Both the position numbers and the translations under genes were made by a program. From Bacteroidota bacterium (GTDB lineage: Bacteria > Bacteroidota > Bacteroidia > Flavobacteriales > Flavobacteriaceae): 60,323 nucleotides of DNA. Shown here piece by piece: positions 1 through 60,323 of the stretch. Location: contig JAQCFO010000007.1 in NCBI GenBank assembly GCA_027619415.1, positions 1 through 60,323 on the forward strand. The letters are read 5' to 3'. A model generated the notes under the pieces. That model had not been told where the DNA came from, ran no database searches, and worked only from the letters and a program-made list of their open reading frames with translations. The number at the start of each line of letters is the position of its first letter. Positions within the stretch are counted from its first letter, which is position 1.

Positions 1-10
1 AGAAAACAAA

Positions 11-33
11 AAACCCCAGTATTTACTGGGGTT
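11..33 (-). terminator. Rho-independent terminator after umuD
   Basis: A 9-bp stem (AACCCCAGT / ACTGGGGTT) closes a 4-nt loop. On the minus strand it is followed by a run of T residues, as expected for an intrinsic terminator. It lies about 65 bases beyond the umuD stop codon and would end the umuC-umuD transcript. Confidence 0.8.
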
Positions 34-99
34 ATGAGAGGTCGATGTTGAAAAGACTACGGACTGTAGTCAGGACAATTAATTGTTGTAAAACATTAA

Positions 100-534
100 T
101 TAAACTTTTTTAATTACATACTCTACAATTCCCCAAATGATCAACTCATTTTCTTCTTTTAATTCAATAGGCTTATATTTTTTATTTTCGGGCATTAAAT
201 AAAGTTTATTTTTTTCCTTTTTTATTCTTTTAACAGTAAACTCTCCATCTACTAAGCAAATTGCTATTTTTCCATTTTCTGGATTTTTTGACCTATCAAT
301 TACCAGTAAATCTCCATCGTCAAGTCCTGCTCCAATCATTGAGTCTCCACTAACTCTTGCGTAAAAAGTTGCTTCTTTATTTTTTACTAATTCTCTATCA
401 AGGCTAATCCTGGCTTCTTTAAAATCATCTGCTGGTGATGGAAATCCCGCTGATATTCCTTCTTCAGCAAGCCATTGTCCTATCCCATTTTCTTTTTTGG
501 GAGTAAAAAAATTAAGTATTTTTTTTTGTTTCAA
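100..534 (-). CDS. umuD: UmuD-like S24 peptidase (SOS polymerase V subunit)
   Basis: This 144-residue protein belongs to the LexA/UmuD S24 family of self-cleaving serine peptidases. The cleavage site is Ala29-Gly30 followed by FPSP, as in UmuD. The catalytic dyad is Ser65 in SGDSM and Lys102 in FTVKR. There is no N-terminal helix-turn-helix, so it is UmuD rather than a LexA-type repressor. After self-cleavage the shortened form should bind UmuC to form an error-prone translesion polymerase. It starts 4 bases after the umuC stop, so the two genes are co-transcribed with umuC first, the reverse of the E. coli umuDC order. Confidence 0.93.
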   Translation of the reverse strand: MKQKKILNFFTPKKENGIGQWLAEEGISAGFPSPADDFKEARISLDRELVKNKEATFYARVSGDSMIGAGLDDGDLLVIDRSKNPENGKIAICLVDGEFTVKRIKKEKNKLYLMPENKKYKPIELKEENELIIWGIVEYVIKKV

Positions 535-538
535 CTTT

Positions 539-1798
539 TTATTTTAATGATATTATTTCATTTAACTCCGTAGTGTATCTTGAAGATAATTTAGTTTGCT
601 TCATTTTCCAAACTCTTTTAAGATCCTGGCTAGCTAACTTTATTTTGTTAGGTCCTTCTTTTTTTGTTATAAAATCTAATGTTTTCATCAGAACTTCATG
701 TTTGGGATTTTCTTTTTCGAAAATATTTAGTTGCAGTCTTCTATTAGGGATTAGTCCTAAAACTATAACCCCGGCTTTTTTATATTCAATTCCTTTTTTA
801 TAAATCTTTCTTAATCCTTCTACAGCATATTTACTTATTGTTATACTAGAGTTGGATCCGTAAGGTAGAGTCATTACTAATCCATTTTGGTACTGTGATT
901 TGTTTTTTTGATTCCTATTGCTTTTTATAAACACATAAATAGAATTACAACTGCTTTTTTGAGAGCGTAATTTTTCAGAGCAACAAATAGAAAAAGTAGA
1001 AATCCGTTCTTTTAAATCTTCAAAGCATGTCAAATTTTTTTCAAAACTTCTAGTTGTTGCTATTGCTTTTTTAGGCGATCTATTTTCTTCAAGTGACAAA
1101 ACTGATTCTCCTTCCAATTCTTTTTTTAATCTTAATCCAACAACGCTCATTTGTTTTCTAACCCAATTGTCAGGTAGTTTTATAAAATCGTAAGCTTTAT
1201 TTATATTATGATTTTTTAACCGTTCACTATGCTTATAACCTATCCCCCAAACATCTTCTATTTTGAGCCATTTAAGTGCCTTTATTCTTTTTTCTTCTGA
1301 ACTTATTACATAGACGCCCTTAGTTTTCTTATCAAATTTTTTAGAAATCCTATTGGCTACTTTGGCTAGTGCTTTAGTTTGTGCTATGCCAACACTAACT
1401 GGAATTCCAGTCCATTTTAATATTTTTTTTCTAATCTCTTTTCCGTATTCTTCTAAATCATAATTTTCAAACCCTTTTAGCTCTAAAAAAGCTTCATCAA
1501 TACTGTAGATTTCTATATTTGGAGTGTAGGTGCTTAAGATACTCATCACTCTACTGCTCATGTCTCCATATAATGGAAAGTTTGACGAAAAGACATGAAC
1601 TTTGTTTTTTTTAAAAAGAGGATTGTATTTAAATGCAGGTGCTCCCATAGGTATTCCAAGAGCTTTGGCTTCATTGCTCCTTGAGATTACGCACCCATCA
1701 TTATTTGATAAAATGACAATAGGTTTCTTGTTTAATTTTGGATTAAAAACCCTCTCACAAGACGCATAAAAATTATTACAATCAACCAGTGCAAACAT
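539..1798 (-). CDS. umuC: Y-family DNA polymerase UmuC
   Basis: This is a 419-residue Y-family (ImpB/MucB/SamB) translesion polymerase, the usual length for UmuC. The N-terminal motif MFALVDCNNFYASCERVF carries the first metal-binding Asp (Asp6). YSIDEAFLEL near residue 100 carries the catalytic Asp-Glu pair. A helix-hairpin-helix region (IEDVWGIGYKHSERL) and the C-terminal UmuC-specific domain follow. It is the first gene of the umuC-umuD pair. The start codon is preceded within six bases by a perfect 12-bp palindrome that may be an SOS-type operator. Confidence 0.95.
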   Translation of the reverse strand: MFALVDCNNFYASCERVFNPKLNKKPIVILSNNDGCVISRSNEAKALGIPMGAPAFKYNPLFKKNKVHVFSSNFPLYGDMSSRVMSILSTYTPNIEIYSIDEAFLELKGFENYDLEEYGKEIRKKILKWTGIPVSVGIAQTKALAKVANRISKKFDKKTKGVYVISSEEKRIKALKWLKIEDVWGIGYKHSERLKNHNINKAYDFIKLPDNWVRKQMSVVGLRLKKELEGESVLSLEENRSPKKAIATTRSFEKNLTCFEDLKERISTFSICCSEKLRSQKSSCNSIYVFIKSNRNQKNKSQYQNGLVMTLPYGSNSSITISKYAVEGLRKIYKKGIEYKKAGVIVLGLIPNRRLQLNIFEKENPKHEVLMKTLDFITKKEGPNKIKLASQDLKRVWKMKQTKLSSRYTTELNEIISLK

Positions 1799-1803
1799 TC
1801 TTT

Positions 1804-1815
1804 AAATGTACATTT
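1804..1815. promoter_or_regulatory. Palindrome AAATGTACATTT before umuC
   Basis: A perfect 12-bp inverted repeat lies 5 bases upstream of the umuC start codon. Its position just ahead of a DNA-damage-type operon suggests a repressor binding site, but which protein binds is not visible from the sequence. In this AT-rich DNA a chance palindrome of this length is possible. Confidence 0.35.
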
Positions 1816-1870
1816 TAGATATTTTTAATTAAGCAGATTACTTAATAAAAGTTTTTAACAATTGTTGTTG

Positions 1871-1878
1871 TAAATTTG
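1871..1878 (+). promoter_or_regulatory. -7 promoter element for the cupin gene
   Basis: TAAATTTG matches the Bacteroidota primary sigma factor -7 consensus TAnnTTTG exactly. It places a transcription start some 10-17 bases ahead of the ATG at 1900. No clear -33 TTG is seen at the usual spacing. Confidence 0.55.
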
Positions 1879-1899
1879 AGCCTTATTTTAAGTAACTAA

Positions 1900-2382
1900 A
1901 TGAATTATTTTAATCAAATAGAAGAACTGATAAAATCACTTGGATTTAATGTGGTTTCAAAAGATTTTAAAAGACCTTGGGGAGGATTTTTAGTAATTGA
2001 TGAGAATCAAGCTCAAAGCTTTTCAAATCAATTTTTTAAAGGAATTAACATAGAAGACTTAAAGATTAGCGGTAAACTAAGTCCCAAAATATTGATTGTA
2101 AACCCAGACTCTAGACTTTCTTGGCAGTACCATCATAGAAGAGCAGAAGTATGGAGAGTTTATAAAGGCGAGGTGGGTGTCATCATAAGTGAAAATGATA
2201 GTCAAAAAGAAATGAAAACTTACAAGGAAGGGGATCAAATTACGTTAAAACAAGGGGAAAGACACAGGCTAATTGGATTAAATAATTATGGTGTTGTTGC
2301 TGAAGTATGGCAACATACAGATAAAAATAGTCCAAGTGATGAGAACGATATAGTGAGGGTTCAGGATGATTTTGGAAGATAA
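1900..2382 (+). CDS. Cupin, type II phosphomannose isomerase-like
   Basis: This 160-residue single cupin-domain protein resembles the C-terminal isomerase half of mannose-1-phosphate guanylyltransferase/phosphomannose isomerase enzymes. The first cupin motif is visible as SWQYHHRRAEVWRVYKGEVG, with metal-ligand His residues and Glu. The second includes GERHRLIGL. The C-terminal EVWQHTDKNSPSDENDIVRV segment is typical of small proteins often labelled phosphoheptose or phosphomannose isomerase in flavobacteria. It probably acts on a sugar phosphate in the cytoplasm, but the substrate cannot be read from the sequence. It stands alone between divergent umuC and downstream sucA. Confidence 0.8.
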   Translation: MNYFNQIEELIKSLGFNVVSKDFKRPWGGFLVIDENQAQSFSNQFFKGINIEDLKISGKLSPKILIVNPDSRLSWQYHHRRAEVWRVYKGEVGVIISENDSQKEMKTYKEGDQITLKQGERHRLIGLNNYGVVAEVWQHTDKNSPSDENDIVRVQDDFGR

Positions 2383-2407
2383 AAAAATAAAAAAAATGCC
2401 CTATAGT

Positions 2408-2433
2408 TTTTATAAAATCGTAATTTTATAAAA
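2408..2433. repeat. 11-bp inverted repeat upstream of sucA
   Basis: Two perfect 11-base arms (TTTTATAAAAT and ATTTTATAAAA) flank the loop CGTA. The repeat lies between the cupin stop and the sucA start. Being pure A/T in the stem, it could be a weak terminator for the cupin gene or a protein-binding site for sucA. Confidence 0.4.
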
Positions 2434-2454
2434 ATATTAATTACATCTGTTTTG

Positions 2455-5208
2455 ATGGATCCTTATTCTTTTTTAAATACCGCACACACTGCTTATTTTG
2501 CAGAGCTTTATGATCAATATCTTATCAACCCGGATCAAGTTGAGCCTAGTTGGCGTGCTTTTTTTCAAGGTTTTGAATTTGGAATAGAAGAGTCTGAAAA
2601 AGAAAACTCATCTCATAAAACAGCAGAAATTCCGCACAATATCCTCAAAGAGTTTAAAGTAGTTAAACTAATTAATGCCTATAGAACTAGAGGGCATTTG
2701 TTTACTAAAACAAATCCTGTAAGAGATAGAAGAACTTACGAGCCTAATTTAGAAATTGAAAATTTTGGGTTAAATAAAGAAGATTTAGAAGAGGTATTTA
2801 ATGCTGGAGAAATAGTTGGCTTAGGTCCAACAACACTCGCTAATATTTTAATTCAATTGGAAACAATTTATTGTAACTCTATAGGAGTAGAGTATATGTT
2901 TATTAGAACACCTGAAAGAATAAACTGGATTCAAGAAAAATTAAATATTAACTCTAATCATCCTAATTTTTCAAAAGATGAGAAAAAACAAATTCTAAAA
3001 AAAATTATAGAGGCTGTTACTTTCGAAAAATTTTTACATACTAAATATGTGGGTCAAAAAAGATTTTCTTTGGAAGGAGGGGAGTCTCTCATACCTGCTT
3101 TAGATGCTTTAATAGAAAAAGCAGCTTTAGGTGGTGTCAAGGAATATGTTGTGGGAATGTCTCACAGAGGAAGATTAAATACCCTTACTAATATTTTTGG
3201 TAAGCCAGTGGAAGGAATTTTTAATGAATTTGATGGAAAAGATTATAAAGAAGAAGTGTTTGATGGAGATGTCAAGTATCATTTAGGATGGACTTCGGAA
3301 AGAAAAACAGACTCAGGAATAAAAGTATATATGAACATTGCTCCAAATCCTTCTCATTTAGAAGCGGTAGGACCAGTTGTTCAAGGAATAGCTAGAGCGA
3401 AACAAGAAAAATACCATCCTGAAAATATTGAAAACGTGCTTCCTATAATTATTCATGGGGATGCCGCTATAGCGGGTCAGGGGGTAGTATATGAAGTGAT
3501 TCAAATGGAAAGGTTAAAAGGGTTTAAGACAGGCGGAACTATTCATATAGTAATAAATAATCAAGTCGGATTTACTACTAATTATTTAGACGGAAGATCT
3601 TCAACCTACTGCACTGATGTTGCCAAAACAACTTTATCACCAGTATTGCACGTAAATTCTGATGATATTGAAGCTGTTGTACATGCTGTTACTTTTGCGT
3701 TGGATTATAGAATGAAATTTAAAAGAGATGTGTTTGTTGATTTGTTAGGTTATAGAAAATATGGACATAATGAAGGAGATGAGCCAAGGTTTACTCAACC
3801 AAAACTTTATAAAGCTATTTCAGTTCATTCTAATCCAATGGAGATTTATTCTAAAAAATTGATTGACCAAGGAGTTGTATCAAAGGATGAGGTTGAATTA
3901 ATCGAAGATAATTACCAAAAATACTTAGAAGATAAGCTAGAGAGTTCTAAAAATGATAAGAATATAGTCATTACTCCATTTATGAGTTACGAATGGGAAG
4001 GTTTTGAAAGGGTTAAAGAACAAACCATGTTAAATGAATTTGAAACACGTGTTTCAAATTCGAATTTGACTAGTATAGCAAATACTATAACTTCTTTACC
4101 CCCTAATTATAAATTTTTAAGAAAAATAGAAAAACTCATAGGAGATAGAAAAAGAATGTTTTTTGAATCTGATAAACTTGATTGGGGTATGGGGGAATTA
4201 CTGGCTTATGGCTCTTTATTAAAAGAGGGGTATAATGTTAGAATTTCTGGTCAAGATGTTGAAAGAGGAACCTTTTCTCATAGACATGCTGTTTTAAAAG
4301 CGGAAGATTCTGAAGAGGAAATTATTCTACTAAACAATATAAGTAAAGATCAAGGAAATTTTAATATTTATAATTCTTCTTTATCAGAATATGGGGTAAT
4401 GGGATTTGAATACGGATATGCACTTACTAGCCCTAAAACTCTTTGTATTTGGGAAGCTCAGTTTGGAGATTTTAGTAATGGCGCGCAAATTATAATTGAC
4501 CAATATTTGTCAGCTGCTGAAGATAAGTGGAAAATCCAAAATGGACTGGTTTTACTTCTTCCTCATGGATATGAAGGGCAAGGTGCAGAACATTCTTCGG
4601 CTAGAATGGAAAGGTACTTACATCTATGTGCAAAAGATAACATGTATGTCGCTAATTGCACTACTCCTTCAAACATGTTTCATATACTAAGAAGGCAGTT
4701 GGTTACCACTTTTAGAAAGCCACTTATAATTTTTACTCCAAAAAGCCTATTAAGACATCCAAAAGCAGTTTCAGAAATAAAAGATTTTGTAGATGGAAGG
4801 TTTCTGCCTTTAATAGATCAACATCTATTTGATTCTGATCAGATAAGAAAAGTAGTATTTTGTTCTGGAAAATTTTATTATGACTTATTAGATCATCAAG
4901 AAAGAAATGGGATTGAAGAAGTGGCTTTAATAAGGCTAGAACAACTTTTTCCTTTACCAATAAAAGAAATCAACCAAGTTTTAAATAAATATTCAAAAGC
5001 TAATGATATAATATGGGCACAAGAAGAGCCAAGAAACATGGGTGCTTGGAGTCATTTATTATTACATCTTCCAAGAGCTACAAGTTTTAGAGTTGCTTCT
5101 CGAAGATTTTATGGCTCTCCTTCTGCAGGGAGTAGTGCAAGATCAAATAAAAGGCATAAAGAAGTTATTGAATATGTGTTTGATGAAAATAAAAATAATA
5201 TGAGATAA
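2455..5208 (+). CDS. sucA: 2-oxoglutarate dehydrogenase E1 component
   Basis: This thiamine-diphosphate-dependent E1 subunit decarboxylates 2-oxoglutarate and succinylates the lipoyl group of SucB in the TCA cycle. At about 917 residues it has the normal family length. The N-terminal FLNTAHTAYFAELYDQYL segment is the E2-binding region. GDAAIAGQGVVYEVIQMERL and the following INNQVGFTTN form the ThDP/Mg site. The C-terminal transketolase-type domain ends with the family signature RFYGSPSAGSSARSNKRHK. The ATG at 2455 (MDPYSF) is preferred over the TTG one codon upstream. Unusually, sucB does not follow directly: seven methyl-cycle-related genes lie between. Confidence 0.97.
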   Translation: MDPYSFLNTAHTAYFAELYDQYLINPDQVEPSWRAFFQGFEFGIEESEKENSSHKTAEIPHNILKEFKVVKLINAYRTRGHLFTKTNPVRDRRTYEPNLEIENFGLNKEDLEEVFNAGEIVGLGPTTLANILIQLETIYCNSIGVEYMFIRTPERINWIQEKLNINSNHPNFSKDEKKQILKKIIEAVTFEKFLHTKYVGQKRFSLEGGESLIPALDALIEKAALGGVKEYVVGMSHRGRLNTLTNIFGKPVEGIFNEFDGKDYKEEVFDGDVKYHLGWTSERKTDSGIKVYMNIAPNPSHLEAVGPVVQGIARAKQEKYHPENIENVLPIIIHGDAAIAGQGVVYEVIQMERLKGFKTGGTIHIVINNQVGFTTNYLDGRSSTYCTDVAKTTLSPVLHVNSDDIEAVVHAVTFALDYRMKFKRDVFVDLLGYRKYGHNEGDEPRFTQPKLYKAISVHSNPMEIYSKKLIDQGVVSKDEVELIEDNYQKYLEDKLESSKNDKNIVITPFMSYEWEGFERVKEQTMLNEFETRVSNSNLTSIANTITSLPPNYKFLRKIEKLIGDRKRMFFESDKLDWGMGELLAYGSLLKEGYNVRISGQDVERGTFSHRHAVLKAEDSEEEIILLNNISKDQGNFNIYNSSLSEYGVMGFEYGYALTSPKTLCIWEAQFGDFSNGAQIIIDQYLSAAEDKWKIQNGLVLLLPHGYEGQGAEHSSARMERYLHLCAKDNMYVANCTTPSNMFHILRRQLVTTFRKPLIIFTPKSLLRHPKAVSEIKDFVDGRFLPLIDQHLFDSDQIRKVVFCSGKFYYDLLDHQERNGIEEVALIRLEQLFPLPIKEINQVLNKYSKANDIIWAQEEPRNMGAWSHLLLHLPRATSFRVASRRFYGSPSAGSSARSNKRHKEVIEYVFDENKNNMR

Positions 5209-5231
5209 TAGTATATAAGAATATATATATA

Positions 5232-5239
5232 TATATTTG
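5232..5239 (+). promoter_or_regulatory. -7 promoter element of the methyl-cycle operon
   Basis: TATATTTG matches TAnnTTTG exactly and sits within an (AT)n run after sucA. The predicted transcription start, about 5-7 bases further on, falls just ahead of the SAM-II-like aptamer. This supports an independent promoter for the downstream met genes. Confidence 0.65.
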
Positions 5240-5250
5240 TATTAATTAAC

Positions 5251-5300
5251 AGAGGAAAATTTTGACTGATTGCCACCTCAATAAAAAAAGCTAAAACAGA
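5251..5300 (+). promoter_or_regulatory. SAM-II-like riboswitch
   Basis: The element has a short P1 stem (GAGG 5252-5255 with CCTC 5276-5279). Its loop contains TTTTGACTGATTGCC, then comes the single strand AATAAAAAAAGCTAAAACAG. Compared from memory with the SAM-II (metX) aptamer, the ATTGC of the loop and the ATAAA...AGCTAAAA of the 3' strand align with identical spacing from AUAAA to CUAAAA. Loop CTG (5266-5268) can pair with 3' CAG (5297-5299), forming the expected pseudoknot. A -7 promoter element lies immediately upstream and SAM-cycle genes follow, so SAM would be expected to repress the operon. The 3' strand ends one base before an ATG at 5302, so ligand binding could block translation initiation. 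Confidence 0.75.
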
Positions 5301-5301
5301 T

Positions 5302-5358
5302 ATGAATTCATTTCCTACTATTTTTTACCCAATTCAACTACACTTTTTAATTTATTAA
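5302..5358 (+). CDS. 18-residue leader ORF after the riboswitch
   Basis: An ATG placed directly after the aptamer opens an 18-codon reading frame starting MNSFPTIFYPIQ and ending TAA at 5356-5358. That stop is two bases before the ATG of the membrane-protein gene at 5361. It is in a different frame from that gene. The layout fits a leader cistron whose initiation is controlled by the riboswitch and whose termination re-initiates the next gene. The sequence matches no protein I know, and it could be a chance ORF. Confidence 0.4.
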   Translation: MNSFPTIFYPIQLHFLIY

Positions 5359-5360
5359 AT

Positions 5361-5912
5361 ATGACTAAAATAAATTTATCATTTACTGGAATTATCTTAT
5401 TGATATTATTTGCCTCTTTTACAAGAATTATTCCTCACATGCATAACTTCACACCAATTGGAGCCATGGCTTTGTTTGGAGGAGCTTATTTAAGTAATAG
5501 ATATCATGCTTTTATTATTCCAATTTTATCATTGTGGTTTAGCGATCTTATCATAAATAATTTCATTTTAAACTATTATGATCAATTTACCTGGTTTTAC
5601 CCTGGTTTTATTTGGCAATATGCCTCTTTTGGAATAATTATTTTGTTTGGTTATTTCTTGTTAAAAAAAATAACCTTTAAAAAAGTATTAATGACTTCAA
5701 TAGGATCAAGTCTGGTCTTTTTTGTTATTACAAATTTTGGTGTATGGGCGACAGGCTCTATATATCCCTTAAGTATTAACGGCTTGATTAGTTGCTTTGT
5801 CCTAGCAATTCCATTTTATAAAGGAACATTATTAGGCTTTTTATTTTATTCATCATTTTTATTTGGAGTATTTGAAATGTCAAAACTTAATAAAAAACCA
5901 ATCAAAATTTAA
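5361..5912 (+). CDS. DUF6580-like putative transport membrane protein
   Basis: This 183-residue, highly hydrophobic protein has about five to six predicted membrane segments. It has the N-terminal RIIPHMHNFTPIGAMALFGGAYL pattern and an FWFSD-like LWFSDLIINNF segment, as in DUF6580 proteins, which resemble the substrate-binding S component of ECF transporters. It is the first full gene of the riboswitch-controlled methyl-cycle operon and is followed after 11 bases by metH. From that context it may import cobalamin, a precursor or methionine; this is inference, since no substrate motif is visible. Confidence 0.7.
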   Translation: MTKINLSFTGIILLILFASFTRIIPHMHNFTPIGAMALFGGAYLSNRYHAFIIPILSLWFSDLIINNFILNYYDQFTWFYPGFIWQYASFGIIILFGYFLLKKITFKKVLMTSIGSSLVFFVITNFGVWATGSIYPLSINGLISCFVLAIPFYKGTLLGFLFYSSFLFGVFEMSKLNKKPIKI

Positions 5913-5923
5913 ATTTACTTTCA

Positions 5924-6922
5924 ATGCAAAACCTTTTCGAAATTTTAAAAAGCAGGATACTAGTTCTAGATGGAGCGATGGGAACCATGATACAACAGTA
6001 CAAGTTTAGCGAATCTGATTATAGGGGAGAGCGTTTTAAAGATTACCCAAGTAGCGTTAAAGGGAACAATGATCTTTTGTCTTTAACTCAACCTGAGGCT
6101 ATTAAAACAATTCATGAAAAATATTTAGAGGTTGGTGCTGATATTATTGAAACTAACACTTTTTCATCCACAAGTATTGGAATGTCAGACTATGACATGG
6201 AATCAATAGTTTATGATTTAAATTATGAATCAGCAAAAATTGCTAAAGAAGCAGCTAATAAGTACACTTTAATTGATTCAAGTAAGCCTAGGTTTGTTGC
6301 GGGCTCAATTGGGCCAACCAATAGAACAGCCAGCATGTCTCCTGATGTTAATGATCCAGGATATAGAGTGGTTACTTTTGACGACTTGGTTATAGCTTAT
6401 TCAGAACAGATTAATGCACTTATTGACGGTCAGGTAGATATATTGTTAGTGGAAACTATTTTTGATACGCTTAATGCTAAGGCGGCCTTATTTGCAATTG
6501 ATCTTATTTTAAATGAGCGAAATATTTCGTTACCCATTATGGTTAGTGGAACTATTACCGATGCTAGTGGTAGAACGCTTTCAGGACAAACTGTTGAAGC
6601 TTTTGTAGCTTCTTTATCTCATATCCCACTTTTGAGTATAGGATTTAATTGCGCTTTAGGGGCTGACCTTCTTTTGCCTTATATGAAAAGATTGAGTAAT
6701 GTAACAGAATTCTACACATCAGCCCACCCAAATGCAGGTCTTCCTAATGCATTTGGCGAATATGACCAAAGTGCTGAAGAAATGAAATTATTAATTAGAG
6801 AATATTTAGAATCTAAATGCGTGAACATAATTGGTGGATGTTGTGGAACTACACCAGAACATATTAAACTTATTGCTGAAGAAACAAAGAATTTTTCACC
6901 TAGAATAATAGAGCAATTATGA
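5924..6922 (+). CDS. metH: Methionine synthase, homocysteine-binding subunit
   Basis: This 332-residue protein corresponds to the N-terminal homocysteine S-methyltransferase module of cobalamin-dependent MetH. It opens with [25 protein letters not shown]. The three zinc-ligand cysteines are present: Cys243 in GFNCALG and Cys306/Cys307 in GGCCGT. The zinc activates homocysteine for methyl transfer from methylcobalamin. The rest of MetH is encoded by the next gene, whose start overlaps this stop by four bases (ATGA). A split MetH of this kind is known in Bacteroidota, so it is probably not a frameshift. Confidence 0.92.
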
Positions 6923-9591
6923 TAGATAAAAACCTTATACTTTCTGGATTAGAACCACTGGTGGTTTCAGAAAAATCAAATTTTATCAATGTTGGTGAAA
7001 GAACCAATGTAACTGGATCAAAAAAATTTTTAAGACTAATTGAAGAAGATAAGTTTTCAGAAGCTCTGGAAGTTGCTAGAGATCAGGTTGAGGGAGGGGC
7101 ACAAATTATTGACATCAATATGGATGAAGGAATGATTGATGGAGTTGAGGCAATGACTAGATTTTTAAATCTTATTGCTTCTGAACCGGATATTTCAAGA
7201 GTCCCTATTATGATTGATAGTTCAAAATGGGAAATAATTGAAGCAGGCCTTAAAACAGTTCAAGGAAAAAGTGTTGTTAATTCCATAAGCTTAAAAGAAG
7301 GAGAAGAGGAGTTTATAACCCGCGCTAGCCTTGTCAAAAGATACGGTGCTGCTGTTATTGTGATGGCTTTTGATGAAAAGGGTCAAGCAGATAATTTAGA
7401 TAGAAGAATAGAAATTTGTAAAAGATCCTATGATATATTAGTTAATAAGGTGAATTTTAAGCCTCAAGACATAATCTTTGATCCGAACATATTCCCTGTA
7501 GCTACTGGAATGGAGGAGCATAGAAAAAATGCATTAGATTTCTTTTTAGCCACAAAATGGATTAGAACTAATTTACCCTATGCTAGTGTTAGCGGAGGAG
7601 TGAGTAATGTTTCCTTTTCATTTAGAGGAAATAATTCGGTTAGGGAAGCCATGCATTCCGCGTTTTTATATCATGCTATTAAACATGGTATGAATATGGG
7701 AATAGTTAATCCTAATATGCTTGAAATTTATGATGAAATCCCTAAAGATTTACTTGATCGTGTTGAAGATGTTTTATTAGATAGAAGAGAGGATGCAACT
7801 GAAAGATTACTGGATTTCGCAGAAAGTGTTGTAGGTGACAAAAAAGAAAAAAAATCAGTAAATAAAGAGTGGCGTAATTTTGAGCTTAGAGAAAGAATTT
7901 CTTATTCATTAATTAATGGGAAAGATGAATTTATTGAAGATGATGTAGAGTTAGCTAGATTAAGTGTAGAAAGACCAATAATGGTTATTGAAGGTCATTT
8001 AATGGACGGTATGAACGTAGTAGGAGATTTGTTTGGAGAGGGAAAAATGTTTTTACCTCAGGTTGTAAAGTCAGCTAGAGTAATGAAAAAAGCGGTTGCT
8101 TATTTACTGCCATATATTGAAGCTTCTAAAACAGATGGTTCAAGTAATTCAGCTGGAAAAATTTTAATGGCCACGGTAAAAGGGGATGTTCATGATATAG
8201 GTAAAAATATAGTGGGTGTTGTTTTAGCTTGTAACAATTTTGAAATTATTGATTTAGGAGTCATGGTGCCTCCAGAAAAAATCATCAAAACAGCTGTTGA
8301 AGAAAATGTAGATATTATAGGCCTGTCAGGATTAATTACTCCCTCATTAGACGAGATGGTTTTTCTGGCACAAGAACTTAAAAGATTAAATATTAAAATA
8401 CCTCTTCTAATTGGTGGTGCAACAACCTCCAAAGCTCATACAGCAGTTAAAATTTTTCCTGAAATTGATTCGCCAGTAGTTCATGTTAATGACGCTTCTA
8501 GGGCTGTTGGGGTTGCTAGTAGTTTAATTAATAAAGATTTAAAGGAAGATTACTGGAATGGAATTAAAAAAGAATACACTGATTTTAGAGTAAAGTTTTT
8601 AAATAAAAAAAGTGAAAAAAGATATATAGATTATAAAACTTCTAAAAACAATAATCTTCAAATTGATTTTAATAAATATAGCCCTGTTAAGCCTAAACAA
8701 TTAGGAATTGAGGTAATTGAAGAGATTTCATTAGAAACCCTAGTTCCTTATATTGATTGGTCGCCATTTTTTAATACATGGGGACTTCATGGCAAATATC
8801 CTGATATTTTTGATTACGAATTGACAGGAAAACAAGCGAAAGAATTGTTTGAAGATGGGCAGATAATGCTTAAGAAAATTTTAAAAGAAAAATCTCTTAC
8901 TGCAAAAGCTATATTTGGATTATTTCCGGCTAATTCTGTTGATGATGATATTGAAGTTTATAACTCAGAAAAAACAGAAACTATCGCTAAGTTTTTAACT
9001 CTAAGACAGCAATTAAAAAAGAAAGAAGGAGAACCAAATATGGCTCTATCAGATTTTATTGCACCAAAAGATTCTGGAATAGATGATTATATAGGTTGTT
9101 TTTGTGTCAGTACTGGTTTTGGATCAGATGAACTTTCAAAAGAATATGAAGATAAAATTGACGATTATAGTTCTATAATGGTCAAGGCTTTAGCTGATAG
9201 ATTCGCTGAAGCATATGCTGAATACTTACATAAGCATGTAAGACTAGAGAAGTGGGGGTATTCTTATGATGAAAAACTTAGCAATAAGGAATTAATTCAA
9301 GAGTCTTATAAGGGAATAAGACCAGCTCCAGGATATCCAGCTTGTCCAGATCATTTAGAAAAGAGTACAATTTGGGATCTATTAAAAGTAGAAGAATCAA
9401 TAGGGGTCAAATTAACGGAAAGTTTAGCTATGTGGCCCGCTTCTTCAGTATCAGGGTATTATTTTGGATCTGAAAAAGCAAAATATTTTGGATTGGGAAA
9501 TATTAATCAAGACCAATTAATAGATTACTCAAAAAGAAGAAACATTTCAATTGAAAAAGCTGAAAAATGGCTTGGTCCTAATTTGAATTAA
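6919..9591 (+). CDS. metH: Methionine synthase, folate/B12/activation subunit
   Basis: This 890-residue protein carries the rest of MetH. A pterin-binding TIM barrel for methyl-THF lies at about residues 10-300 ([25 protein letters not shown]). A cobalamin-binding cap and Rossmann domain follow, with the DVHDIG motif at 423-428; His425 is the cobalt ligand. The C-terminal AdoMet-binding reactivation domain includes [12 protein letters not shown]. It lacks the homocysteine domain supplied by the preceding gene, to which it is translationally coupled. The B12 requirement makes methionine synthesis dependent on cobalamin supply. Confidence 0.95.
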
Positions 9592-9596
9592 TAATA

Positions 9597-10550
9597 ATGA
9601 AAGTAACAGAACATATTAAAAAAGCTCAAGGAAAAACCCAATTTACTTTTGAAATTTTACCCCCAGTAAAAGGCCATAATGTACAGTCTATTTTTGATAA
9701 TATTGATCCTTTGATGGAGTTTAATCCTCCTTTTATTGATGTCACTTACCACAGAGAAGAGCATGTCTATAATGATTTAGGGAATGGACTATTGCAAAAA
9801 AAAGTAGTAAGAAAACGTCCAGGTACAGTTGGTATTTGCGCTGCTCTTCAGAATAAATATAATGTAGATGCGGTTCCTCATATTCTGTGTGGAGGTTTTA
9901 GTAAAGAGGTAACGGAAAACCTTTTAATTGACTTAGATTTTCTAGGGATAAACAATATTGTAGCCTTAAGAGGTGATGCTATTAAGTCAGAAACTTATTT
10001 CACACCAAATAAAGAAGGGCATTCCTATGCAAGTGAGTTAGTTAATCAGATTTCAGACTTAAATAAAGGAAAATATTTGGAAGAAGTTGAGGTGTCCTCT
10101 AAAACTGATTTCTGTATAGGAGTGGCCGGTTATCCTGAAAAACACATGGAAGCTCCAAGTCTAGAAAGTGATATTCACTTTTTAAAAGAAAAAATAAAAC
10201 TAGGAGCCGAATATATAGTAACTCAAATGTTTTTTGACAATAAGAAGTTCTTTGAATTTCAAAATATTTGTAAAAAAGAAGGTATCAAAGTGCCAATTAT
10301 CCCAGGATTAAAGCCTATTTCAACAAAAAAACAACTTAATATTCTTCCGCATAGATTTCATTGTGACCTTCCTGAAACTCTAATAAAAGAGGTTATAAAA
10401 TGCAAAGATAACTCGCAAGTTAATAAGGTTGGGATAGAGTGGTGTATACAGCAAAGTAAGGAACTTAAAGAATATGGCGTTCCTTTTTTACACTACTATT
10501 CGATGGGGAAAGCGCTTAATATTAAAAAGATTGCACAATCAGTTTTTTAG
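9597..10550 (+). CDS. metF: 5,10-methylenetetrahydrofolate reductase
   Basis: This 317-residue FAD-dependent enzyme reduces methylene-THF to methyl-THF, the methyl donor for MetH. FTFEILPPVKG carries the catalytic Glu region, followed by FIDVTYHREEH. NIVALRGDAIKS and YIVTQMFFDNKKF are the family motifs for flavin and folate binding. It begins five bases after the metH stop, so it is in the same operon and completes the route from folate to methionine. Confidence 0.95.
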   Translation: MKVTEHIKKAQGKTQFTFEILPPVKGHNVQSIFDNIDPLMEFNPPFIDVTYHREEHVYNDLGNGLLQKKVVRKRPGTVGICAALQNKYNVDAVPHILCGGFSKEVTENLLIDLDFLGINNIVALRGDAIKSETYFTPNKEGHSYASELVNQISDLNKGKYLEEVEVSSKTDFCIGVAGYPEKHMEAPSLESDIHFLKEKIKLGAEYIVTQMFFDNKKFFEFQNICKKEGIKVPIIPGLKPISTKKQLNILPHRFHCDLPETLIKEVIKCKDNSQVNKVGIEWCIQQSKELKEYGVPFLHYYSMGKALNIKKIAQSVF

Positions 10551-10623
10551 TTAAATAAAATTTTAATTATATAACATGGCTTAATTAAAAATATTAATAA
10601 TAATTTTAAACAATAATTAAATT

Positions 10624-11874
10624 ATGAGTTACCTTTTTACATCCGAATCAGTTAGTGAAGGGCATCCAGATAAAGTTGCTGATCAAATTAGTGATGCACT
10701 AATTGATAATTTTTTAGCTTTTGATCCTAATTCAAAAGTAGCCTGTGAGACTTTAGTAACAACAGGGCAAGTCGTCTTAGCCGGAGAGGTTAAATCTAAT
10801 ACTTATCTTGATGTTCAAGCAATTTCTAGAAAAGTAATAAACAAAATTGGCTACAATAAAAGCGAATATATGTTTGATGGTAATTCTTGTGGAGTTTTTT
10901 CTGCTATACATGAACAATCATCTGATATAAATCAAGGTGTAGAGAGAAAAAATCCAGAAGATCAAGGTGCTGGGGATCAAGGAATGATGTTTGGATACGC
11001 TTGTAATGAGACAGAAGACTATATGCCATTAGCTTTAGATTTGTCTCATAAAATATTAATAGAATTAGCAGAATTAAGAAGAGAAAATAATGAAATAACT
11101 TATTTAAGACCTGATTCTAAATCCCAAGTAACACTGCAATATTCTGAAGATAATAAGCCTGAAAAAATTGTGGCTATAGTAGTTTCTACTCAACATGATG
11201 ATTTTGATATTGAAGATAAAATGTTAGCTAAAATTAAACTGGACATTACTTCAATTCTAATACCAAGATTATTAAATAAGTACCCAGATTATAAAACTTT
11301 TTTCAATAATGAAATTGAGTATCACATAAATCCAACTGGAAAATTTGTTATAGGTGGCCCACACGGAGATACCGGTTTAACAGGAAGAAAAATTATTGTA
11401 GATACTTATGGGGGAAAAGGTGCACATGGAGGAGGTGCTTTTTCAGGAAAAGATCCTAGTAAAGTAGATAGAAGTGCGGCTTACGCGACAAGACATATCG
11501 CTAAAAATTTAGTTGCTGCAGGTGTGGCTGATGAATGTTTGGTTCAAGTTAGTTACGCTATTGGAGTGGCTAAGCCAATGGGCATATTTGTTAATACTTA
11601 TGGAACATCAAAGATTTCTATGAATGATAGTGAATTAGCTAAAATTGTTGAAGAAATTTTTGATATGCGCCCTTATTTTATTGAAAAAAGATTAAAATTA
11701 AGGAATCCAATTTATACAGAAACGGCTGCTTATGGACATATGGGAAGAAAATCAAAATTTGTTACTAAGACTTTTATTTCTCCAAACGGTGAATCAAAAA
11801 CTTTAGAAGTCGAGTTATTTACCTGGGAAAAATTAGATATGCTAGATAAAATTAAACTAAAATTAAAACTATAA
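10624..11874 (+). CDS. metK: S-adenosylmethionine synthetase
   Basis: This 416-residue protein makes SAM from methionine and [24 protein letters not shown] at the N-terminus carries the ATP/metal-binding His and Asp. [12 protein letters not shown] and [16 protein letters not shown] are the two MetK signature motifs. A 73-base A/T-rich spacer separates it from metF, with no clear terminator, so it is probably still in the same transcription unit. As the producer of the ligand sensed by the upstream riboswitch, it fits feedback control. Confidence 0.97.
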
Positions 11875-11877
11875 TAA

Positions 11878-13188
11878 ATGAGTAAAGCAAAATACATTCC
11901 ATTCAAAGTAAAAGATATTTCTTTAGCTGATTGGGGAAGAAAGGAAATTAGATTAGCAGAAGCAGAAATGCCAGGTCTTATGTCACTTAGAGAAGAATAT
12001 GGTAAAACAAAACCATTAAAAGGGGCTAGAATAGCAGGCTGTCTTCACATGACTATCCAAACAGCAGTTCTAATAGAAACTTTGGTTGAATTAGGGGCGG
12101 ATGTTACTTGGAGTTCATGTAATATTTTTTCTACTCAAGATCATGCAGCAGCAGCAATAGCAGCAGCAGGGATACCTGTTTATGCATGGAAAGGTATGAA
12201 TGAAGAAGAGTTTGAATGGTGTATAGAACAAACAGTGTTTTTTGGAGAAGATAAAAAACCGTTAAATATGATTTTAGATGATGGTGGAGATTTAACAAAT
12301 TTGGTGTTAGATCATTATCCTGAATTAGTAAAAGGAATAAAGGGTTTATCTGAAGAAACAACCACTGGTGTTCACAGGTTGTATGAAAGAGTGAAAAATG
12401 GAACTTTACCCATTCCTGCAATTAATGTAAATGACTCAGTGACCAAATCAAAATTTGATAATAAGTATGGGTGTCAAGAAAGTGCAGTAGATGCTGTAAG
12501 AAGGGCGACTGATATAATGATTGCTGGTAAAAGAGTAGTTGTGGCTGGGTATGGAGATGTTGGAAAAGGTACCGTTGCCTCATTTAGTGGAGCAGGAGCT
12601 ATAGTAACTGTTGTGGAAGTCGATCCAATTTGCGCCCTACAAGCTTCGATGGATGGACATGAAGTAAAGAAAATGAAAACAGTAATTGGAAATGCTGATA
12701 TAATTGTAACGGCAACTGGAAATAAAGATATTTTAAAAGAAGAACATTTTAGGTTAATGAAAGACAAAGTAATTGTTTGTAATATAGGACACTTTGATAA
12801 TGAAATTGATATGGCATGGTTAAATAAAAATTACGGAAATACAAAAGATGAAATTAAGCCTCAAGTCGATTTGTATAATATTAATGGTATAGATATTATT
12901 GTTTTAGCAGAGGGCAGGCTTGTTAACTTAGGTTGTGCTACTGGACACCCTAGCTTTGTAATGAGTAATTCTTTTACCAACCAAACTTTGGCCCAATTAG
13001 AATTGTGGTTAAATACAGATAAATATGATAATAAAGTACATATGCTGCCAAAACATCTAGATGAAAAGGTTGCTAAGTTACATTTGAGTAGACTTGGTGT
13101 TGAACTAGAGGAACTGACTGATGATCAAGCAAAATATATAGGCGTTAAAGTCGATGGACCATATAAGCCTGAATATTATAGGTATTAA
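11878..13188 (+). CDS. ahcY: Adenosylhomocysteinase
   Basis: This 436-residue NAD-dependent hydrolase splits S-adenosylhomocysteine into adenosine and homocysteine. It relieves product inhibition of methyltransferases and returns homocysteine to MetH. The NAD-binding motif is [26 protein letters not shown] and the C-terminal [11 protein letters not shown] are typical of SAHases; the conserved Lys-Tyr end helps bind NAD in the neighbouring subunit. It begins three bases after the metK stop and closes the methyl-cycle block. Confidence 0.97.
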
Positions 13189-13221
13189 TTTAAGAAAAAA
13201 ATTGTTTTAATATAAAATAGT

Positions 13222-14442
13222 ATGATTTTAGAAATGAAAGTTCCTTCCCCTGGTGAATCAATTTCAGAAGTTGAAATTGCTCAGTGGCTAGTTAAAGATG
13301 GAGACTACGTTAAAAAAGATCAAACGATTGCTGAAGTGGATTCAGATAAAGCAACTTTAGATCTTCCTGCTGAACAAAGTGGTGTTATCACGTTAAAAGC
13401 GAATGAAGGAGATGCGGTAGACGTAGGAGCGGTCATATGTTTAATAGACACTTCTGCTAAAGCCCCAATTTCTAATGATATAAAATCAACAGAAAAAATT
13501 GTTGAAAAAACAATTCAAAAACAATCAGAGCCAATTGAAACTAAAATAGAAGTAAGTAGTTTCGCTAGTGGAACACCTTCACCTGCAGCAGCAAAAATAT
13601 TAGATGAAAAAAAGATCCCTGTATCTAATGTTTCTGGTTCTGGAAGAGGTGGAAGAATAACCAAAGACGATGCGCTTAAAGCACTTCCAAAAGTAGATGT
13701 GGATACAATAGTTAAAGGGAGGAGTATAGAATCGAAAAAACTTTCACTACTTAGAAGAAAGGTAGCTCAAAGGTTAGTGGCTGTTAAGAATCAAACGGCG
13801 ATGCTAACTACTTTTAATGAAGTTAACATGACTCCAATTTTTGATCTTAGAAAACAATATAAAGAAGAGTTTAAAGAAAAACATGGTGTTGGTCTTGGTT
13901 TTATGAGTTTTTTCACAAAAGCGACTGTTCAGGCTTTAAAGGATTTTCCAGATGTTAATAGCATGATAGATGGAGATCAACAAATTAAATATGATTTTTC
14001 TGATATAAGTATTGCTGTTTCCGGACCAAAAGGACTCATGGTACCTGTAGTTAGAGATGCACAAGGTTTGACTTTTTCTGGAATTGAAAAAGAAATAAAA
14101 AGATTAGCAATAAAAGCTAGAGATGGAGAAATTACGGTTGATGAAATGACAGGAGGCACTTTTACTATAACTAATGGTGGAGTGTTTGGATCAATGCTTT
14201 CTACTCCAATAATTAATCCTCCTCAGTCTGCAATTTTAGGAATGCATAATATAATTGATCGTCCTATTGCAGTGAATGGAAAGGTTGAAGTTCATCCAAT
14301 TATGTATTTGGCACTTTCTTATGATCATAGAATAATAGATGGCAAGGAATCTGTAGGATTTTTAGTTTCTATTAAAGAAGCTCTTGAAAATCCTATTGAA
14401 AAATTAATGGGTGGAAATATTAAAAAGGCATTAGAGCTTTAG
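13222..14442 (+). CDS. sucB: Dihydrolipoyl succinyltransferase (E2)
   Basis: This 406-residue E2 subunit of 2-oxoglutarate dehydrogenase accepts the succinyl group from SucA on lipoylated Lys43 ([11 protein letters not shown]) and passes it to CoA. Domains in order are lipoyl (about 2-77), an Ala/Glu/Lys-rich linker, the E3-binding domain (about 117-152, [15 protein letters not shown]) and the acyltransferase domain with the active-site His369 (YDHRIIDG). Only 33 bases separate it from ahcY and no TAnnTTTG element is visible there, so it may depend partly on read-through from the methyl-cycle operon. Confidence 0.95.
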
Positions 14443-14874
14443 ATAAAGTCTGTTTTTTTCATAATCTATAATAGCTTTTCCTTTTTTTAAGATATCCGCT
14501 CCTATTATCCCATCTACTTTTTGAATTTCTCTTTCACATAATGCTTTATTAATATGACTCATGTCAAATAAGACTATCGAACATGATTTGCTAAACCATT
14601 TTCCAACTTGTAATTTATTTTTTTTAGACACCTTAGTTTCTTGCATTAAATCAGTAGCACTGGATGCTTTAATTTCACTAGTTTCTGAAATTAATTTGAA
14701 TTTTTCTGATTCAGTTAAATTAGTACAGGTACTAGAGGCTCCGGTATCAAGAATAAACAGGCCGTCAATATCATTTATTATCGCTTCTATTTGATAATGG
14801 TTTGTAGCTGTTTTTTTAAGATTAATACTGGTGTATCCTTGAAATTTTAAAAAGAAGTGCCTTGTCTGTTTCAT
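14431..14874 (-). CDS. Retropepsin-like aspartic protease domain protein
   Basis: This 147-residue protein contains the retropepsin active-site motif [11 protein letters not shown] near residue 40. A later hydrophobic-Gly motif, [16 protein letters not shown], is typical of bacterial single-domain aspartyl proteases of the gag-polyprotein type, which act as dimers. There is no signal peptide. Its 3' end overlaps the last 12 bases of sucB convergently. Its substrate is unknown, and proteolytic activity is inferred only from the motif. Confidence 0.75.
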
Positions 14875-14910
14875 TAAAATAAAATTAATCTAAAATATTA
14901 ACTTAGCCCC

Positions 14911-15678
14911 ATGCAAATAATAGATACTCATACTCATTTATACCTTGAACAGTTTAAAGATGATATCGACAAGGTAATAGCTAGATCAATTAATAGTGGG
15001 ATTGATAAATTTATCTTTCCAGCAATTGATTCTTCTCATATGAAGGATATGCATGATTTACAAAAAAAATATCCCTCAAATATTCACTTAATGTCTGGTC
15101 TTCATCCAGTGTATGTCAAAGACAACTACAAGGAGGAACTAGAAAAAGTTGTTAAAAGTATAGATAAGCATAGCTATGTGGCCATTGGTGAAATTGGGAT
15201 TGATTTATATTGGGATAAAACTTTTTTAAAACAGCAACAAGAAGCTTTTGAGTTTCAAATTAGACTTGCTATTTCTAATGATTTGCCCATTGTAATACAT
15301 TGCAGAGAAGGTTTTGATGAGATTTTCGAAATATTAGATGCTGAAAAATGCACAAACCTTCGAGGTGTCTTTCATTGTTTCACAGGCACATTACAGCAAG
15401 CAAAAAGAGCAATAAATCTAGATTTTAAACTAGGAATAGGAGGAGTAGTCACTTTTAAAAATGGAGGATTAGATAAATTCATCAATCAAATTGATTTACA
15501 ACATCTCGTTTTAGAGACGGATGCTCCCTATCTATCACCTGTTCCTTTTCGTGGAAAAAGAAATGAAAGCTCTTATATAACTTATGTGTTAAGTAAATTG
15601 TCTGAACTTTATGAGATAAATGAAATAGAGCTAGCCGATATAACTACAAAAAATGCTATTAAAATATTCAATTTATAA
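14911..15678 (+). CDS. tatD: TatD family metal-dependent hydrolase/DNase
   Basis: This 255-residue TIM-barrel metallohydrolase has the expected ligands: His7/His9 in DTHTHLY, Glu in GEIGIDLYWD, His in VIHCRE, His in GVFHCFTG and Asp in LETDAPYLSP. Family members are 3'-5' deoxyribonucleases acting on single-stranded DNA or in cellular clean-up. The length is normal. A near-promoter TAACTTAG ends four bases before the ATG, so the mRNA may have almost no leader. Confidence 0.93.
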   Translation: MQIIDTHTHLYLEQFKDDIDKVIARSINSGIDKFIFPAIDSSHMKDMHDLQKKYPSNIHLMSGLHPVYVKDNYKEELEKVVKSIDKHSYVAIGEIGIDLYWDKTFLKQQQEAFEFQIRLAISNDLPIVIHCREGFDEIFEILDAEKCTNLRGVFHCFTGTLQQAKRAINLDFKLGIGGVVTFKNGGLDKFINQIDLQHLVLETDAPYLSPVPFRGKRNESSYITYVLSKLSELYEINEIELADITTKNAIKIFNL

Positions 15679-15691
15679 TATTTAAAATACC

Positions 15692-15699
15692 TATTTTTG
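15692..15699 (+). promoter_or_regulatory. -7 promoter element for tRNA-Ser
   Basis: TATTTTTG matches TAnnTTTG exactly and ends 12 bases before the mature tRNA 5' end. That is suitable for transcribing the isolated tRNA gene. Confidence 0.5.
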
Positions 15700-15711
15700 G
15701 AGCTTTTAAAA

Positions 15712-15799
15712 AGAGAGGTGGCCGAGTGGTTTAAGGCGCACGCTTGGAAAGCGTGTATACGCCAAAAGTGTATCGAGGGTTCGAATCCCTTCCTCTCTG
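15712..15799 (+). tRNA. tRNA-Ser (GGA anticodon)
   Basis: An 88-nt class II tRNA can be folded by eye. The acceptor stem is AGAGAGG / CCTCTCT with discriminator G. The D-loop region is GGCCGAGTGGTTTAAGGC, the anticodon arm is ACGCTTGGAAAGCGT with anticodon GGA, and a long variable arm and TTCGAAT T-loop follow. The long variable arm and the GGA anticodon identify serine. The full CCA end is not encoded, as is common in this phylum. Confidence 0.97.
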
Positions 15800-15952
15800 C
15801 AAAAGTCACATAAAAATACATGCTTAAAAGAATGTCAAAGGTAATTTAATTAATATTACATGTTTGTGTAAAACATTATTTTTATTTAAACTTTTTTATA
15901 TATATTTATCAACTTAAAATAAATAATTAACACTAATAATAAATTTTAAACA

Positions 15953-16717
15953 ATGAAAAGACTATTATCACTTTTACTATTAGGCGCTGTTTTTTTCTCT
16001 AACATTGGAAATTTAAATGCTCAGGATGAAACTGTTGCTGAAGAAGTTGTACAAGAAGAAGTTATGGTTGAAGAAGCTCCAACCGAAAGAGGTTTTACTC
16101 AAGAATTAAAAAATCGTTTTATTGAAGGTGGTCCTGGGTTTATGGGAATTGTTCTTGCATGTCTTATTTTTGGTCTTGCAATATCTATAGAAAGAATAAT
16201 TTATCTAAACCTTGCAACTACTAATACTCAAAAATTAACTGAGGATGTTGAAAGTGCACTTAAGTCAGGTGGTACAGAAGCTGCTAAAGAAATATGCAGA
16301 AATACTTCAGGCCCTGTTGCTTCTATTTTTTATCAAGGATTAGACAGAGCTGATGACAGTGTTGAAAGTGCAGAGAAAGCTGTTGTTGCTTATGGTGGTG
16401 TTCAAATGGGACAACTTGAGAAAAATGTTTCTTGGATATCTTTATTTATTGCTTTGGCTCCAATGCTTGGTTTCATGGGAACTGTAATTGGTATGATTCA
16501 AGCATTTGATAAAATTCAAGCTGCGGGAGATATGCAACCTTCACTAGTTGCTGGTGGTATTAAAGTAGCATTATTAACTACGGTATTTGGACTTGTAGTT
16601 GCAATTATTCTTCAAATATTTTATAATTATATCGTAGCTAAAATAGATAGTATTGTTAATGACATGGAAGACGCTTCAATTACTTTAATAGATATTTTAG
16701 TAGCTCACAAAAAATAA
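15953..16717 (+). CDS. exbB: ExbB/TolQ/MotA-family proton channel
   Basis: This 254-residue inner-membrane protein forms the proton-conducting part of the TonB energising complex. An N-terminal signal-like segment ends at LNAQ (about residue 24) and is followed by a Glu-rich stretch, an extension often seen in Bacteroidota ExbB. Membrane segments lie at about 62-84, 160-182 and 200-228. The conserved motif LAPMLGFMGTVIGMIQAFD identifies the family. It leads a four-gene operon with two ExbD proteins, and would serve the TonB receptors seen in the window. Confidence 0.92.
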   Translation: MKRLLSLLLLGAVFFSNIGNLNAQDETVAEEVVQEEVMVEEAPTERGFTQELKNRFIEGGPGFMGIVLACLIFGLAISIERIIYLNLATTNTQKLTEDVESALKSGGTEAAKEICRNTSGPVASIFYQGLDRADDSVESAEKAVVAYGGVQMGQLEKNVSWISLFIALAPMLGFMGTVIGMIQAFDKIQAAGDMQPSLVAGGIKVALLTTVFGLVVAIILQIFYNYIVAKIDSIVNDMEDASITLIDILVAHKK

Positions 16718-16721
16718 ATTT

Positions 16722-17171
16722 ATGAATATTCAAAAAATAACTACATACACAGTTGCTTTTCTTGGTATTTTGGGCGCTTTTTTTCTAACATTTATAGTTG
16801 TAAAGGGCGACGATGCAATTGAGATGAGCGCTATGCAAGGAGATTATAGTAGTATTACTCCTATTATTCTTTTAGCGCAAATAATATTAGCAATAACTGT
16901 TTTAATTACAGTATTTTTTTCAGTTAAAAATTTAGCTTCTGATAAAGAAAAGCTTAAAAGTTCAATTATGTCAATTGGTGCCTTTTTAGTAATTCTTGTA
17001 TTAGCTTTTATTTTTTCTTCTGGAGAAGAGACACCTATGCAAGATGGAGCAGTTTTGTCTGCTAATGGAGCTAGACTTGTAGAGACAGGGATTAAAACGT
17101 TTTACTTTTTAACTATTATTGCTATTGCTTCAATGTGCTATGGATCGGTAAGAAAACTAATCAAAAAGTAG
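16722..17171 (+). CDS. Four-TM membrane protein in the exb operon
   Basis: This 149-residue protein has four predicted membrane helices: about residues 8-28, 48-68, 80-98 and 125-143. No motif gives a function. It lies 4 bases after exbB and abuts exbD (stop at 17169-17171, next ATG at 17172), so it is made together with the ExbB/ExbD complex. It may be an accessory subunit of that motor; this is inferred from gene order only. Confidence 0.8.
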   Translation: MNIQKITTYTVAFLGILGAFFLTFIVVKGDDAIEMSAMQGDYSSITPIILLAQIILAITVLITVFFSVKNLASDKEKLKSSIMSIGAFLVILVLAFIFSSGEETPMQDGAVLSANGARLVETGIKTFYFLTIIAIASMCYGSVRKLIKK

Positions 17172-17792
17172 ATGGCTAGAAAATCACCAGAAGTAAATGC
17201 GGGCTCAATGGCCGATATTGCTTTTCTTTTATTAATATTTTTCTTAGTAACTACTACTATAGAAACTGATTCTGGAATCAACAGAAAACTTCCTCCAATG
17301 GAAGATGTCGTTGATCCTCCAATAATTAAACAGAAAAATATTTTTACTGTTGTAGTGAACAAAAACAACATGATTCTTGTTGAAGAAAAAGTAATGGCTA
17401 TAAGTGAAATTAGAAAGGCAGCAGTTAAGTTTTTAGATAACGGAGGTGGAGTAGGAAAAGAAGCTTGTGACTATTGTAAAGGTGAAAAAGACAGGTCATC
17501 ATCTGACAACCCTGACAAAGCTATTATTTCATTAAAGAATGATAGAGAGACAGATTACAAAGTATACATATCAGTTCAAAATGAACTAGTGGCTGCTTAT
17601 AATGATTTAAGAGATAGAGAATTTTTATCCTTATATCCAAATGAAAGAATGAGTTTTGTTGAAGCAGATAAAAAATATACAGATCCAAGAACTTCTGAAA
17701 GAGTTAAGGCATCTCTTAAGCCTAAACTTAGCTTGGTAAAAGATATGTATCCTCAAAAATTATCTGAGGCAGAACCTAATAAAAATAATTAG
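17172..17792 (+). CDS. exbD: ExbD/TolR-family biopolymer transport protein (1)
   Basis: This 206-residue protein has the ExbD layout: a short cytoplasmic N-terminus, one membrane helix with the proton-carrying Asp15 (MADIAFLLLIFFLVTTT) and a periplasmic domain. It is longer than E. coli ExbD (about 140). The periplasmic part carries an insertion around residues 92-115 with a CDYC pair. It partners with ExbB and the second ExbD that follows after one base. Confidence 0.9.
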   Translation: MARKSPEVNAGSMADIAFLLLIFFLVTTTIETDSGINRKLPPMEDVVDPPIIKQKNIFTVVVNKNNMILVEEKVMAISEIRKAAVKFLDNGGGVGKEACDYCKGEKDRSSSDNPDKAIISLKNDRETDYKVYISVQNELVAAYNDLRDREFLSLYPNERMSFVEADKKYTDPRTSERVKASLKPKLSLVKDMYPQKLSEAEPNKNN

Positions 17793-17793
17793 T

Positions 17794-18273
17794 ATGTCTA
17801 AGTTTAAAAAGAAAAAAAACGGAGAACAACCTGCGATTAATACAGCATCTTTACCTGATATTGTTTTTATGCTTTTATTTTTCTTTATGGTTGCTACTGT
17901 TATGCGTGATAACACCTTAATGGTTGATAATAAGCTTCCAGCAGCTGACCAAGTTCAAAAGTTAGACAAGAAAGATCGTGTAATTTATATATATGCTGGC
18001 AAACCAAGCGCTAGGTATGAATCTAAATACGGGGATCAGGCAAGGATTCAATTAAATGATAAGTTTTCTGTAGTTTCTGATGTTGGAGCCTATGTACTTG
18101 CTGAAAGAGCTACTAAAAGGGAGGAATTACAAAATGTCTTAACAACTGCATTAAAAGTTGATGGCGAAACTAACATGGGTCTTATTTCTGATATAAAGCA
18201 AGAGTTAAGAAAAGTAAATGCTTTAAAAATCAACTATACAACTAGAATTGGTGACTATACCCAAAACAGATAA
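17794..18273 (+). CDS. exbD: ExbD/TolR-family biopolymer transport protein (2)
   Basis: This 159-residue second ExbD paralogue has a Lys-rich N-terminus and a membrane helix containing Asp22 (LPDIVFMLLFFFMVATV). Its periplasmic domain lacks the CxxC insertion of its neighbour. Two different ExbD subunits in one operon are usual in Flavobacteriia and may form a mixed dimer inside the ExbB pentamer. A terminator lies 23 bases after the stop, ending the exb operon. Confidence 0.9.
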   Translation: MSKFKKKKNGEQPAINTASLPDIVFMLLFFFMVATVMRDNTLMVDNKLPAADQVQKLDKKDRVIYIYAGKPSARYESKYGDQARIQLNDKFSVVSDVGAYVLAERATKREELQNVLTTALKVDGETNMGLISDIKQELRKVNALKINYTTRIGDYTQNR

Positions 18274-18295
18274 AAAAATATTTAGCTTAAAATTC

Positions 18296-18323
18296 AAAGC
18301 ATCCTTATAAGGGTGCTTTTTTT
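18296..18323 (+). terminator. Rho-independent terminator of the exb operon
   Basis: A 9-bp stem (AAAGCATCC / GGGTGCTTT, one G-U pair) with a 6-nt loop is followed by a T run. Confidence 0.85.
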
Positions 18324-18335
18324 GTTTATATTAAG

Positions 18336-18343
18336 TAAATTTG
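18336..18343 (+). promoter_or_regulatory. -7 promoter element giving a near-leaderless mRNA
   Basis: TAAATTTG is an exact TAnnTTTG match only four bases before the ATG at 18348. The expected transcription start falls on or next to the start codon, suggesting a leaderless transcript. Confidence 0.5.
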
Positions 18344-18347
18344 TGTT

Positions 18348-19028
18348 ATGCATAAAGTAATTCTTATTTTTTGCACATTATTTATTAGTCTTTATTCTTT
18401 TTCTCAGAACAAAGATTTAGATGATAAATACCGTGAGGATCAAATTTATTTTGGTGTCTATTATAATTCATTATTAAATAAACCATCTGATTTTAATCAA
18501 AATAAATTTTCTAATTCAATTAATTTAGGGTTTATTAGAGATTTTCCTTTAAACGTTAATAGAAATTTTGGTATTGGAATAGGTTTAGGTATATCAAGGA
18601 GTTCATATAATCATAACTTAAAAATAACTAGTGAAAGCAGTGGTTTTAAAGGTATGATTGTTGATGACTTAAGTACATTTAATAAGAACAAGTGGATTTA
18701 TAATGAGATTGAAGCTCCTTTCGAGATTAGATGGAGAACTTCAAGACCAGAAATTTATAAATTTTGGAGAATTTATTTTGGAATTAAAACCAGTTATATT
18801 TTTAGTAGTAAATTTAAATATGATTCAACAAATAAGACTTATTCTTTGTCTAACCTTCCTTTTAAAAAATTTCAATCAGGTGCAACTATAAATGCGGGAA
18901 ATAACTCTTGGAACCTTGGTATTTACTTTGGTCTTCAATCAATATTCAATGAACAATTTGAAAAAAAGCATTTAGAATTCAAGAATATTAAACAATTTAA
19001 AGTCGGATTAATATTCTACATTTTATAA
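18348..19028 (+). CDS. PorT-like outer-membrane beta-barrel protein
   Basis: This 226-residue secreted protein has a signal peptide (about 1-20, ending LYSFSQ). It has alternating hydrophobic strands such as NFGIGIGLGIS and YKFWRIYFGIKTSYIF, and ends in KVGLIFYIL, a typical outer-membrane barrel C-terminus. Length, motifs and a place right after the exb operon fit the PorT family, which is linked to type IX secretion in Bacteroidota. Identity is by overall pattern, so a generic outer-membrane barrel cannot be excluded. Confidence 0.7.
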   Translation: MHKVILIFCTLFISLYSFSQNKDLDDKYREDQIYFGVYYNSLLNKPSDFNQNKFSNSINLGFIRDFPLNVNRNFGIGIGLGISRSSYNHNLKITSESSGFKGMIVDDLSTFNKNKWIYNEIEAPFEIRWRTSRPEIYKFWRIYFGIKTSYIFSSKFKYDSTNKTYSLSNLPFKKFQSGATINAGNNSWNLGIYFGLQSIFNEQFEKKHLEFKNIKQFKVGLIFYIL

Positions 19029-19096
19029 TTAACAGGTTTCAATATTATTAAATCTTGGATAAAAGCTTAATAAACTGATAGTTTTACAATTTTATT

Positions 19097-19104
19097 TATA
19101 TTTA
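19097..19104 (+). promoter_or_regulatory. Probable -7 element of the large TonB receptor gene
   Basis: TATATTTA differs from TAnnTTTG at the last base only. It leaves a leader of about 45 nt before the ATG at 19156. Confidence 0.35.
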
Positions 19105-19155
19105 CAAGATTATATTAAAACGAATACAACTTAAAAACTAAAAACAAACTCTATT

Positions 19156-22050
19156 ATGAAAAGTATTTTGTCTATGATTGCAGTACTATTTAGTACTTTA
19201 ATTTTCGCTCAAACCACGGTAACTGGTACTGTAGTTGACGATAATAATGATCCGATTCCAGGAGCAACTATTGTTGTTGATGCAATGAATGGTACGGTTG
19301 CAGATTTTGATGGTAATTTTTCAATTTCTGTTAGTCAGTCCCCACCTTTTACAGTAACAGTATCAAGTGTTGGTTTTGATTCTGCTACATTAAATGTAAC
19401 GACTTCTAATTTAGACTTTGATGTAAAATTAGAATCTTCTCAAAATTTACTTGATGAAATTGTTATTTCTGCTTCAAGAATTGCAGAAAGACTATTTGAT
19501 TCTCCGGTAACTATTGAAAAATTTGATTACAAGGATATCGCTCAATCTACTGGCGCTGATTTTTACAGTAGTTTAGATGGTCTAAAAGGAGTTCAGATAA
19601 ACTCTGGTGGACTTTTCTTGCAACAAATAAACACAAGAGGTTTTTCAACAATTTACAATAATGGATTTGTTCAACTTGTTGACGGAATGAATAATGAAGC
19701 CCCTGGATTGAATTTCTCTGCAGGTAATTTACTTGGAATTAATGAATTAGATATCCAGAGTGTTGAATTAATGCCTGGAGCAGCATCTGCTTTATATGGA
19801 GCTAATGCAACGAAAGGTATTTTATTTATGAATAGTAAAAATCCATTTGACTTTCCTGGTGTAAGCGTTTCTTATAAACACGGTATAACTTCTCAAAAAG
19901 CAGCTGGTGATAACGGTTATTATGATGTAGCTTTTAGAGCTGCCAATAAGTTTAGCGACAAATTTGCTGCTAAAATTACAATGAGTTATCAGCAAGGTGA
20001 AGATTGGCATGCGGTTGATTACAGAGATGTAAATCACTTAAATGGTCGTTATGTAAGTGGAACTATTGAAGCTCAAAACCCAAGAGATTTCCCTGATTAT
20101 GATGGGATAAATGTTTATGGAGATATAGGTCAGAATTTTAATATGACTCAAGTTTTTGCTTATTCCGTTCTTCCTGCACTTGTAGCAAATGGAACTTTCA
20201 CACCAGCTCAAGGAGCTCAATTTGGTGCAATATTTGGACAGATGAATCCAGATTTCTTTGGATCGACTATGATTAATACTAGTGGATATAATGAGGTAGA
20301 CTTAGTTGACAATAAAGCTTCAAGTTTTAAGACGGATATAGCTTTACATTTTAAGCCAACGGAAGATTCGGAAATTATATTGAATTCAAAAATGGGTTCA
20401 GGTAATACAATGCTACATGCAACTAACAGAAACATGTTAAAAAACTTTGGACTTCAACAGCATAAAATTGAGTACACTAACAGAAACTTAAATTTAAGAG
20501 CTTATACTTCTATAGAAGACTCAGGAAACACTCATGATGTATCTGCTTTAGGAGCAGTAATGGCAATTGCTCAGCCTGGTGGATTAGCAGGGTATTTTGG
20601 AGCTTACTTTAATGGTTATTTTGGAGCTATTCCTTATTTAATAGATCCAAACCCTATAGTTGGTTTTGGTACGTTGGCTTATTATGCAGCAGCTGGATAT
20701 GATCTTAATCAAGTATTAAGTGGAAGTCAAATGTTAGCTGCTCATGTTGCAGGTAGAAAAGCTGCCGATGCTAACATGCTTAGACCTGGTTCTTCCGCGT
20801 GGGATTCTGCTTACAATACAGCTATTTCAACAGGAATAGATGTTTTTGGAGGTGGAGCTGGAATATTAGATACTTCAAAATCTAACAGTTTTGAGGCTAA
20901 TTACAACCTTCAAGATTTAGTTAGTGGAGTTGATATTATAGTAGGTGCTTCATATAGAGATTATATATTAAGATCTAATGGTACTTTATTTACGGATTAT
21001 ACTTCGCCAATCGAATTTAATGAGATGGGTATGTATGCACAAGCTCAAAAATCAGTTTTAGGTGGTGCTGTAAAATTAACAGGATCTATGAGATATGATA
21101 AAAGTGAATTTTTTGATGGACATATTACACCTAGAATTGGTGCTCTTATTAATCTTTCAGAAAATCAAAATATTAGAATTTCTTACCAAACAGGGTACCA
21201 AAATCCATCATCCCAAGACCAGTACATCGGCCTTGATGCTGGTGCAGCTGTTTTAATGGGTAGTTCACCTGATAATGTTGATAGATTCAATATGAGGTTA
21301 AGAGGTGGTTCAGGTAATAGTTATTACATCACGGGTAAGCAAGTTCAAGAAAATTCGTTTACTCTTGCTTCTGTTTTGGCTGGAGCTCCTGTTAAGGCTG
21401 GAAATCTAGGAAATGTTGAAGCTCAATATGTAAAATCTTATGATCTTGGATATAGAATTAACGGAAAGAAAACAGCACTTGATATAAATGCTTACGTAAC
21501 AGAATGGGATAACTTTATTTCAGCTGTAAATGTGATTACTCCAATGTATAATACTTATGGAGGTTTGGTAGCTTTAGGCGCAGGAGATTATAAAGTGTTT
21601 AGTTATGATGCAAATACTGATGAAGTTGTAAGAACGTATGGAGTTGGTGCTGGTCTTGAAACACAGGTTTTAGATGTGTTTGATTTAAACATATCATATT
21701 CTTATAATAAAATGAAATTTGATAATCCTAATTCTGATTATGAAGCAGGGTTTAACACTCCTCAGACTAGAGCAGTTGTAACGTTTGGTTCTACTAAATT
21801 AGCTGAGAATTTTTCATTTAATGTATCTGCTAAATATCACGATTCATTTACGTGGGAACAATCAGGTTTTATCGATGGAATAATTCCTTCTAATACAACT
21901 TTTGATGCTTCTATGAATTTTGAAATTCCTTCAATCGATTCTAGAGTTAAAATAGGTGGTGTTAATGTTGGTGGTAATGAATATATGGTAATGCCTGGCT
22001 CAGGAATGATTGGAAGTCAATTCTATGTTGGATTTATATTAAACCCATAA
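19156..22050 (+). CDS. TonB-dependent receptor with carboxypeptidase-like domain
   Basis: This 964-residue outer-membrane receptor has a signal peptide (about 1-18, ending IFAQ). A CarboxypepD_reg-like beta-sandwich follows (about 20-95, VTGTVVDDNNDPIPGATIVV), then the plug domain (about 100-230, ISASRIAERLFDSPVTIEK to GANATKGILFMNSKNP) and a beta-barrel ending in SQFYVGFILNP. There is no SusD partner, so it is not a typical polysaccharide-locus SusC. The substrate cannot be read. It is monocistronic: a spaced promoter region precedes it and a strong terminator follows it. Confidence 0.92.
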   Translation: MKSILSMIAVLFSTLIFAQTTVTGTVVDDNNDPIPGATIVVDAMNGTVADFDGNFSISVSQSPPFTVTVSSVGFDSATLNVTTSNLDFDVKLESSQNLLDEIVISASRIAERLFDSPVTIEKFDYKDIAQSTGADFYSSLDGLKGVQINSGGLFLQQINTRGFSTIYNNGFVQLVDGMNNEAPGLNFSAGNLLGINELDIQSVELMPGAASALYGANATKGILFMNSKNPFDFPGVSVSYKHGITSQKAAGDNGYYDVAFRAANKFSDKFAAKITMSYQQGEDWHAVDYRDVNHLNGRYVSGTIEAQNPRDFPDYDGINVYGDIGQNFNMTQVFAYSVLPALVANGTFTPAQGAQFGAIFGQMNPDFFGSTMINTSGYNEVDLVDNKASSFKTDIALHFKPTEDSEIILNSKMGSGNTMLHATNRNMLKNFGLQQHKIEYTNRNLNLRAYTSIEDSGNTHDVSALGAVMAIAQPGGLAGYFGAYFNGYFGAIPYLIDPNPIVGFGTLAYYAAAGYDLNQVLSGSQMLAAHVAGRKAADANMLRPGSSAWDSAYNTAISTGIDVFGGGAGILDTSKSNSFEANYNLQDLVSGVDIIVGASYRDYILRSNGTLFTDYTSPIEFNEMGMYAQAQKSVLGGAVKLTGSMRYDKSEFFDGHITPRIGALINLSENQNIRISYQTGYQNPSSQDQYIGLDAGAAVLMGSSPDNVDRFNMRLRGGSGNSYYITGKQVQENSFTLASVLAGAPVKAGNLGNVEAQYVKSYDLGYRINGKKTALDINAYVTEWDNFISAVNVITPMYNTYGGLVALGAGDYKVFSYDANTDEVVRTYGVGAGLETQVLDVFDLNISYSYNKMKFDNPNSDYEAGFNTPQTRAVVTFGSTKLAENFSFNVSAKYHDSFTWEQSGFIDGIIPSNTTFDASMNFEIPSIDSRVKIGGVNVGGNEYMVMPGSGMIGSQFYVGFILNP

Positions 22051-22070
22051 GCAATAATATTATAATGTTT

Positions 22071-22099
22071 AAAAAAGGCGACTTAGGTCGCCTTTTTTT
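22071..22099 (+). terminator. Rho-independent terminator after the TonB receptor gene
   Basis: A 12-bp stem (AAAAAAGGCGAC / GTCGCCTTTTTT) with loop TTAG runs into a T tract. Confidence 0.9.
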
Positions 22100-22133
22100 G
22101 TAAAAAAATTAAAGTATTTAAAGTATAAAATTT

Positions 22134-22141
22134 TATATTTG
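22134..22141 (+). promoter_or_regulatory. -7 promoter element of atpDC
   Basis: TATATTTG is an exact TAnnTTTG match located between the preceding terminator and atpD. It gives a predicted leader of about 50 nt. Confidence 0.55.
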
Positions 22142-22150
22142 CCACATTAA

Positions 22151-23710
<1,560 letters not shown>

Positions 23711-23721
23711 TAAATAAATTC

Positions 23722-24000
23722 ATGTATTTAGAAATAGTTAGTCCAGAAAAGACTTTATTTAATGGGGATGTTGATTCAGTATTAGTTCCTGGAACTGACG
23801 GATCTTTTCAAATGTTAAATAATCATGCTCCAATAGTTTCTACTCTAATTTCTGGAACTGTAAAAATATTAGGTGAAATTAGCGATTCAACCCAATTAGC
23901 AGAAGTTTTTTCTAAAGTTAATTCAAAAGAGACACACTTAAATATAGGATCTGGTGTTGTTGAAATGAATGAAAATAAAGTAATTATTTTAATCGATTAA
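23722..24000 (+). CDS. atpC: F1 ATP synthase epsilon subunit
   Basis: This 92-residue protein contains only the N-terminal beta-sandwich domain of the epsilon subunit (LEIVSPEKTLFNGDVDSVLVPG, NNHAPIVSTL). The C-terminal helical hairpin that inhibits ATP hydrolysis in E. coli is absent, as in many Bacteroidota. It starts 11 bases after atpD. Confidence 0.95.
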   Translation: MYLEIVSPEKTLFNGDVDSVLVPGTDGSFQMLNNHAPIVSTLISGTVKILGEISDSTQLAEVFSKVNSKETHLNIGSGVVEMNENKVIILID

Positions 24001-24054
24001 AGTAATTTTCTTAATATTTTATAATGTATATTACATTAGGATTTAGTTGATTAT

Positions 24055-25875
24055 ATGAGATTAAACATTTCTATACTACTTTTTTTAACATTACAATTTT
24101 TGTTTTCTCAACAAAAAAATGCTGATCAAGTTTTAGATGAAGTAGTAGTATCTTCTACAAAAATCAATCTACCCTTTTCAAAAAATTTTAGAACTATTGA
24201 AATCATTTCTTCTGAGCAAATAGCACTTAGTGCCGCTACTAATGTTTCCGATTTATTACAGCAAACTATAGGAATTGATATCAGAAAAAGGGGTGTTTCT
24301 GGTACTCAAGGTGATTTATATATAAGGGGAGGAGGGTTTGATCAAACCTTACTTTTAATTGATGGTATGAAGATGGATGACGCTCAAACAGGTCATCATA
24401 CTCTTAATATGATTCTTCCACTTTATTTGATAGAAAGAATAGAGATAATTAAAGGCCCTGCTGCCAGAATTTTTGGTCAAAATGCATTTAATGGTGCTAT
24501 AAACATAGTTACTAAAGAAGTTAAAACAGAAACAAGAAAAGCGTTCGAGTTTGTTTTAAGAGAATTGTCATTTGGGTCTTATGGTCAGAAAAATTTGGCT
24601 CTATCTTCATCAATTATAAAAGAAAAAATTAAAAGTATTGTAAGTTTTACTACAAATAGATCTGATGGATACAGGCATAATACAGATTATATAAATAATA
24701 ATTATTTTTCAAAAACTTCTTTTATAACAAAAACTTCTCCTGTGGATTTAATAAGTTCTTTTTCATACAGGAAATTTGGGGCAAATGGGTTTTATGCAAG
24801 TCCTTTAGCTACTGAGCAATATGAAGAAACTCAAGCAAGTTTATTAGGCGTTTCAACTGTTATAAAATCCGAGAACTTAATAATTAAACCTAGACTTTAT
24901 TGGAAAAGAGGACAAGACGAATATATTTACATTAGAGATAATCCTTCTATATATAGAAATCTTCATAAAACCAACAAAATTTCTGCTGAATTAAGTGGAT
25001 CTTATTTTACTAAACTTGGAACTACTGGATTTGGATTAGATTTATCAACAGTCAGTATAACAAGTAATAATTTAGGAGAGCACAGTAGAACGACAGTTAA
25101 TTTTTTTGTAGATCACACTTTTGAGATGTTTGATAAAAAATTAAGCATGTCTCCAGGTATTGCTATTAGTCATTTTTCAGATTTATCTTTTCATTCTTTT
25201 CCTGGAATTGACATAGGATATCACTTAAATTCAAAAGTTAAATTATATTCTAATATTGGTAAAACCTACAGAATTCCAACCTATACAGATTTATTTTACA
25301 GCAGTAATACGACAATTGGAAATGAAAATTTAATTCCTGAGCAAGCAACTTCTACAGAATTTGGATTTAAATATAATACTTCAAAACTAGATTTTTCAAC
25401 CACTATTTTTTCTAGAAAAGCTAAAAATATTATAGATTATGTAAAGAAAAATGAAAATGATTTATGGAAAGCAACTAATATAGGTTCCTTAAACACGACT
25501 GGCTTTGAATTAGATTTGTTGTATAAATTTGCAAGTAAAGAGGGTTTTTCAAATTCATTTAGTTTAGGATATTCTAATCTAAAGGACGATAATTACGTGA
25601 GTAATATAAACTATTCTCAGTATTCATTGAATTCTATAAAAAATCACTTAATCTCAAAACTTAATCTTAATTATAAAAAGCTCTCTTTTTCTACTGTTTT
25701 TAAGTATGTTAAGCGCTCCGATGAATCTAATTATTCAGTTTTAGATTCTAAAATATATTATAAATCCTTTTTTGTAAATGTGAATAATATTTTAGATACT
25801 ACATATTCTGAAACTAATTTAGTTCCAATGCCAGGAAGAAATATGCTATTAGGGTTCTTGTATCAAATAAACTAA
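24055..25875 (+). CDS. TonB-dependent receptor, BtuB-like
   Basis: This 606-residue outer-membrane receptor has a signal peptide (about 1-19, ending FLFSQ) and a TonB-box-like stretch (VLDEVVVSST). The plug contains DLYIRGGGFDQTLLLIDGMK and GPAARIFGQNAFNGAINIV, and a 22-strand-type barrel follows. Length and plug motifs resemble flavobacterial receptors annotated as vitamin B12 transporters. No cobalamin riboswitch is visible in the 54-base upstream spacer, so the substrate is not proven. The cobalamin-dependent MetH in this window gives a reason for B12 uptake. Its 3' end overlaps the convergent amidohydrolase gene by 27 bases. Confidence 0.85.
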   Translation: MRLNISILLFLTLQFLFSQQKNADQVLDEVVVSSTKINLPFSKNFRTIEIISSEQIALSAATNVSDLLQQTIGIDIRKRGVSGTQGDLYIRGGGFDQTLLLIDGMKMDDAQTGHHTLNMILPLYLIERIEIIKGPAARIFGQNAFNGAINIVTKEVKTETRKAFEFVLRELSFGSYGQKNLALSSSIIKEKIKSIVSFTTNRSDGYRHNTDYINNNYFSKTSFITKTSPVDLISSFSYRKFGANGFYASPLATEQYEETQASLLGVSTVIKSENLIIKPRLYWKRGQDEYIYIRDNPSIYRNLHKTNKISAELSGSYFTKLGTTGFGLDLSTVSITSNNLGEHSRTTVNFFVDHTFEMFDKKLSMSPGIAISHFSDLSFHSFPGIDIGYHLNSKVKLYSNIGKTYRIPTYTDLFYSSNTTIGNENLIPEQATSTEFGFKYNTSKLDFSTTIFSRKAKNIIDYVKKNENDLWKATNIGSLNTTGFELDLLYKFASKEGFSNSFSLGYSNLKDDNYVSNINYSQYSLNSIKNHLISKLNLNYKKLSFSTVFKYVKRSDESNYSVLDSKIYYKSFFVNVNNILDTTYSETNLVPMPGRNMLLGFLYQIN

Positions 25876-27471
25876 ATCTCCCGAGACAAAGGTTTTAAGA
25901 ACTTTGGTTTTATAAGTTTCATCAAGTTTGACACTCATTATATCTCTATCTATTACAATAAAATCTGCTAACTTTCCTTTTTCAATACTGCCTTTTTCTT
26001 TTTCTTCAAAATTTAAATAAGCAGCCCAAATAGTCATTCCTTTTAATGTTTCTTCTCTTGAAAGAGCATTTTCGAATTCAAATCCATTTTCTGGATATCC
26101 ATTCATGTCTTTTCTAGAAATAGCTGCATAAAAAGTATGAAATGGATTTACTTTTTCAACAGGAAAATCTGTTCCCAGTCCAATGACTTTTGATTTATCT
26201 AACAGGGTTTTATAAGCGTAAGCTCCTTTTATTCTTTTAGATCCAACTCTGTCTTCAGCCCAATACATATCACTAGTTGCATGGGTTGGTTGAATAGAAG
26301 GCAGAATCTTGTTATTGAAACCTTCTATATCATCTAAATCAATAATTTGAGAATGTTCAATTCTCCACCTAGGATCTTCTTTGTTTTTAAGAACCTTTGA
26401 ATAGGTGTCTATTAATAATTTCACAGTTGAATCTCCAATAGCATGTGTATTCATTTGGAAATTAGCCTCAGCAATTCTGGTAGCTAAATTTTTTAACTCA
26501 TCTGGTCTGGTAATTAATTTTCCATAATTATGGGGGTCATCGTGATAAGGAGTTTTTAATGTTGCTCCTCTAGAACCTAGCGCACCATCTCCATATATTT
26601 TTACAGAACTCACATTTAATCGAGGTGTTTTAATAGGTCCATTTTGAAGAAAATAATCCAGATTATTTTTAGAATTACTAATCATAGCATAAATTCTAAT
26701 TTTTAATTCTTTCTTTTTTTGAATGCTATCTATTAATAAAATTATTTCTTTTGATAAACCAGCATCATCAACAGTTGTTAATCCATTTTTAAAACATATT
26801 TTTTCAGCATTTAACAGAGCTTGTTTTTTTTCGTTTAAAGATAATTCTGGTAATATATTATCAATTAACTCCATCGGACCATCAATTAACAACCCTGTTA
26901 ATTTCCCATTCTTTTTTTCAATCGTTCCACTACTAGATTTAGTGTCAACCGTAATTTTAGCTAAATCAAGAGCTTTTTGATTAACTAAATAGGCATGACC
27001 ATCTATTCTTTCTAAAACTACCGGAATATTAGGATAAAGAAGGTCTAACTTACTTTTTGTAGGAAATTCTTTTATATCCCAATCATTTTGATCCCAACCT
27101 CTTCCTTTTATTATAGTACTATTAATATTTGAGTTTAACTTAAGTTTAGAGATTACTTCTTTAAATGACAGAGTCCCTACTAAGTCAATGACCTGTTGAT
27201 TTAAACCCAAGCCATAAAAGTGACAATGAGCATCAATTAATCCTGGTAATACAGTGGCTCCGTTTAGATTGATTGTTTCTTTTGAATTATATTTCTTTTG
27301 AATTTCATCTGTTCCAATTTCATAAAACAGACCATCTTTTATTGCTATTGCTTTAGCTACATTAAAATCATGATCAACCGTATAAATATTCCCATTATAA
27401 ACTATTAGGTCTACTTCAGGTTTACAACCTAAAAAAAATAAAGATATTATTATTAAGTAATTAAATTTCAT
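25849..27471 (-). CDS. Amidohydrolase family lipoprotein (YtcJ-like)
   Basis: This 540-residue metal-dependent hydrolase of the Amidohydro_3 type has a lipoprotein signal (lipobox FLGC, Cys16), so it is likely periplasmic or surface-exposed. The HxH metal motif is in LPGLIDAHCHFYG. THAIGDSTVKLLID and RIEHSQIID supply later metal or catalytic residues. Family members cleave amide or related bonds in varied substrates and the target here is unknown. Its start overlaps the recX stop by 11 bases, implying co-transcription. Confidence 0.88.
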   Translation of the reverse strand: MKFNYLIIISLFFLGCKPEVDLIVYNGNIYTVDHDFNVAKAIAIKDGLFYEIGTDEIQKKYNSKETINLNGATVLPGLIDAHCHFYGLGLNQQVIDLVGTLSFKEVISKLKLNSNINSTIIKGRGWDQNDWDIKEFPTKSKLDLLYPNIPVVLERIDGHAYLVNQKALDLAKITVDTKSSSGTIEKKNGKLTGLLIDGPMELIDNILPELSLNEKKQALLNAEKICFKNGLTTVDDAGLSKEIILLIDSIQKKKELKIRIYAMISNSKNNLDYFLQNGPIKTPRLNVSSVKIYGDGALGSRGATLKTPYHDDPHNYGKLITRPDELKNLATRIAEANFQMNTHAIGDSTVKLLIDTYSKVLKNKEDPRWRIEHSQIIDLDDIEGFNNKILPSIQPTHATSDMYWAEDRVGSKRIKGAYAYKTLLDKSKVIGLGTDFPVEKVNPFHTFYAAISRKDMNGYPENGFEFENALSREETLKGMTIWAAYLNFEEKEKGSIEKGKLADFIVIDRDIMSVKLDETYKTKVLKTFVSGDLVYLIQEP

Positions 27472-27925
27472 AAATTTTTTGATAAATTAAACTGCTTTCC
27501 CATCCTCTATATAGTAAATATGAAAGTATTTTTCTTTTCTTTATTATAAGAGATAATCCAACCAAAGATGATAATTTTTTATTAAATATTTCTTCAAACT
27601 TATTTTGATACTCTAATTCATCAATTTCTTTTAAACCTTGCATGATGATGAATGCAGAAATATTTCTTTTTTTAAGTTCATTAACTATTCTGATTTTCCC
27701 CCAATGTTTAATATTGAATTTTCCTCTTACATAGCTTTTAGAAAATCTGGTTTCATTTAAAAAATTTTCACTAATTAAATTTGAAATTATTTGGTTGGCT
27801 TCTGCATTAATGATATTAAATGTTCTTAATTTTTCATGAACCTCTTTATGGCACCTGTCTTGGTAAGAGCAATAATATTGTAGTTTTATTTCTATTTCTT
27901 TTATTGTAAGGTCACTATTATTCAT
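27461..27925 (-). CDS. recX: RecX regulatory protein
   Basis: This protein of about 154 residues belongs to the RecX family of small alpha-helical modulators of RecA filaments. Repeating three-helix units are visible (EIKLQYYCSYQDRCHKEVHEKL, then LISENFLNETRFSKSYVRGKF, HWGKIRIVNELKKRNI). The ATG at 27925 (MNNSDLT) is chosen because a longer reading frame from 27967 would run through the terminator of rng. It is followed by the amidohydrolase gene with an 11-base overlap. Confidence 0.88.
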   Translation of the reverse strand: MNNSDLTIKEIEIKLQYYCSYQDRCHKEVHEKLRTFNIINAEANQIISNLISENFLNETRFSKSYVRGKFNIKHWGKIRIVNELKKRNISAFIIMQGLKEIDELEYQNKFEEIFNKKLSSLVGLSLIIKKRKILSYLLYRGWESSLIYQKIYEI

Positions 27926-27951
27926 GTTAGTAAAATAGGATAAATTAAAGC

Positions 27952-27978
27952 AAAAAAAAAGCGGCAAAAGCCGCTTTT
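27952..27978 (-). terminator. Rho-independent terminator of rng
   Basis: On the minus strand AAAAGCGGC, loop TTTT and GCCGC are followed by nine T residues. The stem begins within the rng stop codon region and ends ahead of recX. Confidence 0.9.
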
Positions 27979-29527
27979 ATGCATTGATGATTCTACCATC
28001 TTTATTAAAGAATCTAAAATGTAAATAGGTGTATGCGTCTCTAGGGATAATCTTAATCCATCTTTTATGCTCCAAGTACCATTTTAATCTAACGGACGGA
28101 TATCCGCTTTTTACATATGCAGCTATAAATGGATGCAAGTGTAAAATAATTTTCATATTACTGTACTTTTTGTTGTTTAAAATTTTCTCTAGTTTATCAT
28201 TTATTTTATCAATTAAAACAATTGGAGCCTCAACAGTTCCGTTAATATTCGGATTTAATTCTACTGTTTTTATATCCATTTCTGATCTAACTCTTTGACG
28301 AGTCATTTGAATTAATCCAATTTTACTAGGGGGAAGTATTTTATGTTTAGCTCTGTCAGAATTCATTTCATTTGTAAAATGATCAAACAGTTTTTTTCTA
28401 TTTAGAGCACTAGATAAGTCTATGAAGTCAATAACAATAATACCTCCCATATCTCGAAGTCTTAGTTGTCTGGCTATTTCTGTAGCAGCAACAATATTCA
28501 CTTCAAGAGCGGATTCTTCTTGATTTTTCGCTTTAGTTGATCTATTTCCACTGTTGACATCTATTACATGAAGAGCTTCAGTATGCTCTATAATTAAATA
28601 AGCTCCCTTACTCATTGTTACAGTCCTACCAAAAGCAGTTTTAATTTGACGCTCAATCCCGTATTCTTCAAAAATAGGGGTACTAGATTCGTGAAGTTTT
28701 AAAACAGATTGCTTTTTAGGTGCAATTTGATTTAAGTAATCCTTAATCTCTAAATACATGGACTTTTGATTAACATATATTCCAGTAAATGAGTCGTTAA
28801 ATATATCTCTAAGTATTGATGAAGATCTGTTTAATTCGCTTTGTAATTTTAAAGGAGTTTCTGAACCTTGGATTTTTTTACAAAGCTCTATCCATTGAGC
28901 GTGTAAATTTTGTAGATCTTTATCTAGTTCAGCAACTTTTTGATCTTTAGCTACAGTTCGAACAATAACTCCAAAACCTTTTGGCTTTATACTTTGCACC
29001 AACCTTTTTAGTCTACTTTTTTCTTCTCTGCTTTCTATTTTTTGTGAAATAGAAATTCTATTTGAGAAAGGAACTAAAACTAAATATCGGCCAGCAAATG
29101 AAAGTTCAGAGCTTATTCTAGGACCTTTAGTAGAGATAGGTTCTTTTATAATTTGAACTAATAAAGATTGGTTTGGATTTATAACATCTGAGATACTGCC
29201 TTCTTTGTCAATTTCCGTTTCAAATGGAAATTTATCAAGTGAAAAATTTTTTATTTTACCTGCGCTTACACCTTTAATGAACTTAATTAATGAAAGAATT
29301 CTAGGACCTAAGTCATGATAATGTAGAAATGCATCTTTTTCATAGCCTACATTGACAAATGCAGCATTCAAACCAGAAATTGTTTTTTTGGTTTTAGCTA
29401 GAAAAATATCTCCGACATTAAATTTGTTTCCATCATTTTGTTTATGAAGTTCAATTAATTTACCGTCTTTTAGTAAGGCAAAATCAACAGCTGAGGAATT
29501 CGAACGAATAATTATTTCTTTACTCAT
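27977..29527 (-). CDS. rng: Ribonuclease G/E family protein
   Basis: This 516-residue endoribonuclease has an N-terminal S1-like RNA-binding domain (VGDIFLAKTKKTISGLNAAFVNVGYEKDAFLHY). The catalytic core carries the metal-binding Asp residues (HVIDVNSGN and GGIIVIDFIDL). The short length, without a large degradosome scaffold tail, fits RNase G rather than E. coli RNase E. Such enzymes process rRNA and start mRNA decay. It lies downstream of the gene for a small basic ribosomal-type protein. An 18-bp palindrome lies 17 bases before its start. Confidence 0.95.
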   Translation of the reverse strand: MSKEIIIRSNSSAVDFALLKDGKLIELHKQNDGNKFNVGDIFLAKTKKTISGLNAAFVNVGYEKDAFLHYHDLGPRILSLIKFIKGVSAGKIKNFSLDKFPFETEIDKEGSISDVINPNQSLLVQIIKEPISTKGPRISSELSFAGRYLVLVPFSNRISISQKIESREEKSRLKRLVQSIKPKGFGVIVRTVAKDQKVAELDKDLQNLHAQWIELCKKIQGSETPLKLQSELNRSSSILRDIFNDSFTGIYVNQKSMYLEIKDYLNQIAPKKQSVLKLHESSTPIFEEYGIERQIKTAFGRTVTMSKGAYLIIEHTEALHVIDVNSGNRSTKAKNQEESALEVNIVAATEIARQLRLRDMGGIIVIDFIDLSSALNRKKLFDHFTNEMNSDRAKHKILPPSKIGLIQMTRQRVRSEMDIKTVELNPNINGTVEAPIVLIDKINDKLEKILNNKKYSNMKIILHLHPFIAAYVKSGYPSVRLKWYLEHKRWIKIIPRDAYTYLHFRFFNKDGRIINA

Positions 29528-29543
29528 AATATTGATTTTTAAT

Positions 29544-29561
29544 ATTCATTTTAAAATGAAT
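29544..29561. repeat. 18-bp perfect palindrome in the rng leader
   Basis: ATTCATTTTAAAATGAAT is a perfect palindrome 17 bases upstream of the rng start codon. It could be an operator, or a short hairpin in the 5' leader used for autoregulation of the RNase. No binding protein can be named. Confidence 0.4.
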
Positions 29562-29674
29562 TGTTATACTATTATACACAGGATTTTACTTATACATTGA
29601 GAAATCTTTAGTGATGAATTACGCTAAATTAATCTCATTTCAAAGAACTGAATATTCATTAAGAAATTGTAGTA

Positions 29675-29764
29675 CTATTTGTTTTTGTGACGATTAGCAC
29701 GGCTTCTCTTTTTTCGCTTATGTGTAGCCACCTTGTGCCTTTTTCTTTTTTTACCACTTGGCAT
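29675..29764 (-). CDS. 29-residue basic protein, probable small ribosomal protein
   Basis: The minus strand encodes a 29-residue, strongly basic peptide beginning MPSGKKRKRHKVATHK and ending RHKNK, with a clean ATG and a TAG stop. The sequence is immediately recognisable as a small protein conserved across Bacteroidota and usually found next to rng and HU genes. It resembles the Bacteroidota-specific ribosomal protein described from Flavobacterium ribosomes (I believe bL38), but that name is from memory. It is easily missed because of its length. It lies between hup and rng, all on the minus strand. Confidence 0.85.
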   Translation of the reverse strand: MPSGKKRKRHKVATHKRKKRSRANRHKNK

Positions 29765-29786
29765 AATTTTCTTTTTTTATTAAATA

Positions 29787-30068
29787 TTAGTTATTTTCTT
29801 TTACACCCTTAGTAAAAACTTTCGCAGGCTTAAAAGCAGGAATATGATGTTCTGGTATTCTTATGGTTATATTTTTTGAAATATTTCGACCAGTTTTTTC
29901 GGCTCTTTTCTTAACTATGAAGCTTCCAAATCCTCTTAAATAAACATTTTCACCATTATTTAAGGATTTTTTTATTTCAGTCATTAAGTTTTCAACTGTT
30001 GATAAAACTTCATCCTTTTCTAATCCTAGGTTATTTGAAATTCTTGATACAATCTCAGCTTTGGTCAT
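29787..30068 (-). CDS. hup: HU/IHF-family DNA-binding protein
   Basis: This 93-residue protein of the HU family (MTKAEIVSRISNNLG...) has the beta-arm region NVYLRGFGSFIVKKRAEKTGRNI and the arm Pro in IRIPEHHIPAFKPAK. It bends and compacts DNA. The ATG at 30068 is chosen over a longer frame to 30128, because the extension is Lys/Asn-rich, is not family-like and contains the -7 promoter element. It is divergent from mutY. Confidence 0.93.
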   Translation of the reverse strand: MTKAEIVSRISNNLGLEKDEVLSTVENLMTEIKKSLNNGENVYLRGFGSFIVKKRAEKTGRNISKNITIRIPEHHIPAFKPAKVFTKGVKENN

Positions 30069-30105
30069 ATTCTTATTTTTATTTATGTTTACTTTTTTTG
30101 TGTGC

Positions 30106-30113
30106 CAAATATA
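30106..30113 (-). promoter_or_regulatory. -7 promoter element of hup
   Basis: On the minus strand this reads TATATTTG, an exact TAnnTTTG match, about 38 bases before the chosen hup ATG. It supports the shorter start. Confidence 0.55.
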
Positions 30114-30167
30114 TAAATTTATATTCATAATTCATTTTTTATCTAACCCTAATACATCATTATTATT

Positions 30168-31238
30168 TTGAACCAAATTTTATTAAAAAACATAAGCTCT
30201 ACATTTTCTAAGGATCTTATTTCTTGGTATTTAAAAAATAAAAGAGAATTGCCATGGAGAGATACAACAGACCCTTATAAAATATGGTTGTCAGAAATAA
30301 TATTACAACAAACTCAAATTAAACAAGGGCTGCCTTATTATTTAAGGTTTATAAAAAACTATCCGAATGTTAAAGCTCTTTCTATGGCTTTAGAAAATGA
30401 TATACTTAAAATGTGGGAAGGATTAGGATATTATAGTAGAGCTCGAAATTTGTATAAAACCGCAAGAATTGTTACAAATGATTTAAATGGATTATTTCCT
30501 GTAAAATATTCAGAATTAATTAAACTACCAGGAATAGGTGACTATTCGGCTAGTGCTATTAGCTCTTTCTCTACTAATGAAGTTGTTTCAGTTGTTGACG
30601 GCAATGTTTATAGGTTTATTTCAAGACTTCTAGGTATTAGTACGCCTATAAATAACTCTAAGGCCTTGAAAGAGTTTAAAGAAGTAACGATGAGACTAAT
30701 CTCAAAGGATAATCCTAGTGATTTTAATCAAGCTATTATGGATTTTGGAGCTGTTATATGTAAACCTGCAATTCCAATTTGTAATAATTGTATTTTTCAA
30801 AGTAAATGTTATGCTTATAAAAATAATAAGGTGTTTGATTTTCCATTTAAATCCAAAATTAAAAAACCCATAAACAGGTATTTTAATTATTTAGTTTTTG
30901 TGACTGAATTAAATGAAACATTTATTGAAAAAAGACATAAAAAAGGCATTTGGCAAAATCTTTATCAATTTCCTCTTCTGGAAACAGATAAAATAATTGA
31001 GTTATCTCAAGTAATTAAGTATGTAAAAGCTCAACAAAATATCAAAATAACAGAAAAAAGTGTTAAGCTATTTAATGACGAGAATATTATTCATAAGCTT
31101 TCTCATCAGAGACTAACAATTTCTTTTTGGATTATCAATGTCAATAATATAAAATCAAAACCTGTAAATTTTGATAATATAAATTCCTATCCTTTTCCAA
31201 GACCATTGTCTAAATTCTTGTCAATCTTCAAGTTGTAA
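30168..31238 (+). CDS. mutY: A/G-specific adenine glycosylase
   Basis: This 356-residue DNA repair enzyme removes adenine mispaired with 8-oxoguanine. The helix-hairpin-helix is LPGIGDYSAS (from residue 120), and catalytic Asp144 lies in VVDGNVYR. The [4Fe-4S] cluster motif C-x6-C-x2-C-x5-C is intact (CKPAIPICNNC...C). A C-terminal NUDIX-like 8-oxoG recognition domain follows. No upstream ATG is in frame, so the TTG at 30168 is the likely start. It is the first gene of the conserved flavobacterial mutY-ssb-gldE-gldD order. Confidence 0.93.
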   Translation: MNQILLKNISSTFSKDLISWYLKNKRELPWRDTTDPYKIWLSEIILQQTQIKQGLPYYLRFIKNYPNVKALSMALENDILKMWEGLGYYSRARNLYKTARIVTNDLNGLFPVKYSELIKLPGIGDYSASAISSFSTNEVVSVVDGNVYRFISRLLGISTPINNSKALKEFKEVTMRLISKDNPSDFNQAIMDFGAVICKPAIPICNNCIFQSKCYAYKNNKVFDFPFKSKIKKPINRYFNYLVFVTELNETFIEKRHKKGIWQNLYQFPLLETDKIIELSQVIKYVKAQQNIKITEKSVKLFNDENIIHKLSHQRLTISFWIINVNNIKSKPVNFDNINSYPFPRPLSKFLSIFKL

Positions 31239-31252
31239 TGACAGGATTTTAT

Positions 31253-31260
31253 TATATTTG
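31253..31260 (+). promoter_or_regulatory. -7 promoter element of ssb
   Basis: TATATTTG is an exact TAnnTTTG match that overlaps a TTG which could be mistaken for the ssb start. A TTG at 31233-31235 may be a -33 element at slightly short spacing. Confidence 0.55.
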
Positions 31261-31278
31261 ATTAGTAAAATTTTTAAA

Positions 31279-31710
31279 ATGAGCGGATCTTTAAATAAAG
31301 TAATGTTAATCGGTAATTTAGGAGATGAAATCAAAATGCATCATTTTGATGGTGGAGGTTGCATAGGAAGATTCCCAATTGCTACAAATGAAAGCTATAC
31401 TAACAAGGCTACTGGAGAAAAGGTTTCGAATACGGAATGGCATAATATTGTCGTTAAAAACAAAGCTGCTGAATTATGTGAAAAATATCTTAAAAAAGGA
31501 GATAAGATTTACGTAGAAGGAAAAATTAAAACTAGAAAATGGCAATCAGAAGATGGGATTCAAAGGTATTCAACTGAGATTCATGTTATGGAATTTAATT
31601 TTTTATCAACTAAAAATGATTTAAGCTCTAATTCAAATCCAATTGAAGATAAATTTGAACAAAATGGAGATGAAAGTGATGAAAACAATTCTAATGATTT
31701 ACCTTTTTAA
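31279..31710 (+). CDS. ssb: Single-stranded DNA-binding protein
   Basis: This 143-residue SSB has an OB fold (about 1-110: MSGSLNKVMLIGNLGDEIKM, NTEWHNIVVKNKAAELCEKYL). A disordered Asn/Ser-rich linker and the acidic tip NDLPF follow, the SSB-Ct that recruits repair and replication proteins. The ATG at 31279 is preferred over the TTG at 31258, because the latter lies in the promoter and MSGSLNKVML matches the family start. It lies between mutY and gldE as in other flavobacteria. Confidence 0.94.
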   Translation: MSGSLNKVMLIGNLGDEIKMHHFDGGGCIGRFPIATNESYTNKATGEKVSNTEWHNIVVKNKAAELCEKYLKKGDKIYVEGKIKTRKWQSEDGIQRYSTEIHVMEFNFLSTKNDLSSNSNPIEDKFEQNGDESDENNSNDLPF

Positions 31711-31728
31711 ATCAACCTTGAATAAATA

Positions 31729-33039
31729 TTGGAGACTCAAATCAGTTTAATTAGTGAAATTTTATTGCTTGACTCTTATGATTTAGTAATTAAGATTTTA
31801 CTAATCATATTTTTAGTCATAAGCTCTGCTTTGATATCAGGCTCAGAAGTAGCTTTTTTTTCACTTTCTAATACAAAAATAAAAAAGGCAGCTAACTCAA
31901 ATAGCAGATCTTTAAAATTAATTTCTACACTAAGAAATAATCCTAGAAGACTACTAGCGGTTCTATTGGTCTCAAACAATTTCATAAATATATCAATAGT
32001 ACTTTTACTTTCTTCATTTAGTAATTTATTTAATTTTGATTCACTCCCTTACTGGGTTAACTTTGCTTTAGAAGTTGGATTTATTACTCTGATTATCTTG
32101 TTATTTGGCGAAATACTACCTAAAGTATATGCTAGTAGAAATCCAATTTCTTTTTCTAAAAAAATGGCTTTACCTATTCAAATTTTAGATAAATATGTTT
32201 TCTTTTTTTTAACTATTCCAATGAGTACTATGACTCATTTTATTCAAAAAAAATTGATTTATAAAAAAACAAATTTATCAGTTGACAAGCTGTCAGATGC
32301 TCTTGAACTTACAGATAAAAGTGAAACTTCAAATGAGGAGAAAAAGATATTACATGGGATAGTTTCATTTGGAAGTCTAGAAGTTAAGCAAATAATGAAA
32401 CCAAGAATAGATGTTTTTTCAGTTTCAAGTGATATTAGCTTTATAGAATTAATTAAAATAGTTAAACAAAATAAATACTCCCGAATTCCTGTTTTTGAAA
32501 AAACAATCGATAAAATTGTTGGAGTAATTTATTTAAAAGACCTGTTTCCTTATTTAAACAAAAATGAATTTAATTGGAACACATTAATTAGAGATCCTTA
32601 TTTTATTCCTGAAAATAAAAAGTTAGATGATTTACTAAAAGAATTTCAACAACTTAAGATTCATCTTGCGGTTGTTGTAGATGAATATGGCGGAAATTCT
32701 GGAATCGTAACTATGGATGATATTGTGGAAGAGATAGTAGGAGATATAAGTGATGATTTTAGTCAGGATGATGTTCCGTATTTTAAAATAGATAATACCA
32801 ATTATATTTTTGAAGGAAAATCTAACCTTAATGAATTCTATAGAATTATCGATACTGACGATCAAAATGTTTTCGAAAGCAAAAAGGGTGACTCTGAAAC
32901 TTTAGCTGGGTTTATTTTAGAGCAAATTGGATTTTTCCCAAAGAAAGGGTATTCTATTAAAGTGAATAATGTGCTATTTACGATTAATGAAGTTGACAGA
33001 AAAAGAATTAAGAAAATAAAGGTTAGTCTTAAAATATAA
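31729..33039 (+). CDS. gldE: Gliding motility protein GldE (CorC/HlyC family)
   Basis: This 436-residue membrane protein has an N-terminal DUF21/CNNM domain with about four helices (about 20-190). A CBS-domain pair (about 205-330, MKPRIDVFSVSSDI and VVVDEYGGNSGIVTMDDIVEEIVG) and a C-terminal CorC_HlyC domain follow. The family includes cation-transport regulators. Position between ssb and gldD identifies it as GldE, which works with GldD in gliding and type IX secretion. It begins at a TTG 18 bases after the ssb stop, and its stop overlaps the gldD ATG by one base. Confidence 0.9.
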   Translation: METQISLISEILLLDSYDLVIKILLIIFLVISSALISGSEVAFFSLSNTKIKKAANSNSRSLKLISTLRNNPRRLLAVLLVSNNFINISIVLLLSSFSNLFNFDSLPYWVNFALEVGFITLIILLFGEILPKVYASRNPISFSKKMALPIQILDKYVFFFLTIPMSTMTHFIQKKLIYKKTNLSVDKLSDALELTDKSETSNEEKKILHGIVSFGSLEVKQIMKPRIDVFSVSSDISFIELIKIVKQNKYSRIPVFEKTIDKIVGVIYLKDLFPYLNKNEFNWNTLIRDPYFIPENKKLDDLLKEFQQLKIHLAVVVDEYGGNSGIVTMDDIVEEIVGDISDDFSQDDVPYFKIDNTNYIFEGKSNLNEFYRIIDTDDQNVFESKKGDSETLAGFILEQIGFFPKKGYSIKVNNVLFTINEVDRKRIKKIKVSLKI

Positions 33040-33590
33040 TGAACAAATTATTTTTTCTTTTTTTCTTTTTTTCTTGTGACCAAGTTTATTTGCCTAAACA
33101 AAAAGCATTTTTTGCTCATCAATTTCCCTCTCCAAATTATATACTTTCTAATAATAGAGAAAAAAAATTATGCAAATATAGTTTTCAAATAAACGAACTG
33201 TCTGAAATAAAATTTGATAAAAAATGTAATTCAATCATAAAATATAAATTATTGAATTCTAAGCTTTTTTTAACTAATATTAAAATTGATAATAATTTAG
33301 AATTAGTTAATCTTGATTTTAATAATAGAGTGGCAGAGAATTCTTTAAAATCTAATGTGATAAAATCTAGTGAATTTAATGATGTAAGTAGAAAAGTATA
33401 TGCTAAATACTTTACATTTATTGGAGATACACCTTCAAATACTCAGTTTTACATCACAGATTCAATTTCAAACTACATAAGTGGATCACTTTATTTTGAT
33501 TCAAAACCAAATTACGATTCACTATTGCCGTCAATTAAATATATGAATAATGACATTCGAAAAATTATTCAAACTTTTAAATGGAATTAA
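33039..33590 (+). CDS. gldD: Gliding motility lipoprotein GldD
   Basis: This 183-residue lipoprotein has lipobox FFSC (Cys13). The GldD pattern is visible: QFPSPNYI near the start, the short conserved strands, and SRKVYAKYFTFIGDTPSNTQFYITDS and SGSLYFDSKPNYDSLLPSIKYMNNDI in the C-terminal half. GldD is needed for gliding and T9SS function in Flavobacterium. The stop-start overlap TAATG with gldE shows tight coupling. Confidence 0.88.
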   Translation: MNKLFFLFFFFSCDQVYLPKQKAFFAHQFPSPNYILSNNREKKLCKYSFQINELSEIKFDKKCNSIIKYKLLNSKLFLTNIKIDNNLELVNLDFNNRVAENSLKSNVIKSSEFNDVSRKVYAKYFTFIGDTPSNTQFYITDSISNYISGSLYFDSKPNYDSLLPSIKYMNNDIRKIIQTFKWN

Positions 33591-33599
33591 TATTTTTTA

Positions 33600-34484
33600 A
33601 TGTCAAATAACAATAAAAAGTGGCTTTATTTAGCTGTTCTATCTCTAGTTTGGGGGAGTTCTTATATTTTAATAAAAAAATCTTTGATAGGTTTTACGCC
33701 TTTTCAATTAGGTAGTCTTAGGATTATTTTTACGACTTTAATATTATCAGCTGTCGGGTTTTCTTCTTTAAAAAAAATTCCTAAAAATAAATGGAAATGG
33801 ATTTTTATAACGGGTTATATAGGTTCTTTTTTTCCAGCTTTTTTATTTGCTTTTGCTCAGACTGAAATTAATAGTGGTGTAGCAGCAATTTTAAATTCAT
33901 TAACTCCATTAGCAACACTTTTAATTGGATTAGGGTTCTTTAAATTTGTTGTATATCCAAAACAAATATTAGGTGTTGTAATTGGGCTAATAGGATCTTT
34001 CTTTCTTATTTATGAAGGTTCAACAATTAATCCTGATCAAAATTTATTATTTATTGCCTTTATTGTAGTTGCTTCAATGTGTTATGCCACTTCCGTAAAC
34101 CTTTTAAAAGTTCATCTTCAAGAAGTTCCTGCAATGTCAATCGCTCTAGGTAATTTTCTTTGTATTCTTCCTGTGGCTTTAATTATTTTTTTCAACTCAG
34201 GGTTTTTTAGTATTGATTTTACAGAAAATAATGAAGTAAAAAACTCTCTTTTCTATATTTTAATTTTATCAATATTTGGAAGTGCATTTGCTAAAGTATT
34301 ATTTAATAAGTTTATTCAAATAGCTTCTCCAGTTTTTGCTTCATCTGTAACTTATACACTTCCAATTGTTGCAGTTATGTGGGGATATTTTGATGGTGAG
34401 GCTATAAACAACCGTCAACTATTAGCTACTGCTATAATTTTAGTTGGAGTTTATTTATCGAATCGTAAAACAAAGATTACTTAA
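33600..34484 (+). CDS. EamA/DMT-family transporter
   Basis: This 294-residue inner-membrane protein has about ten predicted helices arranged as two EamA repeats (LAVLSLVWGSSYILIKKSL at the start; IAFIVVASMCYATSVNLLK opening the second half). Drug/metabolite transporters of this family export amino acids or other metabolites, and the substrate is unknown. It starts nine bases after gldD. Its last codons overlap the relic of another gene on the minus strand. Confidence 0.9.
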   Translation: MSNNNKKWLYLAVLSLVWGSSYILIKKSLIGFTPFQLGSLRIIFTTLILSAVGFSSLKKIPKNKWKWIFITGYIGSFFPAFLFAFAQTEINSGVAAILNSLTPLATLLIGLGFFKFVVYPKQILGVVIGLIGSFFLIYEGSTINPDQNLLFIAFIVVASMCYATSVNLLKVHLQEVPAMSIALGNFLCILPVALIIFFNSGFFSIDFTENNEVKNSLFYILILSIFGSAFAKVLFNKFIQIASPVFASSVTYTLPIVAVMWGYFDGEAINNRQLLATAIILVGVYLSNRKTKIT

Positions 34485-34617
34485 AAAAACTATCATCTAT
34501 CTCTTCGTTAAGTTTTATAGATGTAATTTCAAAAACAATAGTTTGAGGCCCTGATACTACTTCTCTTTTATGCGCTAGTAAAACTCCCCCAATCTGCTTA
34601 TAATTTGAGTATTTATG
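34477..34617 (-). pseudogene. C-terminal relic of a lost gene (M16 peptidase-like)
   Basis: The minus strand encodes an uninterrupted 46-codon tail with no start codon. It reads ...YSNYKQIGGVLLAHKREV... and ends IKLNEEIDDSFFK then TAA. The strand pattern and the ending resemble the C-terminus of Bacteroidota M16 zinc peptidases or LolA-like proteins (typically ...GPQTIEF...IKVNEGVDDSLFK). M16 peptidase genes often sit upstream of rplU in flavobacteria, which supports that reading. It is therefore a degraded remnant that now overlaps the end of the EamA gene by 8 bases. Confidence 0.6.
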
Positions 34618-34636
34618 TTATTTGGGTTTACTTCCA

Positions 34637-35966
34637 TTAATATTGTATTAAATTTTTACTTAACTTTCCGTTTACTTGAATCCATGTATTGAATGTTCTA
34701 CACGTACTTGATTCGGCCATTAATTCTTTTTTACCATCACCATCCCAATCATATGCTTTGATATAACCAGACCTACATTCATCTTCCATAAACCACTCTC
34801 CTTCATTAAATACTTCTTCTGTTTTTAAATCAAAGACATTGTTGTTGTTCTCATAATCACTTATTAAAGTTCCCTCATCTCCGGTTACACCTCGATATGT
34901 ACTTGTAAATATATCATAATCCCCATCGTTATCCCAATCGGTTATTGCAATATCAAAGGTACACGTATACGATTTTTGTAACCAATTTGATTCACCTACG
35001 TAATCATATTGTGGTTCTAATATAATATCAGGCTCATCATTGTAAAAAGGATACGAATCTGTTCCTAAAAATATTATGGTTGATTCGTTATAATTATCGT
35101 CATTATAAAAGTTACTATAACCAGGATTATCATAACTTTTCGCTTCTCCTACAATTAAATCCATATATCCATCTTTATTAATGTCAAATAAAGTTTCTGA
35201 ACAGATAAAGGAACCAACATCAAACCATGCATGGGAATAGGTAAAGTTACCACTACCGTTGTTTAACCAAACTTTTAATTCAGTTGTACCCGCTACTATA
35301 TCAGGGTAACCATCTCCATTTATATCTGCCAAACTCCCACCATGATAATACATTTGATTACCACCTGATTGGTATGGTACTATTTCATTAAGTTCATACA
35401 TTCCATCATTGTAAACATAAGAGAATATTCCACCAGATGATTCACCTATATTACCACCATATTCAAATGCATCATCTGCAACGAATATTACAAAATCGGT
35501 GTAACCATCTCCGTTTATATCAGTTGTAGAAATCTTACTTGCATAATAAGGAAGTTGTTCTAATATCATTGATTTATCAAATATCCATTGGGTTATACCA
35601 TTTACACTTCCATTGTTTTTTAAAACACCATATTTAGTCCATTGAGATATATTATTATGTTCGTCTTTTTGTATATTTACAAATACATCATAATCCATAT
35701 CACTCTCCCAATCAAAATAAGAAAATCCTCTTCTAAACATTATAGTTGAAGTACCTTGGCCCATTTGAGTATATTGAGATAAGTTATCATACCTCCCAGC
35801 ATTGAACTCGTTATTTTTAATAGAAGTTTTATATTGAGAGATAGGAGGTAGTGTTTCTGCAATAGGAAGTTCATCTATATAGATAAGGTTTTTTTTCACA
35901 AGAAGTTAAAAAAGGCAATGTTAAGAGAAGATACACTACTATCTTATAATTTATCCAGTTTTTCAT
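34637..35966 (-). pseudogene. FG-GAP repeat lipoprotein gene, frameshifted at an A8 tract
   Basis: A 420-codon frame (34637-35899) encodes FG-GAP/VCBS-type repeats with five calcium-loop motifs (DINGDGYTD, DINGDGYPD, DINKDGYMD, DWDNDGDYD, DWDGDGKKE), but it lacks a signal peptide. In another frame, starting at the ATG at 35966, lies a complete lipoprotein signal (MKNWINYKIVVYLLL..., lipobox LTSC, Cys23). It runs into the same A8 tract (35889-35896) and stops soon after. With seven A residues the two parts would read through as one surface lipoprotein. This may be a mutation, a sequencing error or a phase-variable switch. The function of the protein is unknown; such propellers often bind ligands or partner proteins. 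Confidence 0.75.
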
Positions 35967-36081
35967 ATAAAAAAATTAGATCAACAAATCTATAAATTAT
36001 ATTTTATAGTTATAGTTAACTCAATTTTCAAGCAATTATTTGTTTTTTATTTAAATACATACACTATTATTTATAAAATTA

Positions 36082-36112
36082 TTGGGTTATGTGTTCAATC
36101 CTTGTATATTTG
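36082..36112 (+). promoter_or_regulatory. Promoter of rplU-rpmA
   Basis: TTG at 36082-36084 (allowing one base either side), a 20-base spacer and TATATTTG at 36105-36112 match the Bacteroidota -33/-7 promoter layout. The predicted leader is about 25 nt. Confidence 0.65.
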
Positions 36113-36141
36113 CACACGTTTTTGATTAAAAAAAATAAATT

Positions 36142-36603
36142 ATGTACGCAATAGTAGAAATAGCCGGTCAACAATTTAAAGTTGAAAAAGATCAGAAAGT
36201 TTTTGTGAATAGGCTTGACGGAAAAGAAGGTTCAAAGGTTACTTTTGATAATATATTATTGCTAGAGAACTCTGGAAAAATAGCTCTTGGTGATCCCTTA
36301 GTTAAAGGTGCAAGTGTTGAGGCTAAAATATTGAAGCATTTAAAAGATGATAAGGTCATTGTATTTAAGAAAAAAAGAAGAAAAGGATATAAAGTAAAAA
36401 ATGGCCATCGTCAATTTTTGACTGAAATTATGATTGAGAGTATTCTTGAAAAAGAAAAAAAAACTCAAACTAAAGTAGAAGATAACACAGAAATTTCTAC
36501 AACTAAAACAAAGGCTGTAGATTCTAAAGTTGTGAAAGCTCCTGCTAAAAAGGCAGTTGCTAAAAAACCAGTTGCTAAAAAGGCAGTTGCTAAAAAATCT
36601 TAA
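36142..36603 (+). CDS. rplU: 50S ribosomal protein L21
   Basis: This is ribosomal protein bL21 (MYAIVEIAGQQFKVEKDQKVF; core about 1-105, with KVIVFKKKRRKGYKVKNGHRQ). An extra C-terminal tail of about 48 residues follows, ending in Lys/Ala/Pro repeats (AKKPVAKKAVAKK). Such basic tails occur on several Bacteroidota ribosomal proteins. It is followed by rpmA after 15 bases. Confidence 0.96.
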   Translation: MYAIVEIAGQQFKVEKDQKVFVNRLDGKEGSKVTFDNILLLENSGKIALGDPLVKGASVEAKILKHLKDDKVIVFKKKRRKGYKVKNGHRQFLTEIMIESILEKEKKTQTKVEDNTEISTTKTKAVDSKVVKAPAKKAVAKKPVAKKAVAKKS

Positions 36604-36618
36604 TTAAATTTTTACAAA

Positions 36619-36879
36619 ATGGCGCATAAAAAAGGGGTAGGTAGTTCAAAAAACGGTAGAGAATCAGAATCGAAAAGATTAGGAGTTAAAATTTTTGGTG
36701 GTCAAGCTGCTATGGCTGGTAATATTATTTTGCGTCAAAGAGGAACTCCTCATAAACCAGGAGAGAATGTTTACGTTAGCAAAGATCACACCTTACATGC
36801 TAGAGTAGATGGTATCGTTAAATTTACTAGGAAAAAAGATGACAAATCTTTTGTTTCTATTATTCCTTTTGAAGCTTAA
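36619..36879 (+). CDS. rpmA: 50S ribosomal protein L27
   Basis: This is the 86-residue ribosomal protein bL27 ([20 protein letters not shown]). Its flexible N-terminus reaches the peptidyl transferase centre. It forms the usual rplU-rpmA pair. Confidence 0.97.
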
Positions 36880-36942
36880 ACTCTCAATTTAATTCATTTC
36901 AAATTATTTATTAAATATCAGAATAGTTTAATAACTTGAACT

Positions 36943-37566
36943 ATGCCTATATTTAAAGACTTAGAAATTATTCCTAATACATTTATTCTTATTTGGGAAA
37001 TAACAGAGTCTGAAAGTTGTTTATTAGAAAACTTAAAAAGCTCTAATAAATTAACTTTAAAATTAAATCAACTTAAAAATAGCACTCACAGAAAACAATT
37101 TTTGAGTAATCTTCAATTGTTGAATATTAAAGACATTTCTTTTGAAGATTTAGAATACAATAAGAATGGTAAGCCGGAAATGAAAGATAAATTTATTTCA
37201 TTCTCTCATTCCTTTGATATTTCAGCAGTTATTGTTTCAAATAAAAAAACAGGCATTGATGTTGAAAAATTTAGATCAAAAATTTTAAAAATTTCTCATA
37301 AATTCATAAGCAAAAGCGAAATTGATTTGATTGAAAATTTATCAATTGAAAATTTGACTAAAGTTTGGACAATTAAAGAAGCAGTTTATAAAGCTTTTGG
37401 ATTTATTGGTATTGATTTTAAAAACAATATAAATATTGAGTCCATTAACAGTGCCTTTACAAAAGCAAATGTTAAAATTAATTATCAAGATAAATGTGAG
37501 ACTTATAATATTGAAATTATTAAATTTTCGCAATACATTTGTTCTTCAGCAATTCAATTAACATAG
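36943..37566 (+). CDS. 4'-phosphopantetheinyl transferase superfamily protein
   Basis: This 207-residue protein has the Sfp-type motifs GIDVEKFR (metal-binding Asp) and WTIKEAVYKAFG (Glu and Lys of the KE(A/S)xxK motif). Such enzymes attach the phosphopantetheine arm of CoA to acyl or peptidyl carrier proteins. The length matches short Sfp-like enzymes of flavobacteria. Its target could be ACP or a secondary-metabolite carrier. It abuts the next gene (stop 37564-37566, ATG 37567). Confidence 0.88.
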   Translation: MPIFKDLEIIPNTFILIWEITESESCLLENLKSSNKLTLKLNQLKNSTHRKQFLSNLQLLNIKDISFEDLEYNKNGKPEMKDKFISFSHSFDISAVIVSNKKTGIDVEKFRSKILKISHKFISKSEIDLIENLSIENLTKVWTIKEAVYKAFGFIGIDFKNNINIESINSAFTKANVKINYQDKCETYNIEIIKFSQYICSSAIQLT

Positions 37567-38205
37567 TTGATGTATAATTTTTTTAATTTATTGTTCGAAC
37601 AGTATTCGCAATATGAAACTATATATGTTGTGTTAGAAATTACTGCTGTTGTTTTTGGAATTTTAAGTGTTTGGTTTTCAAAAAACAATAATATCCTTGT
37701 ATATCCTTCAGGAATGATATCGACTGCTATTTTCACTTATTTGTTATATAAATGGTTTCTTTTGGGAGATATGATGATTAATGCATATTATTTTGCCATG
37801 AGTATTTATGGTTGGTATATATGGACCAGAAAAAGCAATAATATAGTAACTCCAATCACAACTATTAATACAAAAGAAAAAAAAACATGTCTAGTCATTT
37901 TTATTTCCTCAATAATATTTATTTATTTAGTTTACATTTATTTTGATAAATGGAATAGTATTACAGCTTATATAGATAATTTAACTACAGCTATTTTTTT
38001 CGTAGGAATGTGGCTGATGGCAAAAAGGAAAATTGAAAATTGGATTTTTTGGATTATTGGAGATGTTATTTCTGTTCCTTTGTACTATTATAAAGGTTTA
38101 ACCTTTACAAGCTTACAGTATCTTATTTTTACATTTATTGCAATTGCAGGTTATTATTCATGGAAAAAAATCTTAAACAAACCTCTTCAGACTGCTTTAA
38201 AGTAG
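37567..38205 (+). CDS. pnuC: PnuC-family vitamin transporter
   Basis: This 212-residue membrane protein with about seven helices has the PnuC family motif YGWYIWTRKS. Family members carry nicotinamide riboside (PnuC), thiamine (PnuT) or riboflavin (PnuX) by facilitated diffusion, trapped by phosphorylation. It overlaps a NadR-like kinase gene by 46 bases, which favours nicotinamide riboside. The TPP riboswitch and thiamine-type receptor just downstream keep thiamine possible. Confidence 0.88.
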   Translation: MMYNFFNLLFEQYSQYETIYVVLEITAVVFGILSVWFSKNNNILVYPSGMISTAIFTYLLYKWFLLGDMMINAYYFAMSIYGWYIWTRKSNNIVTPITTINTKEKKTCLVIFISSIIFIYLVYIYFDKWNSITAYIDNLTTAIFFVGMWLMAKRKIENWIFWIIGDVISVPLYYYKGLTFTSLQYLIFTFIAIAGYYSWKKILNKPLQTALK

Positions 38206-38720
38206 TCCTTTTTGGTCCTGAATCATCTGGAAAAACTACCCTTTCTAGAGAATTAGCCAATTATTACAATACTTATTGGGTTGAAGAATATGCGCGTGAA
38301 TATTTACAAAACAAATGGAATAAGGAAAAGAGAATTTGTGAATTAAAAGATATTATTCCAATTGCAGCAGGGCAAATTAAACTAGAAAATGAATTTTCTA
38401 AAAAAACTTCAAACCTTTTAATCTGTGATACAGACTTATTAGAAACTAAAATTTATTCAGAAACTTATTATAATGGGTTTTGTGACCCTGTTTTAACAGC
38501 TTGTGCATTAGAAAATAAATATGATTTATATATTTTAACTGATATAGATACACCTTGGGTTAAAGATGACTTAAGAGATAGACCTAACAACAGAAAAGAA
38601 ATGTTTTTTGCTTTTAAAGAAGCTTTGATAAAATATAACAGGCCCTATATTCAAGTTTCTGGTGATCTCAAAAGTAGAATAAAAATAGCAACTGAAAAAA
38701 TTGATAAAATATTAAAATAA
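38160..38720 (+). CDS. NadR-like P-loop kinase
   Basis: This 186-residue ATPase has a Walker A motif GPESSGKTT near residue 20 and EEYAREYL and CDTDLLETKIYSE segments. These are typical of the ribosylnicotinamide-kinase domain of NadR and related proteins. It would phosphorylate the substrate imported by PnuC and so trap it. The 46-base overlap with pnuC is unusually long. No later Met precedes the P-loop, so the overlapping start is accepted. Confidence 0.88.
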   Translation: MEKNLKQTSSDCFKVVLFGPESSGKTTLSRELANYYNTYWVEEYAREYLQNKWNKEKRICELKDIIPIAAGQIKLENEFSKKTSNLLICDTDLLETKIYSETYYNGFCDPVLTACALENKYDLYILTDIDTPWVKDDLRDRPNNRKEMFFAFKEALIKYNRPYIQVSGDLKSRIKIATEKIDKILK

Positions 38721-38745
38721 AAAATAATGTAATTAATTTTTTAAT

Positions 38746-38753
38746 TAAATTTG
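38746..38753 (+). promoter_or_regulatory. -7 promoter element ahead of the TPP riboswitch
   Basis: TAAATTTG is an exact TAnnTTTG match. The predicted start falls at the first bases of the TPP aptamer P1 stem. Confidence 0.55.
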
Positions 38754-38754
38754 C

Positions 38755-38830
38755 AATAATATTAATGGGGTGCTACGGCTGAGATTATACCCAATGAACC
38801 TGCCAAGTAATTCTGGAGAGGGAAGTTGTT
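38755..38830 (+). promoter_or_regulatory. TPP riboswitch (THI element)
   Basis: The conserved TPP aptamer core is plain: GGGGTGC..., GGCTGAGATTATACCC, ATGAACCTG and, further on, GTAATTCTGGAGAGGGAA. AATAAT (38755-38760) pairs with GTTGTT (38825-38830) to form P1. It precedes a TonB-dependent receptor gene by 43 bases. No terminator hairpin is evident in between, so control is probably at translation initiation: thiamine pyrophosphate represses receptor synthesis. Confidence 0.95.
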
Positions 38831-38872
38831 ATCTACACATAGTATATCCTGTTTTTATAATCAAATTTAAAC

Positions 38873-41035
38873 ATGAAAAATAACATATACTTTTTATCAT
38901 TAATAATAACCTTTAATTTATTTTCTCAGCAAAAAATCAAGGACACCATCCAAGGGACAAAACAGATTTTAGATCAAGTTGTAGTGCAATCTATTCGAGT
39001 CAAATATTCCGCACCAATTAGTCACTCTAATATTTCTAAAGCCGAATTATCTTCCCGAAACTTGGGACAAGATTTACCTATACTATTAAGTTTTTTGCCT
39101 TCTGTTGTTACTACTTCAGATGCTGGTGCAGGAGTTGGATATACAGGAATTAGAATAAGGGGAGTAAGTGCTCAATCTACAAATATTACTATAAATGGAA
39201 TTCCTTTTAATGACCCTGAATCTCATGGAACTTATTGGGTTAATTTACCTGACTTCACTTCTTCTATTGAGAGTCTACAAGTTCAAAGAGGGGTTGGAAC
39301 ATCTACCAACGGTTCTGGGGCTTTCGGAGCAAGTGTTAATATACTTACAGATGCAATTTCTAAAAATGCTTATGCTGAAATTTCGAATTCAGCTGGGAGT
39401 TATAATACCATCAAGCATACAGTTAAATTTAGTTCAGGAAAATTAAATAATGCTTTTGAGCTTTCAGGTAGATTATCCAAAATTGACTCAGATGGTTATA
39501 TAGATAGAGCATTTTCCGATTTGAAATCATATTTTTTGCAGGGATCATATGTTCAAGGAAATACATTTATAAAAGCTTTGGTATTTGGAGGGCATGAAAA
39601 AACTTACCAATCATGGTACGGAGTGAGTAAGGAACAGATTTTGGAAAATAGACGTCAAAACCCTTATACTTATGAAAATGAAATAGATAATTATAAACAA
39701 GACCATTATCAATTTCATTGGAATGAAAATCTAAATCAAAGATGGTCAACTAATGTTGGTTTAAACTATACTTATGGCAGTGGATATTTTGAACAGTTTA
39801 AAAATGATGATTCGGTCGAAACTTATAGTGGAATAGTGGAATCTGATATAGATGAAAATGGAGTTAAATTAGGAACAACAGATTTAATTCGAAGACGTTG
39901 GTTGGATAATAATTTTTATGTGCTTAATGCCTCTGCTAATTACCAGAGTAGTAAATTAAACATGACTTTTAGCAGTTCATACAGTACATACAGTGGAGAT
40001 CATTTTGGAGAGGTTGTATGGGCTAGACAATTTGGAGAAAATTCTTCAATCAGAGATCGATACTACGAAGGAAATGGAAAAAAAAGAGATTTCAGTGTAT
40101 TTGCAAAAGCATCGTATTTTTTAAATAAAAAACTGGAATTTTATGGAGACCTTCAGCTTAGAAATGTTGGTTATAAAACTAAAGGCTTTACATCCGGTTT
40201 AGTTAATATGATTATTGATGAATCTTATAGTTTTTTTAATCCAAAATTTGGTTTGTCTTATAAGTTTAATACAAATTCTATTCTTTACGGATCTTATTCT
40301 AGAGCAAACAGAGAACCAAGTCGAAGTGATTATGAAAGTGATCCCAATATAAAACGAGAACAATTAAATGATTTTGAGTTTGGATGGCGTTATAGAAAAT
40401 ATGGATTAAAATTTAATCTTAATTCATATTTCATGCGATATAATGAGCAGTTAGTGCTTACAGGAGCGTTAGATGATGTAGGAACTCCGATAAGAGCAAA
40501 TAGTGGTTCAAGTTATAGAATTGGTATAGAGTCTGATCTAAATGTAAAGTTGTCTAATTTCTTTACTATTAATTCTAATATGACACTTAGTTCAAACAAG
40601 AATAAACAGATTTTATCTCCAAAAAATGGCAAAATTTTTGATTTTGGTAAAACAAATATTTCTTTTTCACCAGAATTTATGACTTCAAATACAATTGTAT
40701 TTAGCCCAAAAGATAATTTCAACCTTAGTTTATTATCAAAATATGTAGGTGTTCAATATATGGGAAATACCGATGCACTTAATTCAAAACTTGACAGTTA
40801 TTTTGTTAATGATTTTAATGTTTCATACGAAATAAATTCAAATCGTATTTTTAAAGCCATAGTAATTTCAGGGTTAATTAATAATATTTTCGATGTTAAA
40901 TATATTTCAAACGGTTACTACTACACTTACGATGATACTTGGTCTGTTCCTGGACAGGTGAAAACATTAGATGGAGCAGGATACTACCCTCAAGCAACTA
41001 GAAATTTTTTATTTGGTTTAACCCTTAAATTTTAA
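38873..41035 (+). CDS. TonB-dependent receptor for thiamine or its precursors
   Basis: This 720-residue outer-membrane receptor has a signal peptide (about 1-19, ending FNLFSQ) and a plug domain (about 33-160; GIRIRGVSAQSTNITINGIPF, YWVNLPDFTSSIESLQVQRG). The long barrel ends ATRNFLFGLTLKF. The TPP riboswitch directly upstream shows regulation by thiamine pyrophosphate, so it most likely takes up thiamine, TPP or a pyrimidine/thiazole precursor. No cytoplasmic thiamine gene follows. Confidence 0.9.
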   Translation: MKNNIYFLSLIITFNLFSQQKIKDTIQGTKQILDQVVVQSIRVKYSAPISHSNISKAELSSRNLGQDLPILLSFLPSVVTTSDAGAGVGYTGIRIRGVSAQSTNITINGIPFNDPESHGTYWVNLPDFTSSIESLQVQRGVGTSTNGSGAFGASVNILTDAISKNAYAEISNSAGSYNTIKHTVKFSSGKLNNAFELSGRLSKIDSDGYIDRAFSDLKSYFLQGSYVQGNTFIKALVFGGHEKTYQSWYGVSKEQILENRRQNPYTYENEIDNYKQDHYQFHWNENLNQRWSTNVGLNYTYGSGYFEQFKNDDSVETYSGIVESDIDENGVKLGTTDLIRRRWLDNNFYVLNASANYQSSKLNMTFSSSYSTYSGDHFGEVVWARQFGENSSIRDRYYEGNGKKRDFSVFAKASYFLNKKLEFYGDLQLRNVGYKTKGFTSGLVNMIIDESYSFFNPKFGLSYKFNTNSILYGSYSRANREPSRSDYESDPNIKREQLNDFEFGWRYRKYGLKFNLNSYFMRYNEQLVLTGALDDVGTPIRANSGSSYRIGIESDLNVKLSNFFTINSNMTLSSNKNKQILSPKNGKIFDFGKTNISFSPEFMTSNTIVFSPKDNFNLSLLSKYVGVQYMGNTDALNSKLDSYFVNDFNVSYEINSNRIFKAIVISGLINNIFDVKYISNGYYYTYDDTWSVPGQVKTLDGAGYYPQATRNFLFGLTLKF

Positions 41036-41128
41036 TTTTTATATTTAGTGTATGAAAAAACACTTTTCTCCAATGCAAATCATATTAGCAGTTATAGTTA
41101 TTTAATTAATTAATTGTATTTTAGAGTT

Positions 41129-41434
41129 GTGAAAAGAATATTAAGCTTTTTATTCATATGTATTTTAAGCTTACCATCTATATTTGGCTTAAGTCATTTT
41201 ATTTACGAAGATCATATTGTTTGTAATGAACTAGAAGTTCATATTCACCAATCTGAATTAGATTGTTCTACCTGTGATTTTATTAGAATAAGTTTTGATT
41301 ATAATTCTAATGAAATTGAATATTCAAATATTCAATTTCATTATTCACAAAGACAGATAACTGCTCAAAGGGAAATATATTTTTCTCGTTTTATTAATGC
41401 TTTTGATTCTAGAGGCCCGCCAGCTAATTGTTAA
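41129..41434 (+). CDS. Small secreted His/Cys protein next to a metal receptor
   Basis: This secreted protein of about 101 residues starts at the GTG at 41129 (MKRILSFLFICIL...; a TTG at 41114 is the alternative). It has a signal peptide ending near IFG. The mature part has clustered potential metal ligands: HFIYEDHIVCNELEVHIHQ followed by CSTCD, and a C-terminal FDSRGPPANC. I do not recognise the family by function. Similar small proteins occur just upstream of TonB receptors in flavobacteria. It lies 42 bases before the acidic/His-rich receptor gene, so a role in metal binding or handling is inferred. Confidence 0.6.
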   Translation: MKRILSFLFICILSLPSIFGLSHFIYEDHIVCNELEVHIHQSELDCSTCDFIRISFDYNSNEIEYSNIQFHYSQRQITAQREIYFSRFINAFDSRGPPANC

Positions 41435-41476
41435 TACTTATTATCAATTAAATCAATCATTAATAAAATTATTATC

Positions 41477-43486
41477 ATGAACAAAATTAAGCAATATGCC
41501 TTGTTGGCATTAATTCTATTTAGCACAAACACAATTATTTCTCAAATTTTACAAAAAAATGACACCATAATTTCGGTACAACTCGATGAAGTGGTAGTCT
41601 CAACCCCTTTTAAAGAGTCATTAAGAAATAACGTATTAAAAGTCAATAAGCTAAACTTAAAAAATTTAAATTATATAAAAAGACAAAACTTTTCTAGCTC
41701 TCTTGAAGAAATTCCAGGAATTTCTATAATTTCTACAGGTCCTGGTATTTCGAAACCTGTAATTAGAGGATTATCATCCAATCGAGTTACTATAGTTAAT
41801 CAATTTATTAGATTAGAAAACCAACAATGGGGATCTGAACATGGAATGGGTATTTCAGGATTTGGAGTTGGATCTATTGAGGTTATTAAAGGTCCAATGT
41901 CAGTCTTATATGGTAGTGATGCTATTGGTGGTGTTATATACATAAACCCAGATTCATATTATAATGGAGATGGAACTGAAATTGAGCTTGCAACTATTTA
42001 CAATTCTAACTTTAATGGTTTCACAAGTAACTTAGGAATTAAAGGTAACTCAAATAAATTATCCTATTTGGTTCAAGCTAGTATTGTGGACAATGACAAC
42101 TTTAATACACCAGATGAGGAAATAGAAAACACATATTTTAATCAAAGTGATTTAAAATTAGGATTAGGATATACATCCGATAACTTTATTTCTGATTTAA
42201 GGTTTAATGTTTCTAGTTCTGAAATTGGAATTCCTCAGGGAGAGGAAGATCATGATGACGATGACGATCATGGTGATGAGGGGAAAAGTTACCAAGATAT
42301 AACAAACACTACAATTTCATGGAAAAACAGAATACTTTTTGATAATAACTCTAAGGTTGAATTTACTTTAGGTTTTAGTTCAAATAAAAGAAAAGAATTT
42401 GGAGAACAAGAGGAAGAAGGGAACGATGATGACCACGATGATGAGGATGATGATCACGAAGACGAAGTTCATATCAATATGGATTTAGAAACTACATCCT
42501 TTGACTTTAAATATATGTTTCCAAAATCTAAAAAACTAGAGCTAATAGTTGGAACTAATATGATGTGGCAAACCAATACTAATATTGGTGAGGAAGAACT
42601 AATACCCGATGCAGATAAAAAAGATTTTGGAATATATGCTGTATCTCATATTCATACTTCCAAATGGGATATACTATTGGGTTTAAGAAGTGACAATAGA
42701 AACATTAATAACTTAAAATTTGATAAAGATTATAATAGTTTTAATACTTCTTTAGGATTTAAAAGGGATTTTTCTGATAATAAGATTTTTAGAATTAATT
42801 TTTCTAATGGATATAGAGGGCCTAATTTATCAGAGCTTTTTTCAGATGGTGTTCATCATGGAACTAATCAATACGAGGTTGGAGATAGCAGATTAATTGA
42901 AGAGAAGAATTTTCAAACTGATATTTCTTTTTCTGCCTTTGGATCTGATTCTAGTTTTGGAATAGATATTTTCTACAATTCTATTCAAGATTATATCTAC
43001 TTGAATCCAACTGGAAATTCAATTAATGATTTTTCAGTATATAATTATAGTCAGTCTGATGCTTCTCTAATAGGTGGCGAACTTTATTTTTCTAAATCAA
43101 CATCATTAAATTGGTTTTCTTATAAAACATCACTAGAATATGTTTCTGGCGAGAAATCTGAAGGAGGTTACCTTCCGTTTATCTCGCCTTTTACTTTTAA
43201 ACATTCATTTAATTTAGACTTTGATAATAATAATTATAAAGTCAATTTTTTAGCTAAAGGCAAACAGAATAATATTGGGCAGTTTGAAACCTCTACCGAT
43301 TCTTATTTAGTTATAAACCTTTCGGGGTCTCATGACTTTAAACTTATAAACAATAAATTAGGTTTAGTTTGGTCAATTAACAATTTATTGGACAAAACTT
43401 ATTACGATCATTTGTCAAGATTTAAAAATATTGGGATTCATGAAATGGGAAGGAATATTTCAATTGGTTTAAATTATAACTTCTAA
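41477..43486 (+). CDS. TonB-dependent receptor, probably for a metal ion (ZnuD-like)
   Basis: This 669-residue outer-membrane receptor has a signal peptide (about 1-22, ending IISQ), a plug (about 35-160; GPGISKPVIRGLSSNRVTIV, GPMSVLYGSDAIGGVIYI) and a barrel ending GRNISIGLNYNF. Two barrel loops are extremely rich in Asp, Glu and His: about residues 256-270 (EEDHDDDDDHGDEGK) and 309-332. Such loops are a mark of zinc or other divalent-metal receptors such as ZnuD. The upstream small His/Cys protein supports metal uptake. No Zur box could be identified. Confidence 0.85.
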   Translation: MNKIKQYALLALILFSTNTIISQILQKNDTIISVQLDEVVVSTPFKESLRNNVLKVNKLNLKNLNYIKRQNFSSSLEEIPGISIISTGPGISKPVIRGLSSNRVTIVNQFIRLENQQWGSEHGMGISGFGVGSIEVIKGPMSVLYGSDAIGGVIYINPDSYYNGDGTEIELATIYNSNFNGFTSNLGIKGNSNKLSYLVQASIVDNDNFNTPDEEIENTYFNQSDLKLGLGYTSDNFISDLRFNVSSSEIGIPQGEEDHDDDDDHGDEGKSYQDITNTTISWKNRILFDNNSKVEFTLGFSSNKRKEFGEQEEEGNDDDHDDEDDDHEDEVHINMDLETTSFDFKYMFPKSKKLELIVGTNMMWQTNTNIGEEELIPDADKKDFGIYAVSHIHTSKWDILLGLRSDNRNINNLKFDKDYNSFNTSLGFKRDFSDNKIFRINFSNGYRGPNLSELFSDGVHHGTNQYEVGDSRLIEEKNFQTDISFSAFGSDSSFGIDIFYNSIQDYIYLNPTGNSINDFSVYNYSQSDASLIGGELYFSKSTSLNWFSYKTSLEYVSGEKSEGGYLPFISPFTFKHSFNLDFDNNNYKVNFLAKGKQNNIGQFETSTDSYLVINLSGSHDFKLINNKLGLVWSINNLLDKTYYDHLSRFKNIGIHEMGRNISIGLNYNF

Positions 43487-43492
43487 ATATTA

Positions 43493-43540
43493 AATGGCAA
43501 TTTAATTCAATTTGATATTCGAATTAAATTGCCATTCTTT
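43493..43540 (+). terminator. Long hairpin terminator between convergent genes
   Basis: A perfect 16-bp stem (AATGGCAATTTAATTC / GAATTAAATTGCCATT) with a 12-nt loop is followed on the plus strand by CTTTTC. It ends the receptor transcript. The right part of the hairpin also encodes the last residues of the convergent lipoprotein gene. Confidence 0.75.
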
Positions 43541-43935
43541 TCTGAGTAATATAATAACATTGGATATTGACTGTCATTTGTGTTAGATAGTGTTTGTCCT
43601 GTAGCTAAACTATATTTTAATTCTTCACAATTACATTTAGATTGAACTCCTTCTATGATCATGGTTGAACATTGTGATGGATATTGATTAGGGCAACTCG
43701 CTTCCCAAGCCATGATTTGATCATTAATATTAAAAAGTAATAAGCCCTTTATTCCTCCAGATTGTAAATAAATAGAGCCGCCACTATACTTTAGATTATC
43801 ATACTGAGGAAGATTTAAATTTATTACTTTTTCAAAAGAGATGTCTTGTAGATAAGGGTTGTTATTTAATTGATTTTTAGAACAAGAAAATATGCCAAAA
43901 AATATGAATAAAAAAAATAATTTATAATAATTCAT
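43507..43935 (-). CDS. Rieske-like lipoprotein lacking the cluster histidines
   Basis: This 142-residue lipoprotein (lipobox IFSC, Cys18) has a Rieske-fold pattern: WEASCPNQYPSQCSTMIIEG, then KCNCEELKYSLATGQ. In true Rieske proteins the CxH...CxxH pairs bind [2Fe-2S]; here the His positions are Asn and Glu, so a cluster is unlikely. Proteins like this occur beside greA in flavobacteria. It is probably an outer-membrane or periplasmic lipoprotein of unknown role. Confidence 0.7.
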   Translation of the reverse strand: MNYYKLFFLFIFFGIFSCSKNQLNNNPYLQDISFEKVINLNLPQYDNLKYSGGSIYLQSGGIKGLLLFNINDQIMAWEASCPNQYPSQCSTMIIEGVQSKCNCEELKYSLATGQTLSNTNDSQYPMLLYYSEKNGNLIRISN

Positions 43936-43979
43936 TTATTTATAAAAATAAGTAAAAATTAATACACTTAATAATTTTG

Positions 43980-43987
43980 TATATTTG
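43980..43987 (+). promoter_or_regulatory. -7 promoter element of greA
   Basis: TATATTTG is an exact TAnnTTTG match between the divergent lipoprotein gene and greA. The predicted leader is about 42 nt. Confidence 0.55.
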
Positions 43988-44034
43988 TTTTATATCCCAA
44001 TTTTAAGGGATTTTTTGTTTTTATATTTATAACG

Positions 44035-44508
44035 ATGAGTAATGTTTCTTATTATACAAAAGAAGGTTTAAAAAAACTTAAAGATGAATTAAGTTATCTT
44101 AAAGACATTGAACGCCCTAAAGCCTCTAATGCAATTGGAGAGGCGAGAGACAAAGGTGATTTAAGTGAAAATGCTGAGTATGATGCTGCTAAAGAAGCTC
44201 AAGGAATGTTAGAAATGAAAATTTCTAAATTGGAAGACTTTATGTCAAATGCTAGATTGATAGATGAATCACAGCTTGATACTTCAAAAGTTTTAGTTCT
44301 TTCTAAAGTTGTGATCAAAAACCTAAATAATCAAATACAAATGAATTATACTTTGGTTGCAGAAAGTGAAGCTGACTTAAAATCAGGAAAAATCTCTGTT
44401 AATTCTCCAATAGGAAAAGGATTATTAGGAAAAAAAATAGGAGAAATCGCAGAAATAAATGTCCCTAATGGCACATTAAAGTTTGAAATAATTTCAATAG
44501 ATAGATAA
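44035..44508 (+). CDS. greA: Transcription elongation factor GreA
   Basis: This 157-residue protein has an N-terminal coiled coil (about 1-75) with tip acidic residues in DKGDLSENAEYDAAKEAQG. A C-terminal FKBP-like domain follows (NSPIGKGLLGKKIGEIAEINVPNG). It rescues backtracked RNA polymerase by transcript cleavage. It is followed after four bases by a HIT protein gene. Confidence 0.96.
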   Translation: MSNVSYYTKEGLKKLKDELSYLKDIERPKASNAIGEARDKGDLSENAEYDAAKEAQGMLEMKISKLEDFMSNARLIDESQLDTSKVLVLSKVVIKNLNNQIQMNYTLVAESEADLKSGKISVNSPIGKGLLGKKIGEIAEINVPNGTLKFEIISIDR

Positions 44509-44512
44509 AGTT

Positions 44513-44902
44513 TTGGTCTCAATTTTTACTAAAATTATTAATAAAGAAATTCCCTGCTATAAAGTAGCTGAAACTGAAAACTGTATAGCTTTTTTGGATA
44601 TTAATCCAAATGCAGAAGGACACACCTTATGTATACCTAAAAAAGAAATAGACAATATTTTTGATTTAGATACAGAATTATATAATGAGTTAATGGTGTT
44701 TTCTAAAAAAGTGGCAAAGGCTTTAAAAAAAGCTATTTCATGTGAAAGAATAGCAATGTCAGTTATTGGTTTAGAAGTCCCGCATGCCCATGTTCATTTG
44801 ATTCCAATTAATGAAATGAAAGACATTACTTTTATAAATAAAAAAACTTTTTCTGAAAGTGAATTTAGAAACATTGCTGATAAAATTAAAGCTTGTTTTT
44901 AA
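44513..44902 (+). CDS. HIT family protein
   Basis: This 129-residue histidine-triad nucleotide-binding hydrolase has the HxHxHxx motif VPHAHVHLIPIN. IFTKIINKEIPCYKVAET is the family start, so the TTG at 44513 (MVSIFTK) is the likely start codon. Members hydrolyse adenosine phosphoramidates or dinucleoside phosphates. It is co-transcribed with greA and overlaps the convergent kinase gene by four bases. Confidence 0.92.
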   Translation: MVSIFTKIINKEIPCYKVAETENCIAFLDINPNAEGHTLCIPKKEIDNIFDLDTELYNELMVFSKKVAKALKKAISCERIAMSVIGLEVPHAHVHLIPINEMKDITFINKKTFSESEFRNIADKIKACF

Positions 44903-46062
44903 ACTTCAGGAATACTAATCACTATTTCAGTTCCTACGTTAAGTTCAGATTTTTTTAAATATATTTTACCATTATGGTGTTCTGTAATTATTTTTTTTGA
45001 TAAAGATAATCCTAAACCCCAGCCTTTGTCTTTGGAAGTGAATCCAGAATTAAAAATTTTCTTTTTTAAAACATCACTTATTCCTTTTCCATTGTCTTTA
45101 ATACAGATATTTACTTTCTCTTTTGATTTTAAAATGGTCACTTTAATAAGCCCTTTTCCTTTCATTGAATCAATACTATTATTAACTAAATTCTCTATTA
45201 CCCAATCAAAAAGCATTTTATTTATAAGACAGTTAACATTATCGTTAATTGGAGAAAATTCAAATTTTATTAATGAAGAATTTCGCTTTTTTAAATAATT
45301 GATAATTAACTGTAAAACTTCATTAATATTTTCTTTTTTTAATATTACTTTATTTCCAATTTCAGAAAATCTATTTGTTATTTTTTTTAATTTTTCTAAA
45401 TCTTTTTCTATTTCTAATGTAATATTATTTTCAACTTTGTTTTCTTTAAGAATAGTTAACCATCCCAATAAAGATGATAAAGGAGTAGCAATTTGGTGAG
45501 CTGTTTCTTTAGCAAAAGACGCCCAAATTTTATTGTTAACGGATTCTATAGTTGATTTAAAGTAATTCACTGCTATTAGGAAAAACAAAACCCCAATTAT
45601 TAACAGAGCTATTGGGTAATATTTTAATTTTTTAAAAATAGATGAATTACCATAATATAATTTTTGACTTATGGTGTTACTAAATCTTATTTCGATTGGT
45701 TCATTTTCTTTTAAAATTTTACTTAGTACAGATTTTAGATGACTTGAATCTATTGATTCATTAGCATCTTCAAATACATTATTATGAGATAAGATTTTGC
45801 CATTATTATCTACTTGAATTATAGGGTTCTCAAAATTTTTAGTTAAAACCATGAAGGCTAACTCCCCTAAGTCATCTTCTAAGTTTTTATTTTCAATGAA
45901 ATTTTTTTGTGCTATAGCCCATAATTCAATTTTTTTCCTTTCTTCTTCCTTTGTGAAGTCTATTATATTTACTGTATTTATTAAAATAAAGGAAACAACT
46001 GTAATTAGTCCCAATAACAGAATTATTCTTATTACTCTATTGCTATATTTACTGTTTATCAC
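44899..46062 (-). CDS. Sensor histidine kinase
   Basis: This 387-residue membrane kinase has a first TM at about 11-32, an extracytoplasmic domain (about 35-145), and a second TM at about 147-168. The HisKA helix carries phospho-accepting His189 (FAKETAHQIATPLSSL). A HATPase domain follows with N box (NLVNNSIDSM) and G boxes (DNGKGI, GLGLSL). No response regulator lies beside it, so it is an orphan here. The start is GTG at 46062. Confidence 0.9.
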   Translation of the reverse strand: MINSKYSNRVIRIILLLGLITVVSFILINTVNIIDFTKEEERKKIELWAIAQKNFIENKNLEDDLGELAFMVLTKNFENPIIQVDNNGKILSHNNVFEDANESIDSSHLKSVLSKILKENEPIEIRFSNTISQKLYYGNSSIFKKLKYYPIALLIIGVLFFLIAVNYFKSTIESVNNKIWASFAKETAHQIATPLSSLLGWLTILKENKVENNITLEIEKDLEKLKKITNRFSEIGNKVILKKENINEVLQLIINYLKKRNSSLIKFEFSPINDNVNCLINKMLFDWVIENLVNNSIDSMKGKGLIKVTILKSKEKVNICIKDNGKGISDVLKKKIFNSGFTSKDKGWGLGLSLSKKIITEHHNGKIYLKKSELNVGTEIVISIPEV

Positions 46063-46148
46063 AATTTGTTAATATTATCTAATATAAAAGTTTTTTTTCC
46101 TTTACATAAGCTCTAAAAATTATTTATTTTTATCACAAATATTATAAC

Positions 46149-46526
46149 ATGGATATATCAGGTAAATTAAAATTAGTAAATGATACTAAAGAATTTGGAA
46201 GTAATGGTTTTAGAAAACGTGAGGTAGTTGTAACAACAGAAGAACAATACCCACAAGATATTTTAGTAGAATTTATTCAAGACAAATGTGACCTTCTAAA
46301 CTCTTATAAAGCAGGAGATTCAGTGAAAATTGATATTAATTTAAGAGGAAGAGAGTGGGAAAGTCCTCAAAAAGAAATAAAATATTTTAATTCGATTCAA
46401 GGTTGGAGAATTGAGAAGCTAGTTTCTGATTCTGGAACTGATGAGATTCCACCTGTTCCTCCATCTGAAGCTTTTCAAGCTGCAGATGAAATAAACGAAA
46501 ATGAGCCGGATGATTTGCCGTTTTAA
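46149..46526 (+). CDS. DUF3127 protein with an SSB-like C-terminal tip
   Basis: This 125-residue DUF3127 family protein has a predicted OB-like beta core (MDISGKLKLVNDTKEFGSNGFRKREVVV...) and a disordered, acidic, Pro-rich tail ending EPDDLPF. The last residues closely match the SSB tip (NDLPF in the ssb of this window), which recruits repair proteins. This suggests a nucleic-acid binding role. The function is not established. It starts just upstream of aat. Confidence 0.85.
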   Translation: MDISGKLKLVNDTKEFGSNGFRKREVVVTTEEQYPQDILVEFIQDKCDLLNSYKAGDSVKIDINLRGREWESPQKEIKYFNSIQGWRIEKLVSDSGTDEIPPVPPSEAFQAADEINENEPDDLPF

Positions 46527-46531
46527 AATAT

Positions 46532-47164
46532 ATGCATCAACTAACTAGTCAACATATATTTCCTTCTGCATTATCTGCTAATGAAGAAGGTATTGTTGCT
46601 TTTGGAGGTGATTTAAGTCCAGAAAGAATTTTACTTGCATATAAAAATGGAATATTCCCTTGGTTTGAAAATGATGATTGTTTAGCGTGGTGGAGTCCAG
46701 ATCCCAGAATGGTTTTGTTTCCAGAAAAATTGCGAATTTCAAAATCGACTAAAAAAATTTTAAAAGACAATCCTTTTGAAATTACATTTAATAGATCTTT
46801 TAATGAAGTTGTAAATGCTTGTGCCAAAGTTAAAAGGTATGGGCAACACGGTACTTGGATAACTAATGGTTTAATGAAAGCTTTTAATACATTACATGAG
46901 CAAGGCCACGCATTTTCCGTAGAAGTTTGGAAAGATTATGAATTAGTAGGAGGGCTTTACGGAGTTGATCTTGGGGATGTCTTTTGTGGTGAAAGCATGT
47001 TTACTAAGGCGAACAACGCTAGTAAGATTGGTTTTATTTTTCTTGTAAAAGAATTGATTAAAAATGGTTATAAACTAATTGATTGTCAAGTTCCTAGCGC
47101 TTATCTTAAAAATTTAGGTGCGGAAGAAGTTTCTAGGTCAGATTTTTTAGAATATTTATCCTAA
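46532..47164 (+). CDS. aat: Leucyl/phenylalanyl-tRNA-protein transferase
   Basis: This 210-residue enzyme adds Leu or Phe from aminoacyl-tRNA to N-terminal Arg/Lys of proteins, marking them for ClpAP degradation (N-end rule). Family motifs are GIFPWFENDDCLAWWSPDPRMVLFP and GGLYGVDLGDVFCGESMF. It is five bases after the DUF3127 gene and overlaps truB convergently by four bases. Confidence 0.95.
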   Translation: MHQLTSQHIFPSALSANEEGIVAFGGDLSPERILLAYKNGIFPWFENDDCLAWWSPDPRMVLFPEKLRISKSTKKILKDNPFEITFNRSFNEVVNACAKVKRYGQHGTWITNGLMKAFNTLHEQGHAFSVEVWKDYELVGGLYGVDLGDVFCGESMFTKANNASKIGFIFLVKELIKNGYKLIDCQVPSAYLKNLGAEEVSRSDFLEYLS

Positions 47165-47859
47165 TTTTTTCGAATAATTTCTTCAAATTGCTCTATGCTC
47201 ACTGCATTTTTTAAATTAAAATCGCCAATAGCCTCTCTTTTTAATTTATTTAGGTATGCGCCGCTTTTTAATTCTAACCCATAATCGTTAGCTAAAGATC
47301 TTATGTAGGTCCCCTTGCTACATGTTATTGTAAAATGAATTTTAGGTAAATTTATTTTTGTTATTTTAAATTCTGAAATATTTACTTTTCTTTTTTTTAA
47401 TTCAACAGTTTCTCCTTTTCTAGCGTATTCATATAGTTTCTTGCCGTTTTGTTTGATTGCGGAATAAATAGGGGGAATCTGATATTGGTCTCCAATAAAT
47501 TTATTTGTGGATTCTGTTAATAAATCTTTATTAATGTGCTCAATCGGATATGTAGAATTAACTTCTGTTTCTAAATCAAACGATGGTGTCGTAGCTCCAA
47601 GGTGAAATATTCCAGAGTAGGTTTTGTCTTGTCCTTGAAATTGATCAATTTTTTTAGTCCATTTTCCTGTACATAGTATTAATAAGCCTTCTGCTAAAGG
47701 GTCTAATGTTCCTGCATGTCCTACTTTGATTTTTTTAAGATCATATTGCGTTTTTATTAGCCACCTCACTTTATTAACTATTTGAAAAGAAGTCCACCCA
47801 ACAGGCTTATTAATTAGCAACATCTTTCCTTCAATAAATGAATTTTTATTATAATCCAT
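47161..47859 (-). CDS. truB: tRNA pseudouridine(55) synthase
   Basis: This protein of about 232 residues makes pseudouridine 55 in the tRNA T-loop. The catalytic Asp is in GHAGTLDPLAEG; NKPVGWTSFQIVNKVR is the family start. The ATG at 47859 (MDYNKNS) is preferred over an upstream frame extension inside uppP. It gives the TAATG stop-start overlap with uppP seen elsewhere in the operon. Confidence 0.94.
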   Translation of the reverse strand: MDYNKNSFIEGKMLLINKPVGWTSFQIVNKVRWLIKTQYDLKKIKVGHAGTLDPLAEGLLILCTGKWTKKIDQFQGQDKTYSGIFHLGATTPSFDLETEVNSTYPIEHINKDLLTESTNKFIGDQYQIPPIYSAIKQNGKKLYEYARKGETVELKKRKVNISEFKITKINLPKIHFTITCSKGTYIRSLANDYGLELKSGAYLNKLKREAIGDFNLKNAVSIEQFEEIIRKN

Positions 47860-48650
47860 TAATTCAAAGAATAAGCAACAATAATAGATCCAACAATCCA
47901 GCAATAAATAGAGAAGTAATATAATTTACTGCTTTTAACAAGCCTTATCATCCATTTACAAGCAAATAGTCCAGTTATAAAAGCAGAAATAAACCCTATT
48001 AAAAGACTAATAATATTAAAACTCTCAAGATCAAAGTCGTAATCAATCATTGATTTAAACATACTTCCAAAGATTAAAGGAATTACCATGATAAATGAAA
48101 AACGAGCAGCTTTTTCTCTATCTATCCCCATTATAACTGAAGTAGCTATTGTTGCGCCACTTCTTGAAATACCAGGCAATATTGCAATTGCTTGAGCTAA
48201 TCCAATTATAAAACTATTCTTATAAGTAATTTTTTTTTGTTTAAATTTTAAAAAATCAGAAAGAAATAAAAGTAAACCAGTAATATATAACATCGCTGCT
48301 ACTAATATTAAATTTCCATTAAATAAAGAATTTATAAAATCTTCATAAAGTAGTCCAATAAAAACAGCAGGAATCATAGAAATCAGTATGGATAAAGAGA
48401 ATTTCTTAGATTCATTCCAGTTCTTTGAAAACAAACCTTTAAAAATATTCAATATGTCTTTTCTAAAAAAAAACAAAGTACTTATTGCTGTTGCAAAATG
48501 TAATATAATAGTGAATAACAAACCTTCATTTGGATTAAAAGAAGTTCCTAAAATTACTTTGGATATTTCAATATGACCGCTTGATGAAATTGGTAAAAAC
48601 TCAGTTAAGCCTTGCACTATACCTAATAAAAAGGCTTCAAAATAGTCCAT
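47859..48650 (-). CDS. uppP: Undecaprenyl-diphosphatase
   Basis: This 263-residue integral membrane BacA/UppP recycles undecaprenyl pyrophosphate for cell-wall and O-antigen synthesis. Both family motifs are present: GLTEFLPISSSGH and LPGISRSGATI. It sits in the ftsX-DUF3098-uppP-truB operon, overlapping truB by one base. Confidence 0.96.
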   Translation of the reverse strand: MDYFEAFLLGIVQGLTEFLPISSSGHIEISKVILGTSFNPNEGLLFTIILHFATAISTLFFFRKDILNIFKGLFSKNWNESKKFSLSILISMIPAVFIGLLYEDFINSLFNGNLILVAAMLYITGLLLFLSDFLKFKQKKITYKNSFIIGLAQAIAILPGISRSGATIATSVIMGIDREKAARFSFIMVIPLIFGSMFKSMIDYDFDLESFNIISLLIGFISAFITGLFACKWMIRLVKSSKLYYFSIYCWIVGSIIVAYSLN

Positions 48651-48896
48651 TTACTTTTTATTTGGGTTTAAAAGAATAGCATAAACTTGAATAGAAAATC
48701 CAATCAATACTAGAGTTGGCGCTAGTCTAATTCTTCTAAAACTATAAATTTCAGGGTTAAAAACATTAGGATCATTACTACCACCTCCAGACATTAAAAT
48801 AAATCCTAAAGCAATAAAACAAAGTCCTATTAACATGGCTAAATAATTTTTTTTCTTAAAAATGAAATCTTCTTTTATTTTATTATTTTTTTTCAT
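48651..48896 (-). CDS. DUF3098 membrane protein
   Basis: This 81-residue protein has two predicted membrane helices (about 19-38 and 59-76) and the family pattern MSGGGSNDPNVFNPEIYSFRRIRLAPTLVLIGF. The family is specific to Bacteroidota and is found between ftsX and uppP. Its function is unknown, and a role in envelope or division processes is inferred from its partners. It overlaps the ftsX stop by one base. Confidence 0.9.
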   Translation of the reverse strand: MKKNNKIKEDFIFKKKNYLAMLIGLCFIALGFILMSGGGSNDPNVFNPEIYSFRRIRLAPTLVLIGFSIQVYAILLNPNKK

Positions 48897-49753
48897 TAGT
48901 ATAATTGTTCAATTTTTAATTTCAAAAATTTCTGTGTAGCAAAATAGGTGCATATAGATGTTATTATAATGCTAAAAATTAATATTGAGGCAAATAAAGA
49001 GAGTATTAAAGTAACATCACTTATTAAGTTTAAATCCTGATATAAATCTTCAATATAATAAATGGATAAAGAAAGCATAGCTATAGCTATTAGTGACCCA
49101 ATTAGCCCAAGGTTTATATGTGTGTTTATAAAAGGTTTTCTTATGAAGCGTTTTGTAGCTCCCACTAACTGCATGGTTTTAATGGTCATTCTGTTTGAGT
49201 ATATAGAAAGCCTTATTGAACCATTTATTATAATTATAGATATAATTAAGAAAAATGAAGCTAAAACTAAAACCCAAAATTTAATTTTAAGCAAATTGTC
49301 ATTAATTAAAGAGACTAGAGGAGCATCATATGATATTTCATCTATGAATTCCAAATTTTTAAATTCTTCAGATATTTCTTCAAATATAGATGTGTTGACA
49401 AAATTAAAGTTTAGAAAAATATCAATGGAATTAAGCAAGGGATTGCTTCCGTAAAAATCTAAAAAATTTTCACCTATTTCATCAATTAATATTTCTGCGC
49501 CTTTTTCCTTTGTGACATAATTAATAGATTTAGTATAGGGCTTTAAATTTATTTTTTTTTGTAATTGAACTGTTTCTATTTTTTTTGCGCTGTTCTTAAA
49601 ATAGATTGTAATAGGAATTTTTTCTTTAAAGTCATTTGATATTTTTCTTGCGTTAAATGCAATTAAAAAAAATGCTCCCATGATATATAATACAATGGAT
49701 ATGCTAATAGCAACAAAAAAGTAGGATGAAAGTAATCTTCTATTTTTAATCAA
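48896..49753 (-). CDS. ftsX: Cell division protein FtsX
   Basis: This 285-residue membrane protein of the FtsX permease-like family has an N-terminal TM, a periplasmic domain (about 45-160) and three C-terminal TMs (about 165-190, 215-235, 255-275). The motif IYSNRMTIKTMQLVGATKRFIRKPF is typical. With FtsE it regulates peptidoglycan hydrolases during division. ftsE is not in the window. It is the first gene of its operon here. Confidence 0.92.
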   Translation of the reverse strand: MIKNRRLLSSYFFVAISISIVLYIMGAFFLIAFNARKISNDFKEKIPITIYFKNSAKKIETVQLQKKINLKPYTKSINYVTKEKGAEILIDEIGENFLDFYGSNPLLNSIDIFLNFNFVNTSIFEEISEEFKNLEFIDEISYDAPLVSLINDNLLKIKFWVLVLASFFLIISIIIINGSIRLSIYSNRMTIKTMQLVGATKRFIRKPFINTHINLGLIGSLIAIAMLSLSIYYIEDLYQDLNLISDVTLILSLFASILIFSIIITSICTYFATQKFLKLKIEQLY

Positions 49754-49839
49754 AATATTTATTTATTGTATGTAAAAATAAGAAACCTTTTTAACTGTTG
49801 TTAACTCATTTAAACATTTTATAGTTCATACAATAAATG

Positions 49840-49847
49840 TATTTTTG
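49840..49847 (+). promoter_or_regulatory. -7 promoter element of leuS
   Basis: TATTTTTG is an exact TAnnTTTG match, 16 bases before the leuS start codon, between divergent ftsX and leuS. Confidence 0.5.
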
Positions 49848-49863
49848 TTTATTATAAATATAG

Positions 49864-52677
49864 ATGGCATACGATTTTATACATATTGAAGAAAAATGGC
49901 AAAAACACTGGTCAGACAACAAGGTGTTTAAGGCTGATAACGAAAGTAATCTTCCAAAATATTACGTGATGGATATGTTTCCTTATCCTTCTGGTGCAGG
50001 GCTTCACGTTGGACATCCTCTAGGATATATAGCAAGTGATATATATTCTAGATACAAAAGACATAAAGGTTTTAATGTGCTGCACCCACAAGGCTATGAC
50101 TCATTTGGTCTGCCAGCTGAACAATATGCAATTCAAACAGGGAGACATCCTCTTGAGACCACGAATGAAAATATTTTAAGATATAGAGCTCAACTTGATA
50201 GATTGGGATTTTCATTTGATTGGTCTAGAGAAATTAGAACTTCAAATAAAGATTATTACAAATGGACTCAGTGGATGTTCATTAAACTTTATAATTCTTG
50301 GTATGATTTGAGTTTAAAAAAAGCTAGATCAATTGAAGATTTAATTTTAATTTTTAACAAAAGCGGAAATATTAATCTCAATGCTTCAAAAAGTGAATCT
50401 TCTCTGAAATTTAATTCTAAGCAATGGTGTAGTTTTTCTGAACAAAAAAAAGAAAAAGTACTGTTAGATTATAGAATGGCTTTTCTTTCTGATACTGAAG
50501 TGAATTGGTGTCCTGAGCTAGGGACGGTGTTGGCAAATGATGAAATAATTGATGGGCTTTCAGAAAGAGGAGGTTATGAAGTAATTAGAAAAAAAATGAT
50601 TCAATGGAGTATTAGAATTTCTGCTTACTCAGATCGTTTACTCTCGGGTTTAAATGACATAGATTGGCCTGATCCATTAAAAGAAATGCAAAGAAATTGG
50701 ATAGGGAAATCCGAAGGAATCTTAGTTAAATTCGATGTTTTAAATTTTGACAAACAAATTCACGCTTTTACAACTAGACCAGACACAATATACGGAGTAA
50801 CTTTTGTTACTCTTGCACCTGAACATCCATTAGTAGAATTAATTACAACTGATGATAATAAAAATCACATAAATAATTACATTTTAGAATCGAGTAAAAA
50901 AACAGAAAGAGATAGAATATCTGATGTTAAATCTATAAGTGGGGTATTTACCGGAGCTTATGTTTTGCACCCTTTAACAAATATTAAAATTCCTGTTTGG
51001 ATTTCGGATTATGTTTTAGCGGGTTACGGAACTGGAGCAGTGATGGCCGTTCCATGTGGAGATCAAAGAGATTATAATTTTGCTAAATTTTTCAATCTTC
51101 CTATAGTTAATATATTTAAAGATATTGATATTTCAAATGAAGCCTTTAAAGAAAAAAATAATTTTGTTTTAACAAATTCAGAAGAATTAAATGGCCTAGA
51201 CTTTAAAAAAGGATACCTCTTAGCTCTTGAAAAATTAAAAAAATTAGATAAAGGAATACATGAAATCAATTACAAATTAAGAGATGCTGTTTTTAGTAGA
51301 CAAAGATATTGGGGTGAGCCATTTCCTGTTTATTATAAGGATAATATGCCTGTTATGATTTCTGAAAAGTATTTACCTGTTGAACTTCCAAACGTTGATA
51401 AATATTTGCCAACAGAAGATGGAAATTCTCCTTTAGGAAACTCTGCTAATTGGGCTTGGGATTCTTTAAATAATAAAATTGTAAGCAATAAGCTTATTAA
51501 TAATGAAACTGTTTTTAAAATGGAACTCAATACAATGCCTGGATGGGCTGGAAGCTCATGGTATTTTAATAGGTATATGGATCCAACTAATAAAGATGAA
51601 TTTGCGTCAAAAAAATCTTTGAACTACTGGAAAGAAGTTGACCTGTATATTGGAGGAAGCGAACATGCAACAGGGCATTTGTTATATTCTAGGTTTTGGC
51701 AATATTTCTTATATGATTTAGGCTTAGTTCCGGTAAAAGATTATGCAAAAAAATTAATTAATCAAGGGATGATTCTTGGTAATAGTGCTTTTATTCATAG
51801 ATTAAATGGCACGAATACTTATATCTCTAATGAGCTTGTGAAGGAACAAAATGTTCAGCTAATTCACATTGAGATTAGTTGTGTTAACTCTAACAATGAA
51901 TTAGATTTAGAAGAACTTAGAAAATGGCAACCACAATTTAAAAATGCGAAATTTGAATTTTTAAACGATAAATTTATTGTTAAAAGGGAGGTTGAGAAAA
52001 TGTCTAAATCTAAATACAACGTAGTAAGTCCAGACGAAATATGTGAAAAATATGGTGCAGATACTTTAAGGTTATATGAAATGTTTTTAGGTCCTATTGA
52101 ACAGGCTAAGCCATGGAATACAGCAGGTATAAAAGGAACGTTTTCATTCCTAAAAAAGTTTTGGAATTTATTTCATCAAAATGAAAATTTCAATGTGGTT
52201 AATGATAAACCATCTAGTGAAAGTTTGAAAATCTTACATAAAACTATAAAGAAAATTAATGATGATATTGAAAATTTCTCTTTTAATACTTCAGTTAGCG
52301 CATTCATGATTTGTGTTAATGGTTTGAGTTCTATAAAATGTAATAACCGTTCAATTTTAGAATCATTATGTGTTTTGTTATCTCCATTTGCTCCACACAT
52401 TTCTGAAGAAATTTGGAACAAACTTGGTCATAATGAATCAATTTCTTTTGTTAATTATCCAGAATGTAATCCTGTTTATATAAAAGAAAATAATGTTGAA
52501 TATCCAGTATCATTTAATGGAAAACTTAAGTTTAAATTAGTTCAAGAGTCCTCACTGGATATTCATCAAATTAAACAAAATATTATTATTGATCAAAGAA
52601 CAAATAATTATTTAGATGGTCGTGGAATTAAAAAAATTATTGTTGTTCCAGGTAAAATTATTAATATAGTTTGTTAA
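49864..52677 (+). CDS. leuS: Leucyl-tRNA synthetase
   Basis: This 937-residue class I synthetase charges tRNA-Leu. The HIGH-type motif is HVGH at residues 48-51 (PYPSGAGLHVGHPLGY) and the KMSKS motif is at 712-716. Between them lies the CP1 editing domain with TTRPDTIYGVTF-type sequence (TTRPDTIYGVT). The length is usual for Bacteroidota LeuRS. It is followed after two bases by a SemiSWEET gene. Confidence 0.97.
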   Translation: MAYDFIHIEEKWQKHWSDNKVFKADNESNLPKYYVMDMFPYPSGAGLHVGHPLGYIASDIYSRYKRHKGFNVLHPQGYDSFGLPAEQYAIQTGRHPLETTNENILRYRAQLDRLGFSFDWSREIRTSNKDYYKWTQWMFIKLYNSWYDLSLKKARSIEDLILIFNKSGNINLNASKSESSLKFNSKQWCSFSEQKKEKVLLDYRMAFLSDTEVNWCPELGTVLANDEIIDGLSERGGYEVIRKKMIQWSIRISAYSDRLLSGLNDIDWPDPLKEMQRNWIGKSEGILVKFDVLNFDKQIHAFTTRPDTIYGVTFVTLAPEHPLVELITTDDNKNHINNYILESSKKTERDRISDVKSISGVFTGAYVLHPLTNIKIPVWISDYVLAGYGTGAVMAVPCGDQRDYNFAKFFNLPIVNIFKDIDISNEAFKEKNNFVLTNSEELNGLDFKKGYLLALEKLKKLDKGIHEINYKLRDAVFSRQRYWGEPFPVYYKDNMPVMISEKYLPVELPNVDKYLPTEDGNSPLGNSANWAWDSLNNKIVSNKLINNETVFKMELNTMPGWAGSSWYFNRYMDPTNKDEFASKKSLNYWKEVDLYIGGSEHATGHLLYSRFWQYFLYDLGLVPVKDYAKKLINQGMILGNSAFIHRLNGTNTYISNELVKEQNVQLIHIEISCVNSNNELDLEELRKWQPQFKNAKFEFLNDKFIVKREVEKMSKSKYNVVSPDEICEKYGADTLRLYEMFLGPIEQAKPWNTAGIKGTFSFLKKFWNLFHQNENFNVVNDKPSSESLKILHKTIKKINDDIENFSFNTSVSAFMICVNGLSSIKCNNRSILESLCVLLSPFAPHISEEIWNKLGHNESISFVNYPECNPVYIKENNVEYPVSFNGKLKFKLVQESSLDIHQIKQNIIIDQRTNNYLDGRGIKKIIVVPGKIINIVC

Positions 52678-52679
52678 TT

Positions 52680-52946
52680 ATGAGTTTTAATATTGAATTG
52701 ATTGGGTTTTTGGCAGCTGTCTTAACAACTGTAGCTTTTATTCCTCAAGTTTATAAAGTTTGGCAAACAAAATCTGTTTCTGGCTTGTCACTTACAATGT
52801 ACTTAATATTTTTTTCCGGTGTATTTTTATGGCTAGTTTACGGCTTAATTATTAATAGTTTACCGATGATTTTAGGAAATTCAATTACACTTTTATTAAC
52901 TTCTATAATTCTTTATTTTTTAATTAAATCTAAAGGGACTAATTAA
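52680..52946 (+). CDS. SemiSWEET sugar transporter
   Basis: This 88-residue membrane protein has three predicted helices and the PQ-loop motif FIPQVYKVWQTKSVSGLSLTMY. SemiSWEETs form dimers that move sugars by facilitated diffusion. The ATG at 52680 (MSFNIELIG) is chosen over the TTG at 52671, which lies inside the leuS stop region. Its end overlaps the convergent Lrp/AsnC gene by eight bases. Confidence 0.9.
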   Translation: MSFNIELIGFLAAVLTTVAFIPQVYKVWQTKSVSGLSLTMYLIFFSGVFLWLVYGLIINSLPMILGNSITLLLTSIILYFLIKSKGTN

Positions 52947-53391
52947 TAGTTATCTGTCTATCAATTTGTTGCTCTAAAGAAATAAATGTTTCTGTTCTTG
53001 AAACACCTTCAATGGATTGAATTTGTTTGTTTAATAACAACATTAGGTCTTCGTTATTTCTACACAATACCTTTATTAAAACGCTCCAATTTCCAGTAGT
53101 GTAATGGCATTCGAGTATCTGAGGTATTTTTTTCATTGCTTTTATAGCTTCTTTATTTTTTTCTGCCTTGTCAAAATATACTCCTATAAATGCTAAGGTT
53201 GAGTATCCAAGAGCTTTAGGGTTTAATTTTAAATGATGACCAGAAATTAGATCAGATTTTTCAAGTTTTCTCAATCTTTGGTGTATGGCAGCTCCTGATA
53301 TTCCAATTTTTCTAGAAATTTCTAAAATTGGCATTCTTGAATTATTTGTTAATTCTAGGAGAATTTGTTTATCTATTCCGTCTATTTTCAA
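52939..53391 (-). CDS. Lrp/AsnC family transcriptional regulator
   Basis: This 150-residue regulator has an N-terminal helix-turn-helix (about 5-60; KQILLELTNNSRMPILEISRKIGIS). A C-terminal RAM ligand-binding domain follows (about 70-145; AFIGVYFDKAEKNKEAIK, ECHYTTGNWSVLIKV). Family members sense amino acids. It lies six bases after lpxB on the same strand, so may be transcribed with it. Its target genes are unknown. Confidence 0.93.
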   Translation of the reverse strand: MKIDGIDKQILLELTNNSRMPILEISRKIGISGAAIHQRLRKLEKSDLISGHHLKLNPKALGYSTLAFIGVYFDKAEKNKEAIKAMKKIPQILECHYTTGNWSVLIKVLCRNNEDLMLLLNKQIQSIEGVSRTETFISLEQQIDRQITIN

Positions 53392-53397
53392 AGCTTA

Positions 53398-54513
53398 TTA
53401 ATTAAGGATAATATCATTTGCAACTCTTTTGCTTGATCCAGAAGATCCTAATTTACTAATTAATTCATCATAACTATGTTTTAAATCTTTTCTTTTATTT
53501 AAATCTAAAACATTTTTCAACTCTTTTATTATTTCTTCTTTTGTACATTTATTTTGAATTAATTCTTTAACAATTTCTTTATTCATTATTAAGTTAACAA
53601 GTGAGATGAATTTTATTTTGACAAATATTTTCGCCAGGAAATAAGTTAAAAAACTACTCTTGTAACATACAACTTGTGGGACTTTTAAAACAGCAGTTTC
53701 AAGAGTTGCTGTTCCACTTGTTACTATTGCTGCTTTGGATAATGATAAAACTTCATAGGTTTTGTTTTTTATAATTTTTACATTTTTATTTTCAACTATT
53801 TTCTTTAGAAATTCTATGTTTATACTTGGAGCAGCAGCAATAATGAATTGATAATCATTAAAATTATCAATCACATCTAACATAACTGAAAGTATTTTCT
53901 TTATTTCTTGTTTTCTACTCCCAGGAAGTATAGCTATTATAGGTTTTTTGATATCTAAATTATTCTTTTTTATAAACTTTTCTTTTTCATCATTTTTTAA
54001 ATGAGTTATACTGTCTAACAAAGGGTGGCCTAAATATTTCACCTTATAATTATGTTTGCTTTCAAAAAAATATTTTTCAAATGGAAGAATTACATATAAA
54101 TGATCAATATTATTTTTTATTTCATGAATTCTACTTTCATTCCAAGCCCATATTTGAGGAGCTATATAATAGTAGGTTGTAAAATTGTTGTTTTTTGATT
54201 TGGCCCATTTAGCAATTCTTAGATTAAACCCAGGGTAGTCAATGAATATTATCTTATCTGGATTGAATTTTAATATATCATCTTTGCAAAACTTTATATT
54301 TTTTAATATGCTTCTTATATTAATTAGGACTTCATAAAACCCCATAAAGGCTAAATCTTTATAGTGCTTTACAATTTTAGCACCTGATTTTTCCATTTTA
54401 TCTCCACCCCATGCTCTAACTTCAGCTTTTGAATCAACTTTAATTATTTCACTAATTAACTTGGAGCCATGTAAATCGCCAGAAGCCTCACCAGCTATTA
54501 TATAATATTTCAT
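53398..54513 (-). CDS. lpxB: Lipid-A-disaccharide synthase
   Basis: This 371-residue GT-B glycosyltransferase condenses UDP-diacylglucosamine with lipid X to form the lipid A disaccharide. Motifs are YYIIAGEASGDLHGSKL at the start, PQIWAWNESRI and ILPGSRKQEIKK. It starts one base after surE. Together with waaA nearby it marks a lipid A/Kdo group. Confidence 0.96.
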   Translation of the reverse strand: MKYYIIAGEASGDLHGSKLISEIIKVDSKAEVRAWGGDKMEKSGAKIVKHYKDLAFMGFYEVLINIRSILKNIKFCKDDILKFNPDKIIFIDYPGFNLRIAKWAKSKNNNFTTYYYIAPQIWAWNESRIHEIKNNIDHLYVILPFEKYFFESKHNYKVKYLGHPLLDSITHLKNDEKEKFIKKNNLDIKKPIIAILPGSRKQEIKKILSVMLDVIDNFNDYQFIIAAAPSINIEFLKKIVENKNVKIIKNKTYEVLSLSKAAIVTSGTATLETAVLKVPQVVCYKSSFLTYFLAKIFVKIKFISLVNLIMNKEIVKELIQNKCTKEEIIKELKNVLDLNKRKDLKHSYDELISKLGSSGSSKRVANDIILN

Positions 54514-54514
54514 T

Positions 54515-55285
54515 TTAAATTTCCCAATTATTCAATTCTTTAATATTAGAATGATCTGTCATGTCAAATTTAATAGGAACAACTGAAATAAATCCATTTT
54601 TTAAAGCCCATTCGTCTGAATCTTCACCATCATCTTGATTTATAAACTCTCCAGTTAGCCAATAATACTCTTTTCCTTGTGGACTTTTTCTTTTATCAAA
54701 TTTTTCAATCCAATGAGCTTTTGCTTGTCTACATATTTTTATTCCTTTTATATCACCTTCTTTTAGTTTTGGAAAATTAACATTTAATGCATTTCCTTTT
54801 GGAATTCCCTGCTTCATTGCTTCAACTGTTATTTTTTTTATAAAAGATTTTATTGATTCAAAGTCAGCATTCCATCTATAATCTAATAAAGAAAATCCTA
54901 TTGCAGGTATACCTTCAATACTAGCTTCAATAGCGGCACTCATTGTTCCTGAATAAATAACATTAATTGACGAATTTGATCCGTGATTAATTCCAGAAAC
55001 ACATATATCAGGTTTTCTTTTTAAAATTTCATTCACCCCCATCTTAATACAGTCAGCAGGTGTTCCTGAGCATGAATATTCAATTTGTGGTCCGTCATCA
55101 ATTTTTATTGAATCACAGTATAATGTAGAATTAATAGTTATGGCATGGCCCATAGCAGATTGAGGACTATCAGGTGCAACTACAACAACATCTCCTAATT
55201 CGTTCATTACAGATATTAGGGCTCTTATTCCAGGAGCTGTAATTCCATCATCATTTGTTACTAATATTAGAGGTTTTTTAGACAT
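54515..55285 (-). CDS. surE: 5'/3'-nucleotidase SurE
   Basis: This 256-residue metal-dependent phosphatase acts on nucleoside monophosphates. The metal site is VTNDDGITAPGI near the N-terminus, followed by APDSPQSAMGHAIT and SGINHGSNSSINVIYSGTMSAA. The surE-lpxB order is common in Bacteroidota. Confidence 0.96.
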   Translation of the reverse strand: MSKKPLILVTNDDGITAPGIRALISVMNELGDVVVVAPDSPQSAMGHAITINSTLYCDSIKIDDGPQIEYSCSGTPADCIKMGVNEILKRKPDICVSGINHGSNSSINVIYSGTMSAAIEASIEGIPAIGFSLLDYRWNADFESIKSFIKKITVEAMKQGIPKGNALNVNFPKLKEGDIKGIKICRQAKAHWIEKFDKRKSPQGKEYYWLTGEFINQDDGEDSDEWALKNGFISVVPIKFDMTDHSNIKELNNWEI

Positions 55286-55330
55286 TTTTAAATTTTATCA
55301 AAAGTACTGAAAAGAAAAGATTACAAGAAT

Positions 55331-56038
55331 TTATCTTAGACTCCATATTTCATTGATTTCATCTCCTTTACTACTAAACCCATTATGGTGCCATTCATTA
55401 TTTATAAGCTTATAATTAAATTTCAAACTTAGTCCTGCTTTCGAATCATCTCTAGAGAAGAATTCTATATTTTCTGAATATACACCCTTTATAGTAGTAT
55501 AGCTCCCGCCACCAGTTCCCATAAATTTTTTTGTTTCGGTATTATAAGCAATCCATTGAAATCGGGATCCTGATAAAATTTTCATAGTTTTTCTAGGTAT
55601 AGTAATATCCCTTAATTGTTTTTTTCCGTCTCTTATTATTCCTGACATAAGCCATGCGCCTTTAAGTTCACCTGGTTTCCCGTTATCAATTCTTTTAAAT
55701 TCCATTTCACTTCCCACAATTTTCATCGTAGAATCAGTAATTTGAACTTTAAAAGTGACTTCTAAACCTACACGTTCAGAGTTGCCAGTATCAAATTCAA
55801 CTTTTTCTGTCATACTATCTCCTTCCAACTTCCATGTCCCTCCATTAGTGTAAATAAACTTTCCGGTTTTTGCATTGTATGTGCTAATGGATTGATAGCC
55901 ATCTGAAAAAATGACTACACTTTTGAGTTTTTCACCTTTTTCTGAATTATGATATCTTTCCCATGAACCAACAGGACTTTGTGCACTAATGTTAATTGAT
56001 AAGAGAGTAAATATTATTAATGAGAGTGTTTTTTTCAT
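55331..56038 (-). CDS. Secreted protein with two tandem similar domains
   Basis: This 235-residue protein has a signal peptide (about 1-19, ending INISAQ) and two related halves of about 100 residues. STYNAKTGKFIYTNGGTW... in the first matches AYNTETKKFMGTGGGSYTT... in the second, as do ERVGLEVTFKVQ and KAGLSLKFNYKL. The pattern of beta strands suggests a duplicated lipocalin-like or similar small barrel. I do not recognise a function. It lies between surE and waaA, overlapping waaA by four bases, hence possibly linked to the envelope. Confidence 0.75.
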   Translation of the reverse strand: MKKTLSLIIFTLLSINISAQSPVGSWERYHNSEKGEKLKSVVIFSDGYQSISTYNAKTGKFIYTNGGTWKLEGDSMTEKVEFDTGNSERVGLEVTFKVQITDSTMKIVGSEMEFKRIDNGKPGELKGAWLMSGIIRDGKKQLRDITIPRKTMKILSGSRFQWIAYNTETKKFMGTGGGSYTTIKGVYSENIEFFSRDDSKAGLSLKFNYKLINNEWHHNGFSSKGDEINEIWSLR

Positions 56039-57276
56039 TTTTTTTCATTTAAATAGGAGATTACTTTTTCTGATGCTCCAATATTGTTTTGTATATATTC
56101 AAAATTAATTTTTCCCATTTTATCTCTTTTATGGCTTGATTGAATTAATTCAATAATTTTAGTTTCAAAAGATTGGTAATTATTGACACTAATAATTCCA
56201 TTTAAATTAATTAATTCAGATACTTCAGGAAAATTTTTAAAATTTTGTCCCACTATTACAGGTATTTTATGGACAGCGGGTTCTAATGTATTGTGCAATC
56301 CGGTTTTACCCATTCCCCCTCCAACATATGAAATGTCTGCATAAGAATATAATTTGGTGAGTATACCGACACTATCAACAATAATCAAATTAATATTTTG
56401 GGAATTCTCAAAATTTAGTTCAGATAATAATATTGAATTTAATTCAATTTGATTTTGCAGTTCTTTTATATAATTTAAATTAATTTGATGAGGAGCTATG
56501 ATCCAGCATATCTTTGAAGATGAATTAGAATTTATAAATTTTATAATTATATCATCATCTTTCCTCCATGTACTACCTGCTACTATACAGGTTTTATTAT
56601 TTTTAAAATTTTTTAAATAGGGAACTTCATTATTTTGATTTAATAACTCCATAACTCTATCATATCTAGAATCACCCATAACTGAACAATTATTGATATT
56701 AAATTTTGAAAGTACCTGTTTAGAACTATTATTCTGAACAAAAAAATGAGTAAAAGAACGCAATACTTTTCTCATCCAAAATCCATAAAATTTAAAAAAC
56801 CAATGATTTTCTCTAAACACACCTGATATTAAATAAGTTGGAACTCCTCTTTTATTTAAAGATTTTAAAAAATTCGGCCAAAATTCATATTTAACAAACA
56901 AAGCCATTTCAGGTTTTATTATGTCTAAAAATTTATTTGCATTTTTACTCGTGTCTAGCGGAAGATAAACAGTTATATCACTAATCGGATTATTTAGCCT
57001 AGTATTGTATCCAGAAGATGAAAAAAATGACAATACAATTTTATGATTTTTATATAAAGATTTAATATGCTTAAAAACAGGAAGTCCTTGTTCGTATTCT
57101 CCTAAAGAAGCTACATGTATCCAAATGTATTTTTCGTTTTTATTAATTTCTTTTTCAAGTATTTGAATAACACTTTTTCTTTCATTTACAAATTTTCTAA
57201 TTTTTAAATTAAATAATTTAAGTATAGATAAAAATATCTCTACTTTAATCATCAATAAATTATACAGAGTAGTCAT
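56035..57276 (-). CDS. waaA: 3-deoxy-D-manno-octulosonic acid transferase
   Basis: This 413-residue membrane-associated GT-B enzyme adds Kdo to lipid A precursor. An N-terminal hydrophobic helix is followed by WIHVASLGEYEQGLPVFKHI (with the catalytic Glu), then KYEFWPNFLKSL and, in the C-terminal half, VGGGMGKTGLHNTLEPAVHKIP. It lies divergent from the DegT aminotransferase gene. Confidence 0.95.
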   Translation of the reverse strand: MTTLYNLLMIKVEIFLSILKLFNLKIRKFVNERKSVIQILEKEINKNEKYIWIHVASLGEYEQGLPVFKHIKSLYKNHKIVLSFFSSSGYNTRLNNPISDITVYLPLDTSKNANKFLDIIKPEMALFVKYEFWPNFLKSLNKRGVPTYLISGVFRENHWFFKFYGFWMRKVLRSFTHFFVQNNSSKQVLSKFNINNCSVMGDSRYDRVMELLNQNNEVPYLKNFKNNKTCIVAGSTWRKDDDIIIKFINSNSSSKICWIIAPHQINLNYIKELQNQIELNSILLSELNFENSQNINLIIVDSVGILTKLYSYADISYVGGGMGKTGLHNTLEPAVHKIPVIVGQNFKNFPEVSELINLNGIISVNNYQSFETKIIELIQSSHKRDKMGKINFEYIQNNIGASEKVISYLNEKK

Positions 57277-57364
57277 AATGATTTAATACTCTGCTAAATT
57301 AGTATTTTGTAAAGATATTTACTTTTAAACTCTGTATTTTATTATTTTTACAAAAAATTAGTAT

Positions 57365-58510
57365 ATGAAAAAAATCCAAATGGTGGATTTACAAACTCAA
57401 TATAAGTTTATAAAAGATAAAGTTGATTCTTCAGTTTTAGAAGTAATGCAGAATGGTACATTTATTAATGGCCCTTCAGTTTCAGAGTTTCAAGGAAATC
57501 TAGAGTCTTATTTAAACGTTAAACATGTGATACCTTGTGCAAACGGAACAGATGCACTTCAAATCGCTTTAATGAGTCTAGGGCTAAAGCCTGGAGATGA
57601 AATAATTACATCTGATTTTACTTTTGCTGCAACTGTTGAAGTGATAGCTTTATTGAAATTAATACCTGTTTTAGTGGATGTTGATATTGAAACTTTTAAT
57701 ATTGATTGTGAAAAAGTTATTCAAGCAATATCTTCAAAAACTAAAGCCATAATTCCGGTTCATTTATTTGGACAAGTTGCTAATATGGAAGAGTTAACGA
57801 GAATTGCAAAAACTCATAATTTATTTTTAATTGAAGACAATGCGCAAGGAATTGGTTCAACATATGAATTTTTAAATAAGACTAAAGTTAAATCTGGAAC
57901 TATAGGAGATGTTGGAACAACCTCTTTTTTTCCATCAAAAAATCTTGGATGTTTTGGAGATGGCGGAGCTATTTTTACTAATAATAGTGACTTAGCTCAT
58001 ACTATTCGTGGAATCGTTAATCACGGCATGTATAAAAGATATCATCATGATATTGTAGGAGTGAATTCAAGATTAGATAGTATTCAAGCCGCTGTTTTAA
58101 ATTCAAAATTACCTCTTTTAGATTTTTACAATGAAAGAAGAAAACAAGCTTCTTTGTTTTATTCAAAAAAACTTGAAGGAAACAAAAATTTAATAACTCC
58201 AATTGTGAAAGGCAATTGTCAATCTCATGTTTTTCATCAATATACTTTAAGAGTCTTAAATGGAATGAGAGATGATTTAGCTGAGTATTTATCAGATTTA
58301 AAAATACCTTTCGGCATTTACTATCCCATTCCATTACATAGACAAAAAGCTTATGTTGATGTTAGATACAATGAGGAAGATTTTAAGATTTCTAATTTAT
58401 TGAGTGAACAGGTAATATCGTTGCCTATGCACTCTGAATTAGATGAAAATCAGATAGATTTTATTTGTGAAAAAATAAATAATTTTTTTAAAGATCAGGG
58501 GAACTTATAA
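57365..58510 (+). CDS. DegT/DnrJ/EryC1/StrS aminotransferase
   Basis: This 381-residue PLP-dependent sugar aminotransferase has the Schiff-base Lys192 in TSFFPSKNLGCFGDGGAI and the PLP-binding Asp158 in LIEDNAQG. The N-terminal MVDLQTQY and NGTDALQIAL are typical of WbpE-like enzymes making amino sugars for LPS or glycans. A divergent waaA supports a cell-surface role. The last 23 bases overlap the convergent fabD gene. Confidence 0.94.
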   Translation: MKKIQMVDLQTQYKFIKDKVDSSVLEVMQNGTFINGPSVSEFQGNLESYLNVKHVIPCANGTDALQIALMSLGLKPGDEIITSDFTFAATVEVIALLKLIPVLVDVDIETFNIDCEKVIQAISSKTKAIIPVHLFGQVANMEELTRIAKTHNLFLIEDNAQGIGSTYEFLNKTKVKSGTIGDVGTTSFFPSKNLGCFGDGGAIFTNNSDLAHTIRGIVNHGMYKRYHHDIVGVNSRLDSIQAAVLNSKLPLLDFYNERRKQASLFYSKKLEGNKNLITPIVKGNCQSHVFHQYTLRVLNGMRDDLAEYLSDLKIPFGIYYPIPLHRQKAYVDVRYNEEDFKISNLLSEQVISLPMHSELDENQIDFICEKINNFFKDQGNL

Positions 58511-59369
58511 TCAAATTTCTATTTATTTTCTTTATTAAACCTTGTAATGCTTTTCCTGGACCAATTTCAATAAATTCTGTTGCACCATCCTTTACCATTT
58601 GATCAATGCAATGAGTCCATTTAACAGGTGAGGTTAATTGAGAAATTAAATTTTCTTTAATCTTAACTAATGATGTTTCTCCAATTCCATTTACATTTTG
58701 ATATATTGAACAGGTTGGCTCATTAAAATTAGCATTGTTTATAGCAATAGATAATTCTAATTTTGCATCTTCCATTAAAGGAGAGTGAAATGCTCCACCT
58801 ACAGGTAGAATTAGGGCTCTTCTAGCACCTGCATCTAATAGTTTTGAACAAGCTTCTTTAATAGCTTTTAATTCTCCTGAAATCACTACTTGTCCAGGAC
58901 AGTTGTAATTAGCCGCCACAACAATTCCATTTACATCTTCACAAATTGTTTCAATTAATTCATTTTCTAGAGCTAGAATAGCCGCCATTGTTCCTTTTGT
59001 GTTTTCACAAGACTTTTGCATTGCCTTGGCTCTAGTTGAAACAAGTTTTAAGCCATCTTCAAAGCTAAGAACTCCAGCAGCTACAAGAGCGGAAAATTCT
59101 CCAAGAGAATGTCCAGAAACTTGACCTGGCTTAAAAGAATTTTTAAGTACGCTTAGAATAGCCATGGAATGAATAAAAATAGCTGGCTGAGTTACTTTAG
59201 TTTGAGTTAATTCTTCAGCGGATCCATTAAACATTATCTTTGAAATATCGAATTTTAAAATGTCTGCAGCTTTTTCGAACATTTCTTTAAGTTCAGTATG
59301 TTTTTGATAAAGGTCGTGACACATTCCTGGGAATTGTGAACCCTGACCAGGGAATACATATGATTTCAT
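58488..59369 (-). CDS. fabD: Malonyl-CoA-ACP transacylase
   Basis: This 293-residue enzyme transfers malonyl groups to ACP for fatty acid synthesis. The acyl-enzyme Ser88 is in GHSLGE, and the catalytic His is in GGAFHSPLM. YVFPGQGSQFPGM is the family start. It lies four bases after the dihydrofolate reductase fusion gene on the same strand. Confidence 0.97.
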   Translation of the reverse strand: MKSYVFPGQGSQFPGMCHDLYQKHTELKEMFEKAADILKFDISKIMFNGSAEELTQTKVTQPAIFIHSMAILSVLKNSFKPGQVSGHSLGEFSALVAAGVLSFEDGLKLVSTRAKAMQKSCENTKGTMAAILALENELIETICEDVNGIVVAANYNCPGQVVISGELKAIKEACSKLLDAGARRALILPVGGAFHSPLMEDAKLELSIAINNANFNEPTCSIYQNVNGIGETSLVKIKENLISQLTSPVKWTHCIDQMVKDGATEFIEIGPGKALQGLIKKINRNLIISSPDL

Positions 59370-59373
59370 TTAA

Positions 59374-60273
59374 TTATTTTTTATTGTATCTGACAAAAGT
59401 GAAGTCGTAGTCGTGTTTTTCATCTTTTAATCTTTTTTCTCTGGACACTTCTTCCCATATAGAATGATCAATCTCAGGGAAATAAGCATCTCCTTCTAAA
59501 TCTGTATGAACCCTAGTTAATTCAATTCTATCAGCAATTTTAATAGCTAGACTATAAATTTCTCCTCCTCCAATAATAAAAGGTTGCTTGTCATCCACGG
59601 CTTTTTCTAATGCTTGATTTAATGAGTTAACCACTATAGCATCATTTGCAACGTAATCTGTTTTTCTAGTTATAACAATGTTTGTTCTGTTAGGTAAAGC
59701 TTTAGGCATTGATTCGAAGGTTTTCCTTCCCATTATCACAGCATGTCCTTTAGTTAACTCTTTAAAGTGCTTTAAATCATCTGAGAGATACCAAATAAGC
59801 TTGTTATCTTTCCCTATAACATTGTTTTCACTCACCGCTGCTATTAAGGTGATTAAATTTTTATAGTTATTTTGTTTAAACAATTCTGATTCTGCTTTTA
59901 TTCTAGCCTCTTTTTCAAGTTCATTTTTTATTTTTGAAATTTTCAACTCTTGCTTTAGAACTAGTTTTTTTATTTGTTCTTTTTCCCAATCTTTTCCCAT
60001 AAAACGATTAGTTATATAAACGTTATAGGCGTGAGCTAATAGAATTAGAATCCAAAATATACTAACCCAATATGACCAAGGAATGTCGTAGGGTTTAATA
60101 TCACCTTTAATCTTAAACAGAATATTTATGATTAATAGAGTAGCAATTCCAAATAACATTACAGAAAAATGATAAAATAATCTTTTTCTTTGTTTCACTC
60201 TTTTTTGAGCATCTTCTACTAGCTTGATTTGTTCTTCATCAATATTGGGATTACTTTTACTTTTAAATAGCAT
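59374..60273 (-). CDS. folA: 2TM domain-dihydrofolate reductase fusion
   Basis: This 299-residue protein joins two families. Residues about 10-105 are a 2TM domain with helices at about 32-53 and 67-87 and the typical FMGKDWEKEQIKKL end. A Lys/Glu-rich coiled-coil linker covers about 95-135. Dihydrofolate reductase occupies 140-299: LIAAVSENNVIGKDNKLIW, catalytic Asp166 in LSDDLKHFK, VIMGRKTFESMP and IIGGGEIY. No start codon lies near the beginning of the DHFR domain, so it is one membrane-tethered enzyme. The two parts are usually separate neighbouring genes in flavobacteria. It makes tetrahydrofolate, which also feeds MetF/MetH. Confidence 0.92.
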   Translation of the reverse strand: MLFKSKSNPNIDEEQIKLVEDAQKRVKQRKRLFYHFSVMLFGIATLLIINILFKIKGDIKPYDIPWSYWVSIFWILILLAHAYNVYITNRFMGKDWEKEQIKKLVLKQELKISKIKNELEKEARIKAESELFKQNNYKNLITLIAAVSENNVIGKDNKLIWYLSDDLKHFKELTKGHAVIMGRKTFESMPKALPNRTNIVITRKTDYVANDAIVVNSLNQALEKAVDDKQPFIIGGGEIYSLAIKIADRIELTRVHTDLEGDAYFPEIDHSIWEEVSREKRLKDEKHDYDFTFVRYNKK

Positions 60274-60323
60274 AGCTAGCTTAAAATATTAATTAGTAAA
60301 AGTAATATTTTTAATATAAATTA

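Follow-up and report, generated by a model that had tools for sequence, protein, structure and literature searches.

The SAM-II riboswitch at the head of a methyl-cycle operon in this flavobacterial DNA appears to be a translational OFF switch of the direct-occlusion kind that lacks a Shine-Dalgarno sequence and acts through a mini-ORF coupled to the first gene of the operon, and we give this reading a probability of about 0.7. The aptamer lies on the forward strand of the window (the whole 60,323-nucleotide stretch that was analyzed), and the gene behind the mini-ORF encodes a DUF6580 membrane protein that is probably a B12 (corrinoid) importer. The riboswitch class is known and common in the lineage, and its output and target look, from the sequence, like a new variant. 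The features are collected in Table 1.

Table 1. Features of the riboswitch and the operon in the window
Feature	Position	Strand	Basis
Presumed flavobacterial -7 promoter element, TATATTTG	5232..5239	+	read directly
SAM-II (long loop) aptamer	5246..5304	+	RF01726, 55.2 bits vs 44
P1 stem, GAGG 5252-5255 / CCTC 5276-5279	5252..5279	+	read directly; compensatory variants in relatives
P2a pseudoknot pairing, CTG 5266-5268 / CAG 5297-5299	5266..5299	+	sequence; relatives
Aptamer 3' strand (5290-5299), also -12 to -3 of AUG 5302; GCTAAAACAGATATG	5290..5304	+	
Mini-ORF, MNSFPTIFYPIQLHFLIY, with its stop 2 nt upstream of the AUG of DUF6580	5302..5358	+	
DUF6580 membrane protein, probable corrinoid (B12) importer	5361..5912	+	PF20221, 172.4 bits
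metH N-terminal part (homocysteine S-methyltransferase)	5924..6922	+	PF02574; NCBIfam metH below full-length cutoff
metH C-terminal part (pterin-, B12-binding, activation domains)	6919..9591	+	domain matches
metF	9597..10550	+	PF02219
metK	10624..11874	+	PF00438, PF02772, PF02773
ahcY	11878..13188	+	PF05221, PF00670

Identity and distribution of the aptamer

Scanned at the Rfam gathering thresholds, the whole window gave RF01726 at 5246-5304 with 55.2 bits (E 6.9e-8), above the curated cutoff of 44 bits. In a search of 5150-5400 with permissive limits, RF01726 was the sole significant match (E 2.9e-10), and the three matches listed with E values up to 10 included neither SAM-V nor any other SAM family. 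These results confirmed that the element is a SAM-II (long loop) aptamer. The first-pass annotation, which was made from the letters alone, had named this type, with SAM-V as the other model to search, and the parts that it described (the -7 element, P1, the ATTGC of the loop, and the GCTAAA strand at 5290-5295) were all present in our reading of the site. The conserved GCUAAA strand of SAM-II has a SAM-contact role, and binding of SAM by the window aptamer is predicted.

The relatives showed the covariation that an alignment had been expected to bring out. P1 was paired in all 138 of the 140 sites for which its pattern was tabulated, and its variants, AGGG/CCCT at three sites and TGGG/CCCG at one, were all compensatory. 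The proposed CTG/CAG pseudoknot held in 120 of 135 tabulated sites; one site had TTG/CAA instead, and one more had ATG/CAT when permissive spacing was allowed. The triplet was unpaired in 5 of the 135, none of which precedes DUF6580, and all 13 sites of the window's type kept CTG/CAG. Upstream, we take TATATTTG to be a flavobacterial -7 promoter element. In 12 of the 13 DUF6580-type sites, a TA-N2/3-TT(T/C)G pattern began 11 to 21 nt 5' of where the model starts, and sigma-70-like matches at the window site (2, against a shuffle mean of 2.9) were not above shuffles.

The genome of the window holds two SAM-II copies, one 5' of DUF6580 and one 5' of metY. The window copy scored lower than the other (55.2 versus 68.8 bits), as a decaying, functionless duplicate might; GAGG/CCTC, CTG/CAG, GCTAAA, and the AUG were nevertheless kept in 13/13 sites of the type and the -7 element in 12/13, and decay is hardly credible as an explanation.

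SAM-II had been regarded as surprising in this lineage. We rejected this argument, because 96 of 100 Flavobacteriaceae genomes had a match, 95 of them above the cutoff (G085 scored 37.8 bits, below it), and SAM-II has already been published for Bacteroidetes. Among the control genomes, 1 of 14 had a match (Bacteroides ihuae). The accessible text of Barrick and Breaker 2007 (PMC2258182) reports SAM-II in Bacteroidetes, and table 1 of Weinberg 2010 (PMC2864571) lists "SAM-II long loops" (RF01726) for Bacteroidetes and marine sequences.

The first downstream gene, typed by tblastn, was metK at 99 of the 140 sites, metY at 18, DUF6580 at 13, metH at 3, and queF at 2. Among the five sites without a type, four precede a lipoprotein gene and one is a sub-threshold match. 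The sub-threshold match G119_C64 (30.9 bits) was counted among the 140 sites and entered the site table and the count of the -6 base described below; its start is absent, and it stood outside the duplex test. In three sites, CTAA was missing from the Rfam coordinates. The window's genus is a group of small-genome Flavobacteriaceae whose two named members are uncultured metagenome-assembled genomes. SAM-II matched in 19 of its 22 genomes and the DUF6580-type copy was found in 13, and since the genomes are 51 to 93% complete, absences mean little. Loci L042 and L043 were treated as the same contigs as G114:C7 and G119:C49, not as extra genomes.

Gene order downstream of the aptamer

The methyl-cycle operon that had been expected downstream was present. 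The claim that metH is its first regulated gene was rejected, since the mini-ORF and then DUF6580 precede metH. The gaps along DUF6580, the two metH parts, metF, metK, and ahcY were 11, -4, 5, 73, and 3 nt. MetH is split into two ORFs with a 4-nt overlap (5924-9591), and separate ORFs were also seen in L032, L033, L034, L040, and L041. The genus relative L032 has the order DUF6580-metH-metF, without metK and ahcY.

The operon sits between the genes at 2452-5208 and 13222-14442, which we take to be sucA and sucB of the 2-oxoglutarate dehydrogenase complex; the sucB domains were found by Pfam. The reported adjacency to sucA stands here but fails as a general feature: several genus relatives have a tRNA-like end upstream, and Rfam found a tRNA upstream of the SAM-II locus in L043. 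The sucA neighborhood of the aptamer is incidental. In L033 (G052_C2) and L034 (G081_C28), the order was SAM-II, queF, DUF6580, metH, so that the SAM sensor is ahead of a queuosine-pathway gene; queF was identified by Pfam in G052, and the G081 copy is 82% identical. Taken together, the type, the pseudoknot, and the operon of the earlier interpretation stood and its lineage argument did not. The mini-ORF, the missing downstream anti-aptamer that is usual elsewhere, and the connection between the first gene and B12 were absent from it.

A predicted start codon at the aptamer end opens a mini-ORF

In 13/13 DUF6580-type sites, the first AUG lay exactly 12 nt downstream of the first base of GCTAAA, as CAGNNATG. 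Among sites with the motif used for the AUG, pairing, and -6 counts (95 of the 99 metK sites have it), an AUG at +12 was found in 1/95 metK-type and 0/18 metY-type sites. Some AUG lay within 16 nt of GCTAA in 15 metK/metY sites, so an early AUG as such is not unique to the DUF6580 type. With the AUG at +12, the strand predicted to bind SAM doubles as the start region of the mini-ORF: the bases at -12 to -3 are GCUAAAACAG, and the AUG begins 2 nt after the P2a helix. This placement inside the P2 strand fits direct occlusion; ribosomes are predicted to use the AUG, and SAM to occlude it. At the three metH-type copies, which are from another genus, the metH AUG itself lies at or inside P2a.

The mini-ORF had 12 to 32 codons in 12 of the 13 relatives, its peptide was not conserved, and its stop codon began at most 5 nt from the DUF6580 AUG in 11 of the 13. 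The exceptions were G105, where the stop is 17 nt upstream, and G115, where the frame (G115_C1) is fused to DUF6580 and gives 208 aa. The fused frame is what favors the idea that mini-ORF and DUF6580 are one protein, through a frameshift or as a true N-terminal extension, but in 12/13 sites a separate stop closes the mini-ORF no later than the first DUF6580 codons and neither its length nor its residues are conserved, so a single protein is very improbable.

Of 10 nonredundant spacers, 8 kept the frame open as far as the DUF6580 start, where base shuffles predicted 2.07 (P 1.9e-5), and the frame contained 4 stops in 212 codons, compared with 16/211 and 20/208 in the other two frames (Fisher 8e-4); the 13 DUF6580-type sites come from one genus and are not independent, and the shuffle statistics ignore kinship. 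The window's own mini-ORF was not open by the strict test, its stop lying one codon before the DUF6580 start. In the 15 metK/metY sites where an early AUG was found, the stop always lay more than 8 nt from the gene start. Where DUF6580 begins with ATGAATAAA, those bases carry stops in both other frames; the overlap of the stop with the start thus partly follows from that sequence, and what is telling is that the frame stays open as far as the start, rather than the stop itself.

The base at -6 of the start was A in 14 of 16 direct-type sites (13 DUF6580 and 3 metH) and in 13 of the remaining 120 (P 4.6e-10). For the genus alone, the counts were 11/13 for the DUF6580 type and 1/23 for the others, the single case being the sub-threshold G119_C64. 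In Flavobacterium johnsoniae, A at -3 and -6 favors initiation, according to the part of the source available to us (PMC6847099). The -3 base at the window AUG is G, which is set by the CAG of P2a; it is not the favored A and does not fit. In the nested fold of the ligand-free leader, the unpaired probability across -12 to +3 was 0.18 to 0.64, which is only partly open.

Two output designs, with and without an anti-aptamer

The duplex test covered 133 of the 140 sites, the four sites without a recognized start and the three metH sites being excluded. At metK sites, a downstream strand was complementary to the aptamer with a mean z of -2.59, and 69 of 98 sites ranked at 5 or fewer of 100 dinucleotide shuffles; at metY sites, the mean z was -3.43, with 13 of 16 sites at this level. 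The DUF6580-type sites showed no excess anti-aptamer (mean z -0.39; 1 of 13 at the same level). Paired with their own spacers, metK aptamers reached -17.4 kcal/mol versus -15.5 kcal/mol with the spacers of other genomes, and in 71 of 98 cases the own spacer paired better than the average swap, with a median rank of 30 of 98, so the covariation of own pairs is modest. The pairing reached -12 kcal/mol or better in 107 metK/metY cases; in these, it was centered on GATTTGAC and ended a median of 21 nt before the AUG. From these patterns, the metK/metY anti-aptamer can be read as a strand-exchange platform.

At metK/metY-type sites of the family, for example in L039 and L041, anti-aptamer elements such as GTCAAATC or GCAATC were seen roughly 20 nt upstream of the start codon, and in several small genomes a hairpin RTTGCTTT...AAAGCAAY adjoins the AUG (by eye).

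At the window riboswitch, no intrinsic terminator-like site was found, and the fold of 5300-5400 was no better than its shuffles (z 0.74). These results bear on the possibility that the mini-ORF is incidental, with translation starting only at 5361 and SAM acting through a structure between the aptamer and 5361, like the metK-type anti-aptamer, or through loss of transcription. Anti-aptamers are common at the family's metK/metY sites, and the window spacer contains, by eye, a weak CAATTCAA complement to TTGA/ATTG, both of which would suit an incidental mini-ORF. The DUF6580-type spacers as a group lack excess complementarity, however, the region folds like its shuffles, the AUG position is invariant, and the frame is open more often than expected, and we consider an incidental mini-ORF unlikely. 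The presence of one aptamer with two output designs in one genus makes a comparison possible.

Proposed mechanism

In the proposed direct-occlusion switch, binding of SAM would lock the 3' strand that holds GCUAAAACAG, and the 30S subunit would be unable to start at 5302. At low SAM, ribosomes would start at 5302, translate the mini-ORF as a dispensable landing pad, stop at or a few bases from the DUF6580 start, and re-initiate there. Re-initiation would yield DUF6580 and the products of the closely packed metH-metF-metK-ahcY genes, so that SAM would repress the operon. Because DUF6580 is a probable B12 importer, low SAM would raise B12 uptake along with the B12-dependent MetH. Translation in Bacteroidota starts without Shine-Dalgarno pairing, and the workings of translational riboswitches in this phylum are therefore worth a direct test. 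The candidate start region in the window is the aptamer strand itself, which fits in a small construct.

DUF6580 and its probable link to B12

One scan of a genome collection gave 73 DUF6580 loci, and 43 distinct ones were scanned with Rfam. A cobalamin or AdoCbl-II riboswitch was found up to 5 kb away in 27 of the 43, a raw count without a background rate that does not stand for 27 independent events, as taxon and place in the list governed the choice of loci and some of these are closely related (Pelagibacter, Formosa-like); the match in L047 was marginal (36.8 versus 36.5 bits). SAM-II was found in 2 of the 43 loci, and metH was near DUF6580 in 6 of the 73, two of them from the window's genus. 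Genes were listed for eight loci, namely seven with a B12 riboswitch and the SAM-II locus L043. An ORF of 616 to 660 aa, the size of a TonB receptor, stood beside DUF6580 in all seven listed riboswitch loci. In three Pelagibacter loci, AdoCbl-II was followed by an ORF of 644 to 660 aa and then DUF6580, and in four Flavobacteriaceae loci, a cobalamin riboswitch headed a divergent ORF of 616 to 644 aa adjoining DUF6580. TIGR01779 (TonB-dependent B12 receptor) was the top family for each of the four ORFs tested among these seven, under its cutoff. Compared with PDB sequences, one of two ORFs matched BtuB (1e-28) and the other matched the colicin I receptor (1.6e-12).

The AlphaFold model of DUF6580 had a pLDDT of 94.4. 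Among its first 14 Foldseek matches, five were named ECF transporter, S-component, or RibU, all nonsignificant with a best E of 0.21. The DUF6580 profile had no match among PDB sequences, and the family was not named in the open literature searched. These observations suggest that DUF6580 is probably a B12 importer. An import function for another substrate, such as folate or a methionine precursor, with the methyl cycle as the only link through the operon, is compatible with the switch mechanism and concerns the substrate alone. The first Foldseek match is a chain of a folate ECF transporter (7nnt_C; TM 0.57/0.61, E 0.21), and 16 of the 43 scanned loci have no B12 riboswitch. Set against these, the B12 riboswitches at the other 27 loci and the receptor-size neighbors with their sub-cutoff resemblance to the B12 receptor family leave another substrate rather improbable.

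A cobalamin riboswitch match was found in 1 of the 22 genus genomes, which are often incomplete, and SAM sensing may thus have replaced B12 sensing in the genus. A BtuB-like query from Pelagibacter gave only two matches in these 22 genomes, partial or weak.

A further SAM-II copy lies 5' of a BtuG-like lipoprotein gene in 4 of the 22 genomes (L222-L225, from G115, G119, G108, and G102). The best PDB sequence match of the lipoprotein was 8bmx (E 1.3e-9), and other propeller proteins also matched; 8bmx is BtuG2 in the accessible text of PMC10404256, and background on BtuG is given in that of PMC6143338. The lipoprotein had no secure family in Pfam or NCBIfam. It was found whole or in part in 7 of the 22 genomes, with no match in the window's own genome. 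In G102, a PhzF-like gene is next after it, and the homologue in G101 has a TPP-riboswitch-like element upstream (L235:1385-1470; 38.8 bits, below the cutoff of 54.3).

We hold at even odds the broader proposal that, in this genus, SAM-II took over B12-uptake genes from cobalamin riboswitches, with a direct switch and landing-pad mini-ORF before a candidate new B12 importer family, DUF6580, and another copy before the BtuG-like lipoprotein in 4/22 genomes. No SAM-II-controlled B12 gene was found in the accessible open literature on SAM riboswitches with btuB. If DUF6580 is indeed a B12 importer, a role would be assigned to a family of formerly no known function that occurs in many phyla, Pelagibacter included, and a SAM sensor would then control vitamin uptake.

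Comparison with known systems

The window aptamer shares its sequence, P1, P2a, and the GCUAAA strand with the SAM-II long loop of Bacteroidetes and marine sequences, as far as the accessible text describes it (RF01726; PMC2864571). It differs from most tested metK/metY copies of the family in having an AUG at the aptamer end and a coupled mini-ORF, without an anti-aptamer, and its target is a candidate B12 importer with metH.

SAM-II riboswitches that act by direct occlusion form an established group, according to the consulted portions of PMC10907184 and PMC6061858. In the metX SAM-II and SAM-V riboswitches described there, the 3' strand of the bound pseudoknot overlaps the landing region of the ribosome and translation is switched off, as is predicted for the window element. 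Unlike these, the window element has no Shine-Dalgarno sequence, and the AUG that would be occluded belongs to a nonconserved mini-ORF coupled to the next gene. For SAM-II riboswitches with translational coupling, the accessible open literature yielded only transcription-translation coupling. The B12 riboswitch of Mycobacterium tuberculosis ppe2 controls a translated uORF that serves as a landing pad, with termination and reinitiation at an AUGA overlap, which was experimentally tested (available text of PMC11260477). The window element resembles it, from sequence alone, in a riboswitch-controlled leader ORF as landing pad, and differs in aptamer, ligand, and phylum.

SAM is the co-repressor of MetJ, a gammaproteobacterial DNA-binding protein. 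MetJ regulons include btuB, which places B12 uptake under a methionine-cycle regulator together with metH (PMC4239095, in the text accessible to us). The same arrangement is proposed for the operon in the window, where the regulator would be an RNA.
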